NCBI GenBank assembly: GCA_945952065.1
Contig: CAMFGY010000014.1
Span: 1 to 64,000, forward strand
DNA: 64,000 nt
Origin: an uncultured Burkholderiales bacterium
Lineage (GTDB): Bacteria; Pseudomonadota; Gammaproteobacteria; Burkholderiales; Burkholderiaceae_C
Reading direction: 5' to 3'
Shown piece by piece: positions 1 to 64,000 of the stretch. The notes under the pieces were generated by a model. It saw only the letters and a list, made by a program, of their open reading frames with translations. It ran no database searches and was not told the DNA's origin. Position numbers and translations under genes: made by a program. Position 1 is the stretch's first letter; each line of letters begins with the position of its first letter.

Positions 1-118
<118 letters not shown>

Positions 119-579
119 TGACTAAAAAGCGTTAACTTCCAACATGCACTGAATTTTATATGGCTGCACTTGTTCTCTTAATTTTGGATAATGAAGGGTA
201 TACGAGATGGCCGAATTCATGCAGGACTTTGCAAGTTCAATCGCAATTGGTTTGCTTGCATTCCTTGTTTCTAAAGCCTTGCTGATGTATGTGAGAAAAG
301 TCGCGAAAGTAAGGTTTCAGGGTGGTTGCGTGACCGGGTTTCGGTCATCAGTTCATCATTTCAGTCTCGCTGTCGATAACCATACAAAGGTAATTTTGGT
401 TAGTTTTGTGCTGTAGCGTCGCGCGTTGTTGGAATGGGTGCTGGAGCCAGTCTTGGTAGTTTCTGGCTCTGCAAATATTCTGATCACTTCGCCTGTGAAT
501 TCAGCCAACCCGGGAGGCTGAAAGGCGAGAGTGGTGGATGCTTGCCGGACGCCTTTCGGCATATTTTTAGGAATACAAA
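119..579. other. AT-richer stretch without a confidently identified gene
   Basis: This stretch separates the repeat tail from the double-glycine peptide gene and is visibly AT-richer than the rest of the window. It holds the weak small ORF listed at 207-416. A second 57-codon ORF at 434-607 would run across the start of the next gene in another frame. AT-rich hexamers such as TTAACT (132-137) and TATATG (157-162) could belong to a promoter, but I cannot choose one with confidence. No tRNA or strong hairpin is apparent. Confidence 0.5.
207..416 (+). CDS. Small putative membrane protein (hypothetical)
   Basis: A 69-codon ORF with a plausible ribosome-binding site (AAGGG at 194-198, eight bases before ATG). 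The N-terminal third contains one hydrophobic stretch (about residues 10-29) followed by basic residues (RKVAKVR), as expected of a single-pass inner-membrane peptide. The C-terminal half has no recognisable pattern. It has no double-glycine leader. Position beside a bacteriocin-like gene would allow an accessory or immunity role, but no family is recognised. The low-GC composition makes chance ORFs more likely, so it is reported tentatively. Confidence 0.3.
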   Translation: MAEFMQDFASSIAIGLLAFLVSKALLMYVRKVAKVRFQGGCVTGFRSSVHHFSLAVDNHTKVILVSFVL

Positions 580-813
580 ATGGCAACTTCTGAGATCCTC
601 TCCGTAGCCGAGCTTGAGAGTATCGGCGGCGGACTAGATGGGTGGGGGTTCACCGGGGCGGTTCTGGCAATCGGCGCCTGCACGATCGCTGTAGCGACCG
701 CAACGGTTTGGGGTGCTGTCGGTGGTTTACATGCAATCGATGCAGTCGGTGCGGATGCGATGTCGATTTACGTGAGTGGGAAGACGAGGGAAAAGCCGAT
801 CGAATCCCGGTAA
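580..813 (+). CDS. Double-glycine-leader bacteriocin/microcin-like precursor peptide
   Basis: A 77-residue peptide whose first 18 residues match the classical double-glycine leader LSxxELxxIxGG without a mismatch (L7, S8, E11, L12, I15, G17, G18). Cleavage after G18 would give a 59-residue mature peptide. That peptide has a Gly/Ala-rich hydrophobic core with one Cys and a short basic/polar tail, typical of class II bacteriocins and microcins. AGGA sits about ten bases before ATG 580. The C39-peptidase ABC exporter that would remove the leader and secrete the peptide begins 590 bp downstream. The antibacterial function is inferred; other secreted peptides (signals, modified peptides) use the same leader. 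The mature part resembles no named bacteriocin I can recall. Confidence 0.75.
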   Translation: MATSEILSVAELESIGGGLDGWGFTGAVLAIGACTIAVATATVWGAVGGLHAIDAVGADAMSIYVSGKTREKPIESR

Positions 814-869
814 CCTGAAGTAAACATTAAACCAGTGCGGGCCTGCGTCCTGCACCGGTGGGGAATCAA

Positions 870-1238
870 ATGAACCTTGTGGAAAAAAAGCTCGAGTTTT
901 CGCGTAAACTCAATAAGGCGCTAGCACTCTTGCAGAGAGCAGGAATTTCTGAAGGCAACTATTGTCCACCCATGTACAAACTTTATTGGAAGGCAGGCTT
1001 GAGACTTCCGCCTCCCCATTTTTTGGGTTTTTTGGGGCATATTTTTATGGTGGGATTGCCCGTCAGTCTCAGCGTTTTGGGGTTTTATATAATGGCGAAC
1101 AGCCAAGATGAGTTTCGGTTGATTGATATTTTTGTATTGATGCTTGGTGTCGCCGTTTTTGTAGGGTTGGTGATGGCGAGCTATTATGAGTTGTCTCGCC
1201 GTAAACATAGATTGCCGACCTGGGCTGCTCTTGATTGA
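870..1238 (+). CDS. DUF6404-like small membrane protein, candidate immunity protein
   Basis: A 122-residue protein starting at ATG 870, preceded by a GGTGGGG ribosome-binding site; an in-frame GTG at 858 is possible but weaker. The cytoplasmic N-terminal region (about 1-45) carries a Tyr-x-Pro-Pro motif and then a Pro-Pro-Pro-His-Phe motif around residues 47-51. Two hydrophobic segments follow (about 56-76 and 86-106), with a basic C-terminus. The arrangement resembles the DUF6404 family as I remember it; function is unknown in that family. It lies between the double-glycine peptide and its exporter, where immunity proteins usually sit, so a self-protection role is inferred. Confidence 0.6.
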   Translation: MNLVEKKLEFSRKLNKALALLQRAGISEGNYCPPMYKLYWKAGLRLPPPHFLGFLGHIFMVGLPVSLSVLGFYIMANSQDEFRLIDIFVLMLGVAVFVGLVMASYYELSRRKHRLPTWAALD

Positions 1239-1416
1239 ATTGTTTTTACTGGATGTTCTGGCAAATGGCGCCGTCGACAATATTGTTGGGGATCATCATG
1301 GTGACTTTGTCGGGCCACCCATTGCTACCCTGATGGGATATGTGGTTTTTGCGGTGGCAGTTGCTGAGTCCTGTGTTTATCTGTACTGGCTGCTGCGTCG
1401 TCAATGCAACAACTAG
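1231..1416 (+). CDS. Small single-pass membrane protein overlapping the exporter start
   Basis: An ORF open across the gap between the DUF6404-like gene and the exporter, ending in TAG at 1414-1416. No in-frame ATG lies in the gap; a TTG at 1231 overlaps the upstream stop, another is at 1240, and a longer ATG (1186) would overlap the previous gene. The product has an acidic, His-containing first half, one convincing transmembrane segment (about 25 residues) and a terminal Arg-Arg, a good membrane-insertion signature. Its last 13 bases overlap the exporter start, which lacks a clear ribosome-binding site. Translational coupling would explain that and supports this ORF being real. The family is not recognised. 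Confidence 0.4.
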   Translation: MIELFLLDVLANGAVDNIVGDHHGDFVGPPIATLMGYVVFAVAVAESCVYLYWLLRRQCNN

Positions 1417-3578
1417 TCGGCCATTTCGTTCAGCGACAACGAGCTGCAATTCCCTTGAAACCTCTGCTTCAATCCGAATCCGCTGAATGCGGCCTGGCCT
1501 GCCTGGCCATGATCTGCATCGCGCATGGGCAGCAACAGGACCTGCCTGAACTGCGCCGCCGCTTTGCCGTTTCGCTCAAAGGCGCCAACCTGCGCCAGCT
1601 GATCGCTCACTCCGGCAGTTTGGGGTTCTCGTCCCGGGCTTTACGCCTGGAACTGGCCGAACTGGGCCAGTTGCAAACCCCCTGCATCCTCCACTGGGAC
1701 CTGAACCACTTCGTCGTTCTCAAGAAGGTTCTGCGTGGCGATAAGGGTGCAGTGATCCTCGATCCGGCAGTGGGCGAACGTCGCTTGTCCATGAGCGAGA
1801 TATCTCGTCATTTCACCGGCGTGGCTTTGGAGTTGAGCCCCAATGCGGAGTTCAAGTCCCAAGCCTCGGCGCCTAAGGTGTCATTGAGAACGTTGACCGG
1901 CAAGGTGATGGGGCTCAGGTGCTCGCTGCTGCAGATCTTTGCCGTGGCCGTTGTTTTGGAGATGTTTGCCATCGTGGCGCCCTTGTTCAACCAGATGGTG
2001 GTGGACGAGGTGCTCACATCGGGGGACCGGGATCTTTTGACGGTGTTGGTGATCGGCTTCGGGTTGTTGCTCGTGGTGCAAACGGCGATTGGCTTGGTTC
2101 GGTCTTGGATGGTGATGGTCTTGGGCCAGACGCTGTCCTTGCAATGGATGGGTAATGTGTTTGCGCATCTGCTGCGTTTGCCGGTGGACTACTTTGAGAA
2201 GCGCCATTTGGGGGACATCACCTCGCGCTTCGGCGCTGTCAGTGCCATTCAAAAGACCTTGACCACCGCCGCCATTGAAGCGGTGTTGGACGGGCTGATG
2301 GCTGTGGCCGCTCTGGTGATGATGCTGATCTATGCGCCGACCTTGTGCGCAGTCACCGTCACAGCAGTCGCCGCTTACGGGCTTTTGCGCTGGGCGGCCT
2401 ACCATCCCTTCCGTGATGCGGCTGCTGAGCGCCTGGTGGTCGCGGCGAAAGAAAGCACCTATTTCCTGGAAACCTTGCGGGCCATCACGCCGCTCAAGCT
2501 TTTCGGTCGGGAAGAGGAGCGCCGTGCCCGTTGGCAAAACCTGATCGTGGATGTGCAAAACCGCGATGTGCGCACGGCCAAGATGAGCATTGGTTTCACG
2601 ACGGCCAACACCTTCATCTTCGGGTTGGAGAACCTGCTGGTGCTGTGGCTGGGTGCCAAGCTCATCATGACGGGGCAACAGGCCGGTGCGGTGACGATGA
2701 CTGTGGGCATGTTGTTCGCTTACCTCAGCTACAAGGGCCAGTTCACCGGGCGGGTTTCCGCGCTGATCAATTACGCGGTGGAGTTGAAGATGCTGGGCCT
2801 GCACGCTGAACGCTTGGCGGACATCGCCTTGGAGCCTCCCGAGAAGGATGAATTGCCTGCCAACGACTTGAAACACTTGCAGCCCAGCATTGAACTGCGA
2901 GGGGTGAGCTTTCGCTACGGTGAAGGTGAGCCGTGGATTCTGCGCAATGCCAACTTTCGCGTGGAAGCGGGTGAGAGTGTCGCCGTGACGGGGCCCTCGG
3001 GGGCGGGTAAGACCACGCTGTTGAAGATTGCGCTGGGCCTGCTTAAACCCAGCGAGGGCGAGGTCTTGTTCGGTGGCATGCCGGTGCGCCAATTGGGGCT
3101 GCAGAACTTTCGGCGCCAGGTGGGCACGGTGATGCAGGAGGATGCTTTGTTGACGGGGAGCTTGGCCGACAACATTGCCTTTTTTGATGTGCAGCCCGAC
3201 CACGCGCGCATCGAGGCCTGCGCCAAGTTGGCTCAGTTGCATGAAGACATTTGCCGCATGCCCATGGGGTATCAGACCTTGGTGGGCGATTTGGGTTCAG
3301 GTCTGTCGGGTGGGCAAAAGCAGCGGCTCTTGTTGGCACGGGCCTTGTACAAAAAGCCGCGCATCTTGGCTCTGGATGAAGCGACCAGCCATTTGGATTT
3401 GCAAAACGAACGGGCGGTGACGGCCGCGCTCAGCCGCATGTCTTTGACGCGACTCATCATCGCCCACCGGCCCGAAACCATCGCCGGCGCGCAGCGGGTG
3501 GTGATGGTGCGCGAGGGGCAGGTGGTGGAACTGGCGCGCGCGGTCAGCGCCAGCAGCCCCGAAGGCGCCACGGCTTGA
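1404..3578 (+). CDS. Peptidase-domain (C39) ABC exporter for double-glycine peptides
   Basis: A 724-residue PCAT-type transporter that would cleave the leader of the peptide at 580-813 and export the mature product across the inner membrane. The C39 peptidase (about 15-150) has the Gln23 oxyanion residue, catalytic Cys29 (ECGLAC), His102 and Asp120. A six-helix ABC exporter domain occupies about 165-460. The ATPase domain has Walker A GPSGAGKTT (about 530-538), signature LSGGQ (about 633) and Walker B ILALDEA (about 653). Length and order match the LagD/CvaB family. In Gram-negative bacteria a HlyD-type adaptor and TolC are also needed; neither is visible here. The start overlaps the preceding ORF. 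Confidence 0.93.
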   Translation: MQQLVGHFVQRQRAAIPLKPLLQSESAECGLACLAMICIAHGQQQDLPELRRRFAVSLKGANLRQLIAHSGSLGFSSRALRLELAELGQLQTPCILHWDLNHFVVLKKVLRGDKGAVILDPAVGERRLSMSEISRHFTGVALELSPNAEFKSQASAPKVSLRTLTGKVMGLRCSLLQIFAVAVVLEMFAIVAPLFNQMVVDEVLTSGDRDLLTVLVIGFGLLLVVQTAIGLVRSWMVMVLGQTLSLQWMGNVFAHLLRLPVDYFEKRHLGDITSRFGAVSAIQKTLTTAAIEAVLDGLMAVAALVMMLIYAPTLCAVTVTAVAAYGLLRWAAYHPFRDAAAERLVVAAKESTYFLETLRAITPLKLFGREEERRARWQNLIVDVQNRDVRTAKMSIGFTTANTFIFGLENLLVLWLGAKLIMTGQQAGAVTMTVGMLFAYLSYKGQFTGRVSALINYAVELKMLGLHAERLADIALEPPEKDELPANDLKHLQPSIELRGVSFRYGEGEPWILRNANFRVEAGESVAVTGPSGAGKTTLLKIALGLLKPSEGEVLFGGMPVRQLGLQNFRRQVGTVMQEDALLTGSLADNIAFFDVQPDHARIEACAKLAQLHEDICRMPMGYQTLVGDLGSGLSGGQKQRLLLARALYKKPRILALDEATSHLDLQNERAVTAALSRMSLTRLIIAHRPETIAGAQRVVMVREGQVVELARAVSASSPEGATA

Positions 3579-3634
3579 GTGCAAAGGCTCGAGAGCGACA
3601 AGTATCAAACTGGGCCTGCCTGAGGTCCAAGCAA

Positions 3635-3669
3635 GCCCCAAACAGGCGCCAATTGGGCCCCAAGCAGGC
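3635..3669. repeat. Short direct repeat after the exporter gene
   Basis: Two 13-mers, GCCCCAAACAGGC (3635-3647) and GCCCCAAGCAGGC (3657-3669), differ at one base and are 22 bp apart. They sit in the convergent gap between the exporter and mltB. No clear hairpin with a T-run was found, so a terminator role is not supported. Confidence 0.4.
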
Positions 3670-3691
3670 CTCAAGCGGACGTGGCGCAAGC

Positions 3692-4843
3692 CTAGCGTTG
3701 GCGGCGCAAATCGGCCAGGGTTCGGCCCATTTCAATCACCGCCATCGCGTAGTAGCTGGACCAGTTGTAGCGCGTCAGCGCATAGAAATTTTCGGTGCCC
3801 AGCCAGTAGCTCGGGGCGGCGTGGCCGTTTTGCAGCTCGATTACAGCCAAGGGGCCGCTGTGATCTTGAGCGGCTTCTGAGGGCAGGGCGCCGGCCTCGC
3901 GCAGCTGGGCCACGCTGAAAGTCGGCTTGATGTCAGGCGCCAAGAGCAGGGCGCGGGCCGAGGTGTCCACGGGCAGGGCAACGCTGTAGTGCGTGGGCAT
4001 GCCGCGCTGCCAGCCGAAGGCGGCGAGGTAGTTGGCCACGCTGCCGATGGCGTCTTCGGCGCTTTGGATGGGGTTGGCATGGCCGTCGCCGTCGAAGTCA
4101 ATGGCGTAGAGGTTCCAGCTGCTGGGCATGAACTGAGGCCAGCCCATGGCCCCGGCGTAAGAGCCCTTCACTGCCAAGGGGTCCAGGCCTTCGCGGCGAC
4201 ACAGCTTCAAATACTCGACCAGTTCATTGCGGAAAAATGCGCTGCGGTCGCTGCGCCCGCTGGGGAAGTCAAAGGCCAGCGTGGCCAGGGCATCGATGAC
4301 ATGAAAGCCGCCGGTGATCTGGCCGTAGAAAGTCTCCACCCCGATGAGGCCCGCGATCAGCTCAGCGGGCACGCCGTAGCGCGCTTCCGCGCGGGCCAAG
4401 GCGGCGGCGTACTGCTCCCAAAAAGCCAGGCCGGCTTGCAGGCGCTTGGGCTCTACAAAGCGGGCACGGTAGGCGGCCCAGTCTTTGGCCGTGCCGGCGG
4501 CTGCGGGCATGATGAGGCGCTGCACGCTGGGCACGCTGCGCGCTTGGGCCAAGGTGGACTGCAGCTCTTGCGCGTCCCAGCCTTGTTCGCTGGCCAGCGC
4601 GGTGGCAAAGGCCATCACATCGGTGCGTTCGCCAAAGGGCTTGGCGGGGGCGTCTTTTCGGGCCGCGCTCGAGGCTTTGGCGGGGGGCGCTTTGGGCTTG
4701 GTGCTTTTCTTATTGGCCGCGCCGTGGTTTGTTTTGTGGGCCGGTGTCTCGGCATGCGCGCTGGGCTGGCCCAGCAAAACGGCAAAGGTCAGTAGGAGGC
4801 TGGGGAGCAGGCCTGGGAGCGGGGAATGGGAAAAAGGTTTCAT
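3692..4843 (-). CDS. mltB: Lytic murein transglycosylase B
   Basis: A 383-residue periplasmic enzyme that cleaves the MurNAc-GlcNAc bond of peptidoglycan, forming 1,6-anhydro-MurNAc. The chosen start (ATG at 4843) gives a signal sequence with a hydrophobic core (about 9-25) ending near SAHA; the longer ORF adds an Arg/Cys-rich stretch unlike any leader. A Lys/Ala-rich linker (about 30-60) precedes the catalytic domain. The MltB hallmark GVETFYG contains the catalytic acid Glu170. Further family motifs are the Asp-rich DFDGDGH segment, where MltB binds calcium, and the late NFYALTRYN motif. Last gene of the minus-strand moxR-DUF58-tgpA-mltB group, 16 bp after tgpA. Confidence 0.92.
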   Translation of the reverse strand: MKPFSHSPLPGLLPSLLLTFAVLLGQPSAHAETPAHKTNHGAANKKSTKPKAPPAKASSAARKDAPAKPFGERTDVMAFATALASEQGWDAQELQSTLAQARSVPSVQRLIMPAAAGTAKDWAAYRARFVEPKRLQAGLAFWEQYAAALARAEARYGVPAELIAGLIGVETFYGQITGGFHVIDALATLAFDFPSGRSDRSAFFRNELVEYLKLCRREGLDPLAVKGSYAGAMGWPQFMPSSWNLYAIDFDGDGHANPIQSAEDAIGSVANYLAAFGWQRGMPTHYSVALPVDTSARALLLAPDIKPTFSVAQLREAGALPSEAAQDHSGPLAVIELQNGHAAPSYWLGTENFYALTRYNWSSYYAMAVIEMGRTLADLRRQR

Positions 4844-4859
4844 CAATGAATCGGGGCGA

Positions 4860-6950
4860 TCAGGGAGCGAGCTTGCCCCGCAGCATACGGCCTGCAGCGC
4901 GGAAATCTCGCCACCAACGCCGTCGAGAGGCATAACTTGTAGGTTCTGCGGCGCCATGTCCATAGCGCGAACGCTCCAATTCTTGCAGCAGCAAGGCGGC
5001 CGGCAGGGCCGCCTGGCCATGGCGCTCTTGCAGCAGTCGGGCCCAATGGGCCGGGCTTTGGTGCGGGGCGGCACCCTTCACGCCCAGGCGCTGCAGCTCC
5101 GACAGAATGCGCGCTCGTTGTCGGCTCCAGGCGTCATGCGGCCGCTGTTGCCAGCTGGCCCAGGCCGCGCCGATCAGCGCGATCAAGCCGATGAGCGCAG
5201 CACTGACCTGACCCAAGAGCTGCCAATCGGGCGAGGCAAAGCCGGCGCTCTTGAGCAGGTCAAACTGGCTTTGACGCGAATAGTTCAAGACGCTTTGCTG
5301 CCAGCGGTTGTCCAGCATTTCCCAGGCGCGCCGCAAGCTCAGCCACAGGGTCGGACTGAGTTGGCCCAAAGCGCCGGCCCAGGCACCGGGCGGAGGGCGC
5401 AGGGCCAAGCCTTGCTGGATGCGCTCAGGCGCGATGGCAGCGGTGGGGTCGGCGCGTTGCCAACCTTGCTGCGGCGTGTAGTACTCGGCCCAGGCGTGGG
5501 CATTGCTGTTGCGCACGATCCAGTAGCCATCTTGCGGCTGGGCATCCATGCCTTGGAAGCCGGTGACGATGCGGGCCGGCACGCCCATGGCGCGCATCAC
5601 CACCACAAAGGCAGCCGAGAAATGCTCGCAAAAGCCCAGTCGCCGGTCGAACCAGAATTCGTCGATCAGGTGCGGTGTGGCCTCGCCATAACGTCCCGGT
5701 GCCAGTGTGTAAATGAAGTCAGCGCTGGCAATGTGCTGCATCACCGCTTGGGCCAAGGCCGGTGCCAGCTGGCTTTCGTTCAAGCCAGCAAATTGGGGCT
5801 GGCGGCGCAGCTCAGCAGCCCAGGCCAGGGTTCGTGGGTTGTAGCCGGGCGGCAGGTCCAGGTAGTTTTGCAAGACCAAAGCGTGCTGGCCGGGCCCGGT
5901 CAGGGGGCCGTGGCGGTAGCTGCTGAAGGCTCGCGCATTCAGACGCAGCCGCTCGGTGATGGGGCGCTCGGCGGCCCACTGAAGCTCGGGAGCGCGGCGG
6001 ACTTTCAAGGCCTCCAATTGCAGCTCGGTGCCCGCAGGCTCGGGGCTCATCTCCAAGAGGGGCAGCACGCTGATGCGCAGCGGCTCCAGCGTCACTTCGT
6101 AGCTCAATGCAGGGCCTTGGGTTTGCAGCGGGTCGGGGCGACCCGGCCATTGCAAGGGGCTGGGCCGCCAGGTTTTGCCGTCAAACTGGGCCAGCACCGG
6201 GCCGCGGAAGTAGCGCGCCTGAGGCGGTGGGGGCGGGCCTTGAAAGCGCAGACGCATGGCGATGCTGTCGTCATTGGCGATTTCCGACATGGCACCGAAG
6301 TCCATGCGGTTGGACAAACCGGTGCGTCCCACCGAGTCGGCCGGCACGCCCCAGAGCGGCCCGATGCGCGGGAACAGCACAAACAAAAGCACCATCACCG
6401 GCAGCCCATACAAGGTGGTGCGCGCGGCCTGCTTGGCGGCCAAGAGCAGGCTGGGTTGGCCCACTGGCATTTGGGCCAACACCACGGCGCTGAGCAAGGC
6501 CCAAACGCTCAACAGGGTCCACAAGGCGGTGAACAGCGACTGCGAGTAAAGAAAGTTCGTCAGCACCAAGAAGAAGCCGAGAAAGAAGACCACAAAAGCA
6601 TCGCGGCGCGCGCGCAACTCCAGGGTCTTGAGCGCCATCAGCATCACCAGCAAGGTGATGCCGGCTTCGCGGCCCAACAAGGTGCGGTGGGTGATCCAGG
6701 TCAGGGCCGCGCCCAGCAAGAGCACCGCCACCAGCACCCAGCGCCCAGGCAAGGGCTCGGAGCGCCAGGCCAGCCAGCCGCGCCAGCTCAGCATCAAAGC
6801 GGTGATGGCGCTGGCCCACAGCGGCAAGTGGCTGGCATGCGGCGCCACGATGGCGGCGATGGTCGCCAAAAGAAACAAGGTGTCGCGGCTGTCCCGGCCC
6901 AGTTGGCGCCAGGTCGGCCAAGCGCGGGAGCTTGTGGCGCTGCCCCTCAT
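4860..6950 (-). CDS. tgpA: Transglutaminase-like membrane protein TgpA (DUF3488)
   Basis: A 696-residue inner-membrane protein with several N-terminal transmembrane helices (to about residue 200), a periplasmic transglutaminase-like domain and a further helix near 575. The papain-like triad is intact: Cys441 (GFCEHF), His485 (NAHAWAEYY) and Asp501 (RADPTA). TgpA is known from Pseudomonas as an essential periplasmic protein thought to act on the cell envelope; its exact substrate is not established. The start ATG at 6950 overlaps the stop of the DUF58 gene by four bases (ATGA), fixing the start and showing translational coupling. Confidence 0.92.
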   Translation of the reverse strand: MRGSATSSRAWPTWRQLGRDSRDTLFLLATIAAIVAPHASHLPLWASAITALMLSWRGWLAWRSEPLPGRWVLVAVLLLGAALTWITHRTLLGREAGITLLVMLMALKTLELRARRDAFVVFFLGFFLVLTNFLYSQSLFTALWTLLSVWALLSAVVLAQMPVGQPSLLLAAKQAARTTLYGLPVMVLLFVLFPRIGPLWGVPADSVGRTGLSNRMDFGAMSEIANDDSIAMRLRFQGPPPPPQARYFRGPVLAQFDGKTWRPSPLQWPGRPDPLQTQGPALSYEVTLEPLRISVLPLLEMSPEPAGTELQLEALKVRRAPELQWAAERPITERLRLNARAFSSYRHGPLTGPGQHALVLQNYLDLPPGYNPRTLAWAAELRRQPQFAGLNESQLAPALAQAVMQHIASADFIYTLAPGRYGEATPHLIDEFWFDRRLGFCEHFSAAFVVVMRAMGVPARIVTGFQGMDAQPQDGYWIVRNSNAHAWAEYYTPQQGWQRADPTAAIAPERIQQGLALRPPPGAWAGALGQLSPTLWLSLRRAWEMLDNRWQQSVLNYSRQSQFDLLKSAGFASPDWQLLGQVSAALIGLIALIGAAWASWQQRPHDAWSRQRARILSELQRLGVKGAAPHQSPAHWARLLQERHGQAALPAALLLQELERSRYGHGAAEPTSYASRRRWWRDFRAAGRMLRGKLAP

Positions 6951-7933
6951 GGCGCTCGACTCAGCAGTTCCAGGCATTGCTGGCGGTGGGTGCTGCCCAA
7001 GGCGGCGGGGATCTCCTGGCCGCCTAGGCGCAGGCCATAGGGCACTTGCAACTGTTCGGCGGCCAAGACCCAGGCGCACAAGCGCGAGAGCTGCGCTTCG
7101 CCGGGGAGGCCCATGCAGTCGCGCCGGTCCAGGCAGAGCGTGCGGGCCACGGGGGCCTGGGTTTCGCGCACCCAGAGATTGCCGCCTTGCTCCAGGCTCA
7201 GCGCGGCTTTTTTCCACAGCACTTGGCGCATCGAGTCGCCGCGTCGGTAGGCGCGTACGCCTTCGAAGTCCTGCCCTTGTTGGGCGCTGCGCGCCAGCGT
7301 CGGCTGCGGGTTGGGGTCCTCGTCGGCGTCGCTGGTTTGCGGGGCGAATGGCGGCGTGGGTTGCTCCGGCTGCGGGTAGACCCAGACGTGGCTGGCCGGC
7401 CGCCAAACACTCCAGGCCCTGAACAGGCCGAGCGGAAAGCGGGTGATGATTTGCAAAGGGGGCAGTGCCTGCAGGCCGCGCAGGCTGGCCGGGTAGCGCA
7501 CCTGAAGCACGGCATGGCCGAGCGCGGGCACATCGGTCCAGGCGATCTCGCTGTGGGGCTGGCCCCGCACATGCACGCCAATGCCAAAGCGCGCCGTGCC
7601 GGGGTTGTGCAAGCGCAACTCCAGTTGCACATCTTCATGCGCAAATACTGCGCCGGGGGCCTTCAGGTCCAGGCTGAGCCCGCGCAGATTGGCGTGGGTG
7701 CTGTGCATGGACGCCAAGCCAGCGCCGGTCAGCAAAAAGGTCAACATAAAGCCCAGGCTCAGCTGATCATTGATCGAGGCCAGCAAAAGCAGCAGCAAAG
7801 TGGCGCAAAAGGCCAGGCCCGGCCGGGTCGGCAGGATGTAGATATTGCGCTGGCCCATGAGATGGGTGTCGCAAGGCGGATGACGTGCCGTCCACCAAGC
7901 CTGCCAGCGCGCCTGCAATGCTCTCATCGCCAT
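6947..7933 (-). CDS. DUF58 domain membrane protein
   Basis: A 328-residue protein with two N-terminal transmembrane segments (about 35-75) and a C-terminal DUF58 core recognised by the motif DFEGVRAYRRGDSMRQVLWK. DUF58 proteins have a von Willebrand-A-like fold and are nearly always partnered with a MoxR ATPase and a transglutaminase, exactly as here. The gene starts 14 bp after moxR and overlaps tgpA by four bases. Its role is probably a scaffold or substrate for MoxR-driven remodelling of membrane complexes, but this is inferred from family context. An internal Met at residue 26 could be an alternative start. Confidence 0.88.
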   Translation of the reverse strand: MAMRALQARWQAWWTARHPPCDTHLMGQRNIYILPTRPGLAFCATLLLLLLASINDQLSLGFMLTFLLTGAGLASMHSTHANLRGLSLDLKAPGAVFAHEDVQLELRLHNPGTARFGIGVHVRGQPHSEIAWTDVPALGHAVLQVRYPASLRGLQALPPLQIITRFPLGLFRAWSVWRPASHVWVYPQPEQPTPPFAPQTSDADEDPNPQPTLARSAQQGQDFEGVRAYRRGDSMRQVLWKKAALSLEQGGNLWVRETQAPVARTLCLDRRDCMGLPGEAQLSRLCAWVLAAEQLQVPYGLRLGGQEIPAALGSTHRQQCLELLSRAP

Positions 7934-7947
7934 GCGGGGTGTGCGCC

Positions 7948-8886
7948 TCAGGGCAGGGCAATGGCCTCGACCATGGCGCGCACCTGTTCCCGTGGGCCGC
8001 GGCCCGCACCTGCTTTGGGGCGCAAGCGGTGCGCGATGGTCTGCGGCAGGATGGCCTGCACATCATCCGGCGATACAAAGTCACGCCCTTGCAGCAGGGC
8101 GCGCGCTCTTGCGGCCCGCAGCACGCCCAGGCCGGCGCGCGGGCTCAGGCCCTCTGCAAACCACTGGCCCGAACGGGTGGCGGCAATCAAGGCTTGCAGA
8201 TAGTCCAAGAGCGCCGCTGAGGCGTGGATGCCGCGCACGGCGGCTTGAGCGGCCAGTAAATCGGCCGCGTTCATCAAGGCTTTCAAATCCCGCAGGGCGG
8301 CGCGGCTGTCTTGGCCGCTGAGCAACTCGCGCTCCGCCGCCTGGTCGGGGTAGCCCAGCGAGATGCACATCAAAAACCGGTCCAGCTGCGACTCCGGCAG
8401 CGGGTAGGTGCCGAGCTGCTCGCTGGGGTTTTGCGTAGCGATGACGAAAAACGGTTGCGGCAGCGCATGGCTGACGCCATCCACACTGACTTGGTTTTCT
8501 TCCATGGCTTCCAGCAGCGCGCTTTGAGACTTGGGGCCGGCCCGGTTGATTTCATCGGCCAGCAAGACCTGGGCGAACACCGGCCCGGGGTGGAAGACAA
8601 AGTCGCCGCGCTCACGCTCATAAATGCTCACGCCGATCAGGTCCGAGGGCATCAGGTCCGAGGTGAACTGCAGACGCGAGAACTTCAGGCCCATGGAGAT
8701 GGACAGCGCATGCGCCAGCGTGGTCTTGCCCACACCGGGCAAGTCTTCGATCAAGAGATGGCCGCCCGCAATCAAGCAGGCCACACAGTCGGCGATCTGC
8801 GCCGGTTTGCCCTTGATGATCGTGCTAACCTGCTGTTGCAGAGCCGTCAGTTGTGCCGAGATTTGCTGCGTGGAATGTGGCGTCAT
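7948..8886 (-). CDS. MoxR-family AAA+ ATPase
   Basis: A 312-residue AAA+ ATPase of the MoxR/RavA group. Walker A GVGKTT is at 51-56 and Walker B ends in Asp111-Glu112 (LLADEINRA). The MoxR features LPEAQLDRF-like sensor segment and C-terminal lid are recognisable. MoxR proteins act as chaperone-like ATPases that assemble or activate partner proteins, typically those with VWA-like folds. The DUF58 gene follows after 14 bp, so this is the first gene of the four-gene minus-strand operon. The 125-bp gap to the divergent deacetylase gene should contain its promoter. Confidence 0.92.
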   Translation of the reverse strand: MTPHSTQQISAQLTALQQQVSTIIKGKPAQIADCVACLIAGGHLLIEDLPGVGKTTLAHALSISMGLKFSRLQFTSDLMPSDLIGVSIYERERGDFVFHPGPVFAQVLLADEINRAGPKSQSALLEAMEENQVSVDGVSHALPQPFFVIATQNPSEQLGTYPLPESQLDRFLMCISLGYPDQAAERELLSGQDSRAALRDLKALMNAADLLAAQAAVRGIHASAALLDYLQALIAATRSGQWFAEGLSPRAGLGVLRAARARALLQGRDFVSPDDVQAILPQTIAHRLRPKAGAGRGPREQVRAMVEAIALP

Positions 8887-9011
8887 AGGACCATCTTAGG
8901 GTGATGCGGGTCAGGCGATCCTTGGAACAAAGGCGCGTCTGATGGCATTTGATCAAGAACGAGAGACAGCGTGGGGCCCTTGTTGCATTGACCCTGCCGA
9001 CCCTAAGAACT

Positions 9012-9947
9012 ATGTCTACAGCCTATTTCAGCCACCCCGATTGCCACCGGCACGATATGGGGCCCGGCCATCCGGAATGTCCACAGCGCCTGGACGCGAT
9101 CGAAGACTGGTTGCTGGCCACCGGCATTGATCTGGCGTTGGATCGGCATGAGGCGCCGCAAGTGGAGATGGCAGCCATTGAGCGTGCCCACACCCATGGC
9201 TATGTGGCCGAGATTGGCGAACTGCTCAAAGGCTGCGCGGAGCGTGGCGACACCCGCGCGGTGGACCCGGACACGGTGGCCAATCCCCACACCTGGTCGG
9301 CGGCCCTGCGGGCGGCAGGCGCTGCGGTGCGGGCCACGGATTTGGTCTTGGACGGTGGCGCGGAGAACGCATTCTGCGCGGTGCGCCCGCCCGGCCACCA
9401 CGCGACGCGCGACCAAAGCATGGGCTTTTGCTTTTTCAATAATGTGGCGGTGGCTGCGCGTCATGCGTTGGACGATCGCGGCCTCAAACGTGTGGCCATC
9501 GTGGACTTTGATGTGCACCATGGCAATGGCACGGAAGACATCATCGCCGGCGATGAGCGCATCCTGATGGTGAGCCTGTTCCAGCATCCGCTTTACCCCT
9601 ACAACGGCGCCGTCCCCAAGGGCGAGAACATGGTCAATGTGCCAATCCCGGCCTACACCAAGGGGCCGGAGATTCGCGAAATCATCGAGGCCATGTGGAT
9701 GCCCGCATTGGAGCGCTTCAAGCCCGAGATGATCTTCATCTCCGCCGGTTTTGATGCGCACCGCGATGACGACCTGGGCCAGCTTGGGCTGGTCGAGGCC
9801 GACTACGAATGGATGACGATGCGCCTCAAGGATGTGGCGGCGCGCCATGCCAAGGGCCGCATCGTGTCTTGCTTGGAGGGCGGCTATCACTTGGACGCCT
9901 TGGCGCGCAGCGTCGGTGTGCACCTGCGGGTGCTGGCGGGAATCTGA
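9012..9947 (+). CDS. Histone deacetylase family protein (class II-like amidohydrolase)
   Basis: A 311-residue zinc amidohydrolase of the arginase/deacetylase fold. The start at ATG 9012 gives the family's usual beginning; a longer in-frame ORF to 8949 adds an atypical leader. Diagnostic motifs are the GPGHPECPQRL segment (17-27), RPPGHHA with His129/His130 as general base pair, VDFDVHHGNG with zinc ligands Asp167 and His169, and SAGFDAHRDD with the third ligand Asp248. Bacterial homologues deacetylate acetylated polyamines or lysine-type substrates; which one cannot be told here. It stands alone between the divergent moxR operon and mscS. Confidence 0.93.
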   Translation: MSTAYFSHPDCHRHDMGPGHPECPQRLDAIEDWLLATGIDLALDRHEAPQVEMAAIERAHTHGYVAEIGELLKGCAERGDTRAVDPDTVANPHTWSAALRAAGAAVRATDLVLDGGAENAFCAVRPPGHHATRDQSMGFCFFNNVAVAARHALDDRGLKRVAIVDFDVHHGNGTEDIIAGDERILMVSLFQHPLYPYNGAVPKGENMVNVPIPAYTKGPEIREIIEAMWMPALERFKPEMIFISAGFDAHRDDDLGQLGLVEADYEWMTMRLKDVAARHAKGRIVSCLEGGYHLDALARSVGVHLRVLAGI

Positions 9948-10005
9948 ATTTTTGCCCTGCTTGGCCTGTATGGTTTGACTGAAACGACGATGGATAGTGG
10001 GATCG

Positions 10006-11280
10006 ATGCAAAAGCCTTTTGATTTTTCTGAACTGCAGGAGCTGTTGGCTGCCCTGGTTTCGCCGGCCGCCCTGATGGGCTTCGCCGTATTGCTGGCCTG
10101 TTTGGCGACGTCTTGGTTGGTGGTGCGGCTGGTTCATCGCCGAATCCCGACGCAGGAGAAATCCATCTTGTTCGGCCGTCGGGTGGTGGATGGGGTGCTT
10201 TTCCCGGTGCTGGCTGCCTTGCTCGCCTTGTTGGCGCGCAAGCTTTTGCCGAGTTTTGGCGTCTCGCCGGCGGTGTTCAAGTTGGCGCTGCCGGTTTTGT
10301 TTTCTTTGGTGATGATTCGGCTGACGGTGCAAGTGCTGACCGTGGCCATGCCCAAGTCGGCCCTGGTGCGTTTGATCGAGCGCACCGTGTCCTGGCTGGC
10401 CTGGGGCGGCTCCATTTTGTGGGTGACCGGCATCCTGCCGTGGCTGTTGGACGAAATGGAAGGCGTGACCTTCAAGCTGGGGGCCAGCCGCGTCACGCTG
10501 CGCAACCTGGTTGAAGGCTCGTTCAGCGCCGTGGTCGTGATGGTCTTGGTCTTGTGGTTGTCTTCTGTGGTGGAGGCCCGCTTGATGCGCGGCACCGTCA
10601 TGGACCTATCGCTGCGCAAGATCGCTGCCAATGCGGCGCGCGTGCTCTTGCTCTTTGTCGGCTTGTTGGTGGCGCTGTCGGTGGCCGGCATCGATCTGAC
10701 GGCCTTGGGCGTGATGGGGGGCGCGGTCGGTGTGGGCATTGGCTTTGGCTTGCAAAAGCTGGCGGCCAACTATGTGTCGGGCTTTGTGATCCTGGCGGAG
10801 CGATCGCTGCGCATTGGCGATATGGTCAAGGTGGACAACTTCGAGGGCCGCATCAGCGACATCACCACGCGCTACACGGTGATTCGGGCGCTCAATGGCC
10901 GTGAGTCCATCGTGCCCAACGAGTTGTTGATGACGCAGCGGGTGGAGAACTCCTCGCTGGCGGACCCGCAGGTCTTGATCAATACCGTGGTGCAGGTCGC
11001 CTATGGCACCGATCTGGATGCCTTGATGCCGGAGCTGGTGTCGACGGTGCAATCGGTGAATCGAGTCTTGCGAGACCCCGCACCTTCAGTCTTGTTGAAC
11101 AACTTTGCGGCGGATGGGCTGGAGTTGTCGATCAACTTCTGGATCAATGACCCGCACAACGGCCAAGGCGGGGTTCGCTCCGAGGTCAATCTGGCCCTGC
11201 TGCGTTGCTTGAACCGCCTGGGCGTGGAAATTCCCTTCCCGCAGCGGGTCTTGCATCAGGCCGCTGCACCGCAAGCCTGA
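10006..11280 (+). CDS. Mechanosensitive channel of the MscS family
   Basis: A 424-residue inner-membrane protein with at least five transmembrane helices followed by an MscS core. The Gly/Ala-rich pore-lining helix (GVMGGAVGVGIGFGLQKLAANYVSG region, about 240-265) and the following beta domain (ERSLRIGDMVKVDNFEGRI) are characteristic. It would open under membrane tension to release solutes during osmotic downshock. It is longer than E. coli MscS (286 residues), with extra N-terminal helices as in YbdG/MscM-type relatives. ATG 10006 is preferred over an in-frame GTG at 9997. Confidence 0.92.
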   Translation: MQKPFDFSELQELLAALVSPAALMGFAVLLACLATSWLVVRLVHRRIPTQEKSILFGRRVVDGVLFPVLAALLALLARKLLPSFGVSPAVFKLALPVLFSLVMIRLTVQVLTVAMPKSALVRLIERTVSWLAWGGSILWVTGILPWLLDEMEGVTFKLGASRVTLRNLVEGSFSAVVVMVLVLWLSSVVEARLMRGTVMDLSLRKIAANAARVLLLFVGLLVALSVAGIDLTALGVMGGAVGVGIGFGLQKLAANYVSGFVILAERSLRIGDMVKVDNFEGRISDITTRYTVIRALNGRESIVPNELLMTQRVENSSLADPQVLINTVVQVAYGTDLDALMPELVSTVQSVNRVLRDPAPSVLLNNFAADGLELSINFWINDPHNGQGGVRSEVNLALLRCLNRLGVEIPFPQRVLHQAAAPQA

Positions 11281-11324
11281 GCTCGGCGCTCAGCCATGGC
11301 GCGGGCCCTGGCAGACCGCTGTGT

Positions 11325-11531
11325 TCAGCGGCGGCGGGCTGTGTTGGCGGCGGCGCGCTTGCTGCTGTCTTGATAGCGGTAGCTGTAGCGCCACCAAGTC
11401 GTCAGCGCTGCAGCAGCCATGAACAATGTGGCGCTGAAGGCGCCTGCACGGCCCAGCAGGCCCAGACAAAGCAAGGCCATGAGGCCATAAATCATCGGAA
11501 GCTTTTCGTACCAATAGTTCGAAACCCACAT
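11325..11531 (-). CDS. Small two-helix membrane protein (hypothetical)
   Basis: A 68-residue ORF beginning Met-Trp-Val at 11531. It has an aromatic N-terminus, two hydrophobic segments (about 12-27 and 31-46) and a basic Arg/Lys-rich C-terminus. A longer in-frame ORF upstream to 11642 adds polar residues with no membrane character, so the shorter start is preferred. It converges with mscS (44 bp apart). I do not recognise a family; the regular membrane topology and positive-inside tail make it likely to be a real small protein. Confidence 0.55.
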   Translation of the reverse strand: MWVSNYWYEKLPMIYGLMALLCLGLLGRAGAFSATLFMAAAALTTWWRYSYRYQDSSKRAAANTARRR

Positions 11532-11699
11532 CGCCGGTGCCCTCGTTTTGTGTTGGAAACGGATGGCGAGCAAGGTGTCAAAGTCTTGGCTTGCGCGATG
11601 CCTGTGGCATTCATTCTTGTTCTCGCCCTCCCTGCGTGCCATTGTGAGCGCTCGCAGTGATGCCCGCCAGCCGCTCGAAACGGGGGGTGAGATTGGTCA

Positions 11700-11723
11700 C
11701 GCCAGGAAAACCCTGGCGTTTTT
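11700..11723 (+). terminator. Rho-independent terminator (plus strand)
   Basis: A perfect 7-bp stem CGCCAGG / CCTGGCG with an AAAAC loop, followed by five T on the plus strand. It points rightward, although no plus-strand gene ends within 400 bp upstream (mscS ends at 11280). It lies just beyond the 3' end of the minus-strand isochorismatase-like gene. Confidence 0.6.
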
Positions 11724-11728
11724 GACAC

Positions 11729-12277
11729 TCAGTCGAAGCGGATGTCTTCGGACAAGGTGGCCCGAATGTTGGGCCCGAAGCTGGTGATGCCGGGCAGGGT
11801 GGCGTTGTGATGCGCCCGGATTTGAAGGGCCGTTGCATGGGCTTTGTCGTGCGTGGTGTGTGCATCGGCGGCCAGCGTCACTTCAAAACCCAGCGCGGCG
11901 GCGCGCCGGGTGCTGGTGTCCACACAAAACTCGCAGGCATAACCGCAAATCACCACATGCTGAATCTGCCGGTCTTGCAGCAAGGCTTGCAAATCGGTGC
12001 GCAAGAAGGAGTCGGGCGTGGTTTTGCGCGAGATGAGGTCTTGCGGCAGCACCTTCAGGCCGCGCTCCAACTGCCAGCCTTCGCTGCCATGCTGCAAGGC
12101 GCTGGCCTCGCGCTCATGCTGGATGAAGATGACGGGGGCAGCCGCCGCGCGTGCCCGGTCGGCCAGCGCATTGATGCGCTGAACCACGGCGTCAGCCTCA
12201 AAAGGGCGGGGCTCGGCGTCGAACAGACCGCGTTGCACATCAATGATCAAGAGCGCGGTCTTGTTCGCTGCACCCAT
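11729..12277 (-). CDS. Isochorismatase-like cysteine hydrolase
   Basis: A 182-residue member of the isochorismatase/nicotinamidase superfamily. The catalytic triad is visible: Asp13 (LLIIDVQ), Lys85 (SRKTTPDSF) and Cys118 (ACEFCVDTS). These enzymes hydrolyse amides or vinyl ethers such as nicotinamide, isochorismate or N-carbamoyl compounds; the substrate here cannot be assigned. The start ATG at 12277 lies one base after the fumarase stop, so the two genes are probably cotranscribed. A longer ORF upstream to 12445 is only the overlap with the fumarase gene in another frame. Confidence 0.88.
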   Translation of the reverse strand: MGAANKTALLIIDVQRGLFDAEPRPFEADAVVQRINALADRARAAAAPVIFIQHEREASALQHGSEGWQLERGLKVLPQDLISRKTTPDSFLRTDLQALLQDRQIQHVVICGYACEFCVDTSTRRAAALGFEVTLAADAHTTHDKAHATALQIRAHHNATLPGITSFGPNIRATLSEDIRFD

Positions 12278-12278
12278 C

Positions 12279-13829
12279 TCAAACCGCCTGAACCGGGATG
12301 GCCTTGACCGCGCCACTGGCAATGCGTTGCTGCCAATCGGCCGGGCCGGTGATGTGGGCGCTGGTGCCGCCGGCATCCACGGCCACGGTGACCGGCATGT
12401 CCACCACGTCGAACTCGTAGATTGCTTCCATACCCAGATCGGCAAAGCCCACGACCGGCGCAGCCTTGATGGCCTTGCTGACCAAATAGGCGGCGCCGCC
12501 CACGGCCATCAGGTAGGCGCTCTTGTTGTCCTTGATGGCTTCGATGGCGACCGGGCCACGCTCGGCCTTGCCCACCATGGCGATCAGGCCGGTCTTCTCC
12601 AGCATCATGCGGGTGAAGCCGTCCATGCGGGTGGCGGTGGTGGGGCCGGCGGGGCCGACCACTTCGTCGCGCACCGGGTCCACCGGGCCCACGTAATAGA
12701 TCACGCGGTTGGTGAAGTCCACCGGCAGCTTCTCGCCCTTGGCCAACATATCGGCAATGCGCTTGTGGGCGGCGTCGCGGCCGGTCAGCATCTTGCCGTT
12801 CAGCAAGAGGGTGTCGCCCGGCTTCCAGCTGGCCACTTCTTCCTTGGTCAGGGTGTTCAGATCGACTCGGCGGCTCTTGTTGTAGTCAGGGGCCCACTTC
12901 ACATCGGGCCAGAGGTCCAGGCTCGGCGGCTCGATGAAGGCCGGGCCTGAGCCGTCGAGCACGAAGTGGCCATGGCGGGTGGCGGCGCAGTTCGGGATCA
13001 TGGCCACCGGCTTGCTGGCCGCGTGGGTGGGGTAGGTCTTGATCTTGATGTCCAGCACCGTGGTCAGCCCGCCCAGGCCTTGCGCGCCGATGCCCAGGGC
13101 ATTGACCTTCTCATACAACTCGATGCGCAGCTCTTCGAGCTTGTTCTGCGGGCCGCGGGCCAGCAGCTCGTACATATCGATGTCGTCCATCAGCGACTCT
13201 TTGGCCATCAGCATGGCCTTCTCGGCGGTGCCGCCGACGCCGATGCCCAGCATGCCCGGCGGGCACCAGCCTGCGCCCATCAGCGGCACGGTTTTGAGCA
13301 CCCAGTCAACCAAGTTGTCGCTGGGGTTCATCATCACAAACTTGCTCTTGTTCTCGGAGCCGCCGCCCTTGGCGGCCACCATCACGTCCACGGTATTGCC
13401 GGGCACGATGGACACATTGATGACGGCCGGGGTGTTGTCCTTGGTGTTTTTGCGCTCGAAGATGGGGTCGTTCAGCACCGAGGCACGCAGCTTGTTGTCG
13501 GGGTGGTTGTAAGCCCGACGCACGCCTTCGTTGACCGCGTCCTCCAGCGAGCCGGGGAAGTCCGCAAAGCGCACATTCATGCCGACCTTCAAAAAGACAT
13601 TGACGATGCCGGTGTCTTGGCAGATCGGGCGGCGGCCTTCGGCGCACATCTTGGAGTTGGTCAAGATTTGCGCAATCGCATCCTTGGCGGCGGGGCTTTG
13701 TTCGCGCTCATAGGCGCGGGCCAAGTGGGCAATGTAGTCCGCCGGGTGGTAGTAGCTGATGTACTGCAATGCGGCTGCAACGCTCTCAACCAAATCGGCG
13801 TAGCGGATATCGGTGGTGGCTGAACTCAT
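12279..13829 (-). CDS. fumA: Class I fumarate hydratase ([4Fe-4S])
   Basis: A 516-residue iron-sulfur fumarase converting fumarate to malate in the citric acid cycle. Both domains of the class I enzyme are fused in one chain, as in E. coli FumA/FumB. The three cluster cysteines are visible: Cys70 (RPICQDTG), Cys189 (GAGWCPPG) and Cys281 (IPNCAATRHGH). Length fits the family (about 500-550). It is transcribed away from nhaA, with 91 bp between the starts, and is followed at one base by the isochorismatase-like gene. Confidence 0.96.
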   Translation of the reverse strand: MSSATTDIRYADLVESVAAALQYISYYHPADYIAHLARAYEREQSPAAKDAIAQILTNSKMCAEGRRPICQDTGIVNVFLKVGMNVRFADFPGSLEDAVNEGVRRAYNHPDNKLRASVLNDPIFERKNTKDNTPAVINVSIVPGNTVDVMVAAKGGGSENKSKFVMMNPSDNLVDWVLKTVPLMGAGWCPPGMLGIGVGGTAEKAMLMAKESLMDDIDMYELLARGPQNKLEELRIELYEKVNALGIGAQGLGGLTTVLDIKIKTYPTHAASKPVAMIPNCAATRHGHFVLDGSGPAFIEPPSLDLWPDVKWAPDYNKSRRVDLNTLTKEEVASWKPGDTLLLNGKMLTGRDAAHKRIADMLAKGEKLPVDFTNRVIYYVGPVDPVRDEVVGPAGPTTATRMDGFTRMMLEKTGLIAMVGKAERGPVAIEAIKDNKSAYLMAVGGAAYLVSKAIKAAPVVGFADLGMEAIYEFDVVDMPVTVAVDAGGTSAHITGPADWQQRIASGAVKAIPVQAV

Positions 13830-13920
13830 GGTGTGGGGCCCGTTCTAGGGAAGAGGGGAAAAGCAGTGGGAATCTCTGAGAAACTCTTGCCAGTTTACAA
13901 AAGCCCGAGAAGGAGAGCCG

Positions 13921-15093
13921 ATGACGCCAGGATTGAAGAAGTTTTTTGCCAGCGAATCCGCGGGCGGCATTGTCTTGGCGCTGGCCGCCGTCTTGGCCTT
14001 GGTGTTCAGCAATTCGCCCTGGAGTTCTTGGTACGAAGCCTTCACCCGCATCCAAGGCGAGGTGCGCATTGGCGGCGATGCGCTGGTCTTGGCCAAGCCC
14101 TTGGTGGTCTGGGTCAATGACCTTTGGATGGCGGTGTTCTTCTTCTTGGTCGGCTTGGAAATCAAGCGCGAGATCATGGTGGGTGAGTTGGCTTCGCGCC
14201 GACAGGCCATCTTGCCGGCCGTGGCCGCTCTGGGCGGCATGGCGGTGCCTGCGCTGATCTATGTGGCCATCAACTGGGGCGATGCCTTGGCTTTGCGCGG
14301 TTGGGCCATCCCAGCCGCCACCGATATTGCCTTTGCCATCGGCATCGTCATGCTCTTGGGCTCGCGTGTACCGGCCTCGCTGAAGGTGTTCTTGACAGCG
14401 GTGGCCATCATCGATGACTTGGGCGCCATCGTGGTGATCGCTTTGTTCTACACCCATCAGCTGTCATTGCCCATGTTGCTGGGTTCGGGCCTGTGCTTGT
14501 TGGCGCTGGCCGGGCTGAACCGGGCGGGCGTGCGCCGGGCCGATGTGTACATCTTGGTCGGTTTGCTGATGTGGCTGTGCGTGCTCAAGTCAGGCGTGCA
14601 TGCCACGCTGGCCGGTGTGGCCACGGCCTTTTTCATTCCCATCGACAAGGTGGGCGATGAGCATCACTCGCCCTTGGAACAGCTCGAACACGGCCTGCAC
14701 CCCTGGGTGGCTTTTTTGGTGCTGCCGATGTTTGCCTTTGCCAATGCGGGGGTGTCGCTGCAAGGCCTGACCCCCGCGGCCCTGTTGGAGCCTTTGCCTT
14801 TGGGCATCGGCCTGGGCCTGCTGCTGGGCAAGGCCGTCGGGGTGTTTGGCAGCTCCTGGTTGCTGATCAAGGCCGATTTGGCCGAGCGCCCCAAGGGCGC
14901 CAGCTGGACTCAGTTCTTTGGCGTTTCGGTCTTGTGCGGCATCGGCTTCACGATGAGTCTGTTCATCGGCGGCCTGGCGTTTGCCGGGTTGGACCCGAGT
15001 TTTGAAACACGGGTCAAGCTGGGCGTGCTGTGCGGATCGCTCTTGTCGGGCGCGCTGGGCGCCTTGATCTTGGCGCGCGCCAGCTCGCGCTGA
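13921..15093 (+). CDS. nhaA: Na+/H+ antiporter NhaA
   Basis: A 390-residue inner-membrane antiporter that exchanges cytoplasmic Na+ for protons and regulates internal pH. Length and helix pattern match NhaA. The essential Asp-Asp pair is present in the AIIDDLGAIVVIALFYT segment, and the N-terminal GIVLALAAVLALVFSNSP helix is typical. AGAAGGAG sits just before ATG 13921, a strong ribosome-binding site. It is divergent from fumarase and convergent with the YqhA-type gene. Confidence 0.95.
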   Translation: MTPGLKKFFASESAGGIVLALAAVLALVFSNSPWSSWYEAFTRIQGEVRIGGDALVLAKPLVVWVNDLWMAVFFFLVGLEIKREIMVGELASRRQAILPAVAALGGMAVPALIYVAINWGDALALRGWAIPAATDIAFAIGIVMLLGSRVPASLKVFLTAVAIIDDLGAIVVIALFYTHQLSLPMLLGSGLCLLALAGLNRAGVRRADVYILVGLLMWLCVLKSGVHATLAGVATAFFIPIDKVGDEHHSPLEQLEHGLHPWVAFLVLPMFAFANAGVSLQGLTPAALLEPLPLGIGLGLLLGKAVGVFGSSWLLIKADLAERPKGASWTQFFGVSVLCGIGFTMSLFIGGLAFAGLDPSFETRVKLGVLCGSLLSGALGALILARASSR

Positions 15094-15118
15094 GCGGGCA
15101 CGCGCCTGCATTGCTGCT

Positions 15119-15757
15119 TCAGTGCTTGTCGTCGTGATGGGTGCTGGACAGCAGCTTGTCGGTGTAGGCAATCGCCAGTGCCGAGAGCAAGAAGGCGACG
15201 TGAATCAGCGTTTGCCACATCAGCGTCTTCTCGGTGTAGTTGTCTGCATTGATGAAGGTCTTGAGCAAGTGAATCGATGAGATGCCGATGATGGCGGTGG
15301 CCAGCTTGACCTTGAGCACCGAAGCGTTCACATGGCTGAGCCACTCGGGCTGGTCGGGGTGGCCGTCCAGATCCATGCGCGAGACAAAGGTCTCGTAGCC
15401 GCCCACGATCACCATGATCAAGAGGTTGGAAATCATCACCACGTCGATCAAGCCCAGCACCACCAGCATCAGGATGGTTTCGTTGAGCTTGGCGATGGGC
15501 TCATAGCCAATCACCAGTCCCGCAGCGTCTTTGATGGCGGTGGCCTTGTAGCCAATGCTCTTGACCAGCAAGGTCAGGGCTTCACTATTGCCAAAAGCCG
15601 CTTCGATCAGGTGCACCAACTCGGTCCAGAACTGAAACACATAGACCGCTTGCGCCAGTATCAGTCCCAAGTAGAGCGGCAGCTGCAGCCAGCGGCTGGC
15701 GAAAATCAGGGTCGGCAGGGGGCGCATTCTGCGCGGGCTGGGTGTAGGAAGACTCAT
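15119..15757 (-). CDS. YqhA-type (UPF0114, TIGR00645) inner-membrane protein
   Basis: A 212-residue protein with about four transmembrane segments. It belongs to the UPF0114/TIGR00645 group, recognised from the conserved segments [16 protein letters not shown] and the Ser-rich [12 protein letters not shown] helix. The function of the family is not established. The gene is convergent with nhaA (25 bp between stops) and stands alone. The 189-bp gap upstream, shared with the divergent acs gene, should hold both promoters. Confidence 0.85.
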
Positions 15758-15946
15758 AGGGTTTCTCAGTAGTTCTTGGGGTGACGGCGGATTCTAGGGG
15801 GGCTTTGCACCTAGGGCCTTCCCGGGGTACGTCGAGTTACGAGGCTAGAGTAAGCGCTTCGTCAGAGAGGCGACGCACATTAGCGTTGAAGTGCTGCGTT
15901 TGTCAGTCCCGCGTTTCTATATTGCTCCTGTCAGAGGAAACACATC

Positions 15947-17908
<1,962 letters not shown>

Positions 17909-17916
17909 TCCAGTGA

Positions 17917-17937
17917 GCGGCCCGCATGGCGGGCCGC
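17917..17937 (+). terminator. Strong hairpin after acs
   Basis: A perfect 9-bp stem GCGGCCCGC / GCGGGCCGC with a 3-base loop, starting eight bases after the acs stop. It lacks a T-run, so it may stabilise the mRNA 3' end or help the second hairpin at 17983. Confidence 0.5.
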
Positions 17938-17982
17938 AAACCCGGGAAGGCGTATGGCCGGGTTGAATTGGCCTTTAAAAAC

Positions 17983-18014
17983 AAACAGGCCCTGGATCGC
18001 TCCAGGGCCTGTTT
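17983..18014. terminator. Bidirectional terminator between acs and cytochrome c gene
   Basis: A perfect 14-bp inverted repeat (left arm 17983-17996, loop TCGC, right arm 18001-18014) flanked by A-rich sequence on the left and TTTT on the right. This is the shape expected of a terminator serving both converging genes. Confidence 0.8.
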
Positions 18015-18052
18015 TCATAGGGGCGGCGAACGCCGGGGTTCGCGGCGGGCTA

Positions 18053-18370
18053 TCACTTGACCGTCAAGACCCACTTGGCCAGTGTTTCCGCTTCAGCAGC
18101 GTTGACTTGGGCGTTGGCAGGCATGGGCACGGGGCCCCAGACGCCGGAGCCGCCCTTGACGATCTTCTCGGCCAGCTTCTTCACGGCATCTTTGTCTTTG
18201 GCGTATTTGGCGGCCACGTCTTTGTAGGCGGGGCCGACCAGCTTTTTGTCCAATGCGTGGCAAGCCATGCAGTTTTTCTTCTGCGCCAATTCAGCGTTAG
18301 CGAAGGCGGACGGCGCCAGGGTGGCACAGGCCAGGGCGGCAGAAACAGCAAAAGCGAGGGAGAACTTCAT
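18053..18370 (-). CDS. Small class I c-type cytochrome (c551/c552-like)
   Basis: A 105-residue periplasmic cytochrome. A signal peptide (about 1-24, ending near AFA) precedes a mature domain of about 80 residues. The haem motif CMACH begins about residue 34, and a Met ligand is available in the VPMPAN segment near the C-terminus. Size and layout match electron carriers of the c551/c552 type that donate to terminal oxidases or denitrification enzymes. The partner enzyme is not encoded nearby. The gene converges with acs and is divergent from the Trp-rich protein gene. Confidence 0.9.
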   Translation of the reverse strand: MKFSLAFAVSAALACATLAPSAFANAELAQKKNCMACHALDKKLVGPAYKDVAAKYAKDKDAVKKLAEKIVKGGSGVWGPVPMPANAQVNAAEAETLAKWVLTVK

Positions 18371-18495
18371 GGCTTCCTTTCAAGGTCTTACAACAGGGTG
18401 GTCGACAAGCCTCGGATGTGAACTACAGTTTGCGAAGCGAAGCGACGCCTTGATTCTAGAGGGCTGTGCCCGCCCCCAACACGAGGAGTGAGTTC

Positions 18496-18744
18496 ATGTG
18501 GTTTGTTGTGATCGGTGTTTTCTTGCTTGGGCTCAAACTTTTGGGCGTGGCGCCGGTGGCGGATTGGGGTTGGCTGGTGGTGTTGAGCCCCTTGGGTTTG
18601 GCGGTTGTCTGGTGGGCTTGGGCCGATTCCAGCGGCTACACCCAGCGCAAAGCCATGCAAAAGCTTGACGAGCGCAAGGCCGCCCGGCGCGAACGCGCGA
18701 TGGAGTCGCTGGGGCAGCTCGACCCCAAGAAAAAACGCCGCTGA
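18496..18744 (+). CDS. Small Trp-rich protein (TIGR04438 type)
   Basis: An 82-residue protein with two N-terminal hydrophobic segments containing several Trp residues (WGW, WWAW) and a strongly basic Lys/Arg-rich C-terminus. This matches the small Trp-rich family TIGR04438, found mainly in Burkholderiales; its function is unknown. ACGAGGAG stands shortly before ATG 18496. A CGCCGC/GCGGCG hairpin overlaps the stop codon and may terminate transcription before the convergent HD-GYP gene. Confidence 0.75.
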   Translation: MWFVVIGVFLLGLKLLGVAPVADWGWLVVLSPLGLAVVWWAWADSSGYTQRKAMQKLDERKAARRERAMESLGQLDPKKKRR

Positions 18745-18768
18745 GCGGCGCTTGCTTTGTCTGAGGAT

Positions 18769-21525
18769 TCAGTCCTCGTCTTTGAAGCGTTCCCGGATCG
18801 CCAGCACCTGTTCCCATTGTTCAAAGAACACCTGCACGCAGGCCGGATCAAAATGCGCACCGGCTTGTGAGCGCAGATGTTCGGCCGCTCGCTCCAGCGT
18901 CCAAGCGGGTTTGTAAGGCCGTTCAGAGGTCAGCGCATCAAAAACGTCCGCCACAGCGACGATGCGGCTGAAGATCGGGATTTGCTCGCCCGCTAAACCC
19001 TGGGGGTAGCCGCTGCCATCGAACTTCTCGTGGTGACCGAGGGCGATTTCTGCGCCGGTTTTCAAAACCTGGGACGCGCTGTCTTTCAAAATGTCGTGGC
19101 CAATTTGCGCGTGGCCTTTCATGATCTCGAATTCTTCGGGCGTCAAGCGGCCGGGCTTGAGCAAGATGGCGTCGGTGATGCCGACCTTGCCGATGTCATG
19201 CATGGGCGCGGCTTCCAGCAGCAGTTGCTGATCGGCCAGCGGCAGGCCCAAGCCGCGCGCAATCAATTCGGAGTAGTGCGCCATGCGCAGGATGTGGGCG
19301 CCAGTCTCAGGGTCACGGTATTCGGCCGCCTTGGACAGGCGCAGCACCGTCTCACGCTCGCGCTGCAGAATGGCGGCGGTGGCCTTGCTCACTTCTTCGG
19401 CCAGGGTGTCGGCCCGCAAAGCCAGTTTTTCGCGGGCGATTTCCAAATCGATCAGCGCGGCCTGCGCTTGCTTTTGGGCGCGGTCGGCCATTGCATAGGC
19501 CTTGGCGTTGTCCAGGGCAATGGCCCCATAGGAGCACAGCGTTTTGCAGATGGCGCTCTCGCGGTCGCCATAGGCGTGGGCTTGCAGTGATTGCACCGAC
19601 ATCACGCCCAGCAGCCGTTCGCCGCTCATGATGGGCACGAACAGAAAACTGCGCACCTCGAGCGGCCCCTGAGGCGGCTCGGTGCCGCGGTGTTGTGGGG
19701 CCAAGCCAATGCACAACTCTTGCTGGCTGCGCGCGCACAAGGCGGTGTAGGAGTCGGGGTGATCGAGGGCAATGGTGGGCGAAGGGAACTGGTCTTGTCC
19801 CTGGCTGCCGAAGGCGGCGCTCAGGGTCCGGCTGTTTTCATCCAGCAAGTAGACAAAGAAGGCATCCACCTGCATCAGTTGTTGGATGTGCCGGTAAAAC
19901 GTGGCGAAGACTGCGTCCTGATTCAGGTTGGCGGTGAGCTCCAGCCCGATCTGCCCCAGCACCTGCAGCGTGGCGCTGAACTCTTGCAGGGCCTGGGCTC
20001 GGTCGGCCTCCGCTTGCGCTTGACGCCGCTGCAGCTGCGCTTCGGCGCGCGCGCGTTCGCTGTCTTGGCGGATGATCATGGCCTCCGCGCGGCTGCGCGC
20101 GTCGTCGAGCTTTTTGCTGGCGCGCGCTTGAGCGGCCAGTTGACCGTAGGCCTGGGCTTGCTTGTCGTCGCCACTGGCGGCATAGGCGCTGGCCAGCTCA
20201 TCGAGCAAGCTGCTGGGGGTCACATAACCTTCAATGCTGGCGGCAACTTGCAAGGCTTGCTGCAGATAGTGCAAAACCGGACTGGCCTCGCCCATTTCGG
20301 CGGGTGCAGGCAAGGCATAGCTTTGGTAAATCTCGGCGTGGATGCGCAGGGTCTTGATCTGTTCGTCAGTGCTGCCTTGCTCGCGGGCCAAGCGCAGCGC
20401 GGCGTCCGCCTTGGCCAAGGCTTCCTGGGGCTGGCCCAGCCGACACAGGGCCAATGCCTGCCCGCTCCAAGACAGCATCAGCTGCGACACATTGCGGTTG
20501 GGTGCGGCACGATCTTCGGCACGACAAAAATGCACCAAGGCCGAAGCAGGGATGCCCATATCGATGGACAAGTCACCCAAATAGAGCTGAGTCAGTACAT
20601 GGCCTTGTGAGCCGGGCAGTTGCTCCAGCACGGCCAGGGCCTCGTTCAGCGAATTGCGGGCATCGGCAAAGCGGCCCAGCAAGCGTTGCACCTTGCCCAC
20701 TTGCATCAAAGACAAACCGGTGCTGGGCGGCCAGTCGCAGCGCCGGGCCAGGGTCAGGCCACGCTCGCCCCAGTCCATGGCAGCGTCCAGATCCCCCAGC
20801 GAGGACAGCGCGTCGGCGGCATTGCAGGCCGCGTAAATGGCGTGGCGCAACTGCCCGGAAGCGAGCGCTGCGTTGAAAGACTCAATGAAATAGCGGCTGG
20901 CGCCGCCCGGGGATCCGGTCAGACTGGCCACGATGGCGCGAGTGCTGGCCAGCCAAGTCTGCACCGAGGCTTCGATGTTGGGGGAGCTGTCTGGGCCGAA
21001 CAATTGCTGCAAGGTGGCGGCCACCGCGCGCGGCTCATGGAAGGCGTGCAAGGCCAAGGCGCGCGCCTGTGCCGCCAGCAGCCGGGTTGTTTGCCCTGCA
21101 GCCCGGTAGTCTTCAATGGCTTGCGCAATGGTTTCGTCACGCAGCGCGATACTGCCGCGTTCCAGCCAGACCGAGGTCAGGGCTTGGCGGGCGTCACCGG
21201 CGCCGCAGCGGTCCCCGAAGGTCTCGTAAATGCCCAGGGCGTTGCTGGCGAGCTGCTCGGTGGCATCGATATGACCGTAAAGCCAGCTGATTTCCGCGCT
21301 GATCAGCTGCAGACGCGCGCGTGCCAGTTGCACCGCTTCTTGCTCCGGCTCCAGCTGGGCCAGCAGGGTTTCGGATTCATCGGCCAGAAGCAGGGCGCGG
21401 CGGCAGTCGCGCTGACGCAGGCTCCAGGCCAGCTCCAACAAGTGAGGGAGCCGGTCTAGTCCTTGCAGGTCGGGCAAGGTGGCCTCCATGCGGGCCACTT
21501 CTTCGTCCGGCGCAAACCAATCCAT
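18769..21525 (-). CDS. TPR-GAF-HD-GYP protein, probable c-di-GMP phosphodiesterase
   Basis: A 918-residue cytoplasmic protein. The N-terminal half (about 1-470) is Ala/Leu-rich and helical with TPR-like repeats. A charged coiled coil follows (about 470-520), then a GAF domain (about 530-680), a second coiled coil and an HD-GYP domain (about 740-910). The HD pair is His776-Asp777 in PMHDIGKVG, and the GYP signature reads HHEKFDGSGYP, so the phosphodiesterase core looks intact. HD-GYP enzymes degrade the second messenger c-di-GMP. No receiver domain or transmembrane helix was seen, so input probably comes through the TPR and GAF parts. It stands alone. Confidence 0.88.
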   Translation of the reverse strand: MDWFAPDEEVARMEATLPDLQGLDRLPHLLELAWSLRQRDCRRALLLADESETLLAQLEPEQEAVQLARARLQLISAEISWLYGHIDATEQLASNALGIYETFGDRCGAGDARQALTSVWLERGSIALRDETIAQAIEDYRAAGQTTRLLAAQARALALHAFHEPRAVAATLQQLFGPDSSPNIEASVQTWLASTRAIVASLTGSPGGASRYFIESFNAALASGQLRHAIYAACNAADALSSLGDLDAAMDWGERGLTLARRCDWPPSTGLSLMQVGKVQRLLGRFADARNSLNEALAVLEQLPGSQGHVLTQLYLGDLSIDMGIPASALVHFCRAEDRAAPNRNVSQLMLSWSGQALALCRLGQPQEALAKADAALRLAREQGSTDEQIKTLRIHAEIYQSYALPAPAEMGEASPVLHYLQQALQVAASIEGYVTPSSLLDELASAYAASGDDKQAQAYGQLAAQARASKKLDDARSRAEAMIIRQDSERARAEAQLQRRQAQAEADRAQALQEFSATLQVLGQIGLELTANLNQDAVFATFYRHIQQLMQVDAFFVYLLDENSRTLSAAFGSQGQDQFPSPTIALDHPDSYTALCARSQQELCIGLAPQHRGTEPPQGPLEVRSFLFVPIMSGERLLGVMSVQSLQAHAYGDRESAICKTLCSYGAIALDNAKAYAMADRAQKQAQAALIDLEIAREKLALRADTLAEEVSKATAAILQRERETVLRLSKAAEYRDPETGAHILRMAHYSELIARGLGLPLADQQLLLEAAPMHDIGKVGITDAILLKPGRLTPEEFEIMKGHAQIGHDILKDSASQVLKTGAEIALGHHEKFDGSGYPQGLAGEQIPIFSRIVAVADVFDALTSERPYKPAWTLERAAEHLRSQAGAHFDPACVQVFFEQWEQVLAIRERFKDED

Positions 21526-21694
21526 GGGAAACCTTGTCGACTCGGTGCCTGCATCGAAAACAAAGGGCCGAGTGGCACAGCCTCAGACCCGCAGCTGCAA
21601 AGGCTTCAACTATGGCCGCAATGCCTTGATTTGAAAACCCAGAACAGGGGGCGCATTGCGGCGCAGTTTGAGGCACGTCTTGGGGCGCTTGCCC

Positions 21695-23278
21695 TCATCG
21701 CTGACCCGCCTGCCGCAGGACGAAGAGCCCGCCCAGCAAGGCCGCCAAGCAGCCCAGGCCGAGGTGGGTCATCAAGGCCGCGGGCGTGGCGGCCCCGTTG
21801 AACCCGAACAGGTCGAGCATGGGCAAGTCACGGGCGTTCAGGGCGATGTAAAAGACCAGCAAGAACAGGGTGGAAAAGGTTCGGGCCGTGCGCGAGACAT
21901 GGCCGAGCAAGGTCGCAATGGCACTCAAGCTGAGCACGCCGCTGAGCACCGCCCAGCTCAGCAGGCCCGCATGCAAGGGCTGAGCGCGCCAGGCCAGCAG
22001 CCCCATGAACAGCAGGCCCAGCAAGCTGCTGGCCGCCCATTGCCGAACAAAACGGCGCAGCGCGCCGCCGGGCGCTGCCCAGCACATGAACTCGCAGCCG
22101 ACTTGCGAGTCGCGGCTGCTGAGGTCGCTGATCAAGAGCGCCCAGCCGCAGCTGATGGCGATCAACAGCGCCGGCAGCGCGGATACGGGCGCCAGGCCCG
22201 AAACCGTCAGACTCAGCAGCAGGCCCAGCAGGGCTACTGGGGTGGAGGCCAAACTCAGCGCAGCATCCGCCAGCACCTGGCCGGGCAGGCCGGGCAGCCA
22301 GGCGGCCAGTCGGAACATGGCGCGCGGCAGCACCGACAGCGGGCGCAGCCCACGATTGAGCCAGCGCAGGACCGAGGAACGGCTGGGTTTGCCGGCACTG
22401 CGTTTGACACGGTCGCTGGCATAGCGGTGAAAGCGCCAAGCCGCCACGGCCGCAGGCAGCAAGCTCAGGCCCAGGGTGAGCAGGCGCAGGCCGATCAAGG
22501 CCAGCGGCCAAGGTGTGGCAGGCAGACTCAGGGGCGCCAGCTTGGGGTTGAAGCTGCTCAGGCCCAGATTGACCCCGTCGGTCTGTAGCAGCGAGCTCAG
22601 CAAACCCACGGAGCTCACCAGCCCCGTGAAGTCAAAGAGCAGGCCCGGGTGCAAGAGCTGCTTGTTTTTGTCGAGGATGCTCAGCAGCGACAACATCAAG
22701 GCCCAGAGCACAAAGTACAAAAAGTCGCCCGCCTTGCCCATCAGCGCAGGCAGGCTGTCGAACAAGAGCGCGCAGCCGGCGCAAAACACCAGCAGGGGCA
22801 AGAGCACCAGGGCATAGTTTTGCAAGTAAAGCAGTGGTTGCAGCGACCCTTCGCCCAGCTTCACTTGGTACACCATGGTGGAGACCATGAAGGCCAGCGA
22901 CAGCACGCCCAGATAAGCCACGCCTGCCAAACCGCGGCTGGCCAAGAAAAGCGCATTGCTGATGGGGGTGGCTGCGATCACTTGCCCCACACCGCTGGAC
23001 AAGTCTTCCGCCATTCGGCCACGCAACAGGTAAAAGCCCAACAAGGCCATCAGCGGCGCCAGCAGGGCCGCGCTGCCCAGGGACAAGGCCGCACTGCTGC
23101 CCAGCACCCGGGTGTCTTTTGCCACCAGCATGGCCGTGTTGTCCATCGGTGCGGCCACCATCAGCCAGGACAAGCCCAGCATCAGCAGCAGCATGATCGC
23201 GCTGCTCAAGCGCCGTGAGCGCAGCCGCCACTCGTTCAAGATCAGCAGCTTGAAGGCGGCCCAGTCGTAGGCATTCAT
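21695..23278 (-). CDS. ABC-2 type exporter permease
   Basis: A 527-residue inner-membrane protein with about 10-12 hydrophobic segments. The first lies near 26-44, after a cytoplasmic N-terminus of the form NEWRLRSRR. It has no ATPase motifs. It overlaps the preceding ATPase gene by four bases (ATGA at 23275-23278), so both form one exporter. The substrate is unknown; large two-domain permeases of this type occur in ABC systems for antibiotics, lipids or gliding-type functions. No accessory gene here specifies the cargo. Confidence 0.85.
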   Translation of the reverse strand: MNAYDWAAFKLLILNEWRLRSRRLSSAIMLLLMLGLSWLMVAAPMDNTAMLVAKDTRVLGSSAALSLGSAALLAPLMALLGFYLLRGRMAEDLSSGVGQVIAATPISNALFLASRGLAGVAYLGVLSLAFMVSTMVYQVKLGEGSLQPLLYLQNYALVLLPLLVFCAGCALLFDSLPALMGKAGDFLYFVLWALMLSLLSILDKNKQLLHPGLLFDFTGLVSSVGLLSSLLQTDGVNLGLSSFNPKLAPLSLPATPWPLALIGLRLLTLGLSLLPAAVAAWRFHRYASDRVKRSAGKPSRSSVLRWLNRGLRPLSVLPRAMFRLAAWLPGLPGQVLADAALSLASTPVALLGLLLSLTVSGLAPVSALPALLIAISCGWALLISDLSSRDSQVGCEFMCWAAPGGALRRFVRQWAASSLLGLLFMGLLAWRAQPLHAGLLSWAVLSGVLSLSAIATLLGHVSRTARTFSTLFLLVFYIALNARDLPMLDLFGFNGAATPAALMTHLGLGCLAALLGGLFVLRQAGQR

Positions 23279-24147
23279 GCGGGCATCTCCTGGCAGGCAT
23301 AGCGGCGGGCCATCAAGGCTTCTTCCAGGCTGGGTTCGGCCGGGCGGGCGTCGCGCAGGGGCGCATGCGGGTGGGCCATGCGCACATTGACGCTGCGTCC
23401 CTGGCGCTGCGCATGCAAGACCTGCACCCGGCTGCGCAATGCCTCGAGTTCATGGGCTTCAATCTCGGCCTGCCAAATCTGCCCGCGCGCCGCTTCCATC
23501 ATGGCATCGGGGCTTTCAAAAGCGACCAAGCGTCCTTGGCGCATGATGGCCAACTGACCAGCGACGTTCTCGACATCGGAGACGATATGGGTGGACATGA
23601 TGACCAGCTTGTCGAAACCCAACTCGGCCAAGAGATTGCGAAAGCGCAGTCGCTCCTCGGGGTCAAGCCCGGCGGTGGGCTCATCGACGATCAAGATGTC
23701 GGGGTCATTCAGCAAGGCCTGGGCGATGCCCAGACGGCGCCGCATGCCGCCGGAAAAGCTGGCCGCCTGTTTGTGCGCCTGCTCTTGCAAATTGACCAAG
23801 CCCAGCAAATGGTGAATGCGCGCGCTGGCATTGCGCACTCCTTTCAAGGCCGCGAAGTACTGCAAGAACTCCAGCGCCGATAGATTTGGGTAGACCCCGA
23901 AGTCTTGTGGCAGATAGCCCAGCTTGCGGCGTATGGCGTCGGGGTTTTTGCAGATGTCTTGGCCCCGAAAGAGAATCTCGCCGCTGCTGGGTCGGGCCAA
24001 GGTGGCGATCATTTGCATCAAGGTGGTCTTGCCGGCGCCGTTGTGTCCGATCAAACCCACCACGCCGGCGTGCAAGTCGAGTGAGACATCGTTGACGGCG
24101 GTGACATCGCGGCCAAAAGTTTTGACGACATGGCGCAGTTGCAGCAT
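23275..24147 (-). CDS. ABC transporter ATP-binding protein (CcmA/DrrA-like)
   Basis: A 290-residue ATPase of an ABC-2 exporter. Walker A GHNGAGKTT is near residue 34-42, the signature is FSGGMRRRLGIAQAL, and Walker B ILIVDEPTAGLDP follows. A C-terminal extension of about 80 residues is typical of the DrrA/CcmA type. It is translationally coupled to the permease downstream by a four-base overlap. The 235-bp gap to the divergent NHL-M23 gene should contain the promoter. Confidence 0.92.
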   Translation of the reverse strand: MLQLRHVVKTFGRDVTAVNDVSLDLHAGVVGLIGHNGAGKTTLMQMIATLARPSSGEILFRGQDICKNPDAIRRKLGYLPQDFGVYPNLSALEFLQYFAALKGVRNASARIHHLLGLVNLQEQAHKQAASFSGGMRRRLGIAQALLNDPDILIVDEPTAGLDPEERLRFRNLLAELGFDKLVIMSTHIVSDVENVAGQLAIMRQGRLVAFESPDAMMEAARGQIWQAEIEAHELEALRSRVQVLHAQRQGRSVNVRMAHPHAPLRDARPAEPSLEEALMARRYACQEMPA

Positions 24148-24382
24148 AGAAAAGTCCTGGGTGTCTGGGTCGAGGCCGGGCGGGAGGCCGGGCCGGAGAC
24201 AATGTCGGTTTGAAGTTCAGGACTCGCACGATAGGGATTTGTGCCTTGGGCCGCGCTCGGCTTGCGACCAAGCGCAAAAACACGGGGATGTAACGCACGA
24301 TGCGGGTCGCTTTTGTTAGGTGTTTGGGTTGGGTGTTTCCTTTGGGCGTTTGGGCGGGGCGTTTTGATTGGACGACGCCCTC

Positions 24383-26581
24383 ATGTTTGAGAGATTGTTT
24401 TCGCACGGCATGAAGCAAAGACTGTGGATGGGATGGAGCGCCCTGGCGATCTTGGCGCTCGCTGGGCTGCTGGCCGTGTTGCTGTTGGACAAGGCCAAGC
24501 CGCTGGCACGCACAGCGGCTGCGCCCGGGCTTGCCCCGCCTGCGGCGCTCGGCCCTGTGGCAGTTGTGCCGCCGCCGGCGCCGCTGCCGACGTTTTGGGG
24601 GGGCAGTGCCTACGTCAGTTTGCGGGCGGGCGATGGGCATGCCGGTCTGCAAGAGGGTCCGGCCCTTCAAGCGCGATTCGCCGACCCCTATGGGCTGGCC
24701 CTGGGGACCGATGGCACGCTCTATGTGGCCGACGGCGGCGCCAACAACCGCATTCGCAGAATCACGCCTGCCGGAGCGGTCAGCAGCGTGGCGGGCTCAG
24801 AAGAGGGCTTCAAAGACGGCCAAGGCGCGGCAGCCGCCTTCCACACCCCCTCGGGCCTGGCCTTGGACAGCGCGGGCAACCTCATCATTGCTGATACCGG
24901 CAACCATGCGATTCGCAAGCTCAGCCCGCAAGGCCGGGTGACCACGCTGGCGGGCACGGGCCAAGCGGGCTTTCGGGACGGCCCGGCGGCGCAAGCGCAG
25001 TTCAACGGCCCCATCGGCGTGGCCGTGGATGGCCAGGGGCTTGTTTACGTGGCCGACACCTACAACGACCGGATTCGCGTCATCAGCCCCGACGGGCAGG
25101 TCCGCACCCTGGCCGGTGGCCGCTTCCCGGGCGACCAAGATGGCCCGGGCGACAAGGCGCGGTTTGACACCCCGACGGGCTTGGCGCTGGACGCGCAAGG
25201 CGGGGTCTGGGTGGCTGACAGCCGCAACGATGCGGTGCGCCGCATCAGCCCGCAAGGCCAAGTCAGCACTTGGGTGCGCGGCAATCCCGACGATGAAAAA
25301 GACCCTTTGCGCCGGCCTGTGAGCATCGCGCTCAGCCATGACGGCCATGTGTATTTGGGTGTGATGCGGCGCGGAGCGATCTTGCAAATTTCGCCCAGCC
25401 GCCAAGTTCATGTCCTGAGCCAAGGGCCTTCGGTCCATCTGGCCCGGCCCTCGGCCATCGTCTTGAACGATCAAGGCCAGTTGCATTTGGCCGATGCCGC
25501 CAGCTACCGCATTCATCGCTTGCAGTTGCAGTCCGCCGGCACGCCCGAACAGGTCGATGCGGCGCAGATGGGTCCGGCCACCGACGGGCGTTTGCCGGAC
25601 ACCGCCGGGCGTTGGCCCTTGCGGCCGCAGCAGCAGTGGCATGAGGTGGTGGGCACACCCGGCGAAGTCCGTGGGCGCCGCCAGGGTGACAGTCGCGACC
25701 ATTTGCATGAGGGCTTGGATGTGAAGGGCGTGCAAGGCAGCGAGGTACTGGCCCTGGCCGACGCCAAGGTCAGCAGCCCGCTCTCAACCTGGGGCCTGGG
25801 CCAAAGCGGCGAAGGACTGGCGCTCGATACCCTGAGCTATATCCATATGCGCGTGGGCCGCAATGCCCGAGGCCAAGTCTTGGACGCCAGCCGCTTTTTG
25901 CTGCAATCGAATGAGCGCGGCCATCTTGAGAGCTTGCGGGTGCGTCGCGGTACCCGGTTTGCCGCCGGGGAGGTGCTGGGCAGCATCAATGCCATGGCCC
26001 ATGTGCATTTGGAACTGGGCCCCAATGGCTACAAGCGCAACCCCCTGCTGCTGAACTTCAGTGGCTTTGCCGACCATGAGGCTCCGCGGATCGAGGGCAT
26101 TGAGTTGTTCAGCGCCGATGGTCGTACGCGTTGGCAGCGTAAACAAGCGGGGCGGCTGCTGGTGCCCAGAGATGAGGCCGGACTGCAAGTGGTGGTCGAT
26201 GCCTGGGACCGTGTGGATGACAACGAAGACCGTCGCCGTCTTGGGGTGCACAGCCTGGCGTATCAAATCCTCTTGCCGGATGGTCGGCCGGCGCCGGGCT
26301 TTGAGCAGGCCCGCATGGCCATCGATTTTGCGCAATTGCCGGTGGACACCGAAGCCGTCAAGACCACGTACGCGCCGCGCAGCGGTGTGACCGTGCATGG
26401 CAGTGCCGTCACCCGATTCCGTTATGTCATCAGCAATCAGGTGCGCGAAGGCCGCGCCGCGGTCAAGCGCTGGCGGACCGATGCGCTGCCTGCCGGGGAC
26501 TATCTCTTGCGCGTGGAGGCCCGCGACTTTGCGGGCAACCAGGCGCAGCAAGGGCGGGATTTGCCGCTGCGTTTGTACTGA
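24383..26581 (+). CDS. Membrane-anchored NHL-repeat protein fused to an M23 (LytM-like) peptidase domain
   Basis: A 732-residue protein. An N-terminal signal anchor (about 18-40) and a Pro/Ala linker precede a beta-propeller region of four to five NHL repeats (about 80-380), each with the pattern GLALxxxGxLYVADxxNxRIR. A domain with M23 zinc-peptidase motifs follows: His442-x-Gly-Leu-Asp446 (HEGLD) and His540-x-His542 (HVHLEL). The three usual zinc ligands are therefore kept. The C-terminus (about 565-732) looks beta-rich and Ig-like. M23 enzymes cut peptidoglycan cross-links, so a periplasmic role is inferred. ATG 24383 was chosen; TTG 24368 and ATG 24410 are alternatives. I know no named protein with this order. 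Confidence 0.8.
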   Translation: MFERLFSHGMKQRLWMGWSALAILALAGLLAVLLLDKAKPLARTAAAPGLAPPAALGPVAVVPPPAPLPTFWGGSAYVSLRAGDGHAGLQEGPALQARFADPYGLALGTDGTLYVADGGANNRIRRITPAGAVSSVAGSEEGFKDGQGAAAAFHTPSGLALDSAGNLIIADTGNHAIRKLSPQGRVTTLAGTGQAGFRDGPAAQAQFNGPIGVAVDGQGLVYVADTYNDRIRVISPDGQVRTLAGGRFPGDQDGPGDKARFDTPTGLALDAQGGVWVADSRNDAVRRISPQGQVSTWVRGNPDDEKDPLRRPVSIALSHDGHVYLGVMRRGAILQISPSRQVHVLSQGPSVHLARPSAIVLNDQGQLHLADAASYRIHRLQLQSAGTPEQVDAAQMGPATDGRLPDTAGRWPLRPQQQWHEVVGTPGEVRGRRQGDSRDHLHEGLDVKGVQGSEVLALADAKVSSPLSTWGLGQSGEGLALDTLSYIHMRVGRNARGQVLDASRFLLQSNERGHLESLRVRRGTRFAAGEVLGSINAMAHVHLELGPNGYKRNPLLLNFSGFADHEAPRIEGIELFSADGRTRWQRKQAGRLLVPRDEAGLQVVVDAWDRVDDNEDRRRLGVHSLAYQILLPDGRPAPGFEQARMAIDFAQLPVDTEAVKTTYAPRSGVTVHGSAVTRFRYVISNQVREGRAAVKRWRTDALPAGDYLLRVEARDFAGNQAQQGRDLPLRLY

Positions 26582-26621
26582 AGGATTCCGCAGCGAATCC
26601 CCCTTCTTGAAAGCTTTGCGA

Positions 26622-27182
26622 ATGAGCTCGAAAACTTGGCAGGTGCTGGCCTTGGCCGGCAGCTTGAGACGGTTCTCCATGAACCGGGCCATGCTGGAGA
26701 TGGCGGCGGATTGCGTGCCTTTGGGTTTGCGACTGCAGTTGTTTGAGGGGCTGGCCGATCTGCCCTTGTTCAACCCTGACTTGGAAGCCGCTGAGCCGCA
26801 CCCGGTGGCTCGGCTGCGGCAAGCCATTGCTGCGGCCGACGCGGTCTTGATCGCCAGCCCCGAATACGCGCATGGCGTCAGCGGGGTGATGAAAAACGCG
26901 CTCGACTGGATGGTCTCAAATGGCGTGTTCGTCCACAAGCCTGTGGTCTTATGGAATGCCTCGCCGCGCGCGTCCATGGCTTTGGCGGCGCTGCGTGAAA
27001 CCTTGTCGGTGATGACGGCGGATTGGGTGGATGAGGCGGCGCTGAGCCTATTGATTCAGTCGAAAGACGGCCTGCCGCCGAACAACCCGGACCCGCAGGC
27101 CATGCGGCATGCGCTGCAGGCCCTGCAGGCGGGCTTGCAGGCGCGTCAGAGCGGCGTTCAGGCGGCGCTGCTATGTCCATGA
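26622..27182 (+). CDS. NADPH-dependent FMN reductase family protein
   Basis: A 186-residue flavodoxin-like protein. The phosphate-binding loop near the start (ALAGSLRRFSMNR, about 10-22) and the later SPEYAHGVSGVMKNALDW motif (about 78-95) are diagnostic of the NADPH-dependent FMN/quinone reductase family (ChrR/azoreductase-like). It would reduce flavins, quinones or metals such as chromate; the substrate is not predictable. ATG 26622 is 41 bp after the NHL-M23 gene on the same strand, so cotranscription is possible. Confidence 0.87.
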   Translation: MSSKTWQVLALAGSLRRFSMNRAMLEMAADCVPLGLRLQLFEGLADLPLFNPDLEAAEPHPVARLRQAIAAADAVLIASPEYAHGVSGVMKNALDWMVSNGVFVHKPVVLWNASPRASMALAALRETLSVMTADWVDEAALSLLIQSKDGLPPNNPDPQAMRHALQALQAGLQARQSGVQAALLCP

Positions 27183-27335
27183 CAGGGGCATAAGCCAAGT
27201 CCCGCGCAAGTTCTGCACAAGTCCCGCAAAGAGGGTACGCAGGCGGGCTCGGCGCAGCGGCTTGATCGGCCCGTTAGAATCCGCCGCGATCGAATTCAAT
27301 CCCTCCGTGCATCCGTAACCTATTGGAGTTAGCCC

Positions 27336-27839
27336 ATGTCCACCGATAACCAAGACAATAGCGAACGCATCGCCCTTTGGCTGGTCGGCCTTGTTGTTGC
27401 CTTTGTGCTGGTCAGCGTGACCGCATTTGTCATCGTCAAACAGCGTCACCACGCGCCCGTGGCCCCAGTGGCTGCACAGGCCGCGGCCGATGAAGAAGCC
27501 CTGTATGACGCGCCCTTGAGCGGCGATGTGGTGGGCGTGGTGCTGTTCGGCTTTGCCGAAGCCAACGTGCCCAGCGAGGCCGCGCCCGAATTGGCCAAGG
27601 CCTTGGAAGCGCTGATCGCCGCACCGGCACGCAAAATCGTCATCGCAGGCTTTCACGATGCCAGCGGCGACGCGCTGAAGAATGCTGAACTGGCCAAGGC
27701 CCGTGCCAAGGCCACCCGCGCCGCGCTGGCCGCCGCCGGCGTCGACAGCGCCCGCGTGCTCTTGCGCAAGCCCGAATCCACCTTGGCCGATGGCACCGCT
27801 GAGCAAGCCCGCCGTGTGGAGATTCGCCTGATCGACTGA
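27336..27839 (+). CDS. OmpA-like C-terminal domain protein, inner-membrane anchored
   Basis: A 167-residue protein with an N-terminal transmembrane segment (about 13-34) and a short linker. The C-terminal OmpA-like half (about 60-165) contains the NAELAKARAKATRAALAAAG and RRVEI features. OmpA-like domains bind peptidoglycan. This one is shorter than usual and the typical NxxLSxxRA segment is modified to NAELAKARA. It is followed by a strong terminator. TTGGAG lies ahead of ATG 27336. Confidence 0.75.
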   Translation: MSTDNQDNSERIALWLVGLVVAFVLVSVTAFVIVKQRHHAPVAPVAAQAAADEEALYDAPLSGDVVGVVLFGFAEANVPSEAAPELAKALEALIAAPARKIVIAGFHDASGDALKNAELAKARAKATRAALAAAGVDSARVLLRKPESTLADGTAEQARRVEIRLID

Positions 27840-27870
27840 TGGGCGGGGCGTTTGCACACGCCGTCAAACA

Positions 27871-27898
27871 AAGGGCCGCCCGAGGGCGGCCCTTTTTC
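27871..27898. terminator. Rho-independent terminator after the OmpA-like gene
   Basis: A perfect stem AAGGGCCGCC / GGCGGCCCTT with a CGAG loop is followed by a T-run, 32 bases after the stop codon. It also stands at the 3' side of the convergent chemotaxis receptor gene. Confidence 0.85.
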
Positions 27899-27921
27899 AT
27901 GGCTCGCCGCGCAAGCTGGCG

Positions 27922-29463
27922 CTAAGCGAGCCTGAAGACCGCCACGGTTCGCACCAATTCGTCGGCCTGGCTTTTCAGGCTGCTGGCCGAGGCCGCCATT
28001 TGCTCGACCAGGGCGGCGTTTTGTTGCGTGGTGTGGTCCATTTGGGTCACGGCCTCGCCTACTTGAGCCACGCCCGAGGCCTGCTCTCGGCTGGCCGAGT
28101 CGATCTCGCCCATGATGTCGGTGACCCGTTTGATAGAGCTCACCACCTCTGTCATGGTGATGCCGGCTTGATCCACCAAGCTGGTGCCGGCTTCCACCTG
28201 CTCGACGCTGGCACTGATCAACTGCTTGATCTCTTTGGCCGCCTCGGCCGAGCGGCCCGCCAAGCTGCGCACCTCGCTGGCCACCACCGCAAAGCCGCGC
28301 CCTTGCTCGCCCGCGCGAGCCGCTTCCACGGCTGCGTTCAAGGCCAAGATATTGGTTTGGAAGGCAATGCCATCGATGACGCTGATGATGTCGGCGATCT
28401 TTTTTGAGCTGTCATTGATGCCCTTCATGGTCTCGACCACATCGCCCACGATCTTTCCGCCCTCGACCGCAATGCTGGAGGCGCTGACGGCCAGTTGATT
28501 GGCTTGGCGGGCGCTGTCGGCGTTTTGCCGCACGGTGGCACCCAATTGCTCCATGGAGGCGGCGGTTTGCTCCAAGGCGCTAGCTTGTTGCTCGGTTCTG
28601 GCACTCAGGTCGAGATTGCCTTGCGCGATTTCGGCGCTGGAGGTGGCCACCTGTTCGGCGCCCTGGCGAACGCGTTGCACCACATCAGTCAGGCTGTGTT
28701 GCATCTCCCGCAAGCGCGCCATCAGGCTGCTTTGATCGCCGGGCAGCAGGCTGACTTCTTGGCTCAGATCCCCCGCACCTACCCGGGCGCTGACGGCGGC
28801 CGCATCGGCTGGTTCCGCGCCCAATTGCCGAGCAATTGTTCGGCCGGTGGCAAGCCCCAGTGCGCCCGCTGAGAGTAAGCCAACAACGATGGCCAGCACG
28901 GACAGCCAGCGGATTTTGTCGTAGCGCGCGACCGCGTCTTCAAACTCCTGCTTGGCCACATCGAGTTGCAGTTGCAACAAGGCTTCGGCGCCTTTTTGCA
29001 CGGGCGGGTAGAGCTGCGGGAGGGTGTTTTTTACCAAAGCTTCCACACTGGGCATGTCATTGGCCTTGAGTGCCGCGACCGCGGGTAACAAGCCTTGTTG
29101 AACGAACTGCTTGCGATGGGCGGCAAACTCGGTCGACAACCGTTTCTCCTCGGGCGTCAGATAGGTCTGCATATAGGCCTCCCAGAGCTTGGTGATGGCC
29201 GCAATATTGCTTTCCACCGTTGTGATAGCCGTTTCAATGGCGCGAGGGGTTTGGTCGGCCAGTGCATCGGAGAGGGCCAGGCGGTTGCGCACCACCATGG
29301 ACTCGATCTTGCCCAATTGCACCGCCGGCACGGTGCGGTCTTGGTAAACGGAATTCAAGGCTTGGTTCGAGGAGGCAATGCCATACAAGCCCAGGCTGCC
29401 CACCCCAATCAGGGTCACCGACAAAATCGCCACCAGAATCATCAAACGCGTTGAGATCTTCAT
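27922..29463 (-). CDS. Methyl-accepting chemotaxis protein
   Basis: A 513-residue receptor. The first transmembrane helix (about 8-29) is followed by a periplasmic four-helix-bundle sensor (about 33-185), a second helix (about 190-208), a short HAMP region and a long cytoplasmic signalling coiled coil. The hairpin tip [36 protein letters not shown] is the universal contact site for CheA and CheW. No NWETF-like pentapeptide is present at the C-terminus. No other chemotaxis gene lies nearby, so it is an orphan receptor with unknown ligand. Confidence 0.95.
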
Positions 29464-29520
29464 CGATTCGCTCCCCTGAATGAGCCGGCCCCTCTGAGAC
29501 CCGATGTGAACGGTTGGTCG

Positions 29521-30621
29521 TCAGCCTATGCGTAATTGCCCCGGTTTGTCTAGCGCGGCGGCGACATGGCCGATGCACGCAGCTGCTTCAAATTGATGGC
29601 GGCGGAAGATGGCCAAGACTTCATCCAATGCCTCGGGGCGGCAAGAAACCAACAGCCCGCCACTGGTTTGCGGGTCGCAGAGCAGGGCTTGGGCTTCGGC
29701 CGGGAAGGCCTTTGGCAGATGCACCTCTTGCCCGTATGCGGCCCAGTTGCGCCCGGAAGCGCCGGTCACCACCCCTTGCGCGGCCAAGGCCTCAACGCCG
29801 TTCAGCAAGGGCACCCGCGCCCATTCGATATGCACATCGCATTGAGCGCCGCGCGCCAACTCCAGCGCGTGGCCCGCCAGGCCGAAGCCGGTCACATCGG
29901 TCAGTGCATGCACGCCCTGCAGTGCTGCAAGCTCAGGGCCGGGCGTGTTCAGCTGGGTGGTGGTGGCGATCATCTGCTGGTAGCCCGCGCTGTCCAGACG
30001 GTCTTTCTTCAAAGCGGCTGACATCACGCCCACGCCCAGTGGCTTGCCCAAGACCAGCACATCTCCCGGCTTGGCGTCGGCATTGCGTTTGACCCGTTGG
30101 GGGTGCACCAGACCGAGTGCCACCAATCCATAGATGGGTTCCACCGAGTCAATGGTGTGGCCGCCCGCAATTGGGATGCCGGCAGCACGGCAAACCGAAG
30201 CGCCGCCTTCCAAGATGCGGCCAATGGTGGCGGTGCTGAGCACTTGGATGGGCATGCCCACCAAGGCCAAAGCCATGATGGGGCGGCCGCCCATGGCGTA
30301 GACATCGCTGATGGCATTGGTGGCGGCAATGCGACCAAAGTCGAAAGGGTCGTCAACAATGGGCATGAAGAAGTCGGTGGTGGCGACCAGTGCTTGCTCC
30401 TCATTGAGTTGGTAGACGGCCGCGTCATCCGAGGTTTCAATGCCCACCAGCAGCTCAGGCGGCAGCGGCAGGGCCGTGCTGCCCTTGAGAATCTCGGACA
30501 AAAGCCCGGGGGCGATCTTGCAGCCGCAGCCGCCGCCGTGTGAGAGCGAACTCAGGCGTGGTTCGGCGGCGCCGGTGGCGGCTGGTGTGGCGGAAGGGTG
30601 GGCATTGGGGTCAGCGCTCAT
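29521..30621 (-). CDS. selD: Selenide, water dikinase (selenophosphate synthetase)
   Basis: A 366-residue enzyme that makes selenophosphate from selenide and ATP for selenocysteine and 2-selenouridine synthesis. The catalytic segment is SHGGGCGCKIAP with Cys32 and Lys35, equivalent to E. coli Cys17 and Lys20; this version uses Cys, not selenocysteine. The AIRS-like ATP-binding and C-terminal domains are complete, including ATTDFFMPIVDDPFDFGRIAA. It is divergent from a phosphonate-type ABC importer that may supply selenium oxyanion. No selA, selB or mnmH is in the window, so the downstream use is unknown. Confidence 0.95.
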   Translation of the reverse strand: MSADPNAHPSATPAATGAAEPRLSSLSHGGGCGCKIAPGLLSEILKGSTALPLPPELLVGIETSDDAAVYQLNEEQALVATTDFFMPIVDDPFDFGRIAATNAISDVYAMGGRPIMALALVGMPIQVLSTATIGRILEGGASVCRAAGIPIAGGHTIDSVEPIYGLVALGLVHPQRVKRNADAKPGDVLVLGKPLGVGVMSAALKKDRLDSAGYQQMIATTTQLNTPGPELAALQGVHALTDVTGFGLAGHALELARGAQCDVHIEWARVPLLNGVEALAAQGVVTGASGRNWAAYGQEVHLPKAFPAEAQALLCDPQTSGGLLVSCRPEALDEVLAIFRRHQFEAAACIGHVAAALDKPGQLRIG

Positions 30622-30742
30622 CGGGTGGGGTTCCGTAGTTCTTGCGGGCTTGGCTCGCCACTGGCGGGCATGGGGCCAAGTGTCTGGGACGGGAGCATAG
30701 CTGCCCGCGAAGCGGCTAGGATGCCGGGCATTTCGGAGAAAT

Positions 30743-31624
30743 ATGATGGCTCACTCTCGCTTCCCTTCTTCTTTCTCAAGCTTGGCGCGCCGCAGTTTTT
30801 TGGGCGCGAGCTTGGCCTTGCTGGGCTCTTGGAGTCAGGCGCAGACGGTGTTCCGTGTCACGGCAATCCCCGATGAGTCGCCGACCGAGTTGGCGCGCAA
30901 GGCCGCTCCCTTGATGAAGTACCTGGAATCGCAGCTGGGCCTCAAGGTGGAGTTCACGCCGGTGAGTGACTATGCCGCTGCCGTGGAGGCGCTGGTCCAT
31001 AAGAAGGTGGATCTGGCTTGGTTTGGCGGCTTCACCTTTGTGCAGGCCTCGGTGCGCTCGGGCGGCAAAGTGCTGCCCTTGGTGCAGCGTGAGGAAGACA
31101 GCAAGTTCCGCTCGGTCTTCATCAGCGCCGATCCTTCGATCAAGAGCTTGGCGGACTTGAAGGGCAAGGACCTTTCCTTTGGTGCCCAAAGCTCGACCTC
31201 GGGCCACTTGATGCCGCGCAGCTTTTTGCTGCAGGCAGGCTTGAATCCGGACCGAGATTTCCGCCGTGTCGCTTACAGCGGCGCGCATGACGCCACCATT
31301 GCCGCCGTTGCCGCCGGCAAGGTGCAGGCCGGGGCGCTGAACATCTCAGTGTGGGAAAAGTTCGTGTCGGAGAAGAAAGTGGACACCGAGCGCGTCAAGG
31401 TCTTTTTCACCACGCCCCCTTACTTTGACTACAACTGGTCGGTGCATGCCGACATGCCCGCCGCGCTGCGCGAAAAAATCAGCAAGGCCTTTTTGAGCCT
31501 GAGCCGCGAGGATGCGCAGGGCAAAGAAATCCTGGAGCTGCAGCGCGCCAGCCGATTCCTGCCCAGCCAGGGGGACAACTACAAAGGCATCGAAGCCGCA
31601 GCCCGCAGCGCCGGCCTGCTTTGA
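30743..31624 (+). CDS. PhnD-type periplasmic binding protein, putative selenium-oxyanion importer
   Basis: A 293-residue solute-binding protein with a signal peptide (about 1-34, including a twin-Arg-like RRSFLG motif; Sec or Tat cannot be decided) and a PhnD/PtxB-like body. Features are the early VTAIPDESPTELARKAAPL segment, VDLAWFGGFTFVQA and a late PYFDYNWSVH segment. This family binds small oxyanions such as phosphonate, phosphite or, in a subfamily annotated as putative selenate binders, selenium oxyanions. Head-to-head position with selD (121 bp between starts) supports the selenium reading, which remains an inference. First gene of a four-gene plus-strand operon. Confidence 0.82.
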   Translation: MMAHSRFPSSFSSLARRSFLGASLALLGSWSQAQTVFRVTAIPDESPTELARKAAPLMKYLESQLGLKVEFTPVSDYAAAVEALVHKKVDLAWFGGFTFVQASVRSGGKVLPLVQREEDSKFRSVFISADPSIKSLADLKGKDLSFGAQSSTSGHLMPRSFLLQAGLNPDRDFRRVAYSGAHDATIAAVAAGKVQAGALNISVWEKFVSEKKVDTERVKVFFTTPPYFDYNWSVHADMPAALREKISKAFLSLSREDAQGKEILELQRASRFLPSQGDNYKGIEAAARSAGLL

Positions 31625-31639
31625 GGCCAGCGCGCGCCC

Positions 31640-32494
31640 ATGCTGGAGCTGAAATCTTGCGCCGCGGCGCCACTGTTGCCGGGCCTTGCCACGCAAGGCC
31701 TGCCCACGGTCTTGCAGGAGGTGTCGCTGCGCATTGAAGCGGGTGAGCAAGTGGCTTTGATCGGTCCCTCGGGGGCGGGCAAGACCACCTTGTTGCAGCT
31801 GCTGGCTTGCGCGCAGGCGCCGCTGCGCGGGCAACTGTATTGGCAAGGGCAAGCGCCTTGGCAGTTGTCGCGGCGCGAGTTGCAGGCCTTGCGGGGCCAA
31901 CTCTTTCTGGCCCCGCAAGTGCCGCCTTTGCCTGCGCGGCAGCGTGTGGTGACCGCCGTGCTGGCCGCCCGGCTGCCGGCTTGGAGCCTGTGGCGCAGTT
32001 TGCGGTCTTTGTTCTACCCCTGTGAGATGGAGGCGGCGCATGCCGCGCTGACCCGCTTTGATCTCGGCGAGAAGCTGTTTGAGCGGGTCGATCGTTTGTC
32101 CGGTGGCGAGCGCCAGCGGGTGGGCTTGGCGCGCGCTTTGTTGGCTCCAGCCCGGCTGTGGCTTTTGGATGAACCGCTGTCGGCCTTGGACCCGCAGCGC
32201 GCCGCGCAGGCGGCCCAGGTGCTGACCCAGGAGGCGCGGGCTCGCGGGCTTACTTTGGTCGCATCGCTGCACCATGTGGACATGGCTTTGGCGCATTTCC
32301 CGCGCATCATCGGTTTGCGAGAGGGTCAGGTCTTGTTCGATCGGCCGGCCAGTGCCGTGACCTCCGAATTGCTGGCGCAGTTGTATGCCCAGCGCGAAGC
32401 TGGGGGACACAGTCCTGCTGCCGACTCGCCGCAAGCGGCGCCGGCAGCTTGTGTGGACGCGCCAGCCGCTGAGCTGCCCATGCCATGCCGGTGA
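31640..32494 (+). CDS. PhnC-type ABC importer ATPase
   Basis: A 284-residue ATP-binding subunit. Walker A GPSGAGKTT (about 47-55), signature LSGGERQRVGLARAL and Walker B LWLLDEPLSALDP are intact. The C-terminal tail (about 240-284) is Ala/Pro-rich and unusual for the family. It starts 15 bp after the binding protein and overlaps the next gene by ten bases (32485-32494), so it belongs to the same importer. It would drive uptake through the two PhnE-like permeases downstream. Confidence 0.9.
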   Translation: MLELKSCAAAPLLPGLATQGLPTVLQEVSLRIEAGEQVALIGPSGAGKTTLLQLLACAQAPLRGQLYWQGQAPWQLSRRELQALRGQLFLAPQVPPLPARQRVVTAVLAARLPAWSLWRSLRSLFYPCEMEAAHAALTRFDLGEKLFERVDRLSGGERQRVGLARALLAPARLWLLDEPLSALDPQRAAQAAQVLTQEARARGLTLVASLHHVDMALAHFPRIIGLREGQVLFDRPASAVTSELLAQLYAQREAGGHSPAADSPQAAPAACVDAPAAELPMPCR

Positions 32495-33333
32495 AAGCCG
32501 CCGCTTCGCTGGCGCCAAGCGACGCACACCGAGACCCCGCGTGGCGGGGGCGATTGCTGCTCGGCTCGGCTTGCCTGCTGATGCTGTGGCCGCTCTTGTG
32601 GGCCACCGAGTTCAAGCCCTGGCAGCTGTTCGATGCACAGAGCCTGGCCGTGAGTGGGCGTTTTTTGGCGGCTTTTTTCCCGCCGCGCTTGGATGCGGAG
32701 TTCTTGCTCTTGCTGGCCCGCGAGGCCTGGCGCACCGTGGCCATGGCCACGGTCGGGGTCAGTCTGGCCTTGCTCTTGGCCGTCCCCTTGGCTTTGTTGG
32801 CGACCCACGCCTTGTCGATTTGTGCCTTGAGCGCGCGCATGGCGGCCGGCCCGGCCTTGGCTCGCCGTGCAGTCCGCGGCCTTTTGATTGTGTTGCGCAG
32901 CGTGCCGGAGTTGGTCTGGGCCCTGGTCTTGGTGCGGGTGGTGGGCCTGGGCCCGACGGCGGGCGTCTTGGCCATTGCGCTGAGCTATAGCGGCATGTTG
33001 GGCAAGGTGTATTGCGAGGTGCTGGAGTCTGGTGAGCCCGAGCCGGCCCGGCATCTGCTGCGCAATGGCGCAGGGCGGATTCAGACCTTTGCCTATGCCT
33101 TGCTGCCGCAAAACGCGGCCGAGCTGAGCAGCTACACCGTGTACCGCTGGGAATGTGCGGTGCGTTCCTCGGTGGTCTTGGGCATGGTGGGGGCGGGCGG
33201 CTTGGGCCAGCAACTGGACGCCGCCATGAAGATGTTCAACGGCGCCGAGGTGGCGACGATCTTGGCGGTGTTCATCGTGCTGGTGGCGGTGGCCGATGGC
33301 TTGAGCAGCGGCCTGCGCAGGGTCTTGTCATGA
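32485..33333 (+). CDS. PhnE-type ABC importer permease (first)
   Basis: A 282-residue inner-membrane permease with about six helices. The EAA-type coupling loop and the PhnE-like stretch LRSVPELVWALVLVRVVGLGPTAGVLAI are recognisable, as is the late GMVGAGGLGQQL motif. The start overlaps the ATPase gene and the end overlaps the second permease by four bases. The two permeases share the YRWE and VGAGGLGQ segments, so they arose by duplication and probably form a heterodimer. Confidence 0.88.
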   Translation: MPVKAAASLAPSDAHRDPAWRGRLLLGSACLLMLWPLLWATEFKPWQLFDAQSLAVSGRFLAAFFPPRLDAEFLLLLAREAWRTVAMATVGVSLALLLAVPLALLATHALSICALSARMAAGPALARRAVRGLLIVLRSVPELVWALVLVRVVGLGPTAGVLAIALSYSGMLGKVYCEVLESGEPEPARHLLRNGAGRIQTFAYALLPQNAAELSSYTVYRWECAVRSSVVLGMVGAGGLGQQLDAAMKMFNGAEVATILAVFIVLVAVADGLSSGLRRVLS

Positions 33334-34148
33334 GCGCGCCTCGGGCCATGGACCTGCCTTCTTCTTTGCCGCTGCGTCGTGCGCGCCGGGTGGCGGGCTG
33401 TGCGGTGATGGGTTTGGCTCTGTTGGTGGTCTTGAGCTTTTGGAGTTTGGATTTGCAATGGGCGCAGCTGTTCTCGGCGGAGTCGGCCCAAAGCATGGCG
33501 CGCTTTTTGGGCGAGTTTGTGCCGCCCGACTTCAGCCCCGCCTTTTTGCGCCAGCTGGGGTGGGCCAGCGTGGAGACCTTGGCCATGTCCATCTTGGGCA
33601 CCACCATCGCGGCGCTGCTGGGCCTGTTGCTGGCCTTGCCGGCGGCACGCCAGTTTCCGGGCGACAGCGCCTGGGGGCGCGGCCCGACGCGTTGGCTTTT
33701 GAACGCCTTGCGGGCGATCCCAGAGCTCGTTTGGGCCACACTTTTGTTGATTCTGGCCGGTCTTGGGCCCTTTGCGGGCACCTTGGCGCTGGCCGTACAC
33801 ACCAGTGGGGTCTTGGGGCGCTTGTTCGCCGCGGCGATTGAGAATTGTCCGCCGGGGCCAGGTTTTGCCTTGCGAGTGCAAGGGCAGGGGCGGCTGCGGG
33901 TGTTTTTGTATGCGAGCTTGCCGCAGCTGCTGCCGCAGTTGATCAGCTACAGCCTGTACCGCTGGGAGAACAATATCCGTGCGGCCGCGGTGCTGGGCGT
34001 GGTGGGCGCCGGTGGCCTGGGGCAGTTGCTGAGCTTTCACATGGGTCTGTTCCACATGAACAAAACGGCGACGATTTTGCTGGCCATCTGGGTCTTGGTC
34101 GCTGCGGTGGATGCGGCCAGCCATCGTTTGCGTCGCGCCCTGGCTTGA
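33330..34148 (+). CDS. PhnE-type ABC importer permease (second)
   Basis: A 272-residue permease with about six helices. The start ATG at 33330 overlaps the stop of the preceding permease (ATGA); the longer ORF upstream is the other frame of that gene. It has the same LRAIPELVWATLLLILAGLGPFAGTLAL and VVGAGGLGQLL motifs as its partner. With it and the ATPase it completes the transporter next to selD. No other gene is in the operon. Confidence 0.88.
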   Translation: MSAPRAMDLPSSLPLRRARRVAGCAVMGLALLVVLSFWSLDLQWAQLFSAESAQSMARFLGEFVPPDFSPAFLRQLGWASVETLAMSILGTTIAALLGLLLALPAARQFPGDSAWGRGPTRWLLNALRAIPELVWATLLLILAGLGPFAGTLALAVHTSGVLGRLFAAAIENCPPGPGFALRVQGQGRLRVFLYASLPQLLPQLISYSLYRWENNIRAAAVLGVVGAGGLGQLLSFHMGLFHMNKTATILLAIWVLVAAVDAASHRLRRALA

Positions 34149-34262
34149 TCTGCTTGCCGCGCGGGCTGCGCGGTGCACAATAGTTGCGAAGCGCCAAGGG
34201 CAGTGATCGCTGCTTTTGGCTTCGCTGGCTGTGATGCCGTCCAGCTTGCAAAGTGAGCCCCT

Positions 34263-38243
<3,981 letters not shown>

Positions 38244-38411
38244 GTCCAGCAGGGGCGCAGCGCAGGCTCCTGGGGCTTTCCCGACTCTCCAAATGGAGGG
38301 TGTGCAAAACCAATAGCTTGGCTTGCAAAGTCAGTCAGCGCCTGGGCTTCACGGTCATCATCGCCGCCAATCCAGCCGCGTTGCTGTGGCGGACAAGATG
38401 AGGGGACTGGC

Positions 38412-39914
38412 ATGGGCCGAGAGGATGAACAGGGCAGGCAGGGCACGCAAGACACGCAGGACCAACGACCGAGCCGCACGGTCAGCCAAGGCGGTGGGAT
38501 GGAGGTCCAGGCTCAGGCGCAAATGAGTCGGCGCGACTTTTCCTGGTTTCGCATGGATGGTCGGCACAACTTGATGGTCATCAACAGCGTGCTTTTGTTT
38601 GAAGGGGCGCTGGACTTTGTGCGCTTGCGGGCCACCCTGGCCGAGCGCTTGCCCAACTATGCTCGCTTCACCCAAGTGGTCGGCCGGGGCCGCTGGGGCC
38701 GGCCGGTGTGGCAGCCCGCGGCGGACTTCAATATCGACCACCATGTGCAGTTGGACGAGAGCTTGGCGGACCTGAGTCCCGAGGCCTTGCAAGCCTTTTT
38801 AGCCAATGAAGCGCCGCGTGCCTTGCCGGTGGAACGACCGCTGTGGCATATGCGGGTGATTCGCTGCGCCGGTGGTGGTTTTGCGATCGTGTTTCGCCTG
38901 CATCATTGCATTACCGATGGCTTGGGTTTGGTGCATGTGCTCAAGCATCTGACCGATGACAGCATGGCCCTGGGGCAGGCGCCGGCGCTGGAGTGGCATC
39001 CCAAACATGCCCGGGTGTCTGGCGCCTCTCGCCTGTTGTGTTCGCGCCTGCAACGGCTGCTGTTCTGGTCACGCATCACGGCGCAGTTGCTGCGTTTGAC
39101 CTGCTTGATTCCGGACCGCCGCAGTTCCTTGAAAAACCCCTTGGGTGGGGAAAAAGCCTTGGTGCAGTTGCCGCCCATGAATCTGAATTTGGTGCGCAGC
39201 ATTGCCAAGCGCATGGATGCCACCATCAACGATGTGTGGGTGGCGGCCGTGGCGGGGGCTTTGCGGGCCTATTTGCAAGAGCAGGGCGAGCCCGCCGCGC
39301 GGCGTGCGCTGCGGGCCGCGGTGACCTTCAACTTGCGCAACAAGGGCGATGCATTCTTGCTCGGCAACCACTTTGGTTTGGTGGCCGTGGACCTGCCCAG
39401 CGATGAAGCAGACGCGGTTTCCCGCTTGGCGCAGACCCGCGCGCACATGAACGCCATCAAGGCCTCACACCAGCCCCATGCCACCATGTTTTTCCTGACG
39501 CTGACGGGCTTCTTGCCGCGCTGGCTGCAGGCCGTTTTGTTGAAGGTTTTCACCGCCAAGGGCTCGGTGGTGCTGACCAATGTCGAAGGTCCGCCGGAGC
39601 CGCGCTATCTGGCGGGCGCGCGCTTGCAAGATGCTCGCTGCTGGGTGCCGCAAGCGGGCACCATGGGTGTGGGCTTCGCCCTGATGTCCTATGCCGGGCA
39701 AATTCAGATCAGCATGTTTGCGGACCGGCAGCAGGTGCGCGATCCGCAGCGATTGATGAACTTGGTGGGGGAGGCGTTCACCGCCCTGGACCTGCAAACG
39801 CGGCTCAGCAGCGCAGAGACCGAGGCACCGTGTACAAGGTGTGCACCGGGGCTGGCTTTGGACTTGGAGCCCGGCGCGAGGGGCCCCACCCCGCAGCGCC
39901 GCCTCAACGCTTGA
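38412..39914 (+). CDS. WS/DGAT-type acyltransferase (wax ester / triacylglycerol synthase family)
   Basis: A 500-residue protein of the wax ester synthase/diacylglycerol acyltransferase family. The active-site motif HHxxxDG is present as His164-His165 ... Asp169 (HHCITDG). The C-terminal DUF1298 part shows the TNVEGPP and VGFALMSYAG segments. These enzymes esterify acyl-CoA with fatty alcohols or diacylglycerol for lipid storage. ATG 38412 has a good GAGGGG site; ATGs at 38499 and 38523 would drop a polar N-terminus of 29-37 residues not shared by relatives. The 3' end overlaps the dsbC 3' end by 11 bases on the other strand. Confidence 0.85.
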   Translation: MGREDEQGRQGTQDTQDQRPSRTVSQGGGMEVQAQAQMSRRDFSWFRMDGRHNLMVINSVLLFEGALDFVRLRATLAERLPNYARFTQVVGRGRWGRPVWQPAADFNIDHHVQLDESLADLSPEALQAFLANEAPRALPVERPLWHMRVIRCAGGGFAIVFRLHHCITDGLGLVHVLKHLTDDSMALGQAPALEWHPKHARVSGASRLLCSRLQRLLFWSRITAQLLRLTCLIPDRRSSLKNPLGGEKALVQLPPMNLNLVRSIAKRMDATINDVWVAAVAGALRAYLQEQGEPAARRALRAAVTFNLRNKGDAFLLGNHFGLVAVDLPSDEADAVSRLAQTRAHMNAIKASHQPHATMFFLTLTGFLPRWLQAVLLKVFTAKGSVVLTNVEGPPEPRYLAGARLQDARCWVPQAGTMGVGFALMSYAGQIQISMFADRQQVRDPQRLMNLVGEAFTALDLQTRLSSAETEAPCTRCAPGLALDLEPGARGPTPQRRLNA

Positions 39915-40638
39915 GTGCTTGGGCGCCCATGAGACGCTCGATCTCGCTGCTGTCCAGGGCGCCCAAAGTCATCTTGCCGCTTTCAAACACGCTGGCCGGC
40001 GTGGCCGTGATGCCGTGCTTTTTGGCCAAGGCCAGATTTCGTTCGATGGCACTGCTGTCGCAAGCGGCGTTGGCCTCGGGCAAGGGCTTGTTGTCAATCA
40101 TCCAGTCCACCCAGGCTTTGCCCCCTTCTTTGGCGCACCAGGCTTTGCGGCTTTTTTGCACCGAGTCGGAGCCCAGAATCGGGATGACGAAGCTGTAGAT
40201 GGTCACGTCCTTGATATTGCGCAGGTCTTTCTCAAGCCGTTTGCAATAGCCGCAATTGGGGTCGGTGAAGACGGCCAGCTTGCGGGTGCCATTGCCTTGC
40301 TTCCAGACGATGGCGTCCTTCAGCGGCAGGCTGGCGAAGTCCACCACGTTCAACTCATCCAGCCGCGCCTGGGTCAAATTGGTTTTGTTCTTGGTGTCGA
40401 GCAAATCGCCCTGGAGCAGATAGTTGCCTTCGGCATCGGTATAGAACAGGTCTTTGCCAACGCGAATTTCAAAAAGATGGTTGAAGGGTGTTTTGGTGAT
40501 TTGTTCAATCTTGGGGAAGGTGGGCAGGCGTTCGCTGATGTTTTTGCGAATCAGGGCTTGCGTCTGCGCATCTTGGGCTTGGGCGGCGCCGCAAAGCAGG
40601 GCGAGGGTGCAAGCCAGTGCTGGGAAAGAATTCTTCAT
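39904..40638 (-). CDS. dsbC: Thiol:disulfide interchange protein DsbC
   Basis: A 244-residue periplasmic disulfide isomerase. The start ATG at 40638 gives a signal peptide (about 1-21, AAQA). An N-terminal dimerisation domain is followed by a thioredoxin-fold domain. The active site CGYC is Cys129-Cys132, and a second cysteine pair is present further on (AWCAKEGG and AACDSS). A longer ORF upstream overlaps the isomerase gene in another frame and lacks a leader. It begins 11 bases after the stop of the peptidyl-prolyl isomerase gene; the two periplasmic folding factors form an operon. Confidence 0.95.
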   Translation of the reverse strand: MKNSFPALACTLALLCGAAQAQDAQTQALIRKNISERLPTFPKIEQITKTPFNHLFEIRVGKDLFYTDAEGNYLLQGDLLDTKNKTNLTQARLDELNVVDFASLPLKDAIVWKQGNGTRKLAVFTDPNCGYCKRLEKDLRNIKDVTIYSFVIPILGSDSVQKSRKAWCAKEGGKAWVDWMIDNKPLPEANAACDSSAIERNLALAKKHGITATPASVFESGKMTLGALDSSEIERLMGAQALKR

Positions 40639-40649
40639 GGCGTATTGGA

Positions 40650-41864
40650 TCAAGAGGGGCGCGAAGCCGCCGATGGGGTGGCGCGAACCGGCGCGCTCAC
40701 GCCGCACAGATCCACATGTTGAGGGTTGTAGACAAACCAGCCGCTGCGCTGGCGGCGCCGCTCCAAGTAAAGGGGCCAGGTCTTGCTGTCGGTGCGCAGC
40801 ACTTGCAGCGCGGGCCGCTCGGCTTCGGGCATTTGCGACAGCAGGCGCACCCGCTGTATGGCTTGCAACTGCTCGGGCTTGTCGTAAAAGCCCATATTGG
40901 CACCGCCGCGCGGCAGGCTGGACAGCAACTCCATGCCCTTGAGCACGCGGCCCACCGTGGTGATGTTGAGGTCCAGGCCGCGGGGGGCGTGGCCAATCAC
41001 GGCATAGAGCTCGGTGCCGTTGCTGGAGTCGGCCGCATCGCTGCGCCCGGCGCCGACGGTGGCATAGCAATGCGCCAACCAGGCTCGGCCTTTTCTGGGG
41101 TCGGCGGCGACCGGGAAACCGTCGACAAAGCCCGTCACTTCGGCCCAGCCGTCGCGGTCGGGCAGCTTGGCGAACTCAGACTTGGCAATGCGCTGCAAGG
41201 GAATGGAGAACTCGGCCGGCAGCTGGGCGCTGGCGCCTGCGCTCAGCGGCTTGGCCTTGGCCGGGTCTTCGCCGGCGGGGTCGCCCCACTGGGTCACATA
41301 GTTGTCTTGCACGCGCACGATGGCCAGCCCGTCATAAAAGCCGCCGCGCGCCAGGGCCCGGATATTGGCCACATGGGCGGGCGCAAAGCGCGGCGCCAGC
41401 TCGATCAAGACCTGACCCTGCGGCAGTTCCATCAACAAGGTGTTCTCGGGGTCGAGCGCGCGCCAATCGCTGTCAGGGGATTGAGCCAAGACCTCGGCAC
41501 TGGTCTTGGGCTTGGGCGCTGGGGCCGGGGTCGGGGCGGCCTGGGCCGCCGCATGGGTGGCGCAGGCCGCCAGGATCAGGCATCGCAGGGCATTCAGGGT
41601 GGGCGTTTTTTGAGGCATTTCGCTTCTCCATCCGAGGGCCTGCAGCATACTCAAGACCTGACCCTGCGGCAGTTCCATCAACAAGGTGTTCTCGGGGTCG
41701 AGCGCGCGCCAATCGCTGTCAGGGGATTGAGCCAAGACCTCGGCACTGGTCTTGGGCTTGGGCGCTGGGGCCGGGGTCGGGGCGGCCTGGGCCGCCGCAT
41801 GGGTGGCGCAGGCCGCCAGGATCAGGCATCGCAGGGCATTCAGGGTGGGCGTTTTTTGAGGCAT
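40650..41864 (-). CDS. Cyclophilin-type peptidyl-prolyl isomerase with in-frame duplicated N-terminus
   Basis: The ancestral gene is the 322-codon stretch from ATG 41618: a signal peptide (ending near AAAQA), an Ala/Pro linker and a cyclophilin domain (FDGLAIVRVQDNYVTQWGD region). An exact 246-bp tandem duplication (82 codons, no stop) repeats the ribosome-binding site, signal peptide, linker and first cyclophilin strand. The upstream start at ATG 41864 therefore reads through to give 404 residues with a second, internal signal sequence. Both starts have the same GGAGAAGCG site, so either product or both may be made. It would catalyse proline isomerisation in the periplasm. dsbC follows at 11 bp. 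Confidence 0.85.
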   Translation of the reverse strand: MPQKTPTLNALRCLILAACATHAAAQAAPTPAPAPKPKTSAEVLAQSPDSDWRALDPENTLLMELPQGQVLSMLQALGWRSEMPQKTPTLNALRCLILAACATHAAAQAAPTPAPAPKPKTSAEVLAQSPDSDWRALDPENTLLMELPQGQVLIELAPRFAPAHVANIRALARGGFYDGLAIVRVQDNYVTQWGDPAGEDPAKAKPLSAGASAQLPAEFSIPLQRIAKSEFAKLPDRDGWAEVTGFVDGFPVAADPRKGRAWLAHCYATVGAGRSDAADSSNGTELYAVIGHAPRGLDLNITTVGRVLKGMELLSSLPRGGANMGFYDKPEQLQAIQRVRLLSQMPEAERPALQVLRTDSKTWPLYLERRRQRSGWFVYNPQHVDLCGVSAPVRATPSAASRPS

Positions 41865-41896
41865 TTCGCTTCTCCATCCGAGGGCCTGCAGCATAC
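41405..41896. repeat. Exact 246-bp tandem duplication over the ppi 5' end
   Basis: Copies at 41405-41650 and 41651-41896 appear identical over all 246 bases. The flanking bases differ on both sides, so the unit is exactly 246 bp with no junction microhomology. The unit includes the ppi start region, its ribosome-binding site and the first 71 codons. The length is a multiple of three. Lack of any difference means a very recent event or an assembly error. Confidence 0.95.
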
Positions 41897-41984
41897 GTCG
41901 TTCTGGTGACAGTCCGATGAGGCGTCACAGAGCCGAGCAAAAGGGGCGGCTGGAGCGTTGAGGTCGGCTTCGTACAATGGCCGG

Positions 41985-44900
41985 ATGGCTTTTGTACACC
42001 TGCGCACCCACACCGAATATTCCGTCGTTGACGGCACCCTTCGCATCGAAGATGCGGCCCCGGCTGCGGCCAAAGATGGGCAGGTGGCTTGTGCCATCAC
42101 CGACTTGGCCAATATGTTTGGCGGCATCAAGTTCTACAACGCGATGCGCAAAAAGGGCGTCAAGCCGATTCTGGGCGCGGACTGCTGGCTGGAGCCGGAA
42201 GGCTCCGACAAGAACCCCAGTCGCCTCTTGCTGCTGGTGCAGAACAAGCAGGGCTATCTGAATCTGTGCGAGCTGCTGTCGCGTGCCTGGATTCAAAACG
42301 TGCAGCGCAACCAGGCTTGCTTGAAGTGGGAATGGATGGCCGAGCTGCATGAGGGCTTGATCTGCCTCTCGGGCGCACAGTTCGGTGGCTTGGGTCAGGC
42401 GCTGCTCAGCGGCGACAAGGCGCGTGCCCTGGACTGGGCACAGCGCTTCACCCAGATCTTCCCCGGACGCTTTTATATCGAGCTGCAGCGCGCCGGTCTG
42501 CCTGGCCAAGAAGCCTTGGTGCAGGCCAGCGTGCCCTTTGCCGCCGAGCAGGGCTTGCCGGTGGTGGCCACGCATCCGGTGCAGTTCTTGGGGCCCGATG
42601 ACTTCGAGGCCCATGAGGCGCGCGTCTGCGTGGCCGAGGGCGAGACCCTGACCAACCCCAAGCGCATCAAGCGCTTTTTGCCGGGCCAGTACTTCCGCAC
42701 CCAGGCTGAGATGGAGGCGCTGTTTGCCGACATTCCGTCTGCCATCGCCAACACGGTAGAGATTGCCCGCCGTTGCTCGATCAGTCTGGTGCTGGGCAAG
42801 CCGCAGCTGCCCAACTTCCCCACGCCTTTGTTGGAAGACGGCACGCCCATGCCGATGGAGCAGTACTTCCGCCAGCTTTCTTTTGAGGGCCTGGAAGACC
42901 GTCTGAAGCTGCTGTTCCCCGACGAAGCCAAGCGCAACGCGGAACGGCCGCGTTATGTGGAGCGCCTGGAGTTCGAGCTGGGCACCATCATCAAAATGGG
43001 TTTCCCGGGCTACTTCCTGATCGTGGGCGACTTCATCAAGTGGGCCAAGACGCACGGCTGCCCGGTCGGCCCGGGCCGGGGCTCGGGCGCCGGCTCGCTG
43101 GTGGCCTATGTGCTCTTGATCACCGACCTGGACCCGCTGCAGTACAACCTGCTGTTCGAGCGCTTCTTGAACCCCGAGCGGGTTTCGATGCCTGACTTTG
43201 ACATCGACTTCTGCCAGGGCAACCGCGACCGGGTGATCGATTACGTCAAGGAAAAATATGGCCGCCCAGCGGTCAGCCAGATTGCCACCTTCGGCACCAT
43301 GGCCGCCAAGGCGGCCTTGCGCGATATCGGCCGGGTGCTGGGCATGGGCTATGGTCAGGTGGACTCCATTGCCAAGCTGATCCCGGCGCCACCCGGCAAG
43401 ACCGTGACCTTGGCCAAACTGCCGGAGAACTTTGATCCTGAGAAGGAAAAGATGATCTTCGCCCGCCATGAGGCGCCGGAGATCAATGAGCGCGAGGCCC
43501 AGGAAGAAGAGGTGGCCGAGTTGCTCAAGCTGGCAGCTCGCGTGGAAGGCATGGTGCGCAATATCGGCATGCACGCCGGGGGGGTGCTGATCGCGCCCGG
43601 CAAGATCACCGACTTCTGCCCGCAGTACCAACAGCCCGGCTCCACCTCGGCCGTCAGTCAGTACGACAAGGACGATGTGGAAGCCATCGGGCTGGTGAAG
43701 TTCGACTTCTTGGGCTTGGCCACGCTGACGATTTTGGAGTTGGCCAAAGACTTCATCGTCGCCCGTTATCCCGATCAAAAGAACTTTGCCTTCGAGACCA
43801 TTCCGCTCGATGACCGCAAGACCTACAAGCTGTTTTCTGAGGGCCTGACCGAGTCGGTGTTCCAGTTTGAATCCAGCGGCATGCAGCGCATGTTGAAAGA
43901 CGCCAAGCCCTCGCGTCTGGAAGACCTGATTGCGCTGAACGCGCTGTATCGCCCGGGGCCTATGGACCTGATCCCCACCTTTGTGGCGCGCAAGCACGGC
44001 AAGGAAGTGGTGGAGTACCCGCATCCCTTGACCGAGCCGGTGCTGGCTGAAACCTACGGCATCATGGTCTACCAAGAGCAGGTGATGCAGACTGCCCAGG
44101 TGCTGGGTGGCTACAGCCTCGGCGGCGCCGACATGCTGCGTCGCGCCATGGGCAAGAAAAAAGCCGAGGAGATGGCCGAGCACCGCGCCATCTTCCGCAA
44201 GGGCGCGGCCGTCAATGGCTTGGATGAAAAGCAGGCCGACGAGGTGTTCGACCTGATGGAGAAGTTCGCGGGCTACGGCTTCAACAAGTCGCACGCTGCT
44301 GCTTACTCCTTGCTGGCCTATCACACCGGTTGGCTCAAGGTGCATTTCACGGCCGAGTTCTTCGCCGCGAACATGACCATTGAAATGGACGACACCGACA
44401 AGCTCAAGGTCTTGTTGAATGACGCCAAGCTCTTTGGCATCGACTTTGAGCCGCCGAATGTCAACCTCGGTGTGCACCGCTTCGAGCCCATCATGCCGGG
44501 CGACGGCGTGTTCCCGCATTGGGTGGCCCCGGGGCCAGGTGAGCGCCCCAAGCGCATCAACTACGGGCTGGGCGCCATCAAAGGCACCGGCAAAGGGGCG
44601 ATTGAGGCGATTGTGGCGGCGCGCGAGAAAGGTGGGCCCTTCAAGAGTTTTTATGACTTCTGCTGCCGCATCGACCGAAAGGCCTGTAACAAGCGGGTGG
44701 TGGAGGCCTTGATCAAGGCCGGCGCCTTCGACAGCTTGCAGCCCGACCGGGCCCGTTTGCTGGCCAGCGTGGCACGCGGCTACACCCATGCCGAGACGCA
44801 GGAAGCCAATGCCGACCAGGGCGGTTTGTTCGACTTTGGTGACAGCCATGCGTCCAGCACCGCCGAGCCTGACTTGGTTGACGCCGCGCCCTGGACCATC

Positions 44901-45617
44901 AAAGAAAAACTCAGCCTGGAGAAGACCGCGATCGGTTTCTACCTGAGCGGACACTTGTTCGACCAAAGCGGTGAAGAAGTGCGCCGCATGGTGCGCCGAC
45001 GTATCGCCAATGTGGAAGACGCAGCCCAAAGCCGTGAAGTGGTGATGCTGGCCGGCATCGTGAGCGACCTCCGCGTCATCAATGGCAATCGCGGTCGCGT
45101 GGCCATCTTCAAGCTGGATGACAAGAGCGATGTGATCGAGGCGGTGGCGAATGAGGAACTGCTCAATCTGCACAAGGAACTCTTGGTCGACGACGAGCTC
45201 TTGATCCTGCAGGGCAAGGTGCAGATGGACCGGTTTGCGGGGGGCTTTCGCTTCAATGTGCAGGCGGTCTGGGACCTCGCTGCGGCGCGGGCGCGCTTTG
45301 GCAAGTATTTCTACGTGCCGGTGCAGCAGCAATTGCCGGCGCTGCAAGAGGTGGTCAAGCAATGGCCGCCCCGCCAAGTGGAAACCGAGCAGGGCGTGGT
45401 GCGCCAAGGTCTGCGCATGCAAACCCATCATTTCTTGAGTGGTGACCATGAGGGCGCCGAGTTCAAGATCGATCTGGGCGAAGACAGCAAGTTCTGGCCC
45501 TGCGATGAGGCACTGGCCAAGCTGGGCCTGACCGTGGGCCTCGCCTCCACGGGTGCGCCCGCGGCGCAAGGCAAGAAAGGGCCCCAGCCGCAAATCATTT
45601 ACGAAGCCGGGGCTTGA
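41985..45617 (+). CDS. dnaE: DNA polymerase III alpha subunit
   Basis: A 1210-residue replicative polymerase. The start at ATG 41985 gives the usual opening FVHLRTHTEYSVVDG of the PHP domain (about 1-280); an in-frame ATG upstream (41958) adds an atypical leader. The palm domain shows GRGSGAGSLVAYVL and the catalytic PDFDIDF (two metal-binding Asp). The helix-hairpin-helix and OB-fold parts follow. Length fits dnaE1 (about 1160-1200). It catalyses chain elongation in the replisome. Divergent from the ppi-dsbC operon; the duplication ends 88 bp before its start. Confidence 0.97.
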   Translation: MAFVHLRTHTEYSVVDGTLRIEDAAPAAAKDGQVACAITDLANMFGGIKFYNAMRKKGVKPILGADCWLEPEGSDKNPSRLLLLVQNKQGYLNLCELLSRAWIQNVQRNQACLKWEWMAELHEGLICLSGAQFGGLGQALLSGDKARALDWAQRFTQIFPGRFYIELQRAGLPGQEALVQASVPFAAEQGLPVVATHPVQFLGPDDFEAHEARVCVAEGETLTNPKRIKRFLPGQYFRTQAEMEALFADIPSAIANTVEIARRCSISLVLGKPQLPNFPTPLLEDGTPMPMEQYFRQLSFEGLEDRLKLLFPDEAKRNAERPRYVERLEFELGTIIKMGFPGYFLIVGDFIKWAKTHGCPVGPGRGSGAGSLVAYVLLITDLDPLQYNLLFERFLNPERVSMPDFDIDFCQGNRDRVIDYVKEKYGRPAVSQIATFGTMAAKAALRDIGRVLGMGYGQVDSIAKLIPAPPGKTVTLAKLPENFDPEKEKMIFARHEAPEINEREAQEEEVAELLKLAARVEGMVRNIGMHAGGVLIAPGKITDFCPQYQQPGSTSAVSQYDKDDVEAIGLVKFDFLGLATLTILELAKDFIVARYPDQKNFAFETIPLDDRKTYKLFSEGLTESVFQFESSGMQRMLKDAKPSRLEDLIALNALYRPGPMDLIPTFVARKHGKEVVEYPHPLTEPVLAETYGIMVYQEQVMQTAQVLGGYSLGGADMLRRAMGKKKAEEMAEHRAIFRKGAAVNGLDEKQADEVFDLMEKFAGYGFNKSHAAAYSLLAYHTGWLKVHFTAEFFAANMTIEMDDTDKLKVLLNDAKLFGIDFEPPNVNLGVHRFEPIMPGDGVFPHWVAPGPGERPKRINYGLGAIKGTGKGAIEAIVAAREKGGPFKSFYDFCCRIDRKACNKRVVEALIKAGAFDSLQPDRARLLASVARGYTHAETQEANADQGGLFDFGDSHASSTAEPDLVDAAPWTIKEKLSLEKTAIGFYLSGHLFDQSGEEVRRMVRRRIANVEDAAQSREVVMLAGIVSDLRVINGNRGRVAIFKLDDKSDVIEAVANEELLNLHKELLVDDELLILQGKVQMDRFAGGFRFNVQAVWDLAAARARFGKYFYVPVQQQLPALQEVVKQWPPRQVETEQGVVRQGLRMQTHHFLSGDHEGAEFKIDLGEDSKFWPCDEALAKLGLTVGLASTGAPAAQGKKGPQPQIIYEAGA

Positions 45618-45695
45618 AGTGAAAGCTCAGGCTTTGCTTGAGCTTGGCTTTTCGGCCAAAACGTTCATCACACACTCAAACAAACCCACAAGCTC

Positions 45696-46532
45696 ATGAT
45701 CACCATCGTCAGCGCATTCTTTGATATCGGTCGAGGCGATTGGGCCAAGTTCGCCCGCTCGGTGGACATTTACTTCCGCAATTTCGAGCGCCTGTGTCTG
45801 CTGGACAACCCCATCATCTTGTTCACCGAGTCCAAGCACCGTGAGCGCTTGAGCCGCTTGCAGGCCAAGAAGCCCAATTTGGTGGTCTATTACGAAGACG
45901 ATTTGTTCGAGCGCCATGCCGAGCTTTTGGCGGCCATCGGTCGGGTGCAGCAAAGCGAGGCCTACAAGCAGGGCATTCTTGACCCGCAATGCCCGGAGTA
46001 CTACGAGCCGCGCTATGTGTTGGTGAACTATCTGAAGGCGCAGTTTTGTGAGTCGGCCATTCGCCAGCAAGGCATTCAGTCCGGCTTGGTGGCCTGGATC
46101 GATTTCGGCTACATCAAAAAGAAGCGCCAGATCCCGATGTCGTTGCGCTGGGACTATCCGTATGAAGAAAAGATTCATATGTACAGCCTGCTGCCCGTGG
46201 ATGGCGAGATCGACATCACCAAGACGGTGAAAGAAAACATCGTCTACATCCAGGGCTGCCACATCATTGCGCCGGCCCAGAAGTGGCCGCTGATGGTCAA
46301 GCTGATGCAAGGGGCCATCGATGATTTGTTCAGCCGAGGGCTCACGGACGATGACCAGTCCATGCTCTTGATGGCCTATTTGGCCTCCAAGCAAGACTTT
46401 GTGATCCACCCTGCCGATGTCAGCACCCGAGCGGGCAATTTCTTTGTCTTCCGGCATGTGAACCGCTGCGAGCAAGCGCTCGGGTGGGGCCAACGCTTGA
46501 AGTACTTGGCACGAAGCGCCTTGGTGGGCTGA
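45696..46532 (+). CDS. HtrL/YibB (WlaTC)-type glycosyltransferase
   Basis: A 278-residue protein of the HtrL/YibB family, recognised from the N-terminal TIVSAFFDIGRGDW segment, NPIILFTESKHRE and LVAWIDFGY, which includes a candidate nucleotide-sugar or metal site. Family members are linked to LPS or LOS sugar assembly (WlaTC in Campylobacter). It follows dnaE by 78 bp on the same strand and precedes a patatin gene. Sugar donor and acceptor cannot be predicted. Its location near msbA and the glycosyltransferase group suggests envelope polysaccharide. Confidence 0.85.
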   Translation: MITIVSAFFDIGRGDWAKFARSVDIYFRNFERLCLLDNPIILFTESKHRERLSRLQAKKPNLVVYYEDDLFERHAELLAAIGRVQQSEAYKQGILDPQCPEYYEPRYVLVNYLKAQFCESAIRQQGIQSGLVAWIDFGYIKKKRQIPMSLRWDYPYEEKIHMYSLLPVDGEIDITKTVKENIVYIQGCHIIAPAQKWPLMVKLMQGAIDDLFSRGLTDDDQSMLLMAYLASKQDFVIHPADVSTRAGNFFVFRHVNRCEQALGWGQRLKYLARSALVG

Positions 46533-46610
46533 ACTTCCCGGCCTTTTCCCTGAGGAGCTGACTCTAATTTCAACGATGATGCGAGGGCTGCAAATCTTGC
46601 CCCTTCTGAC

Positions 46611-47894
46611 TTGAATCCATCCACGCCTCCAGCCAAACCCATCAGCACCGGTCTGATCTTGACCGGTGGGGGGGCGCGCGCCGCCTACCAGGTGGGGGTG
46701 TTGGCCGCGGTGGCGCAACTGCGGCGTGATGCCGGTCAGGCCACGGGCATGCCTTTCCCGGTGGTGGCCGGCACTTCGGCCGGTGCCATCAATGCGGCCA
46801 CTTTGGCCTGCCACGCCGATGACTTTGATGGCGCTGTCGATGGCCTGGTGCATCTGTGGCAAAACCTGCATGTCGATCAGATCTACAGCGCCGATGCCTT
46901 TGGCATCATTCGCACCGGCGCGCGGTGGTTGTCGATGATGAGCTTGGGTTGGGCCGTGGCGCGCTGGCGGCGCACGCGGCCGCGCAGCCTTTTGGACAAT
47001 GCCCCGCTGGGTCGATTGCTGCGGCGTTGGATCCAGATGGAGCGCGTTGAGCAGATGTTGGCGCAAGGCCATATGCAGGCCCTGGCGATCAGCGGCTCCA
47101 GTTACACCTCGGGCCAGCACGTCACGTTCTACCAGACGCATCAAGCGGTGGAGCCCTGGCTGCGCTCGCAGCGCATTGCGGTCAGGGCCAAGCTCACCGT
47201 GGAGCATTTGCTGGCCTCTTCGGCCATCCCCTTTATTTTTCCGGCCGAAAGCCTGGACCTGGACGGCCAGCCCGAGTGGTTCGGTGATGGTTCAATGCGC
47301 CAGAGCGCGCCGATCTCTCCGGCCATTCATTTGGGCGCCGACCGGGTCTTGGTGATCGGCGCCGGGCGCATGCATGAGCCGCCAGGCAGCCGCCGGCCCG
47401 CCTTGGTGACCGGACACCCCAGCATGGCGCAGATTGCCGGTCATGCCTTGTCGAATATCTTTTTGGATGCCTTGGCCGTGGATGTGGAGCGTTTGCAGCG
47501 CATCAACAACACGCTGGGCCTTTTGCCCAGCGCGGCGCGCGAGGCCACGCCGCTGCGGCCGGTCGAAGTGCTGGTGATCGCCCCGAGTCGGCGCCTGGAT
47601 GATCTGGCCGCCGAGCACCAAGGCAGCTTGCCCCCGACCATCAAAGGCCTGCTGCGCACCGTCGGTGTGGCCGGGGAAGGCAAGGGCGCCAGTGGTTCGG
47701 CGCTGACCAGTTATCTGCTGTTTGAGCCCTCGTTCACCGGCGAATTGATCCATCTGGGCATGAGCGACACGCTGGCGCGGCGCGCCGAGGTGCAGGCCTT
47801 TTTCGGCTGGCCCTCGCAAGCCCCACAGATCGACCCCGCCGCGATGCGGCGCCGCAGGGCGGGTTTTGCGGAATCGGCGCCTGCGCCGCTTTGA
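46611..47894 (+). CDS. Patatin-like phospholipase (TTG start)
   Basis: A 427-residue patatin-family lipid hydrolase. The oxyanion loop GGGARAAYQ (19-27), nucleophile elbow GTSAG with Ser56 and catalytic Asp226 (GDGS) are intact. No in-frame ATG or GTG lies between the upstream stop (46551) and the GGGAR motif, so TTG at 46611 is the probable start. It would act on membrane phospholipids; no signal peptide is seen, so it is likely cytoplasmic or membrane-associated. It converges with the ComEA-like gene. Confidence 0.88.
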   Translation: MNPSTPPAKPISTGLILTGGGARAAYQVGVLAAVAQLRRDAGQATGMPFPVVAGTSAGAINAATLACHADDFDGAVDGLVHLWQNLHVDQIYSADAFGIIRTGARWLSMMSLGWAVARWRRTRPRSLLDNAPLGRLLRRWIQMERVEQMLAQGHMQALAISGSSYTSGQHVTFYQTHQAVEPWLRSQRIAVRAKLTVEHLLASSAIPFIFPAESLDLDGQPEWFGDGSMRQSAPISPAIHLGADRVLVIGAGRMHEPPGSRRPALVTGHPSMAQIAGHALSNIFLDALAVDVERLQRINNTLGLLPSAAREATPLRPVEVLVIAPSRRLDDLAAEHQGSLPPTIKGLLRTVGVAGEGKGASGSALTSYLLFEPSFTGELIHLGMSDTLARRAEVQAFFGWPSQAPQIDPAAMRRRRAGFAESAPAPL

Positions 47895-47912
47895 ATGCGA
47901 AACGCTTGGGGT

Positions 47913-48248
47913 TCAGCGGCTTCTTTCCTTGCCGCTTTCGCTGGCGCTGGCCGCGTTCTCGACCGTATCAGGACTCAAGGCCCGTCCTGCGACCCGCAAC
48001 CCCTGCGCTGAGAGCTTGAGCAGACTGGGCCTGCGCAGGCCCCGCACCCGTTGTTGCAAGTCTTGCCAATCTTCAAACGGGGCTTGTTGGCGCGCCTGCA
48101 AAATCCGCTCCACCATGGCCGGGCCCAAGCCATTCAAAGACTCCAGCTCGGCCCGGCTGGCGCGGTTGATGTCCAGCTGCGTGGCCTGCGACCGCGCAGG
48201 CCCTGCGATGAGGCCACACAGCGCTAACTGGAAAGTTCGGCGGCGCAT
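47913..48248 (-). CDS. ComEA-like helix-hairpin-helix protein
   Basis: A 111-residue secreted protein with an N-terminal signal sequence (about 1-20). A pair of helix-hairpin-helix motifs follows (LDINRASRAELESLNGLGPAMVERIL and a second near LQQRVRGLRRPSLLKLSAQGL), the layout of ComEA DNA-binding proteins used in natural transformation. The C-terminus is Ser/Glu/Arg-rich. It starts 28 bp after msbA on the same strand. DNA binding is inferred from family; other competence genes are not nearby. Confidence 0.8.
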   Translation of the reverse strand: MRRRTFQLALCGLIAGPARSQATQLDINRASRAELESLNGLGPAMVERILQARQQAPFEDWQDLQQRVRGLRRPSLLKLSAQGLRVAGRALSPDTVENAASASESGKERSR

Positions 48249-48276
48249 CGGGTGTCGGGCTCAGGCGCCGCGGTGA

Positions 48277-50013
48277 TCAATCGCCGTGTTGGGCACGCAC
48301 CATGGCGGCATAGGCGCCATCCAGGGCGCTGAGGGACTCGTGGGAGCCGCTTTCCAGCAGGCGCCCCGCACCCAAGACGTGGATGGTGTCGGCATTGCGC
48401 ACGGTCGACAAGCGATGGGCAATCACGATCAGGGTTTTGCGCCCCGCCCACTGCTCCAAGGCTTGTTGCACTGCGCGTTCACTTTCGGTGTCCAGGGCCG
48501 AGGTGGCTTCGTCAAACACCCAAATCGGCGCCTCTTTGTAGAGGGCGCGGGCAATCGCCAAGCGCTGGCGCTGGCCGCCAGAGAGCTTGCTGCCATTGGC
48601 GCCGATCTCGGTCTCTAGACCCTGCGGCAAGCTGCAGGCAAAGTCCCACAGATTGGCGGCGCGCAGCGCGGCTTCGAGCTTGGCTTCATCGCGCGGCTGG
48701 GCATAGGCGATGTTGTCGGCCACCGAGGCGTCGAACAGCACGATGTCTTGAGAAACCACGGCGAATTGGCTGCGCAGATTGCTCTTGCTCAGCTGCTGGA
48801 TGTCGACCCCGTCCAAGAAAATCTGGCCGGCATCGGGCTGCCCAAAGCCCAGCAGCAAGTGGATGATGGAGCTCTTGCCCGCGCCGGAAGACCCGACCAG
48901 GGCCGTGGTGCGGCCGGCCGCAAAGTTCAGCGACAAGCCGTCCAAGGCGGGCCGTTCTGCCCCTGGGTATTGCAAGCGGACCTGCTGCATGGTGATCTCG
49001 CCCTTGCAGTCCTTCAGGGTTTGAGTGCCGGTGTCGGGCTCCACCGGCATGTCCAGCAAGCTCATGCAGCCGCGCGCAATGACCATGGCGCTGATGATGG
49101 GTTGCATCAAATCGCTCAAGTGGCGCAGGCGTGAAGTCAGCAGCAGCAAGGCGGTGACGAAGGCGGCAAAGTCACCCACGCCGGTCTTGGCCTCGCGGGC
49201 CTGCAGCAAGGCCAGGCAAACAATCAGCGACAGGCCCCAGCTGGCCACAAACTGAGACAAGGGTTGCGACAAGGCCCCAGCGGCGGCTTGCTTCAAGGCA
49301 TTGCGCTGCACCTCGCGGGCACGCTCGGCAAAGCGGGCGCGTTCATGGTCCGCCGCATCAAAGCTGCGTACCACCCGCCAAGCGCGAGTCACGTCATCGA
49401 CCTTGTTGATCAAATGCAGCTGCGCGTCATAGGCCAAGCTGCCCATTTTTCGCACCCGCTGGTTGACGGTGCGGATCACAAAAGCCATGGCCGGCGTGGC
49501 CACCAGCGACAAGAGCGTGAGTTTCCAGTTCAACACGATCAAATAGCCCAGCATGGCCACGGCGGGCAAGCCGTCACGCAAGACGCTGATGAAGGGGCCG
49601 CTGATCAGGTTCATCACCTGCTGTGGGTCATTCACCACCTTGCTGACCGCCGTGCCCGGCTGCAAGCTGGTGAAGACGCGCGCATCGGCCTTGAGCAAGG
49701 CTTCCAGCAAGGCGCAGCGCATGTCCATCACGGTGCGCGAGACCGACCAATTCAGCAGGTACTGCCCCAAAAAACCAAACAAGCCGCGCACGGCGAACAG
49801 GCCGATCAAGACCACCGGCACCCACCAAACCGAGAAGGACTGGGTTTCAAAGCCTTCGCCAAAAACGGTTTTGATCAGCTTGGGGATCAGTGGCTCGGTG
49901 GCCGCCACGGCCGCGTAGCACAGCAGGGTCAGGATCAGACCGCCCCGGTAGGGTTTGACAAACCGCGCCAAGCGTCGGGCGACAGGTCGGTTCTCGGATG
50001 TTTCGCTCGTCAT
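48277..50013 (-). CDS. msbA: Lipid A export ABC transporter MsbA
   Basis: A 578-residue half-transporter that flips lipid A-core across the inner membrane. The six-helix domain (about 20-320) is followed by the ATPase with Walker A GSSGAGKSS, signature LSGGQRQRLAIARAL and Walker B IWVFDEATSALD. Length matches MsbA (about 580). It is divergent from a GT4 glycosyltransferase with 38 bp between the starts. Context of several glycosyltransferases and lapA/lapB supports an LPS role. Confidence 0.93.
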   Translation of the reverse strand: MTSETSENRPVARRLARFVKPYRGGLILTLLCYAAVAATEPLIPKLIKTVFGEGFETQSFSVWWVPVVLIGLFAVRGLFGFLGQYLLNWSVSRTVMDMRCALLEALLKADARVFTSLQPGTAVSKVVNDPQQVMNLISGPFISVLRDGLPAVAMLGYLIVLNWKLTLLSLVATPAMAFVIRTVNQRVRKMGSLAYDAQLHLINKVDDVTRAWRVVRSFDAADHERARFAERAREVQRNALKQAAAGALSQPLSQFVASWGLSLIVCLALLQAREAKTGVGDFAAFVTALLLLTSRLRHLSDLMQPIISAMVIARGCMSLLDMPVEPDTGTQTLKDCKGEITMQQVRLQYPGAERPALDGLSLNFAAGRTTALVGSSGAGKSSIIHLLLGFGQPDAGQIFLDGVDIQQLSKSNLRSQFAVVSQDIVLFDASVADNIAYAQPRDEAKLEAALRAANLWDFACSLPQGLETEIGANGSKLSGGQRQRLAIARALYKEAPIWVFDEATSALDTESERAVQQALEQWAGRKTLIVIAHRLSTVRNADTIHVLGAGRLLESGSHESLSALDGAYAAMVRAQHGD

Positions 50014-50051
50014 GGGGCGGGATTGTCGCCGCTGTTTCTATACTGCCGGCC

Positions 50052-51215
50052 ATGACTGCAAGAACAAATTCGCCCCTGTCCCTGGCAGACCCGCAGGGAA
50101 GCGGCGCGCAGCGCAGCGAGCACAACAGCAAGCCCGTCAAGGTGCTGCACTTCGTCACCGGCGGCTTTTCCGGCGCGACCCAGGTGGCGATTGATTTGTG
50201 TTTGGCGAGCTTGCGCAGCGAGCGCGTCGAGGCCGCCCTGGTGCTGCGCCGCAAGCGCAATACCGACGCGACCCGTGTGCAGGCCTTGCGCGACAAGGGC
50301 TTGCAGGTCTGGGTGCTGCCGGGCTGGTCGCATATGGCGACGATTTGGGCCCTGCGCAAGCTGTGCTTGCAGTGGCAGGCCGAGGTGCTGCTTGCGCATG
50401 GCTTTCCTGAGCATTTGCTGGGGCGCTGGGCCGGGCTCTGGGCTGGGGTGAGGGCGTTGGTGCAGGTGGAGCACAACTCGCGCGAGCGCTACAGCCCTTG
50501 GCGTTTGGCCCAGGCGCGCTGGCTCAGCCGGCGCAGTGCCTGTTTGATCGGCGTGTCGGAAGGCGTCCGGCAACGGCTGTTGCAAATGGGCATGCCCGCC
50601 GACAAGACGCTGGCCATTCCCAATGGCATTGATTTGCAGCGTTATGCAGCGGCTGCGCAGCAAGACTTTTTGCAGCGCGAGCCGGGTTTGGTGATGTCGG
50701 CCCGCTTCGCTCGGCAAAAAGACCATGCCAGCTTGATCCGCGCCTTGGCCCTGCTTCAGGCCCAAGGCTTGCGGCCCAAGCTTTACTTGGCTGGCACCGG
50801 CAAGTCCAGCTACCGGACTGTGGCGCAGGCCTTGGTGCAGGAATTGGGCCTGCAAGATCAGGTGCAGTTTTTAGGGCATCACGGGGATATTCCGGGCCTG
50901 TTGATGTCCCAGCAGATTTTTGTGCTTTCCACACACTATGAGGGCATGCCTCTGGCCCTGGTGGAAGCCATGGCGGCGGGCTGCGCTTGTGTGGCCAGCT
51001 TGGTGCCGGGCGTGGAAGGTGTGCTGCAAGACGGCGTCAATGGCCTCTTGGTGCCGGAGAACGATGCCCAGGCCTTGGCCCAGGCTTTGGCACGCCTGCT
51101 CAAATCTCCGGCGCAAGCCGCTGAAATGGGCCGTCAGGCGCGGCTGCGCGCCTTGACGGCGCATGGGCGCGATTTGATGACCCAGCGCTACGAGGACTTG
51201 CTGGCCTCGCTGTGA
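50052..51215 (+). CDS. GT4-family glycosyltransferase
   Basis: A 387-residue GT-B fold glycosyltransferase. The N-terminal HFVTGGFSGATQVAIDL loop and the donor-binding region with STHYEGMPLALVEAMAAG, including the E-x7-E-type motif, place it in family GT4. The start was set at ATG 50052; the longer ORF adds residues from within the msbA start region. It transfers a sugar in LPS or polysaccharide assembly; donor and acceptor are unknown. It is the only plus-strand gene in the polysaccharide group and converges with the GT2 gene. Confidence 0.9.
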   Translation: MTARTNSPLSLADPQGSGAQRSEHNSKPVKVLHFVTGGFSGATQVAIDLCLASLRSERVEAALVLRRKRNTDATRVQALRDKGLQVWVLPGWSHMATIWALRKLCLQWQAEVLLAHGFPEHLLGRWAGLWAGVRALVQVEHNSRERYSPWRLAQARWLSRRSACLIGVSEGVRQRLLQMGMPADKTLAIPNGIDLQRYAAAAQQDFLQREPGLVMSARFARQKDHASLIRALALLQAQGLRPKLYLAGTGKSSYRTVAQALVQELGLQDQVQFLGHHGDIPGLLMSQQIFVLSTHYEGMPLALVEAMAAGCACVASLVPGVEGVLQDGVNGLLVPENDAQALAQALARLLKSPAQAAEMGRQARLRALTAHGRDLMTQRYEDLLASL

Positions 51216-51233
51216 TGTCGCTTGGAGGGTTGT

Positions 51234-52250
51234 TCAGCGCCTGCTGCGCCAGAGCCAATAGTGAAACTGCAGGGCGCGCAGCCAGCGGCCTTGTTGCCCA
51301 TACGCGCGGCTCAGGGCCGCCGCACTCAAGGGTGAACTGGCCCGCCAATAGTCGGCAAAACGGGCCAGGGCCTGCGGGTCTTGGGCCGAGTCTTTGAGCT
51401 TGACGAAGCGTTTGCAGGCCCGGATGAAGGTGCGCGCATTGAAATGCGCCACTTGAAACAAGGCCTTTTCGGGGGCGGGCAATTGCGCCGCATTCAGGGC
51501 CGCGCCAAAGCCCACCATGGCCTGCATCCAGTTCTCGATCTTGGCGGCACTCAGCTGGGCCAGGATGCTGCCGGCTCTTTGCCGATAGGCCAGCCAAACC
51601 TCGGGCATATGAACAAAGCTTTGCGCATGCAAGGCCAGCTGGGGCGACACCGCCAAGTCTTCAAAGGTGCGGCCGACCGGAAACTGCAAGCCGCTGGGCC
51701 AGGCCGAACGTTTGACGATCTTGGACCAAGAGTGCAGCTGTCCGGCGGCAAACAGGCCGGCCAGCAAGGCGCTGCGGTCACGGCTCAATTGGCGGCTGGG
51801 GCCCTGGAAGGTCGAGATATGGGCATAGCGCGCGGGGCTGCTGCAATCGGGATTGGCCTCGTCATCGAAAGCGCGGAAGTCGCACAGGATCAGGTCCGGG
51901 GCCTCGGTCTTCACCAGGGCTTTGAGCGAGGCCAGGGCGCCGGCCTCCAGCAGATCGTCGGAGTCCACAAACCAAAGATACTCACCCCGGGCCGCTGCCA
52001 AGGCAGTGTTGCGGGCAGCGCTCAGGCCCTGGTTGTGCGCGTGCTGCAGCACGATCACTTGCTGCGGGTGGCGTGCTTGCAAAGCGGCCAAGATGCGGGC
52101 AGAGCCGTCGGGTGAGGCGTCGTCCACAAAGATCAGTTCCACCCCTTCGTCGGCCTGCGCAAGAATGGAATCGGCGCAGGCCTGCACAAAGGCCTCCACC
52201 TTGTAAACCGGCAGCATGATGCTGAGCCAGGGCGCGGCGCTGTGGCTCAT
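51234..52250 (-). CDS. GT2-family glycosyltransferase
   Basis: A 338-residue GT-A fold enzyme. The N-terminal MLPVYKVEAFVQACADSIL and VELIFVDDASPDGS segments, with the later DSDD metal-binding motif, identify GT2. It lacks transmembrane helices, so it probably acts on a membrane-bound acceptor from the cytoplasm. Its start overlaps the stop of the preceding gene by four bases (ATGA), so it is coupled to the capsule-type glycosyltransferase. Last gene of a minus-strand series beginning with lapA. Confidence 0.92.
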   Translation of the reverse strand: MSHSAAPWLSIMLPVYKVEAFVQACADSILAQADEGVELIFVDDASPDGSARILAALQARHPQQVIVLQHAHNQGLSAARNTALAAARGEYLWFVDSDDLLEAGALASLKALVKTEAPDLILCDFRAFDDEANPDCSSPARYAHISTFQGPSRQLSRDRSALLAGLFAAGQLHSWSKIVKRSAWPSGLQFPVGRTFEDLAVSPQLALHAQSFVHMPEVWLAYRQRAGSILAQLSAAKIENWMQAMVGFGAALNAAQLPAPEKALFQVAHFNARTFIRACKRFVKLKDSAQDPQALARFADYWRASSPLSAAALSRAYGQQGRWLRALQFHYWLWRSRR

Positions 52251-53260
52251 GCGCTGGGCTTGCTGTGGTTTTCGGCCTTGGGCATGCCCAGCAGGCGCGC
52301 CAAAGCGCTGCCGCGGACCACACGGCCACGCTGCCAGCCTCGTTCCACCACGCGGCGGTCGCCGCCGCGCAGCTTGATCAAAACAGGCAAGCGTTTGGGG
52401 CAGGGGCTCAGGGCCAGTCGGGCAAACAGATGGCGCTTGCGCCAGCGCAGCGCGGCGTGAAAGCCCAGCGCCGAGTCCTCGGCGCGCAGCAGGGCCAAAC
52501 GGTAGCGGGCTTGGGGGGCGTCCAGCAAGACGGCCGCCGCCATGTGCATGATCAAGTAGCGCTGGTCTTTGGGCCCCAGGCCTTGGGCCACTCTTTGCAA
52601 TTTGCCTTGCGCTTGCAGGGCTTGCAGATAGGCCTCTTCCCCGATGCTGATGGCGTGGCCAAACTCTTGGGCCAGGTCTCGCACAAAGGCGCTGCCCGGT
52701 GGCGCGGCCATGAACCAGTTCTCCACAATCGGCTGCTCGGGCCGGGTGGTGAAACGGTCGATGTAAAAGCCCACGAACTCGGACTGGCTTTGCTGCTGCA
52801 ATCGGTGCGCCCAGTCCAGGTTCTCACACAAGAGGGCAGAGGCATCGATCCAGAAGCCGCCATGCTGGGCCAGCAATTGCAGGCGCAGCCAATCGGCCTG
52901 CCGGTAATGCGGCAGTTGTTGCAAACGGTCTTCAAAAGCCCGGGTGTTTACCCACTCGCGGATATTGCCTTGATGCAGCAGATGCACCTCATGGTCCGGG
53001 GCCAGTCTTTGCCAATTGGCTTGGCAGCGAGCAATGAACTCAGGCGCTGGCGTTTCGTGCCAGTAGGCCCAGATCTTCTTGGGGATGGCGGGCTGCTCGG
53101 GCTCCGTTGTGCTTGCGCTGGCAGGCCTCAGCAACACCGTGCGAGCCTGGGCAGGCACGCGGGCGAGCAAGATTTGCCCGGCCTCCCACAGCAGGGCGAG
53201 CAGCAGCACCGCCAGCAAGGCCAGCGCCAAGTTCAACATCAAGGGAAGTGCACTAGCCAT
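52247..53260 (-). CDS. Capsular polysaccharide synthesis-type glycosyltransferase (GT32-like)
   Basis: A 337-residue protein with an N-terminal membrane anchor (about 8-32) and a glycosyltransferase domain. The motif IPKKIWAYWHE (about 59-69) and the later DWLRLQLLAQHGGFWIDAS segment are typical of the capsular polysaccharide synthesis (Caps_synth) and related GT32-type families. The C-terminal tail is basic. The usual DxD is not obvious; an Asp-Ala-Ser is found at the corresponding place. It overlaps the GT2 gene by four bases and follows the small glycosyltransferase gene by 21 bp. Confidence 0.82.
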   Translation of the reverse strand: MASALPLMLNLALALLAVLLLALLWEAGQILLARVPAQARTVLLRPASASTTEPEQPAIPKKIWAYWHETPAPEFIARCQANWQRLAPDHEVHLLHQGNIREWVNTRAFEDRLQQLPHYRQADWLRLQLLAQHGGFWIDASALLCENLDWAHRLQQQSQSEFVGFYIDRFTTRPEQPIVENWFMAAPPGSAFVRDLAQEFGHAISIGEEAYLQALQAQGKLQRVAQGLGPKDQRYLIMHMAAAVLLDAPQARYRLALLRAEDSALGFHAALRWRKRHLFARLALSPCPKRLPVLIKLRGGDRRVVERGWQRGRVVRGSALARLLGMPKAENHSKPSA

Positions 53261-53281
53261 GCCAAGCGGGCGTTGCGGCCT

Positions 53282-54013
53282 TTATTCGCGCCAATGATCG
53301 GCAATCCACCGGGCCGGGCGGGCGTGGCGCCAGTTGCCGTTGTTGCGGCCCGCCAAGGCGTCGGGTGGATTCATCACGCCGTGAAAGATCAGAATGCGCG
53401 CGCCCTCGGGGATGATGGGGTCGCGCCAATAGCTGCTCGGCCAGGTCGGGATGCAATGATATTTGTAGCTGGCGCACCAGCTTGAATCCCAGTAGGACAC
53501 TTTGCCCTGCTTGTGCAGCACATCGGTCAGATAGGCCTGCTCGTTACGGAAATCAGCCTTGGCCTGGGCTTGGTTTTGGCGGAACTTCTCTAGCACGTCG
53601 GCATGGGCGCCGAGTTGGAAGCGGTACACCGAAGAGTTGCCGGTGATGCGCCAGGGGCGCTTCCAGTCGTGAATGATCAAGAACTCGCCCGGCACTTCAA
53701 AGAAGGGCGTGATGTCATCCACGATCACCACGTCCAGATCGAGGAAGAGTGCGGTGCCGCGCAGGCCGTGGAGATCGGCCTCAAAGGTGGTGAGTTTTTT
53801 CCAGCCCCGCTCGGGTTCGCCGTTAGGCAGCGTCAGCTCCGGGATCGGCAGGCATTGCACCTCAGCGCGAATGCCTTCGCTTCGGTCGGTCAAGCAGACG
53901 AACTTGAACTCGCCCTTGAGGTGGCGTCGCACCATGGCATAGAGCCGGTTGACGTATTCGGGGCCGTATTTGCTGCCCCACTTCATACACAGAATGATTC
54001 GAGGAGCACTCAT
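53282..54013 (-). CDS. Glycosyltransferase-like protein (GT8-type, DxD)
   Basis: A 243-residue protein with a GT-A-like core. It opens with IILCMKWGSKYGPEYVNRLY and carries LFLDLDVVIVDDITPFF, a metal-binding DxD resembling that of GT8 enzymes. The C-terminus is Trp- and His-rich (WPSSYWRDP, HGVMNPPDAL). Similar small proteins occur in polysaccharide clusters of Burkholderiales, but the substrate is unknown. First of three glycosyltransferase genes after lapB; a GC-rich palindromic element lies in the gap. Confidence 0.8.
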   Translation of the reverse strand: MSAPRIILCMKWGSKYGPEYVNRLYAMVRRHLKGEFKFVCLTDRSEGIRAEVQCLPIPELTLPNGEPERGWKKLTTFEADLHGLRGTALFLDLDVVIVDDITPFFEVPGEFLIIHDWKRPWRITGNSSVYRFQLGAHADVLEKFRQNQAQAKADFRNEQAYLTDVLHKQGKVSYWDSSWCASYKYHCIPTWPSSYWRDPIIPEGARILIFHGVMNPPDALAGRNNGNWRHARPARWIADHWRE

Positions 54014-54085
54014 TTCGATCTTTCGCGGAACACGGGCCGAGCCAAGTGGGGGCCGCGGATCTGGCTTTGCCAGGCCGCCGGCGCC

Positions 54086-54120
54086 GCCCCCTGGAGGGGG
54101 GAGTGCGAAGCGCTTCGGGG
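54086..54120. repeat. GC-rich palindromic intergenic element
   Basis: The gap between lapB and the small glycosyltransferase gene contains CCCCC-TGGA-GGGGG (54087-54100) followed by the perfect 12-bp palindrome CGAAGCGCTTCG (54106-54117) and a G-run. Elements of this look recur between genes in Comamonadaceae-type genomes as far as I remember; I did not find another copy in this window. It could act as a transcript-processing or attenuation site. Confidence 0.55.
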
Positions 54121-54125
54121 GTGGG

Positions 54126-55274
54126 TCATAGTTCTTCCACGTGGCGCGGCGGGTAGGTGTCCCAGTTCAGGCAGCCCGGGCATTGCCAGAAATAATGCTG
54201 CGCTTCAAAACCACAGGCGGCGCAGCGGTAGCGTTGCAGCGGCCGAACGGCACGATCGATGGCGCCGGTGACCAGCGGCGCTTCGGCCTCGTTCAACTGG
54301 AATTGGCTTTGCGTCAACAGGGTGCGTGCAGCAGACAGGCTCGGTTGTTCGCGCAAATGACGCCCCAGGCGCTCGCGTTGCTGGGCGGCTGCGGGTTCAA
54401 GCTTGGCAATGGCTTGCAGCAGATGCATGCCGGGCACGCGGCTGTATTGGTCGCTCAAAATCGCCAGGGCCCGCTCTTGGCAGCCACAGGCGATCGCGGC
54501 ATCGGCAAAGTCACGCGCCACCAGATTGAAGGCCTCAGAGTTGACGGCCAGCAATTCGGCATAGGCCGTCATGGCGGCGCGATGCTCACCTTGGCGGGCC
54601 TGCATCTGACCGAGCAGAACATGGGCACGCGCGGCTTGCGGCGCCACCTTGCGGGCTTCGGCCAGCAACTCTTTGGCATCGGCGTCTTGCTCGCGGGCCT
54701 GGGCCTCCAGCGCCAGTTCGCACAAGTAATGGGCAATTCGAGCGGCAAAGGAGGCCGTGCCGGTTTGCTCCAAATGGCGCGCCACCTCGGTGGCCTTGCG
54801 CCAGTCTCGGGTGCGCTCATAGAGCGCCAGCAGGGCCAGTTCAGCCTCGTTCTGGAAGGGGGTGTTGATGAGGGCCTGGAAGGCGGTCTCAGCGCGGTCA
54901 AACAGCCCGGCTTTGTAGAAGTCTTGTGCCAGCGCATGCTGAGCGCGGTCGCGCTCGCTGCGCGGCAGGTCGCCGCGCTGCAAAAGGTGTTGGTGCACCC
55001 GCACCGCACGCTCATATTCGCCGCGTCGGCGGAACAGATTGCCCAGGGCGAAATGCAGCTCTGAGGTGTCTGGGTCGTGTTGAACGGCTTCGATGAAGGC
55101 GTCGATGGCCTTGTCTTGCTGTTCATTGAGCAGCAGATTCAAGCCCTTGAAATAGGCCTTGGGCGCGCTTTTTTGCTCGCGCGTCCACTGCCGGGTGTCG
55201 AGCTTGGAAGCCAGCCAACCCAGGGCGAACGCTGCAGGCAGCACAAACAGCAGCCAGCGCAGGTCAAAGTCCAT
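54126..55274 (-). CDS. lapB: LPS assembly protein LapB (YciM)
   Basis: A 382-residue inner-membrane protein with an N-terminal transmembrane helix (about 5-20), a series of TPR repeats (about 60-330) and a C-terminal rubredoxin-like metal site with two CxxC pairs (CAAC and CPGC). In E. coli LapB directs FtsH to degrade LpxC, setting the rate of lipid A synthesis. Length and domain order are the same. It overlaps lapA by 11 bases, so the two are cotranscribed. Confidence 0.95.
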   Translation of the reverse strand: MDFDLRWLLFVLPAAFALGWLASKLDTRQWTREQKSAPKAYFKGLNLLLNEQQDKAIDAFIEAVQHDPDTSELHFALGNLFRRRGEYERAVRVHQHLLQRGDLPRSERDRAQHALAQDFYKAGLFDRAETAFQALINTPFQNEAELALLALYERTRDWRKATEVARHLEQTGTASFAARIAHYLCELALEAQAREQDADAKELLAEARKVAPQAARAHVLLGQMQARQGEHRAAMTAYAELLAVNSEAFNLVARDFADAAIACGCQERALAILSDQYSRVPGMHLLQAIAKLEPAAAQQRERLGRHLREQPSLSAARTLLTQSQFQLNEAEAPLVTGAIDRAVRPLQRYRCAACGFEAQHYFWQCPGCLNWDTYPPRHVEEL

Positions 55275-55572
55275 CGTGGATCACAGGCGGAGGGGTCAGA
55301 GGGGCGGTCTTGTCTTTGTCTTCGCCTTGGGCGGCGTCGGCTGCGGCGCTGTGATGGGCCGCAATGCGGCGGTGATGCCACCAGGCAGGCACCATGGCCA
55401 GCACGCCGAGCGCGCAGCCCATGCCAAAGGCGACCAAGACGACGATCACCAGCGGTGAATGCCACTCTCGGCCAAAAAACCAGCGCACGACCACTTCGTC
55501 GCTGTTGTTCAGCGCGAAGGCAAACAGCGCGAAAAAGAGGAAGGCTCTAAACAGCCAGATGAAGATGCTCAT
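55264..55572 (-). CDS. lapA: LPS assembly protein A domain protein (LapA, DUF1049)
   Basis: A 102-residue membrane protein with two transmembrane segments (about 5-22 and 42-64) flanking the conserved NNSDEVVVRWFFGREWHSPLVI-like segment. The C-terminus is Ala/Asp-rich and charged. LapA partners LapB in control of LPS assembly. The end overlaps the start of lapB. ihfB lies upstream by 43 bp on the same strand. Confidence 0.9.
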   Translation of the reverse strand: MSIFIWLFRAFLFFALFAFALNNSDEVVVRWFFGREWHSPLVIVVLVAFGMGCALGVLAMVPAWWHHRRIAAHHSAAADAAQGEDKDKTAPLTPPPVIHDGL

Positions 55573-55615
55573 GGAGCGGCGATTCTAGTGCCGCCATGGG
55601 CCGCACCCCGCAGAC

Positions 55616-55942
55616 TCAGTCCGCAATCTGTTGCTTGGCCGGCACTGCCGCCGAAGCCTGTCCGCCGGCGTCCACCGCCTCGCGCAAGGCTTTGCCGGGT
55701 TTGAAGTGCGGCACCAGCTTTTCAGGAATCATCACTTGAGCGCCGCTGCGCGGGTTGCGCCCGGTACGGGGTGGGCGGCGATTCACTTGAAAACTGCCAA
55801 AACCGCGGATCTCGATGCGGTGACCGCGCGCCAGCGCATCCGACATGGCGTCAAGAATGGTCTTGACGGCAAATTCGGTGTCGCGCTGCGTCAATTGACC
55901 AAAACGGTCGGCCAGCAAGGCAACGAGGTCAGAACGGGTCAT
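55616..55942 (-). CDS. ihfB: Integration host factor beta subunit
   Basis: A 108-residue DNA-bending protein of the HU/IHF family. The N-terminal [17 protein letters not shown] and the beta-arm segment [22 protein letters not shown] are diagnostic of IHF-beta, including the Pro that inserts between base pairs. The C-terminal tail (about 95-108) is slightly longer than in E. coli. It follows rpsA, the gene order found throughout beta- and gammaproteobacteria. Confidence 0.96.
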
Positions 55943-55976
55943 GGGGGCGCTTCAGAGTCAGCAGAGGTTCTCATAA

Positions 55977-56011
55977 AAAAGGCCCGCGCTCCTGACGGAG
56001 GCGGGCCTTTT
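55977..56011 (-). terminator. Terminator between rpsA and ihfB
   Basis: An 11-bp inverted repeat AAAAGGCCCGC / GCGGGCCTTTT with a further short inner stem lies 40 bases after the rpsA stop. On the minus strand it ends in a T-run. It would end most rpsA transcripts, with ihfB reached by read-through or its own promoter. Confidence 0.8.
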
Positions 56012-56051
56012 GAAGGCATTGCACAGCGCCCGAGGGCGCTGAGGGCAATGA

Positions 56052-57761
56052 TCAGCCTTGGTTGTCCAGCTTGGCGCGCAGCAGAGCGCCCAGGCTGGTG
56101 GTGCCGGCGTTTTCACGCTCAGCGGTGGCCGACAGGCGCTGCATGGCTTCCTGGTTGTCGGCGTTGTCCTTGGCCTTGACCGACAACTGGATGTTGCGGG
56201 TCTTGCGGTCGATGTTGATGATGACGGAAGTGACTTCGTCGCCTTCCTTCAGCACATTGCGGGCATCTTCCACGCGGTCACGGCTGATTTCCGAAGCGCG
56301 CAGGTAGCCCAGCACTTCGTCGGCCAACTCGATCTCGGCGCCACGGGCGTCCACAGTCTTGACCTTGCCAGTCACCGTCATGCCGCGGTCATTGACCGTG
56401 GTGTAGGTGGTGAAGGGGTCGCTGTCCAGCTGCTTGATGCCCAGGGAGATGCGCTCGCGCTCGACGTCCACGGCCAGAACCAGGGCTTCGACTTCTTGGC
56501 CCTTCTTGAAGTTGCGCACAGCAGCTTCGCCGGTTTCGTTCCACGACAGGTCGGACAGGTGCACCAGACCGTCGATGCCTTGAGCCAGGCCAACGAACAC
56601 GCCGAAGTCGGTGATCGACTTGACGGGACCCTTGACGCGGTCGCCGCGCTTGACGGTTTCAGCGAAATCTTCCCAAGGATTGGCCTTGCACTGCTTCATG
56701 CCCAGGGAGATGCGACGCTTGTCTTCGTCGATTTCCAGAACCATGACTTCGACTTCGTCGCCCAGGGTGACCAGCTTGGAAGGAGCAACGTTCTTGTTGG
56801 TCCAGTCCATTTCGGACACGTGCACCAGACCTTCGATGCCCGGCTCGATTTCAACGAATGCGCCGTAGTCAGCGATGTTGGTGATCTTGCCGAACAGGCG
56901 GGTGCTGGTGGGGTAGCGGCGTGCCACGCCGAACCAGGGGTCGTCGCCCAGCTGCTTCAGGCCCAGCGAAACGCGGTTCTTCTCGGCGTCGAACTTCAGG
57001 ATCTTGGCGGTCAGTTCCTGACCGACGGTGACCACTTCGCTCGGGTGACGGACACGGCGCCATGCCATGTCGGTGATGTGCAGCAGGCCGTCGATACCGC
57101 CCAGGTCCACGAAGGCACCGTATTCGGTGATGTTCTTGACCACGCCCTGAACGATGGCGCCTTCGGCCAGCGTTTCCAGCAGCTTGGCGCGCTCTTCGCC
57201 CATCGAAGCTTCAACCACAGCACGACGCGACAACACGACGTTGTTGCGCTTGCGGTCCAGCTTGATGACCTTGAACTCCATGGTCTTGCCTTCGTACGGG
57301 CTCATGTCCTTGACCGGACGTGTGTCCAGCAGGGAACCCGGCAGGAAAGCGCGGATGCCGTTGACCAGAACGGTCAGGCCGCCCTTGACCTTGCCCGACA
57401 CGGTACCGGTCACGAAGTCGCCCGACTCCAGCGCGGTTTCCAGCGACAGCCACGAGGCCAGACGCTTGGCCTTGTCGCGCGACAGGATGGTGTCGCCGTA
57501 GCCGTTTTCGATGGCGTCGATCGCCACGGAAACGAAGTCGCCGATTTGAACTTCCAGTTCGCCCTGGTCGTTCTTGAATTCTTCGATTGGCACGTAGGAC
57601 TCAGACTTGAGGCCTGCGTTCACGACGACGAAGCTGTGCTCGATGCGCACGACTTCGGCGGAGATCACTTCACCGGCGCGCAGGTCGGAACGCTGCAGCG
57701 ACTCCTCGAACATGGCGGCAAACGAGCCGGCGGCGAAGGATGTGGTTTGGGTTTGGGACAT
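56052..57761 (-). CDS. rpsA: 30S ribosomal protein S1
   Basis: A 569-residue protein with six S1 RNA-binding domains, recognised from repeated G-x-(V/I)-K-x-(I/L)-T-(D/E)-(Y/F)-G-(A/V)-FV segments. S1 unwinds mRNA and brings it to the 30S subunit. The start ATG at 57761 gives the usual [17 protein letters not shown] beginning; an upstream in-frame ATG adds eight atypical residues. Length matches the family (about 557-570). The 171-bp leader region contains two GACCGGTC palindromes. Confidence 0.97.
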
Positions 57762-57932
57762 GGTGTTTCCTGGCCAGCGGGTCAAGGCGTTTGACCGGCG
57801 GACGATGGGTGCTGGGCCTTGCGGCTTCGCGGGTTAGGTTGTGGACAAGACCGGTCTAGTCGGAACTGGCTCTGCGGAGTCCAAGTTCAGGGATGGAAGA
57901 CCGGTCCGGCTTGTTACTGAGTCTTTCGCAGA

Positions 57933-59960
57933 TCAACGCTGGTCTGCAAACGGCCCCGCTTGGGCCCACCAATCCAGCACCAAATCCCTTGATTGCTCAA
58001 TGGTCAGGGCCGAGTTGTCGAGCTCGCGCGCGTCTGCGGCAGGAGCCAGGGGCGAGGCCTTGCGGGATTTGTCCTGCAAGTCACGCGCCTCCAAATCTTG
58101 ACGCAAGCCCGCGATACTAGCCGAAATCCCCTTGGAAATCAATTGCTTGTAGCGTCGCTCGGCCCTTGTGGCGGCGCTGGCCGTGAGAAATACCTTCAGT
58201 CCGGCATCGGGGAACACGGCAGTGCCCATATCGCGGCCATCGGCCACCAGGCCGGGCAAGCGGCGGTAGTCCAGCTGCAATTGGTTCAAGGCATGGCGCA
58301 CTTCGGGGTGGGCGGCTACTTTGGAGGCCAGAAGGCCGGTGGTTTCGAGGCGCAGCGCATCGGTGATGTCGTCTTCGCCGAGCGTGACCCGGCCTTTGCG
58401 GAAGTGCAGGTCCAGGCGCGCAGCCACGGCGGCCACGGCTTGGCCGTCGTCCAGGTCCACCCCGGCACGCTGCGCCGCCAAGCCGCTGGCGCGGTAGAGC
58501 ATGCCGGAGTCCAGCACCACATAGCCCAAGGCATGGGCGACTTCATCGGCCAGTGTGCCTTTGCCAGACGCGGTGGGGCCGTCGATGCAGATCACCGGGA
58601 TGTCTTTGCTGCGCGCCTTGCTGACCTCGAACAGGGTTTCAAAGTAGTCCGGGAAGGTTTTGGCCACGCAGTGCGGCTCCAAAATCCGCACCGGCACCGA
58701 GGCATGGGTCTTGTCTGCGACGAGCCCGTTGAAGGCGGCCAGCGAGAAGCACATGGCGATGCGGTGATCGTCATAGGTGTGGATGGCGGCTGCGCGCCAA
58801 GCCTTCAGGGGATGGACTTGCAGCCAGTCTGGGCCTTCCTCGACCTGAGCGCCGAGTTTGCGCAACTCGGTGGCCATGGCGGCAATGCGGTCGGTCTCTT
58901 TGACGCGCCAGCTGGCGATGTTGCGGAGCCGGGTTGGGCTGTCGGCATACAAGGCCATCACCGCCAGCGTCATGGCTGCGTCGGGGATGTGGTTGCAATC
59001 CAGGTCGATGCCGCGCAGCGGCCAGGCGCCGCGTCGCACTTCCAGCCAATTCGGGCCGGCTTCCACCTTGGCGCCCATGGCTTGGGCGGCCTCTACAAAG
59101 CGAACATCGCCTTGCAAAGAAGCGCTGCCCACGCCTTCGATGCGCAGCGGCGCATCGACCGCAGCCAGCGCGCCCAAGGCGACAAAGTACGAGGCGGAAG
59201 ACGCGTCGCCCTCCACATGCACGGTGCCCGGGGAGCGGTAATGGCTGCCCGCCGGGATGGTGAAGCGCTGCCAGCCTTCGCTGTGCACTTGGATGCCAAA
59301 GCGTTTCAAGAGTTCCAGCGTGATGTGGATATACGGTTTGGAGATCAGCTCGCCTATCACCTCAATGACCACGTCTTGCGTCGTCGCCACCAAGGGCAAG
59401 GCCAGCAGCAGGGCGGTGAGGAATTGGCTGGAGACATCGCCGCGCACCTTGACGGGCTGGTTCAAGTCCAATCTGGAGGGGCCGTGCAGCTTCAGCGGTG
59501 GGTAGCCTTCCTGTCCCAGGCAGTCGATCTGGCAGCCGAGCAGACGCAAGGCGTCAACCAGGTCGCCAATTGGGCGCTCATGCATGCGCGCTACGCCGCT
59601 CAGTTCAAAATTGCCGCCCTGGGTGGCGGCCAGCAAGGCCAATGCCGCGGTCAAGGGGCGCATGGCAGTGCCAGCATTGCCCAAGAAGAGTTTGGCTTCG
59701 TCGACACGCAGCCGCCCGCCGATGCCGGTGACCCGCAGCTTGCCGTGGTCCGAGGTTTCCAGATGGCAGCCCAGGGCTTTCAGCGAATCCAGCATGACGG
59801 CGGTGTCATCGCTGTCGAGCAGGTCGTGCACCTCGGTCACGCCCTCGGACAAGCCCGCCAGCAGCAAGACGCGGTTGGAGATGCTTTTGGAGCCGGGCAA
59901 GCGAACTGTGCCGGCTGCGCTGCGCAGCGGCGGTACATCGAGGAATGGAATCTTGAACAT
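57933..59960 (-). CDS. aroA-cmk: Fused 3-phosphoshikimate 1-carboxyvinyltransferase / cytidylate kinase
   Basis: A 675-residue bifunctional protein. The first part (about 1-437) is EPSP synthase, with [34 protein letters not shown] and the later DDHRIAM motif; it makes EPSP in the shikimate pathway. After a short linker (about 438-447) comes CMP kinase (about 448-675) with P-loop [11 protein letters not shown] and the [12 protein letters not shown] motif; it phosphorylates CMP and dCMP. No stop or frameshift separates them. The fusion is known in some Burkholderiales. The start at ATG 59960 gives the usual AroA N-terminus. Confidence 0.95.
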
Positions 59961-60031
59961 GGTATGAGCGGAGAAAAGTTTGCGTGGTGGGGCCAGGCGG
60001 GCTTGCAATGCAGTCGCCCGAGGGCTCGCGC

Positions 60032-60910
60032 TTACTTGGGCTGGCGCGGAGCCGCCAACTGCCACTGCGCGCGTGCTTCCGAGATCAGTCGAATGCGGGC
60101 TTCCAGCGCTGCGGCATCATCGCTTTTCAGCAAGGCCTCGATGGCATCGAGTGCCTGACGGAAGCGTTGCGACTGCACCAAAACCTCGGCCTTGTTGGCC
60201 ATCAGGATGTCACGCCAGACCGAGGGTTCGCTCGCGGCGATGCGGGTGAAGTCACGGAATCCCGGGCCGGCCAGGCTCAGGAAGTCTCGGCCCGCGGGTT
60301 GTGCCGCGACCGATTGAAAGTAAGCAAAGGCCAGCAGATGCGGCAGATGGCTGACGGCAGCAAAAGCAGTGTCGTGGTTTTCCGGCGTCATCTTCAAGAC
60401 GCGTGCGCCCAATGCGGACCAGACATCGGTGGCGCGCTGCACCAAGCTCGGCTCGGTTTGCTGCAGCGGGGTGAGGATGACCTGGCAGTCTTGGTAAAGG
60501 CTGACATCGGCGTTTTGCACGCCGCCGGACTCCTTGCCAGTGATCGGGTGTGCCGGCACGAAGGCATTGATGTGTTTGCCCAAGGCGCGCTGCGCTGCAG
60601 CCACCACATCACCCTTGGTTGAACCCACGTCCATCACCAGGACCTTGGGGGTGAGCAAGTGGCGGATGGCTTTGAGTGTGGACTCGGTGGCTGACACGGG
60701 CACGGCGATCAAGACGATGTCCGAGCCCGAGACCGCCAGCAGCGCCGACTCCGCCGCCACATCGATGACGCCCAGGCGCTTGGCCATCTCGGTGGTGGAG
60801 GGCGATTTGCTGTAGCCCACCACGCGCTTGACCAAGCCGGCTTTCTTGAGGGCCAGGGCGAACGAGCCGCCCATCAAGCCGCAGCCGATCACGCCAAGTT
60901 GGTCAAACAT
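60032..60910 (-). CDS. tyrA: Prephenate dehydrogenase
   Basis: A 292-residue NAD(P)-dependent enzyme of tyrosine synthesis. The N-terminal nucleotide-binding loop [13 protein letters not shown] (9-21) is followed by the catalytic-domain motif [12 protein letters not shown] and the SHLPHLLAF helix. There is no chorismate mutase domain and no ACT domain. It lies between pheA (7 bp upstream) and aroA-cmk, within the aromatic operon. The hisC gene often found here in Burkholderiales is missing. Confidence 0.95.
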
Positions 60911-60917
60911 TGCGGGT

Positions 60918-62039
60918 CTATGCCTTCAAGGGGTAGGAGCCAATGATCTTGAAGAACGCACTCAGTTCGCGCAGCTCCGCCAGGGCTGCTGCCACATGCG
61001 GCTGCGAGGGGTGGCCATCCAGATCGATGTAGAAATAGTAGTCCCACTGCCCGGTGCGTGCGGGGCGCGACTCCAGTCGCGTCATCGACACGCCATGCGT
61101 CTTCAGCGGCACCAGCAAATCATGCATGGCGCCGGGCTTGTTGGGCACCGAGACGATTAGGCTGGTGCAGTCATTGCCGGTGGCGGGCGGCATGGCCATG
61201 GTCTGCGGCAGGCAGATGACGGCAAAACGGGTGCGGTTGTAGGCCTCGTCTTGGATGGCGTGGGCCGCAATATGCAGGCCAAAAATAGTGGAGGCGCGCT
61301 CGCTCGCGATTGCCGCCCAAGCGGGGTTGGTGGCGGCCATGCGGGCGCCTTCGGCATTGCTGGAGACCGCGCGGCGCTCGGCGTTGGGCAGATGCTTGGC
61401 CAGCCAGTTTTGGCATTGGGCCAAGGCCTGCGGATGGGCCAGCACGGCCTCGATGCCTTCCAAAGAATTGTCCAGCCGCATCAGGTTGTGGCGGATCAGT
61501 AGGCTGACCTCGCCCACCACATGGGTGGGTGTGTGCAAGAACAAATCGAGCGAGCGGGTCACCACGCCTTCGGTCATGTTCTCCACGCCGACCACGCCGT
61601 ACTGGGCGCTGCCCGAGGCTGTGGCATGGAAGACTTCATCAAAGCTGTTGCAGTAGATCAGGTCAGCCGCGCCGCCAAAGTACTCGATGGCCGCCTGCTC
61701 GCAAAACGTGCCCAAGGGGCCCAGCACGGCCACCCGTTGCGGCGACTCCAGGGCCAAACAGGCCGACATGATTTCGCGCCAGATGGCGGCCACATGCTCG
61801 TCTTTGAGTGGGCCTTTGTTGGTGGTTTTGATCTTCTCGATCACTTGCGCGACCCGGTCCGGGCGGAAGAAGGGCGAGCCTTCGCGGCGCTTGATCTCGC
61901 CCACTTGTTCGGCCACTTTGGCGCGGTCATTCAGCAGGGTCAGCAATTGCGCGTCCAGGGCGTCAATTTGCTGGCGCAGTGCAAGGAGTTCAGGCGCGGC
62001 GGTGCTCACGCCGGCTTGATCCGCTGGTTTTTCAGCCAT
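60918..62039 (-). CDS. pheA: Bifunctional chorismate mutase / prephenate dehydratase
   Basis: A 373-residue enzyme of phenylalanine synthesis. The chorismate mutase domain (about 20-105) has the [20 protein letters not shown] helix. The prephenate dehydratase domain (about 108-285) shows [11 protein letters not shown] and the TRF motif (NRTRFAVI). The ACT regulatory domain (about 300-373) has [24 protein letters not shown], so feedback inhibition by phenylalanine is expected. The start at 62039 overlaps serC by eight bases. Confidence 0.96.
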
Positions 62040-63153
62040 ATTGGGTCTCAAAGTCCTTCAGATAGGCCACCAGGGCCTGCACGCCTTCAAGAGGCATGGC
62101 GTTGTAGATCGATGCGCGCATGCCGCCCACGGACTTGTGGCCCTTGAGTTGCAGCAGCTGTCTCTCTTTCGCTCCGGTCAGGAAGGCTTGAGTGAGGGTG
62201 TCGGTATTGAAGGCGCCGCGCAGGTAAAAGGGCACATTCATGCGCGAGCGGCAGTCCGTCGCCACGCGGTTTTCAAACAGCGGTGAGGCATCCAGCGCCG
62301 CATAAAGCAACTGGGCCTTGTCGATATTGCGTTGCTCAATGGCGGCCAAGCCGGTCTTGCCGGCGTAGCTGAACGCCTTCAGCCACTTGAACACCAAGCC
62401 GGCCACATAGATGCCGAAGGTGGGCGGCGTGTTGTACATGGACTTGGCTTCGGCCACGGTCTTGAAGTCAAAGGCCGAGGGGCAGATGCTCATGGCGTGC
62501 CCGATCAGATCCTCGCGCACGAAAACCAGAGTCAGGCCCGCCGGGCCGATGTTCTTCTGTGCGCCACCAAAGGCCAGGCCTACGCGCGACCAGTCGATGG
62601 GGCGCGAGAGCTGGTGCGATGAGCAGTCAATCACCAGCGGCGCATCGCAGCCCAAGGCCTTCAGATCGGGCAGCTCATGAAACTCCACCCCGTCGATGGT
62701 TTCGTTGGAGCAGAGGTGGACATAGGCCGCATCCTTGCGCAGCTGCCAGCTGCCGACCGGCGGCAGGCTGGTGTAGCGGCCGGCTGCGCCATCGGCGGCC
62801 ACGCTGACGTCGGCATAACGGCGAGCTTCCTGGGCGCTTTTTTTGGACCAGGAGCCACTCACCACCACATCGACCTTGCCGCCGCGCGACAAATTCATCG
62901 GCACGATGGCGTTCTCAGCCAAGCCACCGCCCTGCATGAACAGGATGTGGAAGTTGCTTGGCACTTGCAGCAAGTCGCGCAAATCGCGTTCTGAAGCCTC
63001 GGCAATGGACGTGAACTCCGCACCGCGGTGGCTCATCTCCATCACGCTCATGCCCGAGCCTTGCCAGTTCAACATTTCAGCGGCGACCTGCTGCAAAACT
63101 TCTTCAGGCAGTGCGGCAGGGCCGGCGGAAAAATTGAAAGGGCGCTGGCTCAT
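62032..63153 (-). CDS. serC: Phosphoserine aminotransferase
   Basis: A 373-residue PLP enzyme that makes phosphoserine for serine synthesis and also acts in pyridoxal phosphate synthesis. The [15 protein letters not shown] opening and the PLP-lysine segment [12 protein letters not shown] are characteristic. Length fits SerC (about 360). It overlaps pheA by eight bases and follows the DUF2059 gene by 56 bp. Confidence 0.97.
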
Positions 63154-63209
63154 CGATCGGGCAGAGTGGACTTGAAGGGCTTGGGGTGGCTTGCGATCAG
63201 CCTGAGGCT

Positions 63210-63809
63210 TTACTTCTTCGGTGCCGAGGCGGCTGGCGCCGCGGGCTTGGGCGTGATGCCCAGGTTTTTGGCCGTGGCTTGCTGCAAGGTCTTGAACTTG
63301 GCGTCCAGGGTGGGGCCGGCTTCGGCCATCAGCTTTTGGCCGAGTGCGTTTTGCATCTCGGGGCTGACCTGCTGGTACTTCTTGCTCAAGGGGTTGTCCA
63401 GCCAGGCCACCAGTTGCTTGAGCTCGTCTTCGCTGAATTTTTCGTCCAGGATGGGGCCCCAGGTGGCGGCCGAGAGCTTGGCGCCCTTGTCCTTCATCAG
63501 CGGCACGGCTTCGTCGACGAACTTGCGCACATCGGCCTCGATGGCCTTGGCCACGGCTTCACGCTTTTCAGCGGGCACTTGCGTTTGCAGGGCCTGACCG
63601 GCACCTTGCATCATCTGGCCGACCGGCTGCTGAATCAGCATGCGGGCGATGTTTTCAACGCCGGGCTGTTGCAGCTGGATCATTTTGGCGATCAGCTCCT
63701 TCTTGGCTGCGCTGGGGGTGGACGTCGAAGCGCCTTGCGCAAAGGACGTGCCGGCGCAGGCGATCAGGGTTGCTGCGGCCAAAATCTTCAGGGACTTGTT
63801 CAAGCTCAT
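63210..63809 (-). CDS. DUF2059 domain secreted protein
   Basis: A 199-residue protein with a signal peptide (about 1-24) and a helical DUF2059-type body (about 40-180) ending in a Pro/Ala-rich tail. Function of the domain is unknown. The start overlaps the gyrA stop by four bases (ATGA), so it is translationally coupled to gyrA. A gene of this type between gyrA and serC is part of the usual Burkholderiales order. Confidence 0.8.
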
Positions 63810-64000
63810 TCCTTGGTAGCGTCATCGGCAGCACCGGAATTGGTGCCTTCTTCGTTCGGGGTTTCGGCTTCCGCCGAGCCTTCATTGGCATCGTTTTCAA
63901 CAATGCGTTGCAGGCCAGACAGTTTAGAGCCGTCGTCCAGTGCGATCAGGGTCACACCTTGGGTGGCGCGCCCCAGTTCACGGATCTCCGAGACGCGGGT
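63806..64000 (-). CDS. gyrA: DNA gyrase subunit A, 3' end (partial)
   Basis: The last 64 codons of a minus-strand gene cut by the window edge. The segment TRVSEIRELGRATQGVTLI is the final C-terminal beta-propeller repeat of GyrA. It is followed by an acidic tail rich in Glu, Asn and Ala that is typical of the subunit. Gyrase introduces negative supercoils. The stop overlaps the start of the DUF2059 gene. Confidence 0.93.
   Translation of the reverse strand, partial: TRVSEIRELGRATQGVTLIALDDGSKLSGLQRIVENDANEGSAEAETPNEEGTNSGAADDATKE

Follow-up and report, generated by a model that had tools for sequence, protein, structure and literature searches.

Class II microcins (MccV, MccH47 and others) of the Enterobacteriaceae are described as precursors with an N-terminal signal of 15–18 amino acids ending in GG or GA (PMC10233263, PMC9746304), for which a core of about 60–90 amino acids is quoted, and they are accompanied by a C39 exporter, an HlyD adaptor and a small membrane protein adjoining the peptide. 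A comparable set, the mcbABCI locus of Moraxella catarrhalis, combines a membrane-fusion protein, an ABC transporter, a GG peptide and a small protein of 74 amino acids, whose gene overlaps that of the peptide and which was shown to confer immunity (PMC2761928). The locus considered here, from an uncultured Burkholderiales bacterium, has the same types of component, and its architecture agrees with the published description of class II microcins (PMC9746304, PMC10233263). Compared by description, it differs from mcbABCI in the size of the small protein and in the separation of its gene from the peptide gene. We analysed a window of 64,000 nucleotides that forms the start of contig C14, so nothing lies to its left on that contig; C3 below is a second contig of the same genome. 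The features at its left edge are as follows.

1–86, no strand: hexamer arrays, (GCCTGA)n at 1–55 and (GAGTCC)n at 53–86; contig C3 likewise ends in (GCCTGA)n
207–416, plus strand: ORF of 69 amino acids with a single hydrophobic stretch, lying between the hexamer arrays and the HlyD remnant
417–521, plus strand: what is left of a duplicated HlyD 3′ end, corresponding to residues 412–445 of the HlyD on contig C3 (DNA alignment)
580–813, plus strand: peptide B gene, 77 amino acids, ATG start with AGGA upstream
580–633, plus strand: double-glycine leader of peptide B, 18 amino acids, read from the sequence, with the register compared with that of three relatives
634–813, plus strand: mature peptide B and stop codon, 59 amino acids, Gly/Ala-rich, with relatives in its own genome, Pelomonas sp. 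CA6 and Duganella radicis
870–1238, plus strand: DUF6404 (PF19942) protein, candidate immunity protein, 122 amino acids, two hydrophobic helices
1186–1416, plus strand: ORF of 76 amino acids overlapping the DUF6404 gene and the exporter, unsupported as a gene
1404–3578, plus strand: C39-peptidase ABC exporter, 724 amino acids, C39 domain at about 1464–1847

A first-pass annotation had proposed a perfect double-glycine leader on a 77-residue peptide, and the sequence bears this out: the leader, MATSEILSVAELESIGGG, has L−12, S−11, E−8, L−7, I−4, G−2 and G−1, leaving a mature part of 59 residues. Peptide B was the sole match in the window under our GG-peptide criteria, which were widened with the four known family members in view; the recovery of all four is thus by construction and the scan is informative only in its negatives. 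It supersedes a narrower motif scan that recovered one of two positive loci (Duganella but not Pelomonas). None of the four peptides scored over the cut-off of a known bacteriocin model. Bacteriocin_IIc (PF10439) gave 9.7 bits (E 1.2) for the window peptide against a gathering cut-off of 27.1. The Microcin V model (PF17508, cut-off 27 bits), in a difference from the enterobacterial microcins, had no match to the window, C3 and Pelomonas peptides and scored 18.8 or 19.6 bits for that of Duganella. Daptide (NF041807; 14.2 of 40 bits) was rejected, as were other weak family matches, all under cut-off. The plasmid collection held no match to the peptide, and in viral contigs no relative of either the peptide or the DUF6404 query was confirmed. 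A structure model gave one long helix (mean pLDDT 66), which is too weak for use. A hairpin upstream of the peptide genes beat shuffled sequences for peptide A only (z −2.2; the others 0.5, −0.5 and 0.7) and terminator-like sites occurred less often than in shuffled sequence; both were set aside.

The peptide family has four members, namely peptide B in the window, peptide A on contig C3 and one each in Pelomonas sp. CA6 and Duganella radicis, with leaders of 18, 18, 16 and 15 amino acids and mature parts of 59, 70, 67 and 50 amino acids, respectively. Two of the four (window and Duganella) thus fall under the quoted microcin range. Of the 29 invariant columns in the alignment, 25 lie in the mature part. 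The known loci of the family number three, all in Burkholderiales genomes, and each holds the peptide, DUF6404, HlyD and C39 exporter together, in two gene orders, with the DUF6404 gene 55–77 bases downstream of the peptide gene. The lack of a conserved linkage between exporter and peptide had been named beforehand as grounds for abandoning the bacteriocin interpretation; the two are linked in all three loci.

The annotation had also predicted an HlyD-type gene to the left, and one is present at the end of contig C3 (HlyD_3, 50.8 bits), as well as being directly linked to the locus in Pelomonas and Duganella. On C3 the HlyD gene is followed by the paralogous peptide A, and the contig stops in the hexamer repeat with which the window starts. 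A four-unit hexamer pattern is confined to the end of C3, the start of C14 and C14:83400–83435. The remnant at 417–521 is 73.5% identical over 34 residues to the C3 HlyD; the 69-amino-acid ORF before it had no Pfam or NCBIfam match. The common repeat and the duplicated HlyD end suggest that C3 and C14 join here. Peptides A and B are probably the product of a tandem duplication of the HlyD 3′ end and peptide gene. They differ at 37 of 49 core codons, yet at only 15 residues; we give codon counts because dN/dS was method-dependent (0.19 or 0.56) and partly saturated. Two peptides of the same family in one genome, neighbours if the contigs abut and both bearing GxxxG motifs, could be taken for a two-peptide bacteriocin in which A and B act jointly. 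We regard this as very improbable, as the Pelomonas and Duganella loci have one such peptide apiece, and peptide B follows a duplicated HlyD 3′ end, as would be expected of a tandem duplicate.

Export of the peptide is well supported. The exporter contains Peptidase_C39 (111.7 bits), ABC_membrane and ABC_tran domains, and was rightly described as intact: Cys29, His102 and Asp120, together with Gln23, are aligned to identical residues in the peptidase structure 6mpz. It is 71% identical to the Pelomonas exporter, 51% to that of Duganella and 42% to a plasmid MchF-type microcin exporter; the genome also encodes, in a different cluster, an exporter that is, at 51%, as close as the Duganella protein. 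The NHLP bacteriocin exporter model (TIGR03796) gave 471 bits, with its cut-off of 853.3 not reached. The TolC-type OEP family (PF02321) has 36 matches in the genome, 35 of them over cut-off. In the scheme that we favour, cleavage after the double glycine would be the task of the C39 domain. Secretion would follow by way of the exporter, the HlyD-type adaptor and a TolC-like channel whose gene lies elsewhere. The mature Gly/Ala-rich peptide may then depolarise related bacteria by inserting into their inner membrane as a helix, whilst the two-helix DUF6404 protein in the producer's inner membrane might bind the peptide and block depolarisation. Membrane depolarisation, the principle proposed here, is shared with the ionophoric CDI toxins with their CdiI immunity proteins, for which a glycine-zipper motif has been reported; compared by description, these differ in forming the end of the large CdiA protein instead of an exported GG peptide (PMC11630599).

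Double-glycine peptides do not always act on competitors. The Nap peptides of Neisseria are reported to drive autolysis without killing competitors (PMC11798529), and GG-motif proteins act in biofilm development in Synechococcus (PMC4997328). The exported peptide could likewise be a signal, or act on its own population in autolysis or biofilm formation, with DUF6404 as a membrane receptor or modulator. We consider this unlikely: the conserved part is a long hydrophobic Gly/Ala core with no short tip, no regulator was recognised between the genes at any of the three loci, and a gene resembling MchC of microcin H47 lies behind the Duganella exporter, which points to microcins. The window, C3 and Pelomonas stretches have no MchC-like gene.

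The tentative DUF6404 assignment of the first-pass annotation proved correct, the protein being a true PF19942 member (91.5 bits against a gathering cut-off of 27.6, E 6e-26, profile positions 2–115 of 115). By its place directly behind the peptide gene in all three genomes it is the best candidate for producer self-protection, and in size and in having two hydrophobic helices it resembles the immunity proteins described (PMC9746304). The literature searched contained no paper on DUF6404 and no class II immunity protein of that name. A Foldseek search with the DUF6404 structure model returned 54 matches at E ≤ 10 (best E 2), none convincing. The alternative that the peptide is a microcin and DUF6404 a general membrane protein carried by chance in the cassette draws on the wide occurrence of the family: it matches 2998 of 72,556 plasmid records, none of the 15 other DUF6404 loci examined has such a peptide under the widened criteria, and on both IncFII plasmids examined (L023, L024) it lies straight after finO, in a stretch that contains neither a GG peptide nor an exporter. 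A statement that plasmid copies are mostly of IncF type behind finO would be too broad, as four contexts were examined, two of them IncFII. In addition, the reading frame of DUF6404 is broken in Pelomonas, where the peptide gene next to it is intact. However, DUF6404 adjoins the peptide in three of three loci even though the position of HlyD has shifted. In a tree the peptide-linked copies form a group (0.82), and all three have in common a G-[L/I]-P...G-x-Y motif, read by eye, that none of 12 others has. The IncFII proteins, 35–37% identical to the Duganella copy and 29% to that of the window, lack it. Together with the resemblance to known immunity proteins, this makes a chance passenger doubtful.

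The annotation had placed two small membrane ORFs at the immunity position, of which only DUF6404 stands. The ORF at 1186–1416 had no family match. Searches of 199 other genomes of the family (E ≤ 0.001) and of the plasmid collection (E ≤ 1) gave no homologue, and the ORF was rejected as a second immunity gene. Acquisition of the whole locus had been proposed from its AT content, but within the window only the intergenic stretch 121–579 and the DUF6404 gene are clearly AT-rich (45% GC), compared with 58.5% for the peptide gene, 60.1% for the exporter and 63.3% for 3601–64000. The DUF6404 gene has 38% GC in Pelomonas (flank 71%) and 59% in Duganella (flanks 52% and 67%), while the exporters of the three loci lie at 60–65%.

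In conclusion, we observe directly the component genes, the alignment of the catalytic residues and a linkage conserved across the loci; the probable product of this rare cassette is a small exported antibacterial peptide that acts on membranes. The relatives back the original proposal of a double-glycine bacteriocin-like locus with DUF6404 as candidate immunity protein. We put the probability at roughly 60% that it is a new locus of class II microcin type, an unmodified double-glycine bacteriocin with a membrane-inserting Gly/Ala core and DUF6404 as its immunity protein; killing by the peptide and the protective role of DUF6404 are the parts that we infer. It is conceivable, if improbable, that the whole DUF6404 family neutralises membrane-inserting peptides, providing cognate immunity in Burkholderiales and, on enterobacterial plasmids, a stand-alone shield against depolarising bacteriocins or the membrane stress of conjugation. 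A 2022 review gives Enterobacteriaceae as the source of every microcin confirmed by then (PMC10233263), with Serratia (PMC13101503) and Vibrio cholerae (cited in PMC13174018) added later as sources, and recognising immunity proteins from sequence is described as difficult (PMC9746304). Conserved in three Burkholderiales genomes, the cassette would add a new peptide scaffold from beyond these groups, and its named Pfam family in the place of an immunity gene would open DUF6404 to a direct functional test. The possible role of a family carried on so many plasmid records is the most interesting point of the locus.

Three genes lie close to the start of the window, which forms the first 64 kb of contig C14 in an assembly of 5.27 Mb:

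580-813, forward strand: ORF of peptide B, a 77-residue double-glycine precursor, with an ATG start and an AGGA site upstream
870-1238, forward strand: DUF6404 (PF19942) ORF, 91.5 bits against a cut-off of 27.6; candidate immunity protein
1404-3578, forward strand: C39-peptidase ABC exporter, with all three of its domains found

The leader of peptide B, MATSEILSVAELESIGGG, has the complete double-glycine register (L-12, S-11, E-8, L-7, I-4, G-2, G-1), and its removal leaves a Gly/Ala-rich mature peptide of 59 residues. In an alignment with 6mpz, a double-glycine peptidase of solved structure, exporter residues Cys29, His102, Asp120 and Gln23 are matched by the same residues, bearing out the first-pass annotation's claim of a perfect leader beside an intact C39 exporter. 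That annotation also proposed two small membrane ORFs: one is the DUF6404 gene; the other, the forward-strand ORF at 1186-1416, has neither a family match nor a homologue in the sets searched. The peptide B ORF was the sole match in 64 kb of a scan for a start codon, ribosome-binding site, acidic leader, hydrophobic −4 position, G-[G/A/S] and a hydrophobic Gly/Ala-rich remainder, criteria that were set with known family members in view.

A search with the peptide located a paralogue, 66% identical to peptide B, at the end of contig C3, where the order in one direction is S9 peptidase, HlyD-type adaptor (HlyD_3), peptide A (88 aa), a (GCCTGA)n array and the contig end. Hexamer arrays occupy window positions 1-86, beginning with the same (GCCTGA)n repeat, and positions 417-813 are a diverged duplicate of peptide A together with the preceding 3′ end of HlyD. 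The HlyD-type gene anticipated just left of the window would be this adaptor, given a join of the two contigs. A four-unit repeat pattern occurs at three genome sites, the C3 end, the C14 start and C14:83400-83435; the third array is 83 kb inside C14 and on the opposite strand. If C3 and C14 abut, the gene order is that of the Pelomonas sp. CA6 locus (HlyD, peptide, frame-broken DUF6404, C39 exporter) plus one duplication. We infer such a join, by which the locus would read HlyD, peptide A, repeats, peptide B, DUF6404, exporter.

The Duganella radicis locus runs peptide, DUF6404, HlyD, C39 exporter and then an MchC-like gene. Peptide, DUF6404, HlyD and C39 exporter therefore occur together in all three loci, in two gene orders, and DUF6404 lies 55 to 77 bases downstream of the peptide each time. 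The Duganella DUF6404 is about 40% identical to the window copy; identity to the C3 HlyD is 49% for Pelomonas and 40% for Duganella, and to the window exporter 71% and 51%, respectively. A further cluster of the window's genome has an exporter with that same 51% identity to the window exporter, so exporter similarity alone is no marker of the cassette. This second cluster, on contig C1 (L019:8522-13090), comprises a regulator with a LuxR-like end (by eye), a GG-motif peptide of 55 aa with two APKSGW copies (about 9437-9604; no match in Pfam or NCBIfam searches), an HlyD-type gene 36% identical to the C3 HlyD, and the C39 exporter. A third C39 peptidase match (locus L020, C4:40192-40599; 65.2 bits) sits in a 272-codon frame that seems to lack ABC domains. 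The Pelomonas DUF6404 (L046:11637-11980; 38% GC in a neighbourhood of 71% GC) changes frame at a run of C, through either decay or assembly error.

DUF6404 itself extends well beyond these loci: of 250 genomes in the family 8 gave a match (7 above cut-off), and of 369 in the class 9 did (6 above cut-off), own genome counted in both. The window copy matches 2998 of 72,556 plasmid records, chiefly from Escherichia (1799) and Klebsiella (943), and the Duganella copy 2 of 50,697 phage records. Among four plasmid contexts examined, two IncFII plasmids carry it directly behind finO (L023:6010-6357 and L024:6010-6357), with no GG peptide in a 2.5 kb scan. Eighteen DUF6404 loci, a set that leaves out three further weak matches of the class-level search, were scanned within 2.5 kb; the peptide was present in the three loci of this report and absent from the other 15, of which L018 falls below the family cut-off, L016 and L017 are partial, L013 and L063 lie near contig ends, and the two IncFII copies are 96% identical. 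For HlyD and C39 exporters these 15 gave nothing except a single generic ABC match, located at the border of locus L012. In a FastTree phylogeny of 15 sequences (without L016, L017 and L018, and with Pelomonas represented by its C-terminal part) the copies from the window, Duganella and Pelomonas form one group (0.82); read by eye, G-[L/I]-P...G-x-Y in the first membrane helix region is confined to these three among the tree sequences. Of five structural models, the best reached pLDDT 83 and the rest about 60; it shows a helix at 3-23 and long helices at 54-76 and 84-112, the latter two covering the two hydrophobic stretches; no structural relative of the model was found. A literature text search, with most subscription journals and preprints outside its coverage, returned no paper on DUF6404/PF19942.

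Besides the own genome, one of 399 genomes of the family, Pelomonas sp. CA6, holds a convincing peptide relative (7.0e-16). Some match at E ≤ 1 occurs in 221 of the 399, the next best (3.2e-4) inside a 542-codon frame, and none of the five further members of the window's genus in this set gave a convincing match. Two conserved patterns, which must be matched exactly and can therefore miss relatives, were scanned against a collection of genomes at species level. Of the 77 pattern matches, 2 lie in genes for relatives, one in Duganella radicis and one in Pelomonas sp. CA6, both Burkholderiales. A three-peptide profile matched the window's genome only among 399 genomes of the order; a four-peptide profile, which included the known Duganella and Pelomonas members, matched 1 of 74 Duganella-genus and 1 of 16 Pelomonas-genus genomes, each the known one. 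From these genome searches, the cassette looks rare and sporadic in distribution.

No known bacteriocin model reached cut-off for the peptides. Of the 29 columns invariant across four peptides, 25 fall in the mature part. Between peptides A and B, 37 of 49 core codons differ and 15 residues differ; for the 18 leader codons the figures are 12 and 8. This comparison of codon and residue differences points to selection on the peptide core. A hydrophobic stretch of at least 19 residues is present in all four peptides, and GxxxG motifs in all three tested.

The Duganella MchC-like gene (L047:12122-13918), directly behind the exporter, had no match in Pfam or NCBIfam searches; a search of the window, the C3 stretch and the Pelomonas stretch found no gene of this kind. 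It matches plasmid genes annotated as MchC protein (30.8% over 45% of the query), whose neighbours on one plasmid examined are HlyD, an MchF-type exporter and a colicin V family bacteriocin. MchC is described as a modification protein for MccH47 (PMC13101503), and by these matches the gene ties the cassette to microcin H47-type clusters. Class II microcin systems are described as having five components: precursor, immunity protein, C39 exporter, membrane fusion protein and TolC (PMC9746304, PMC10233263). Plant-associated bacteria have been screened for them (PMC13174018); the text of that study contains no Duganella, Pelomonas, Burkholder-, Comamonad- or Massilia. For microcin V, membrane depolarisation is reported (PMC11630599).

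That the C39 exporter cleaves off the leader and exports the peptide is well supported by the leader itself and the intact catalytic residues. The core composition, the position of DUF6404 and its size, together with the parallel to class II microcins, suggest that the mature peptide may act on the inner membrane and that DUF6404 may protect the producer. Activity is the defining property of a microcin. With a putative antibacterial activity, the locus is by analogy microcin-type: it would work in the manner of class II microcin systems, and it has most of their anatomical features.
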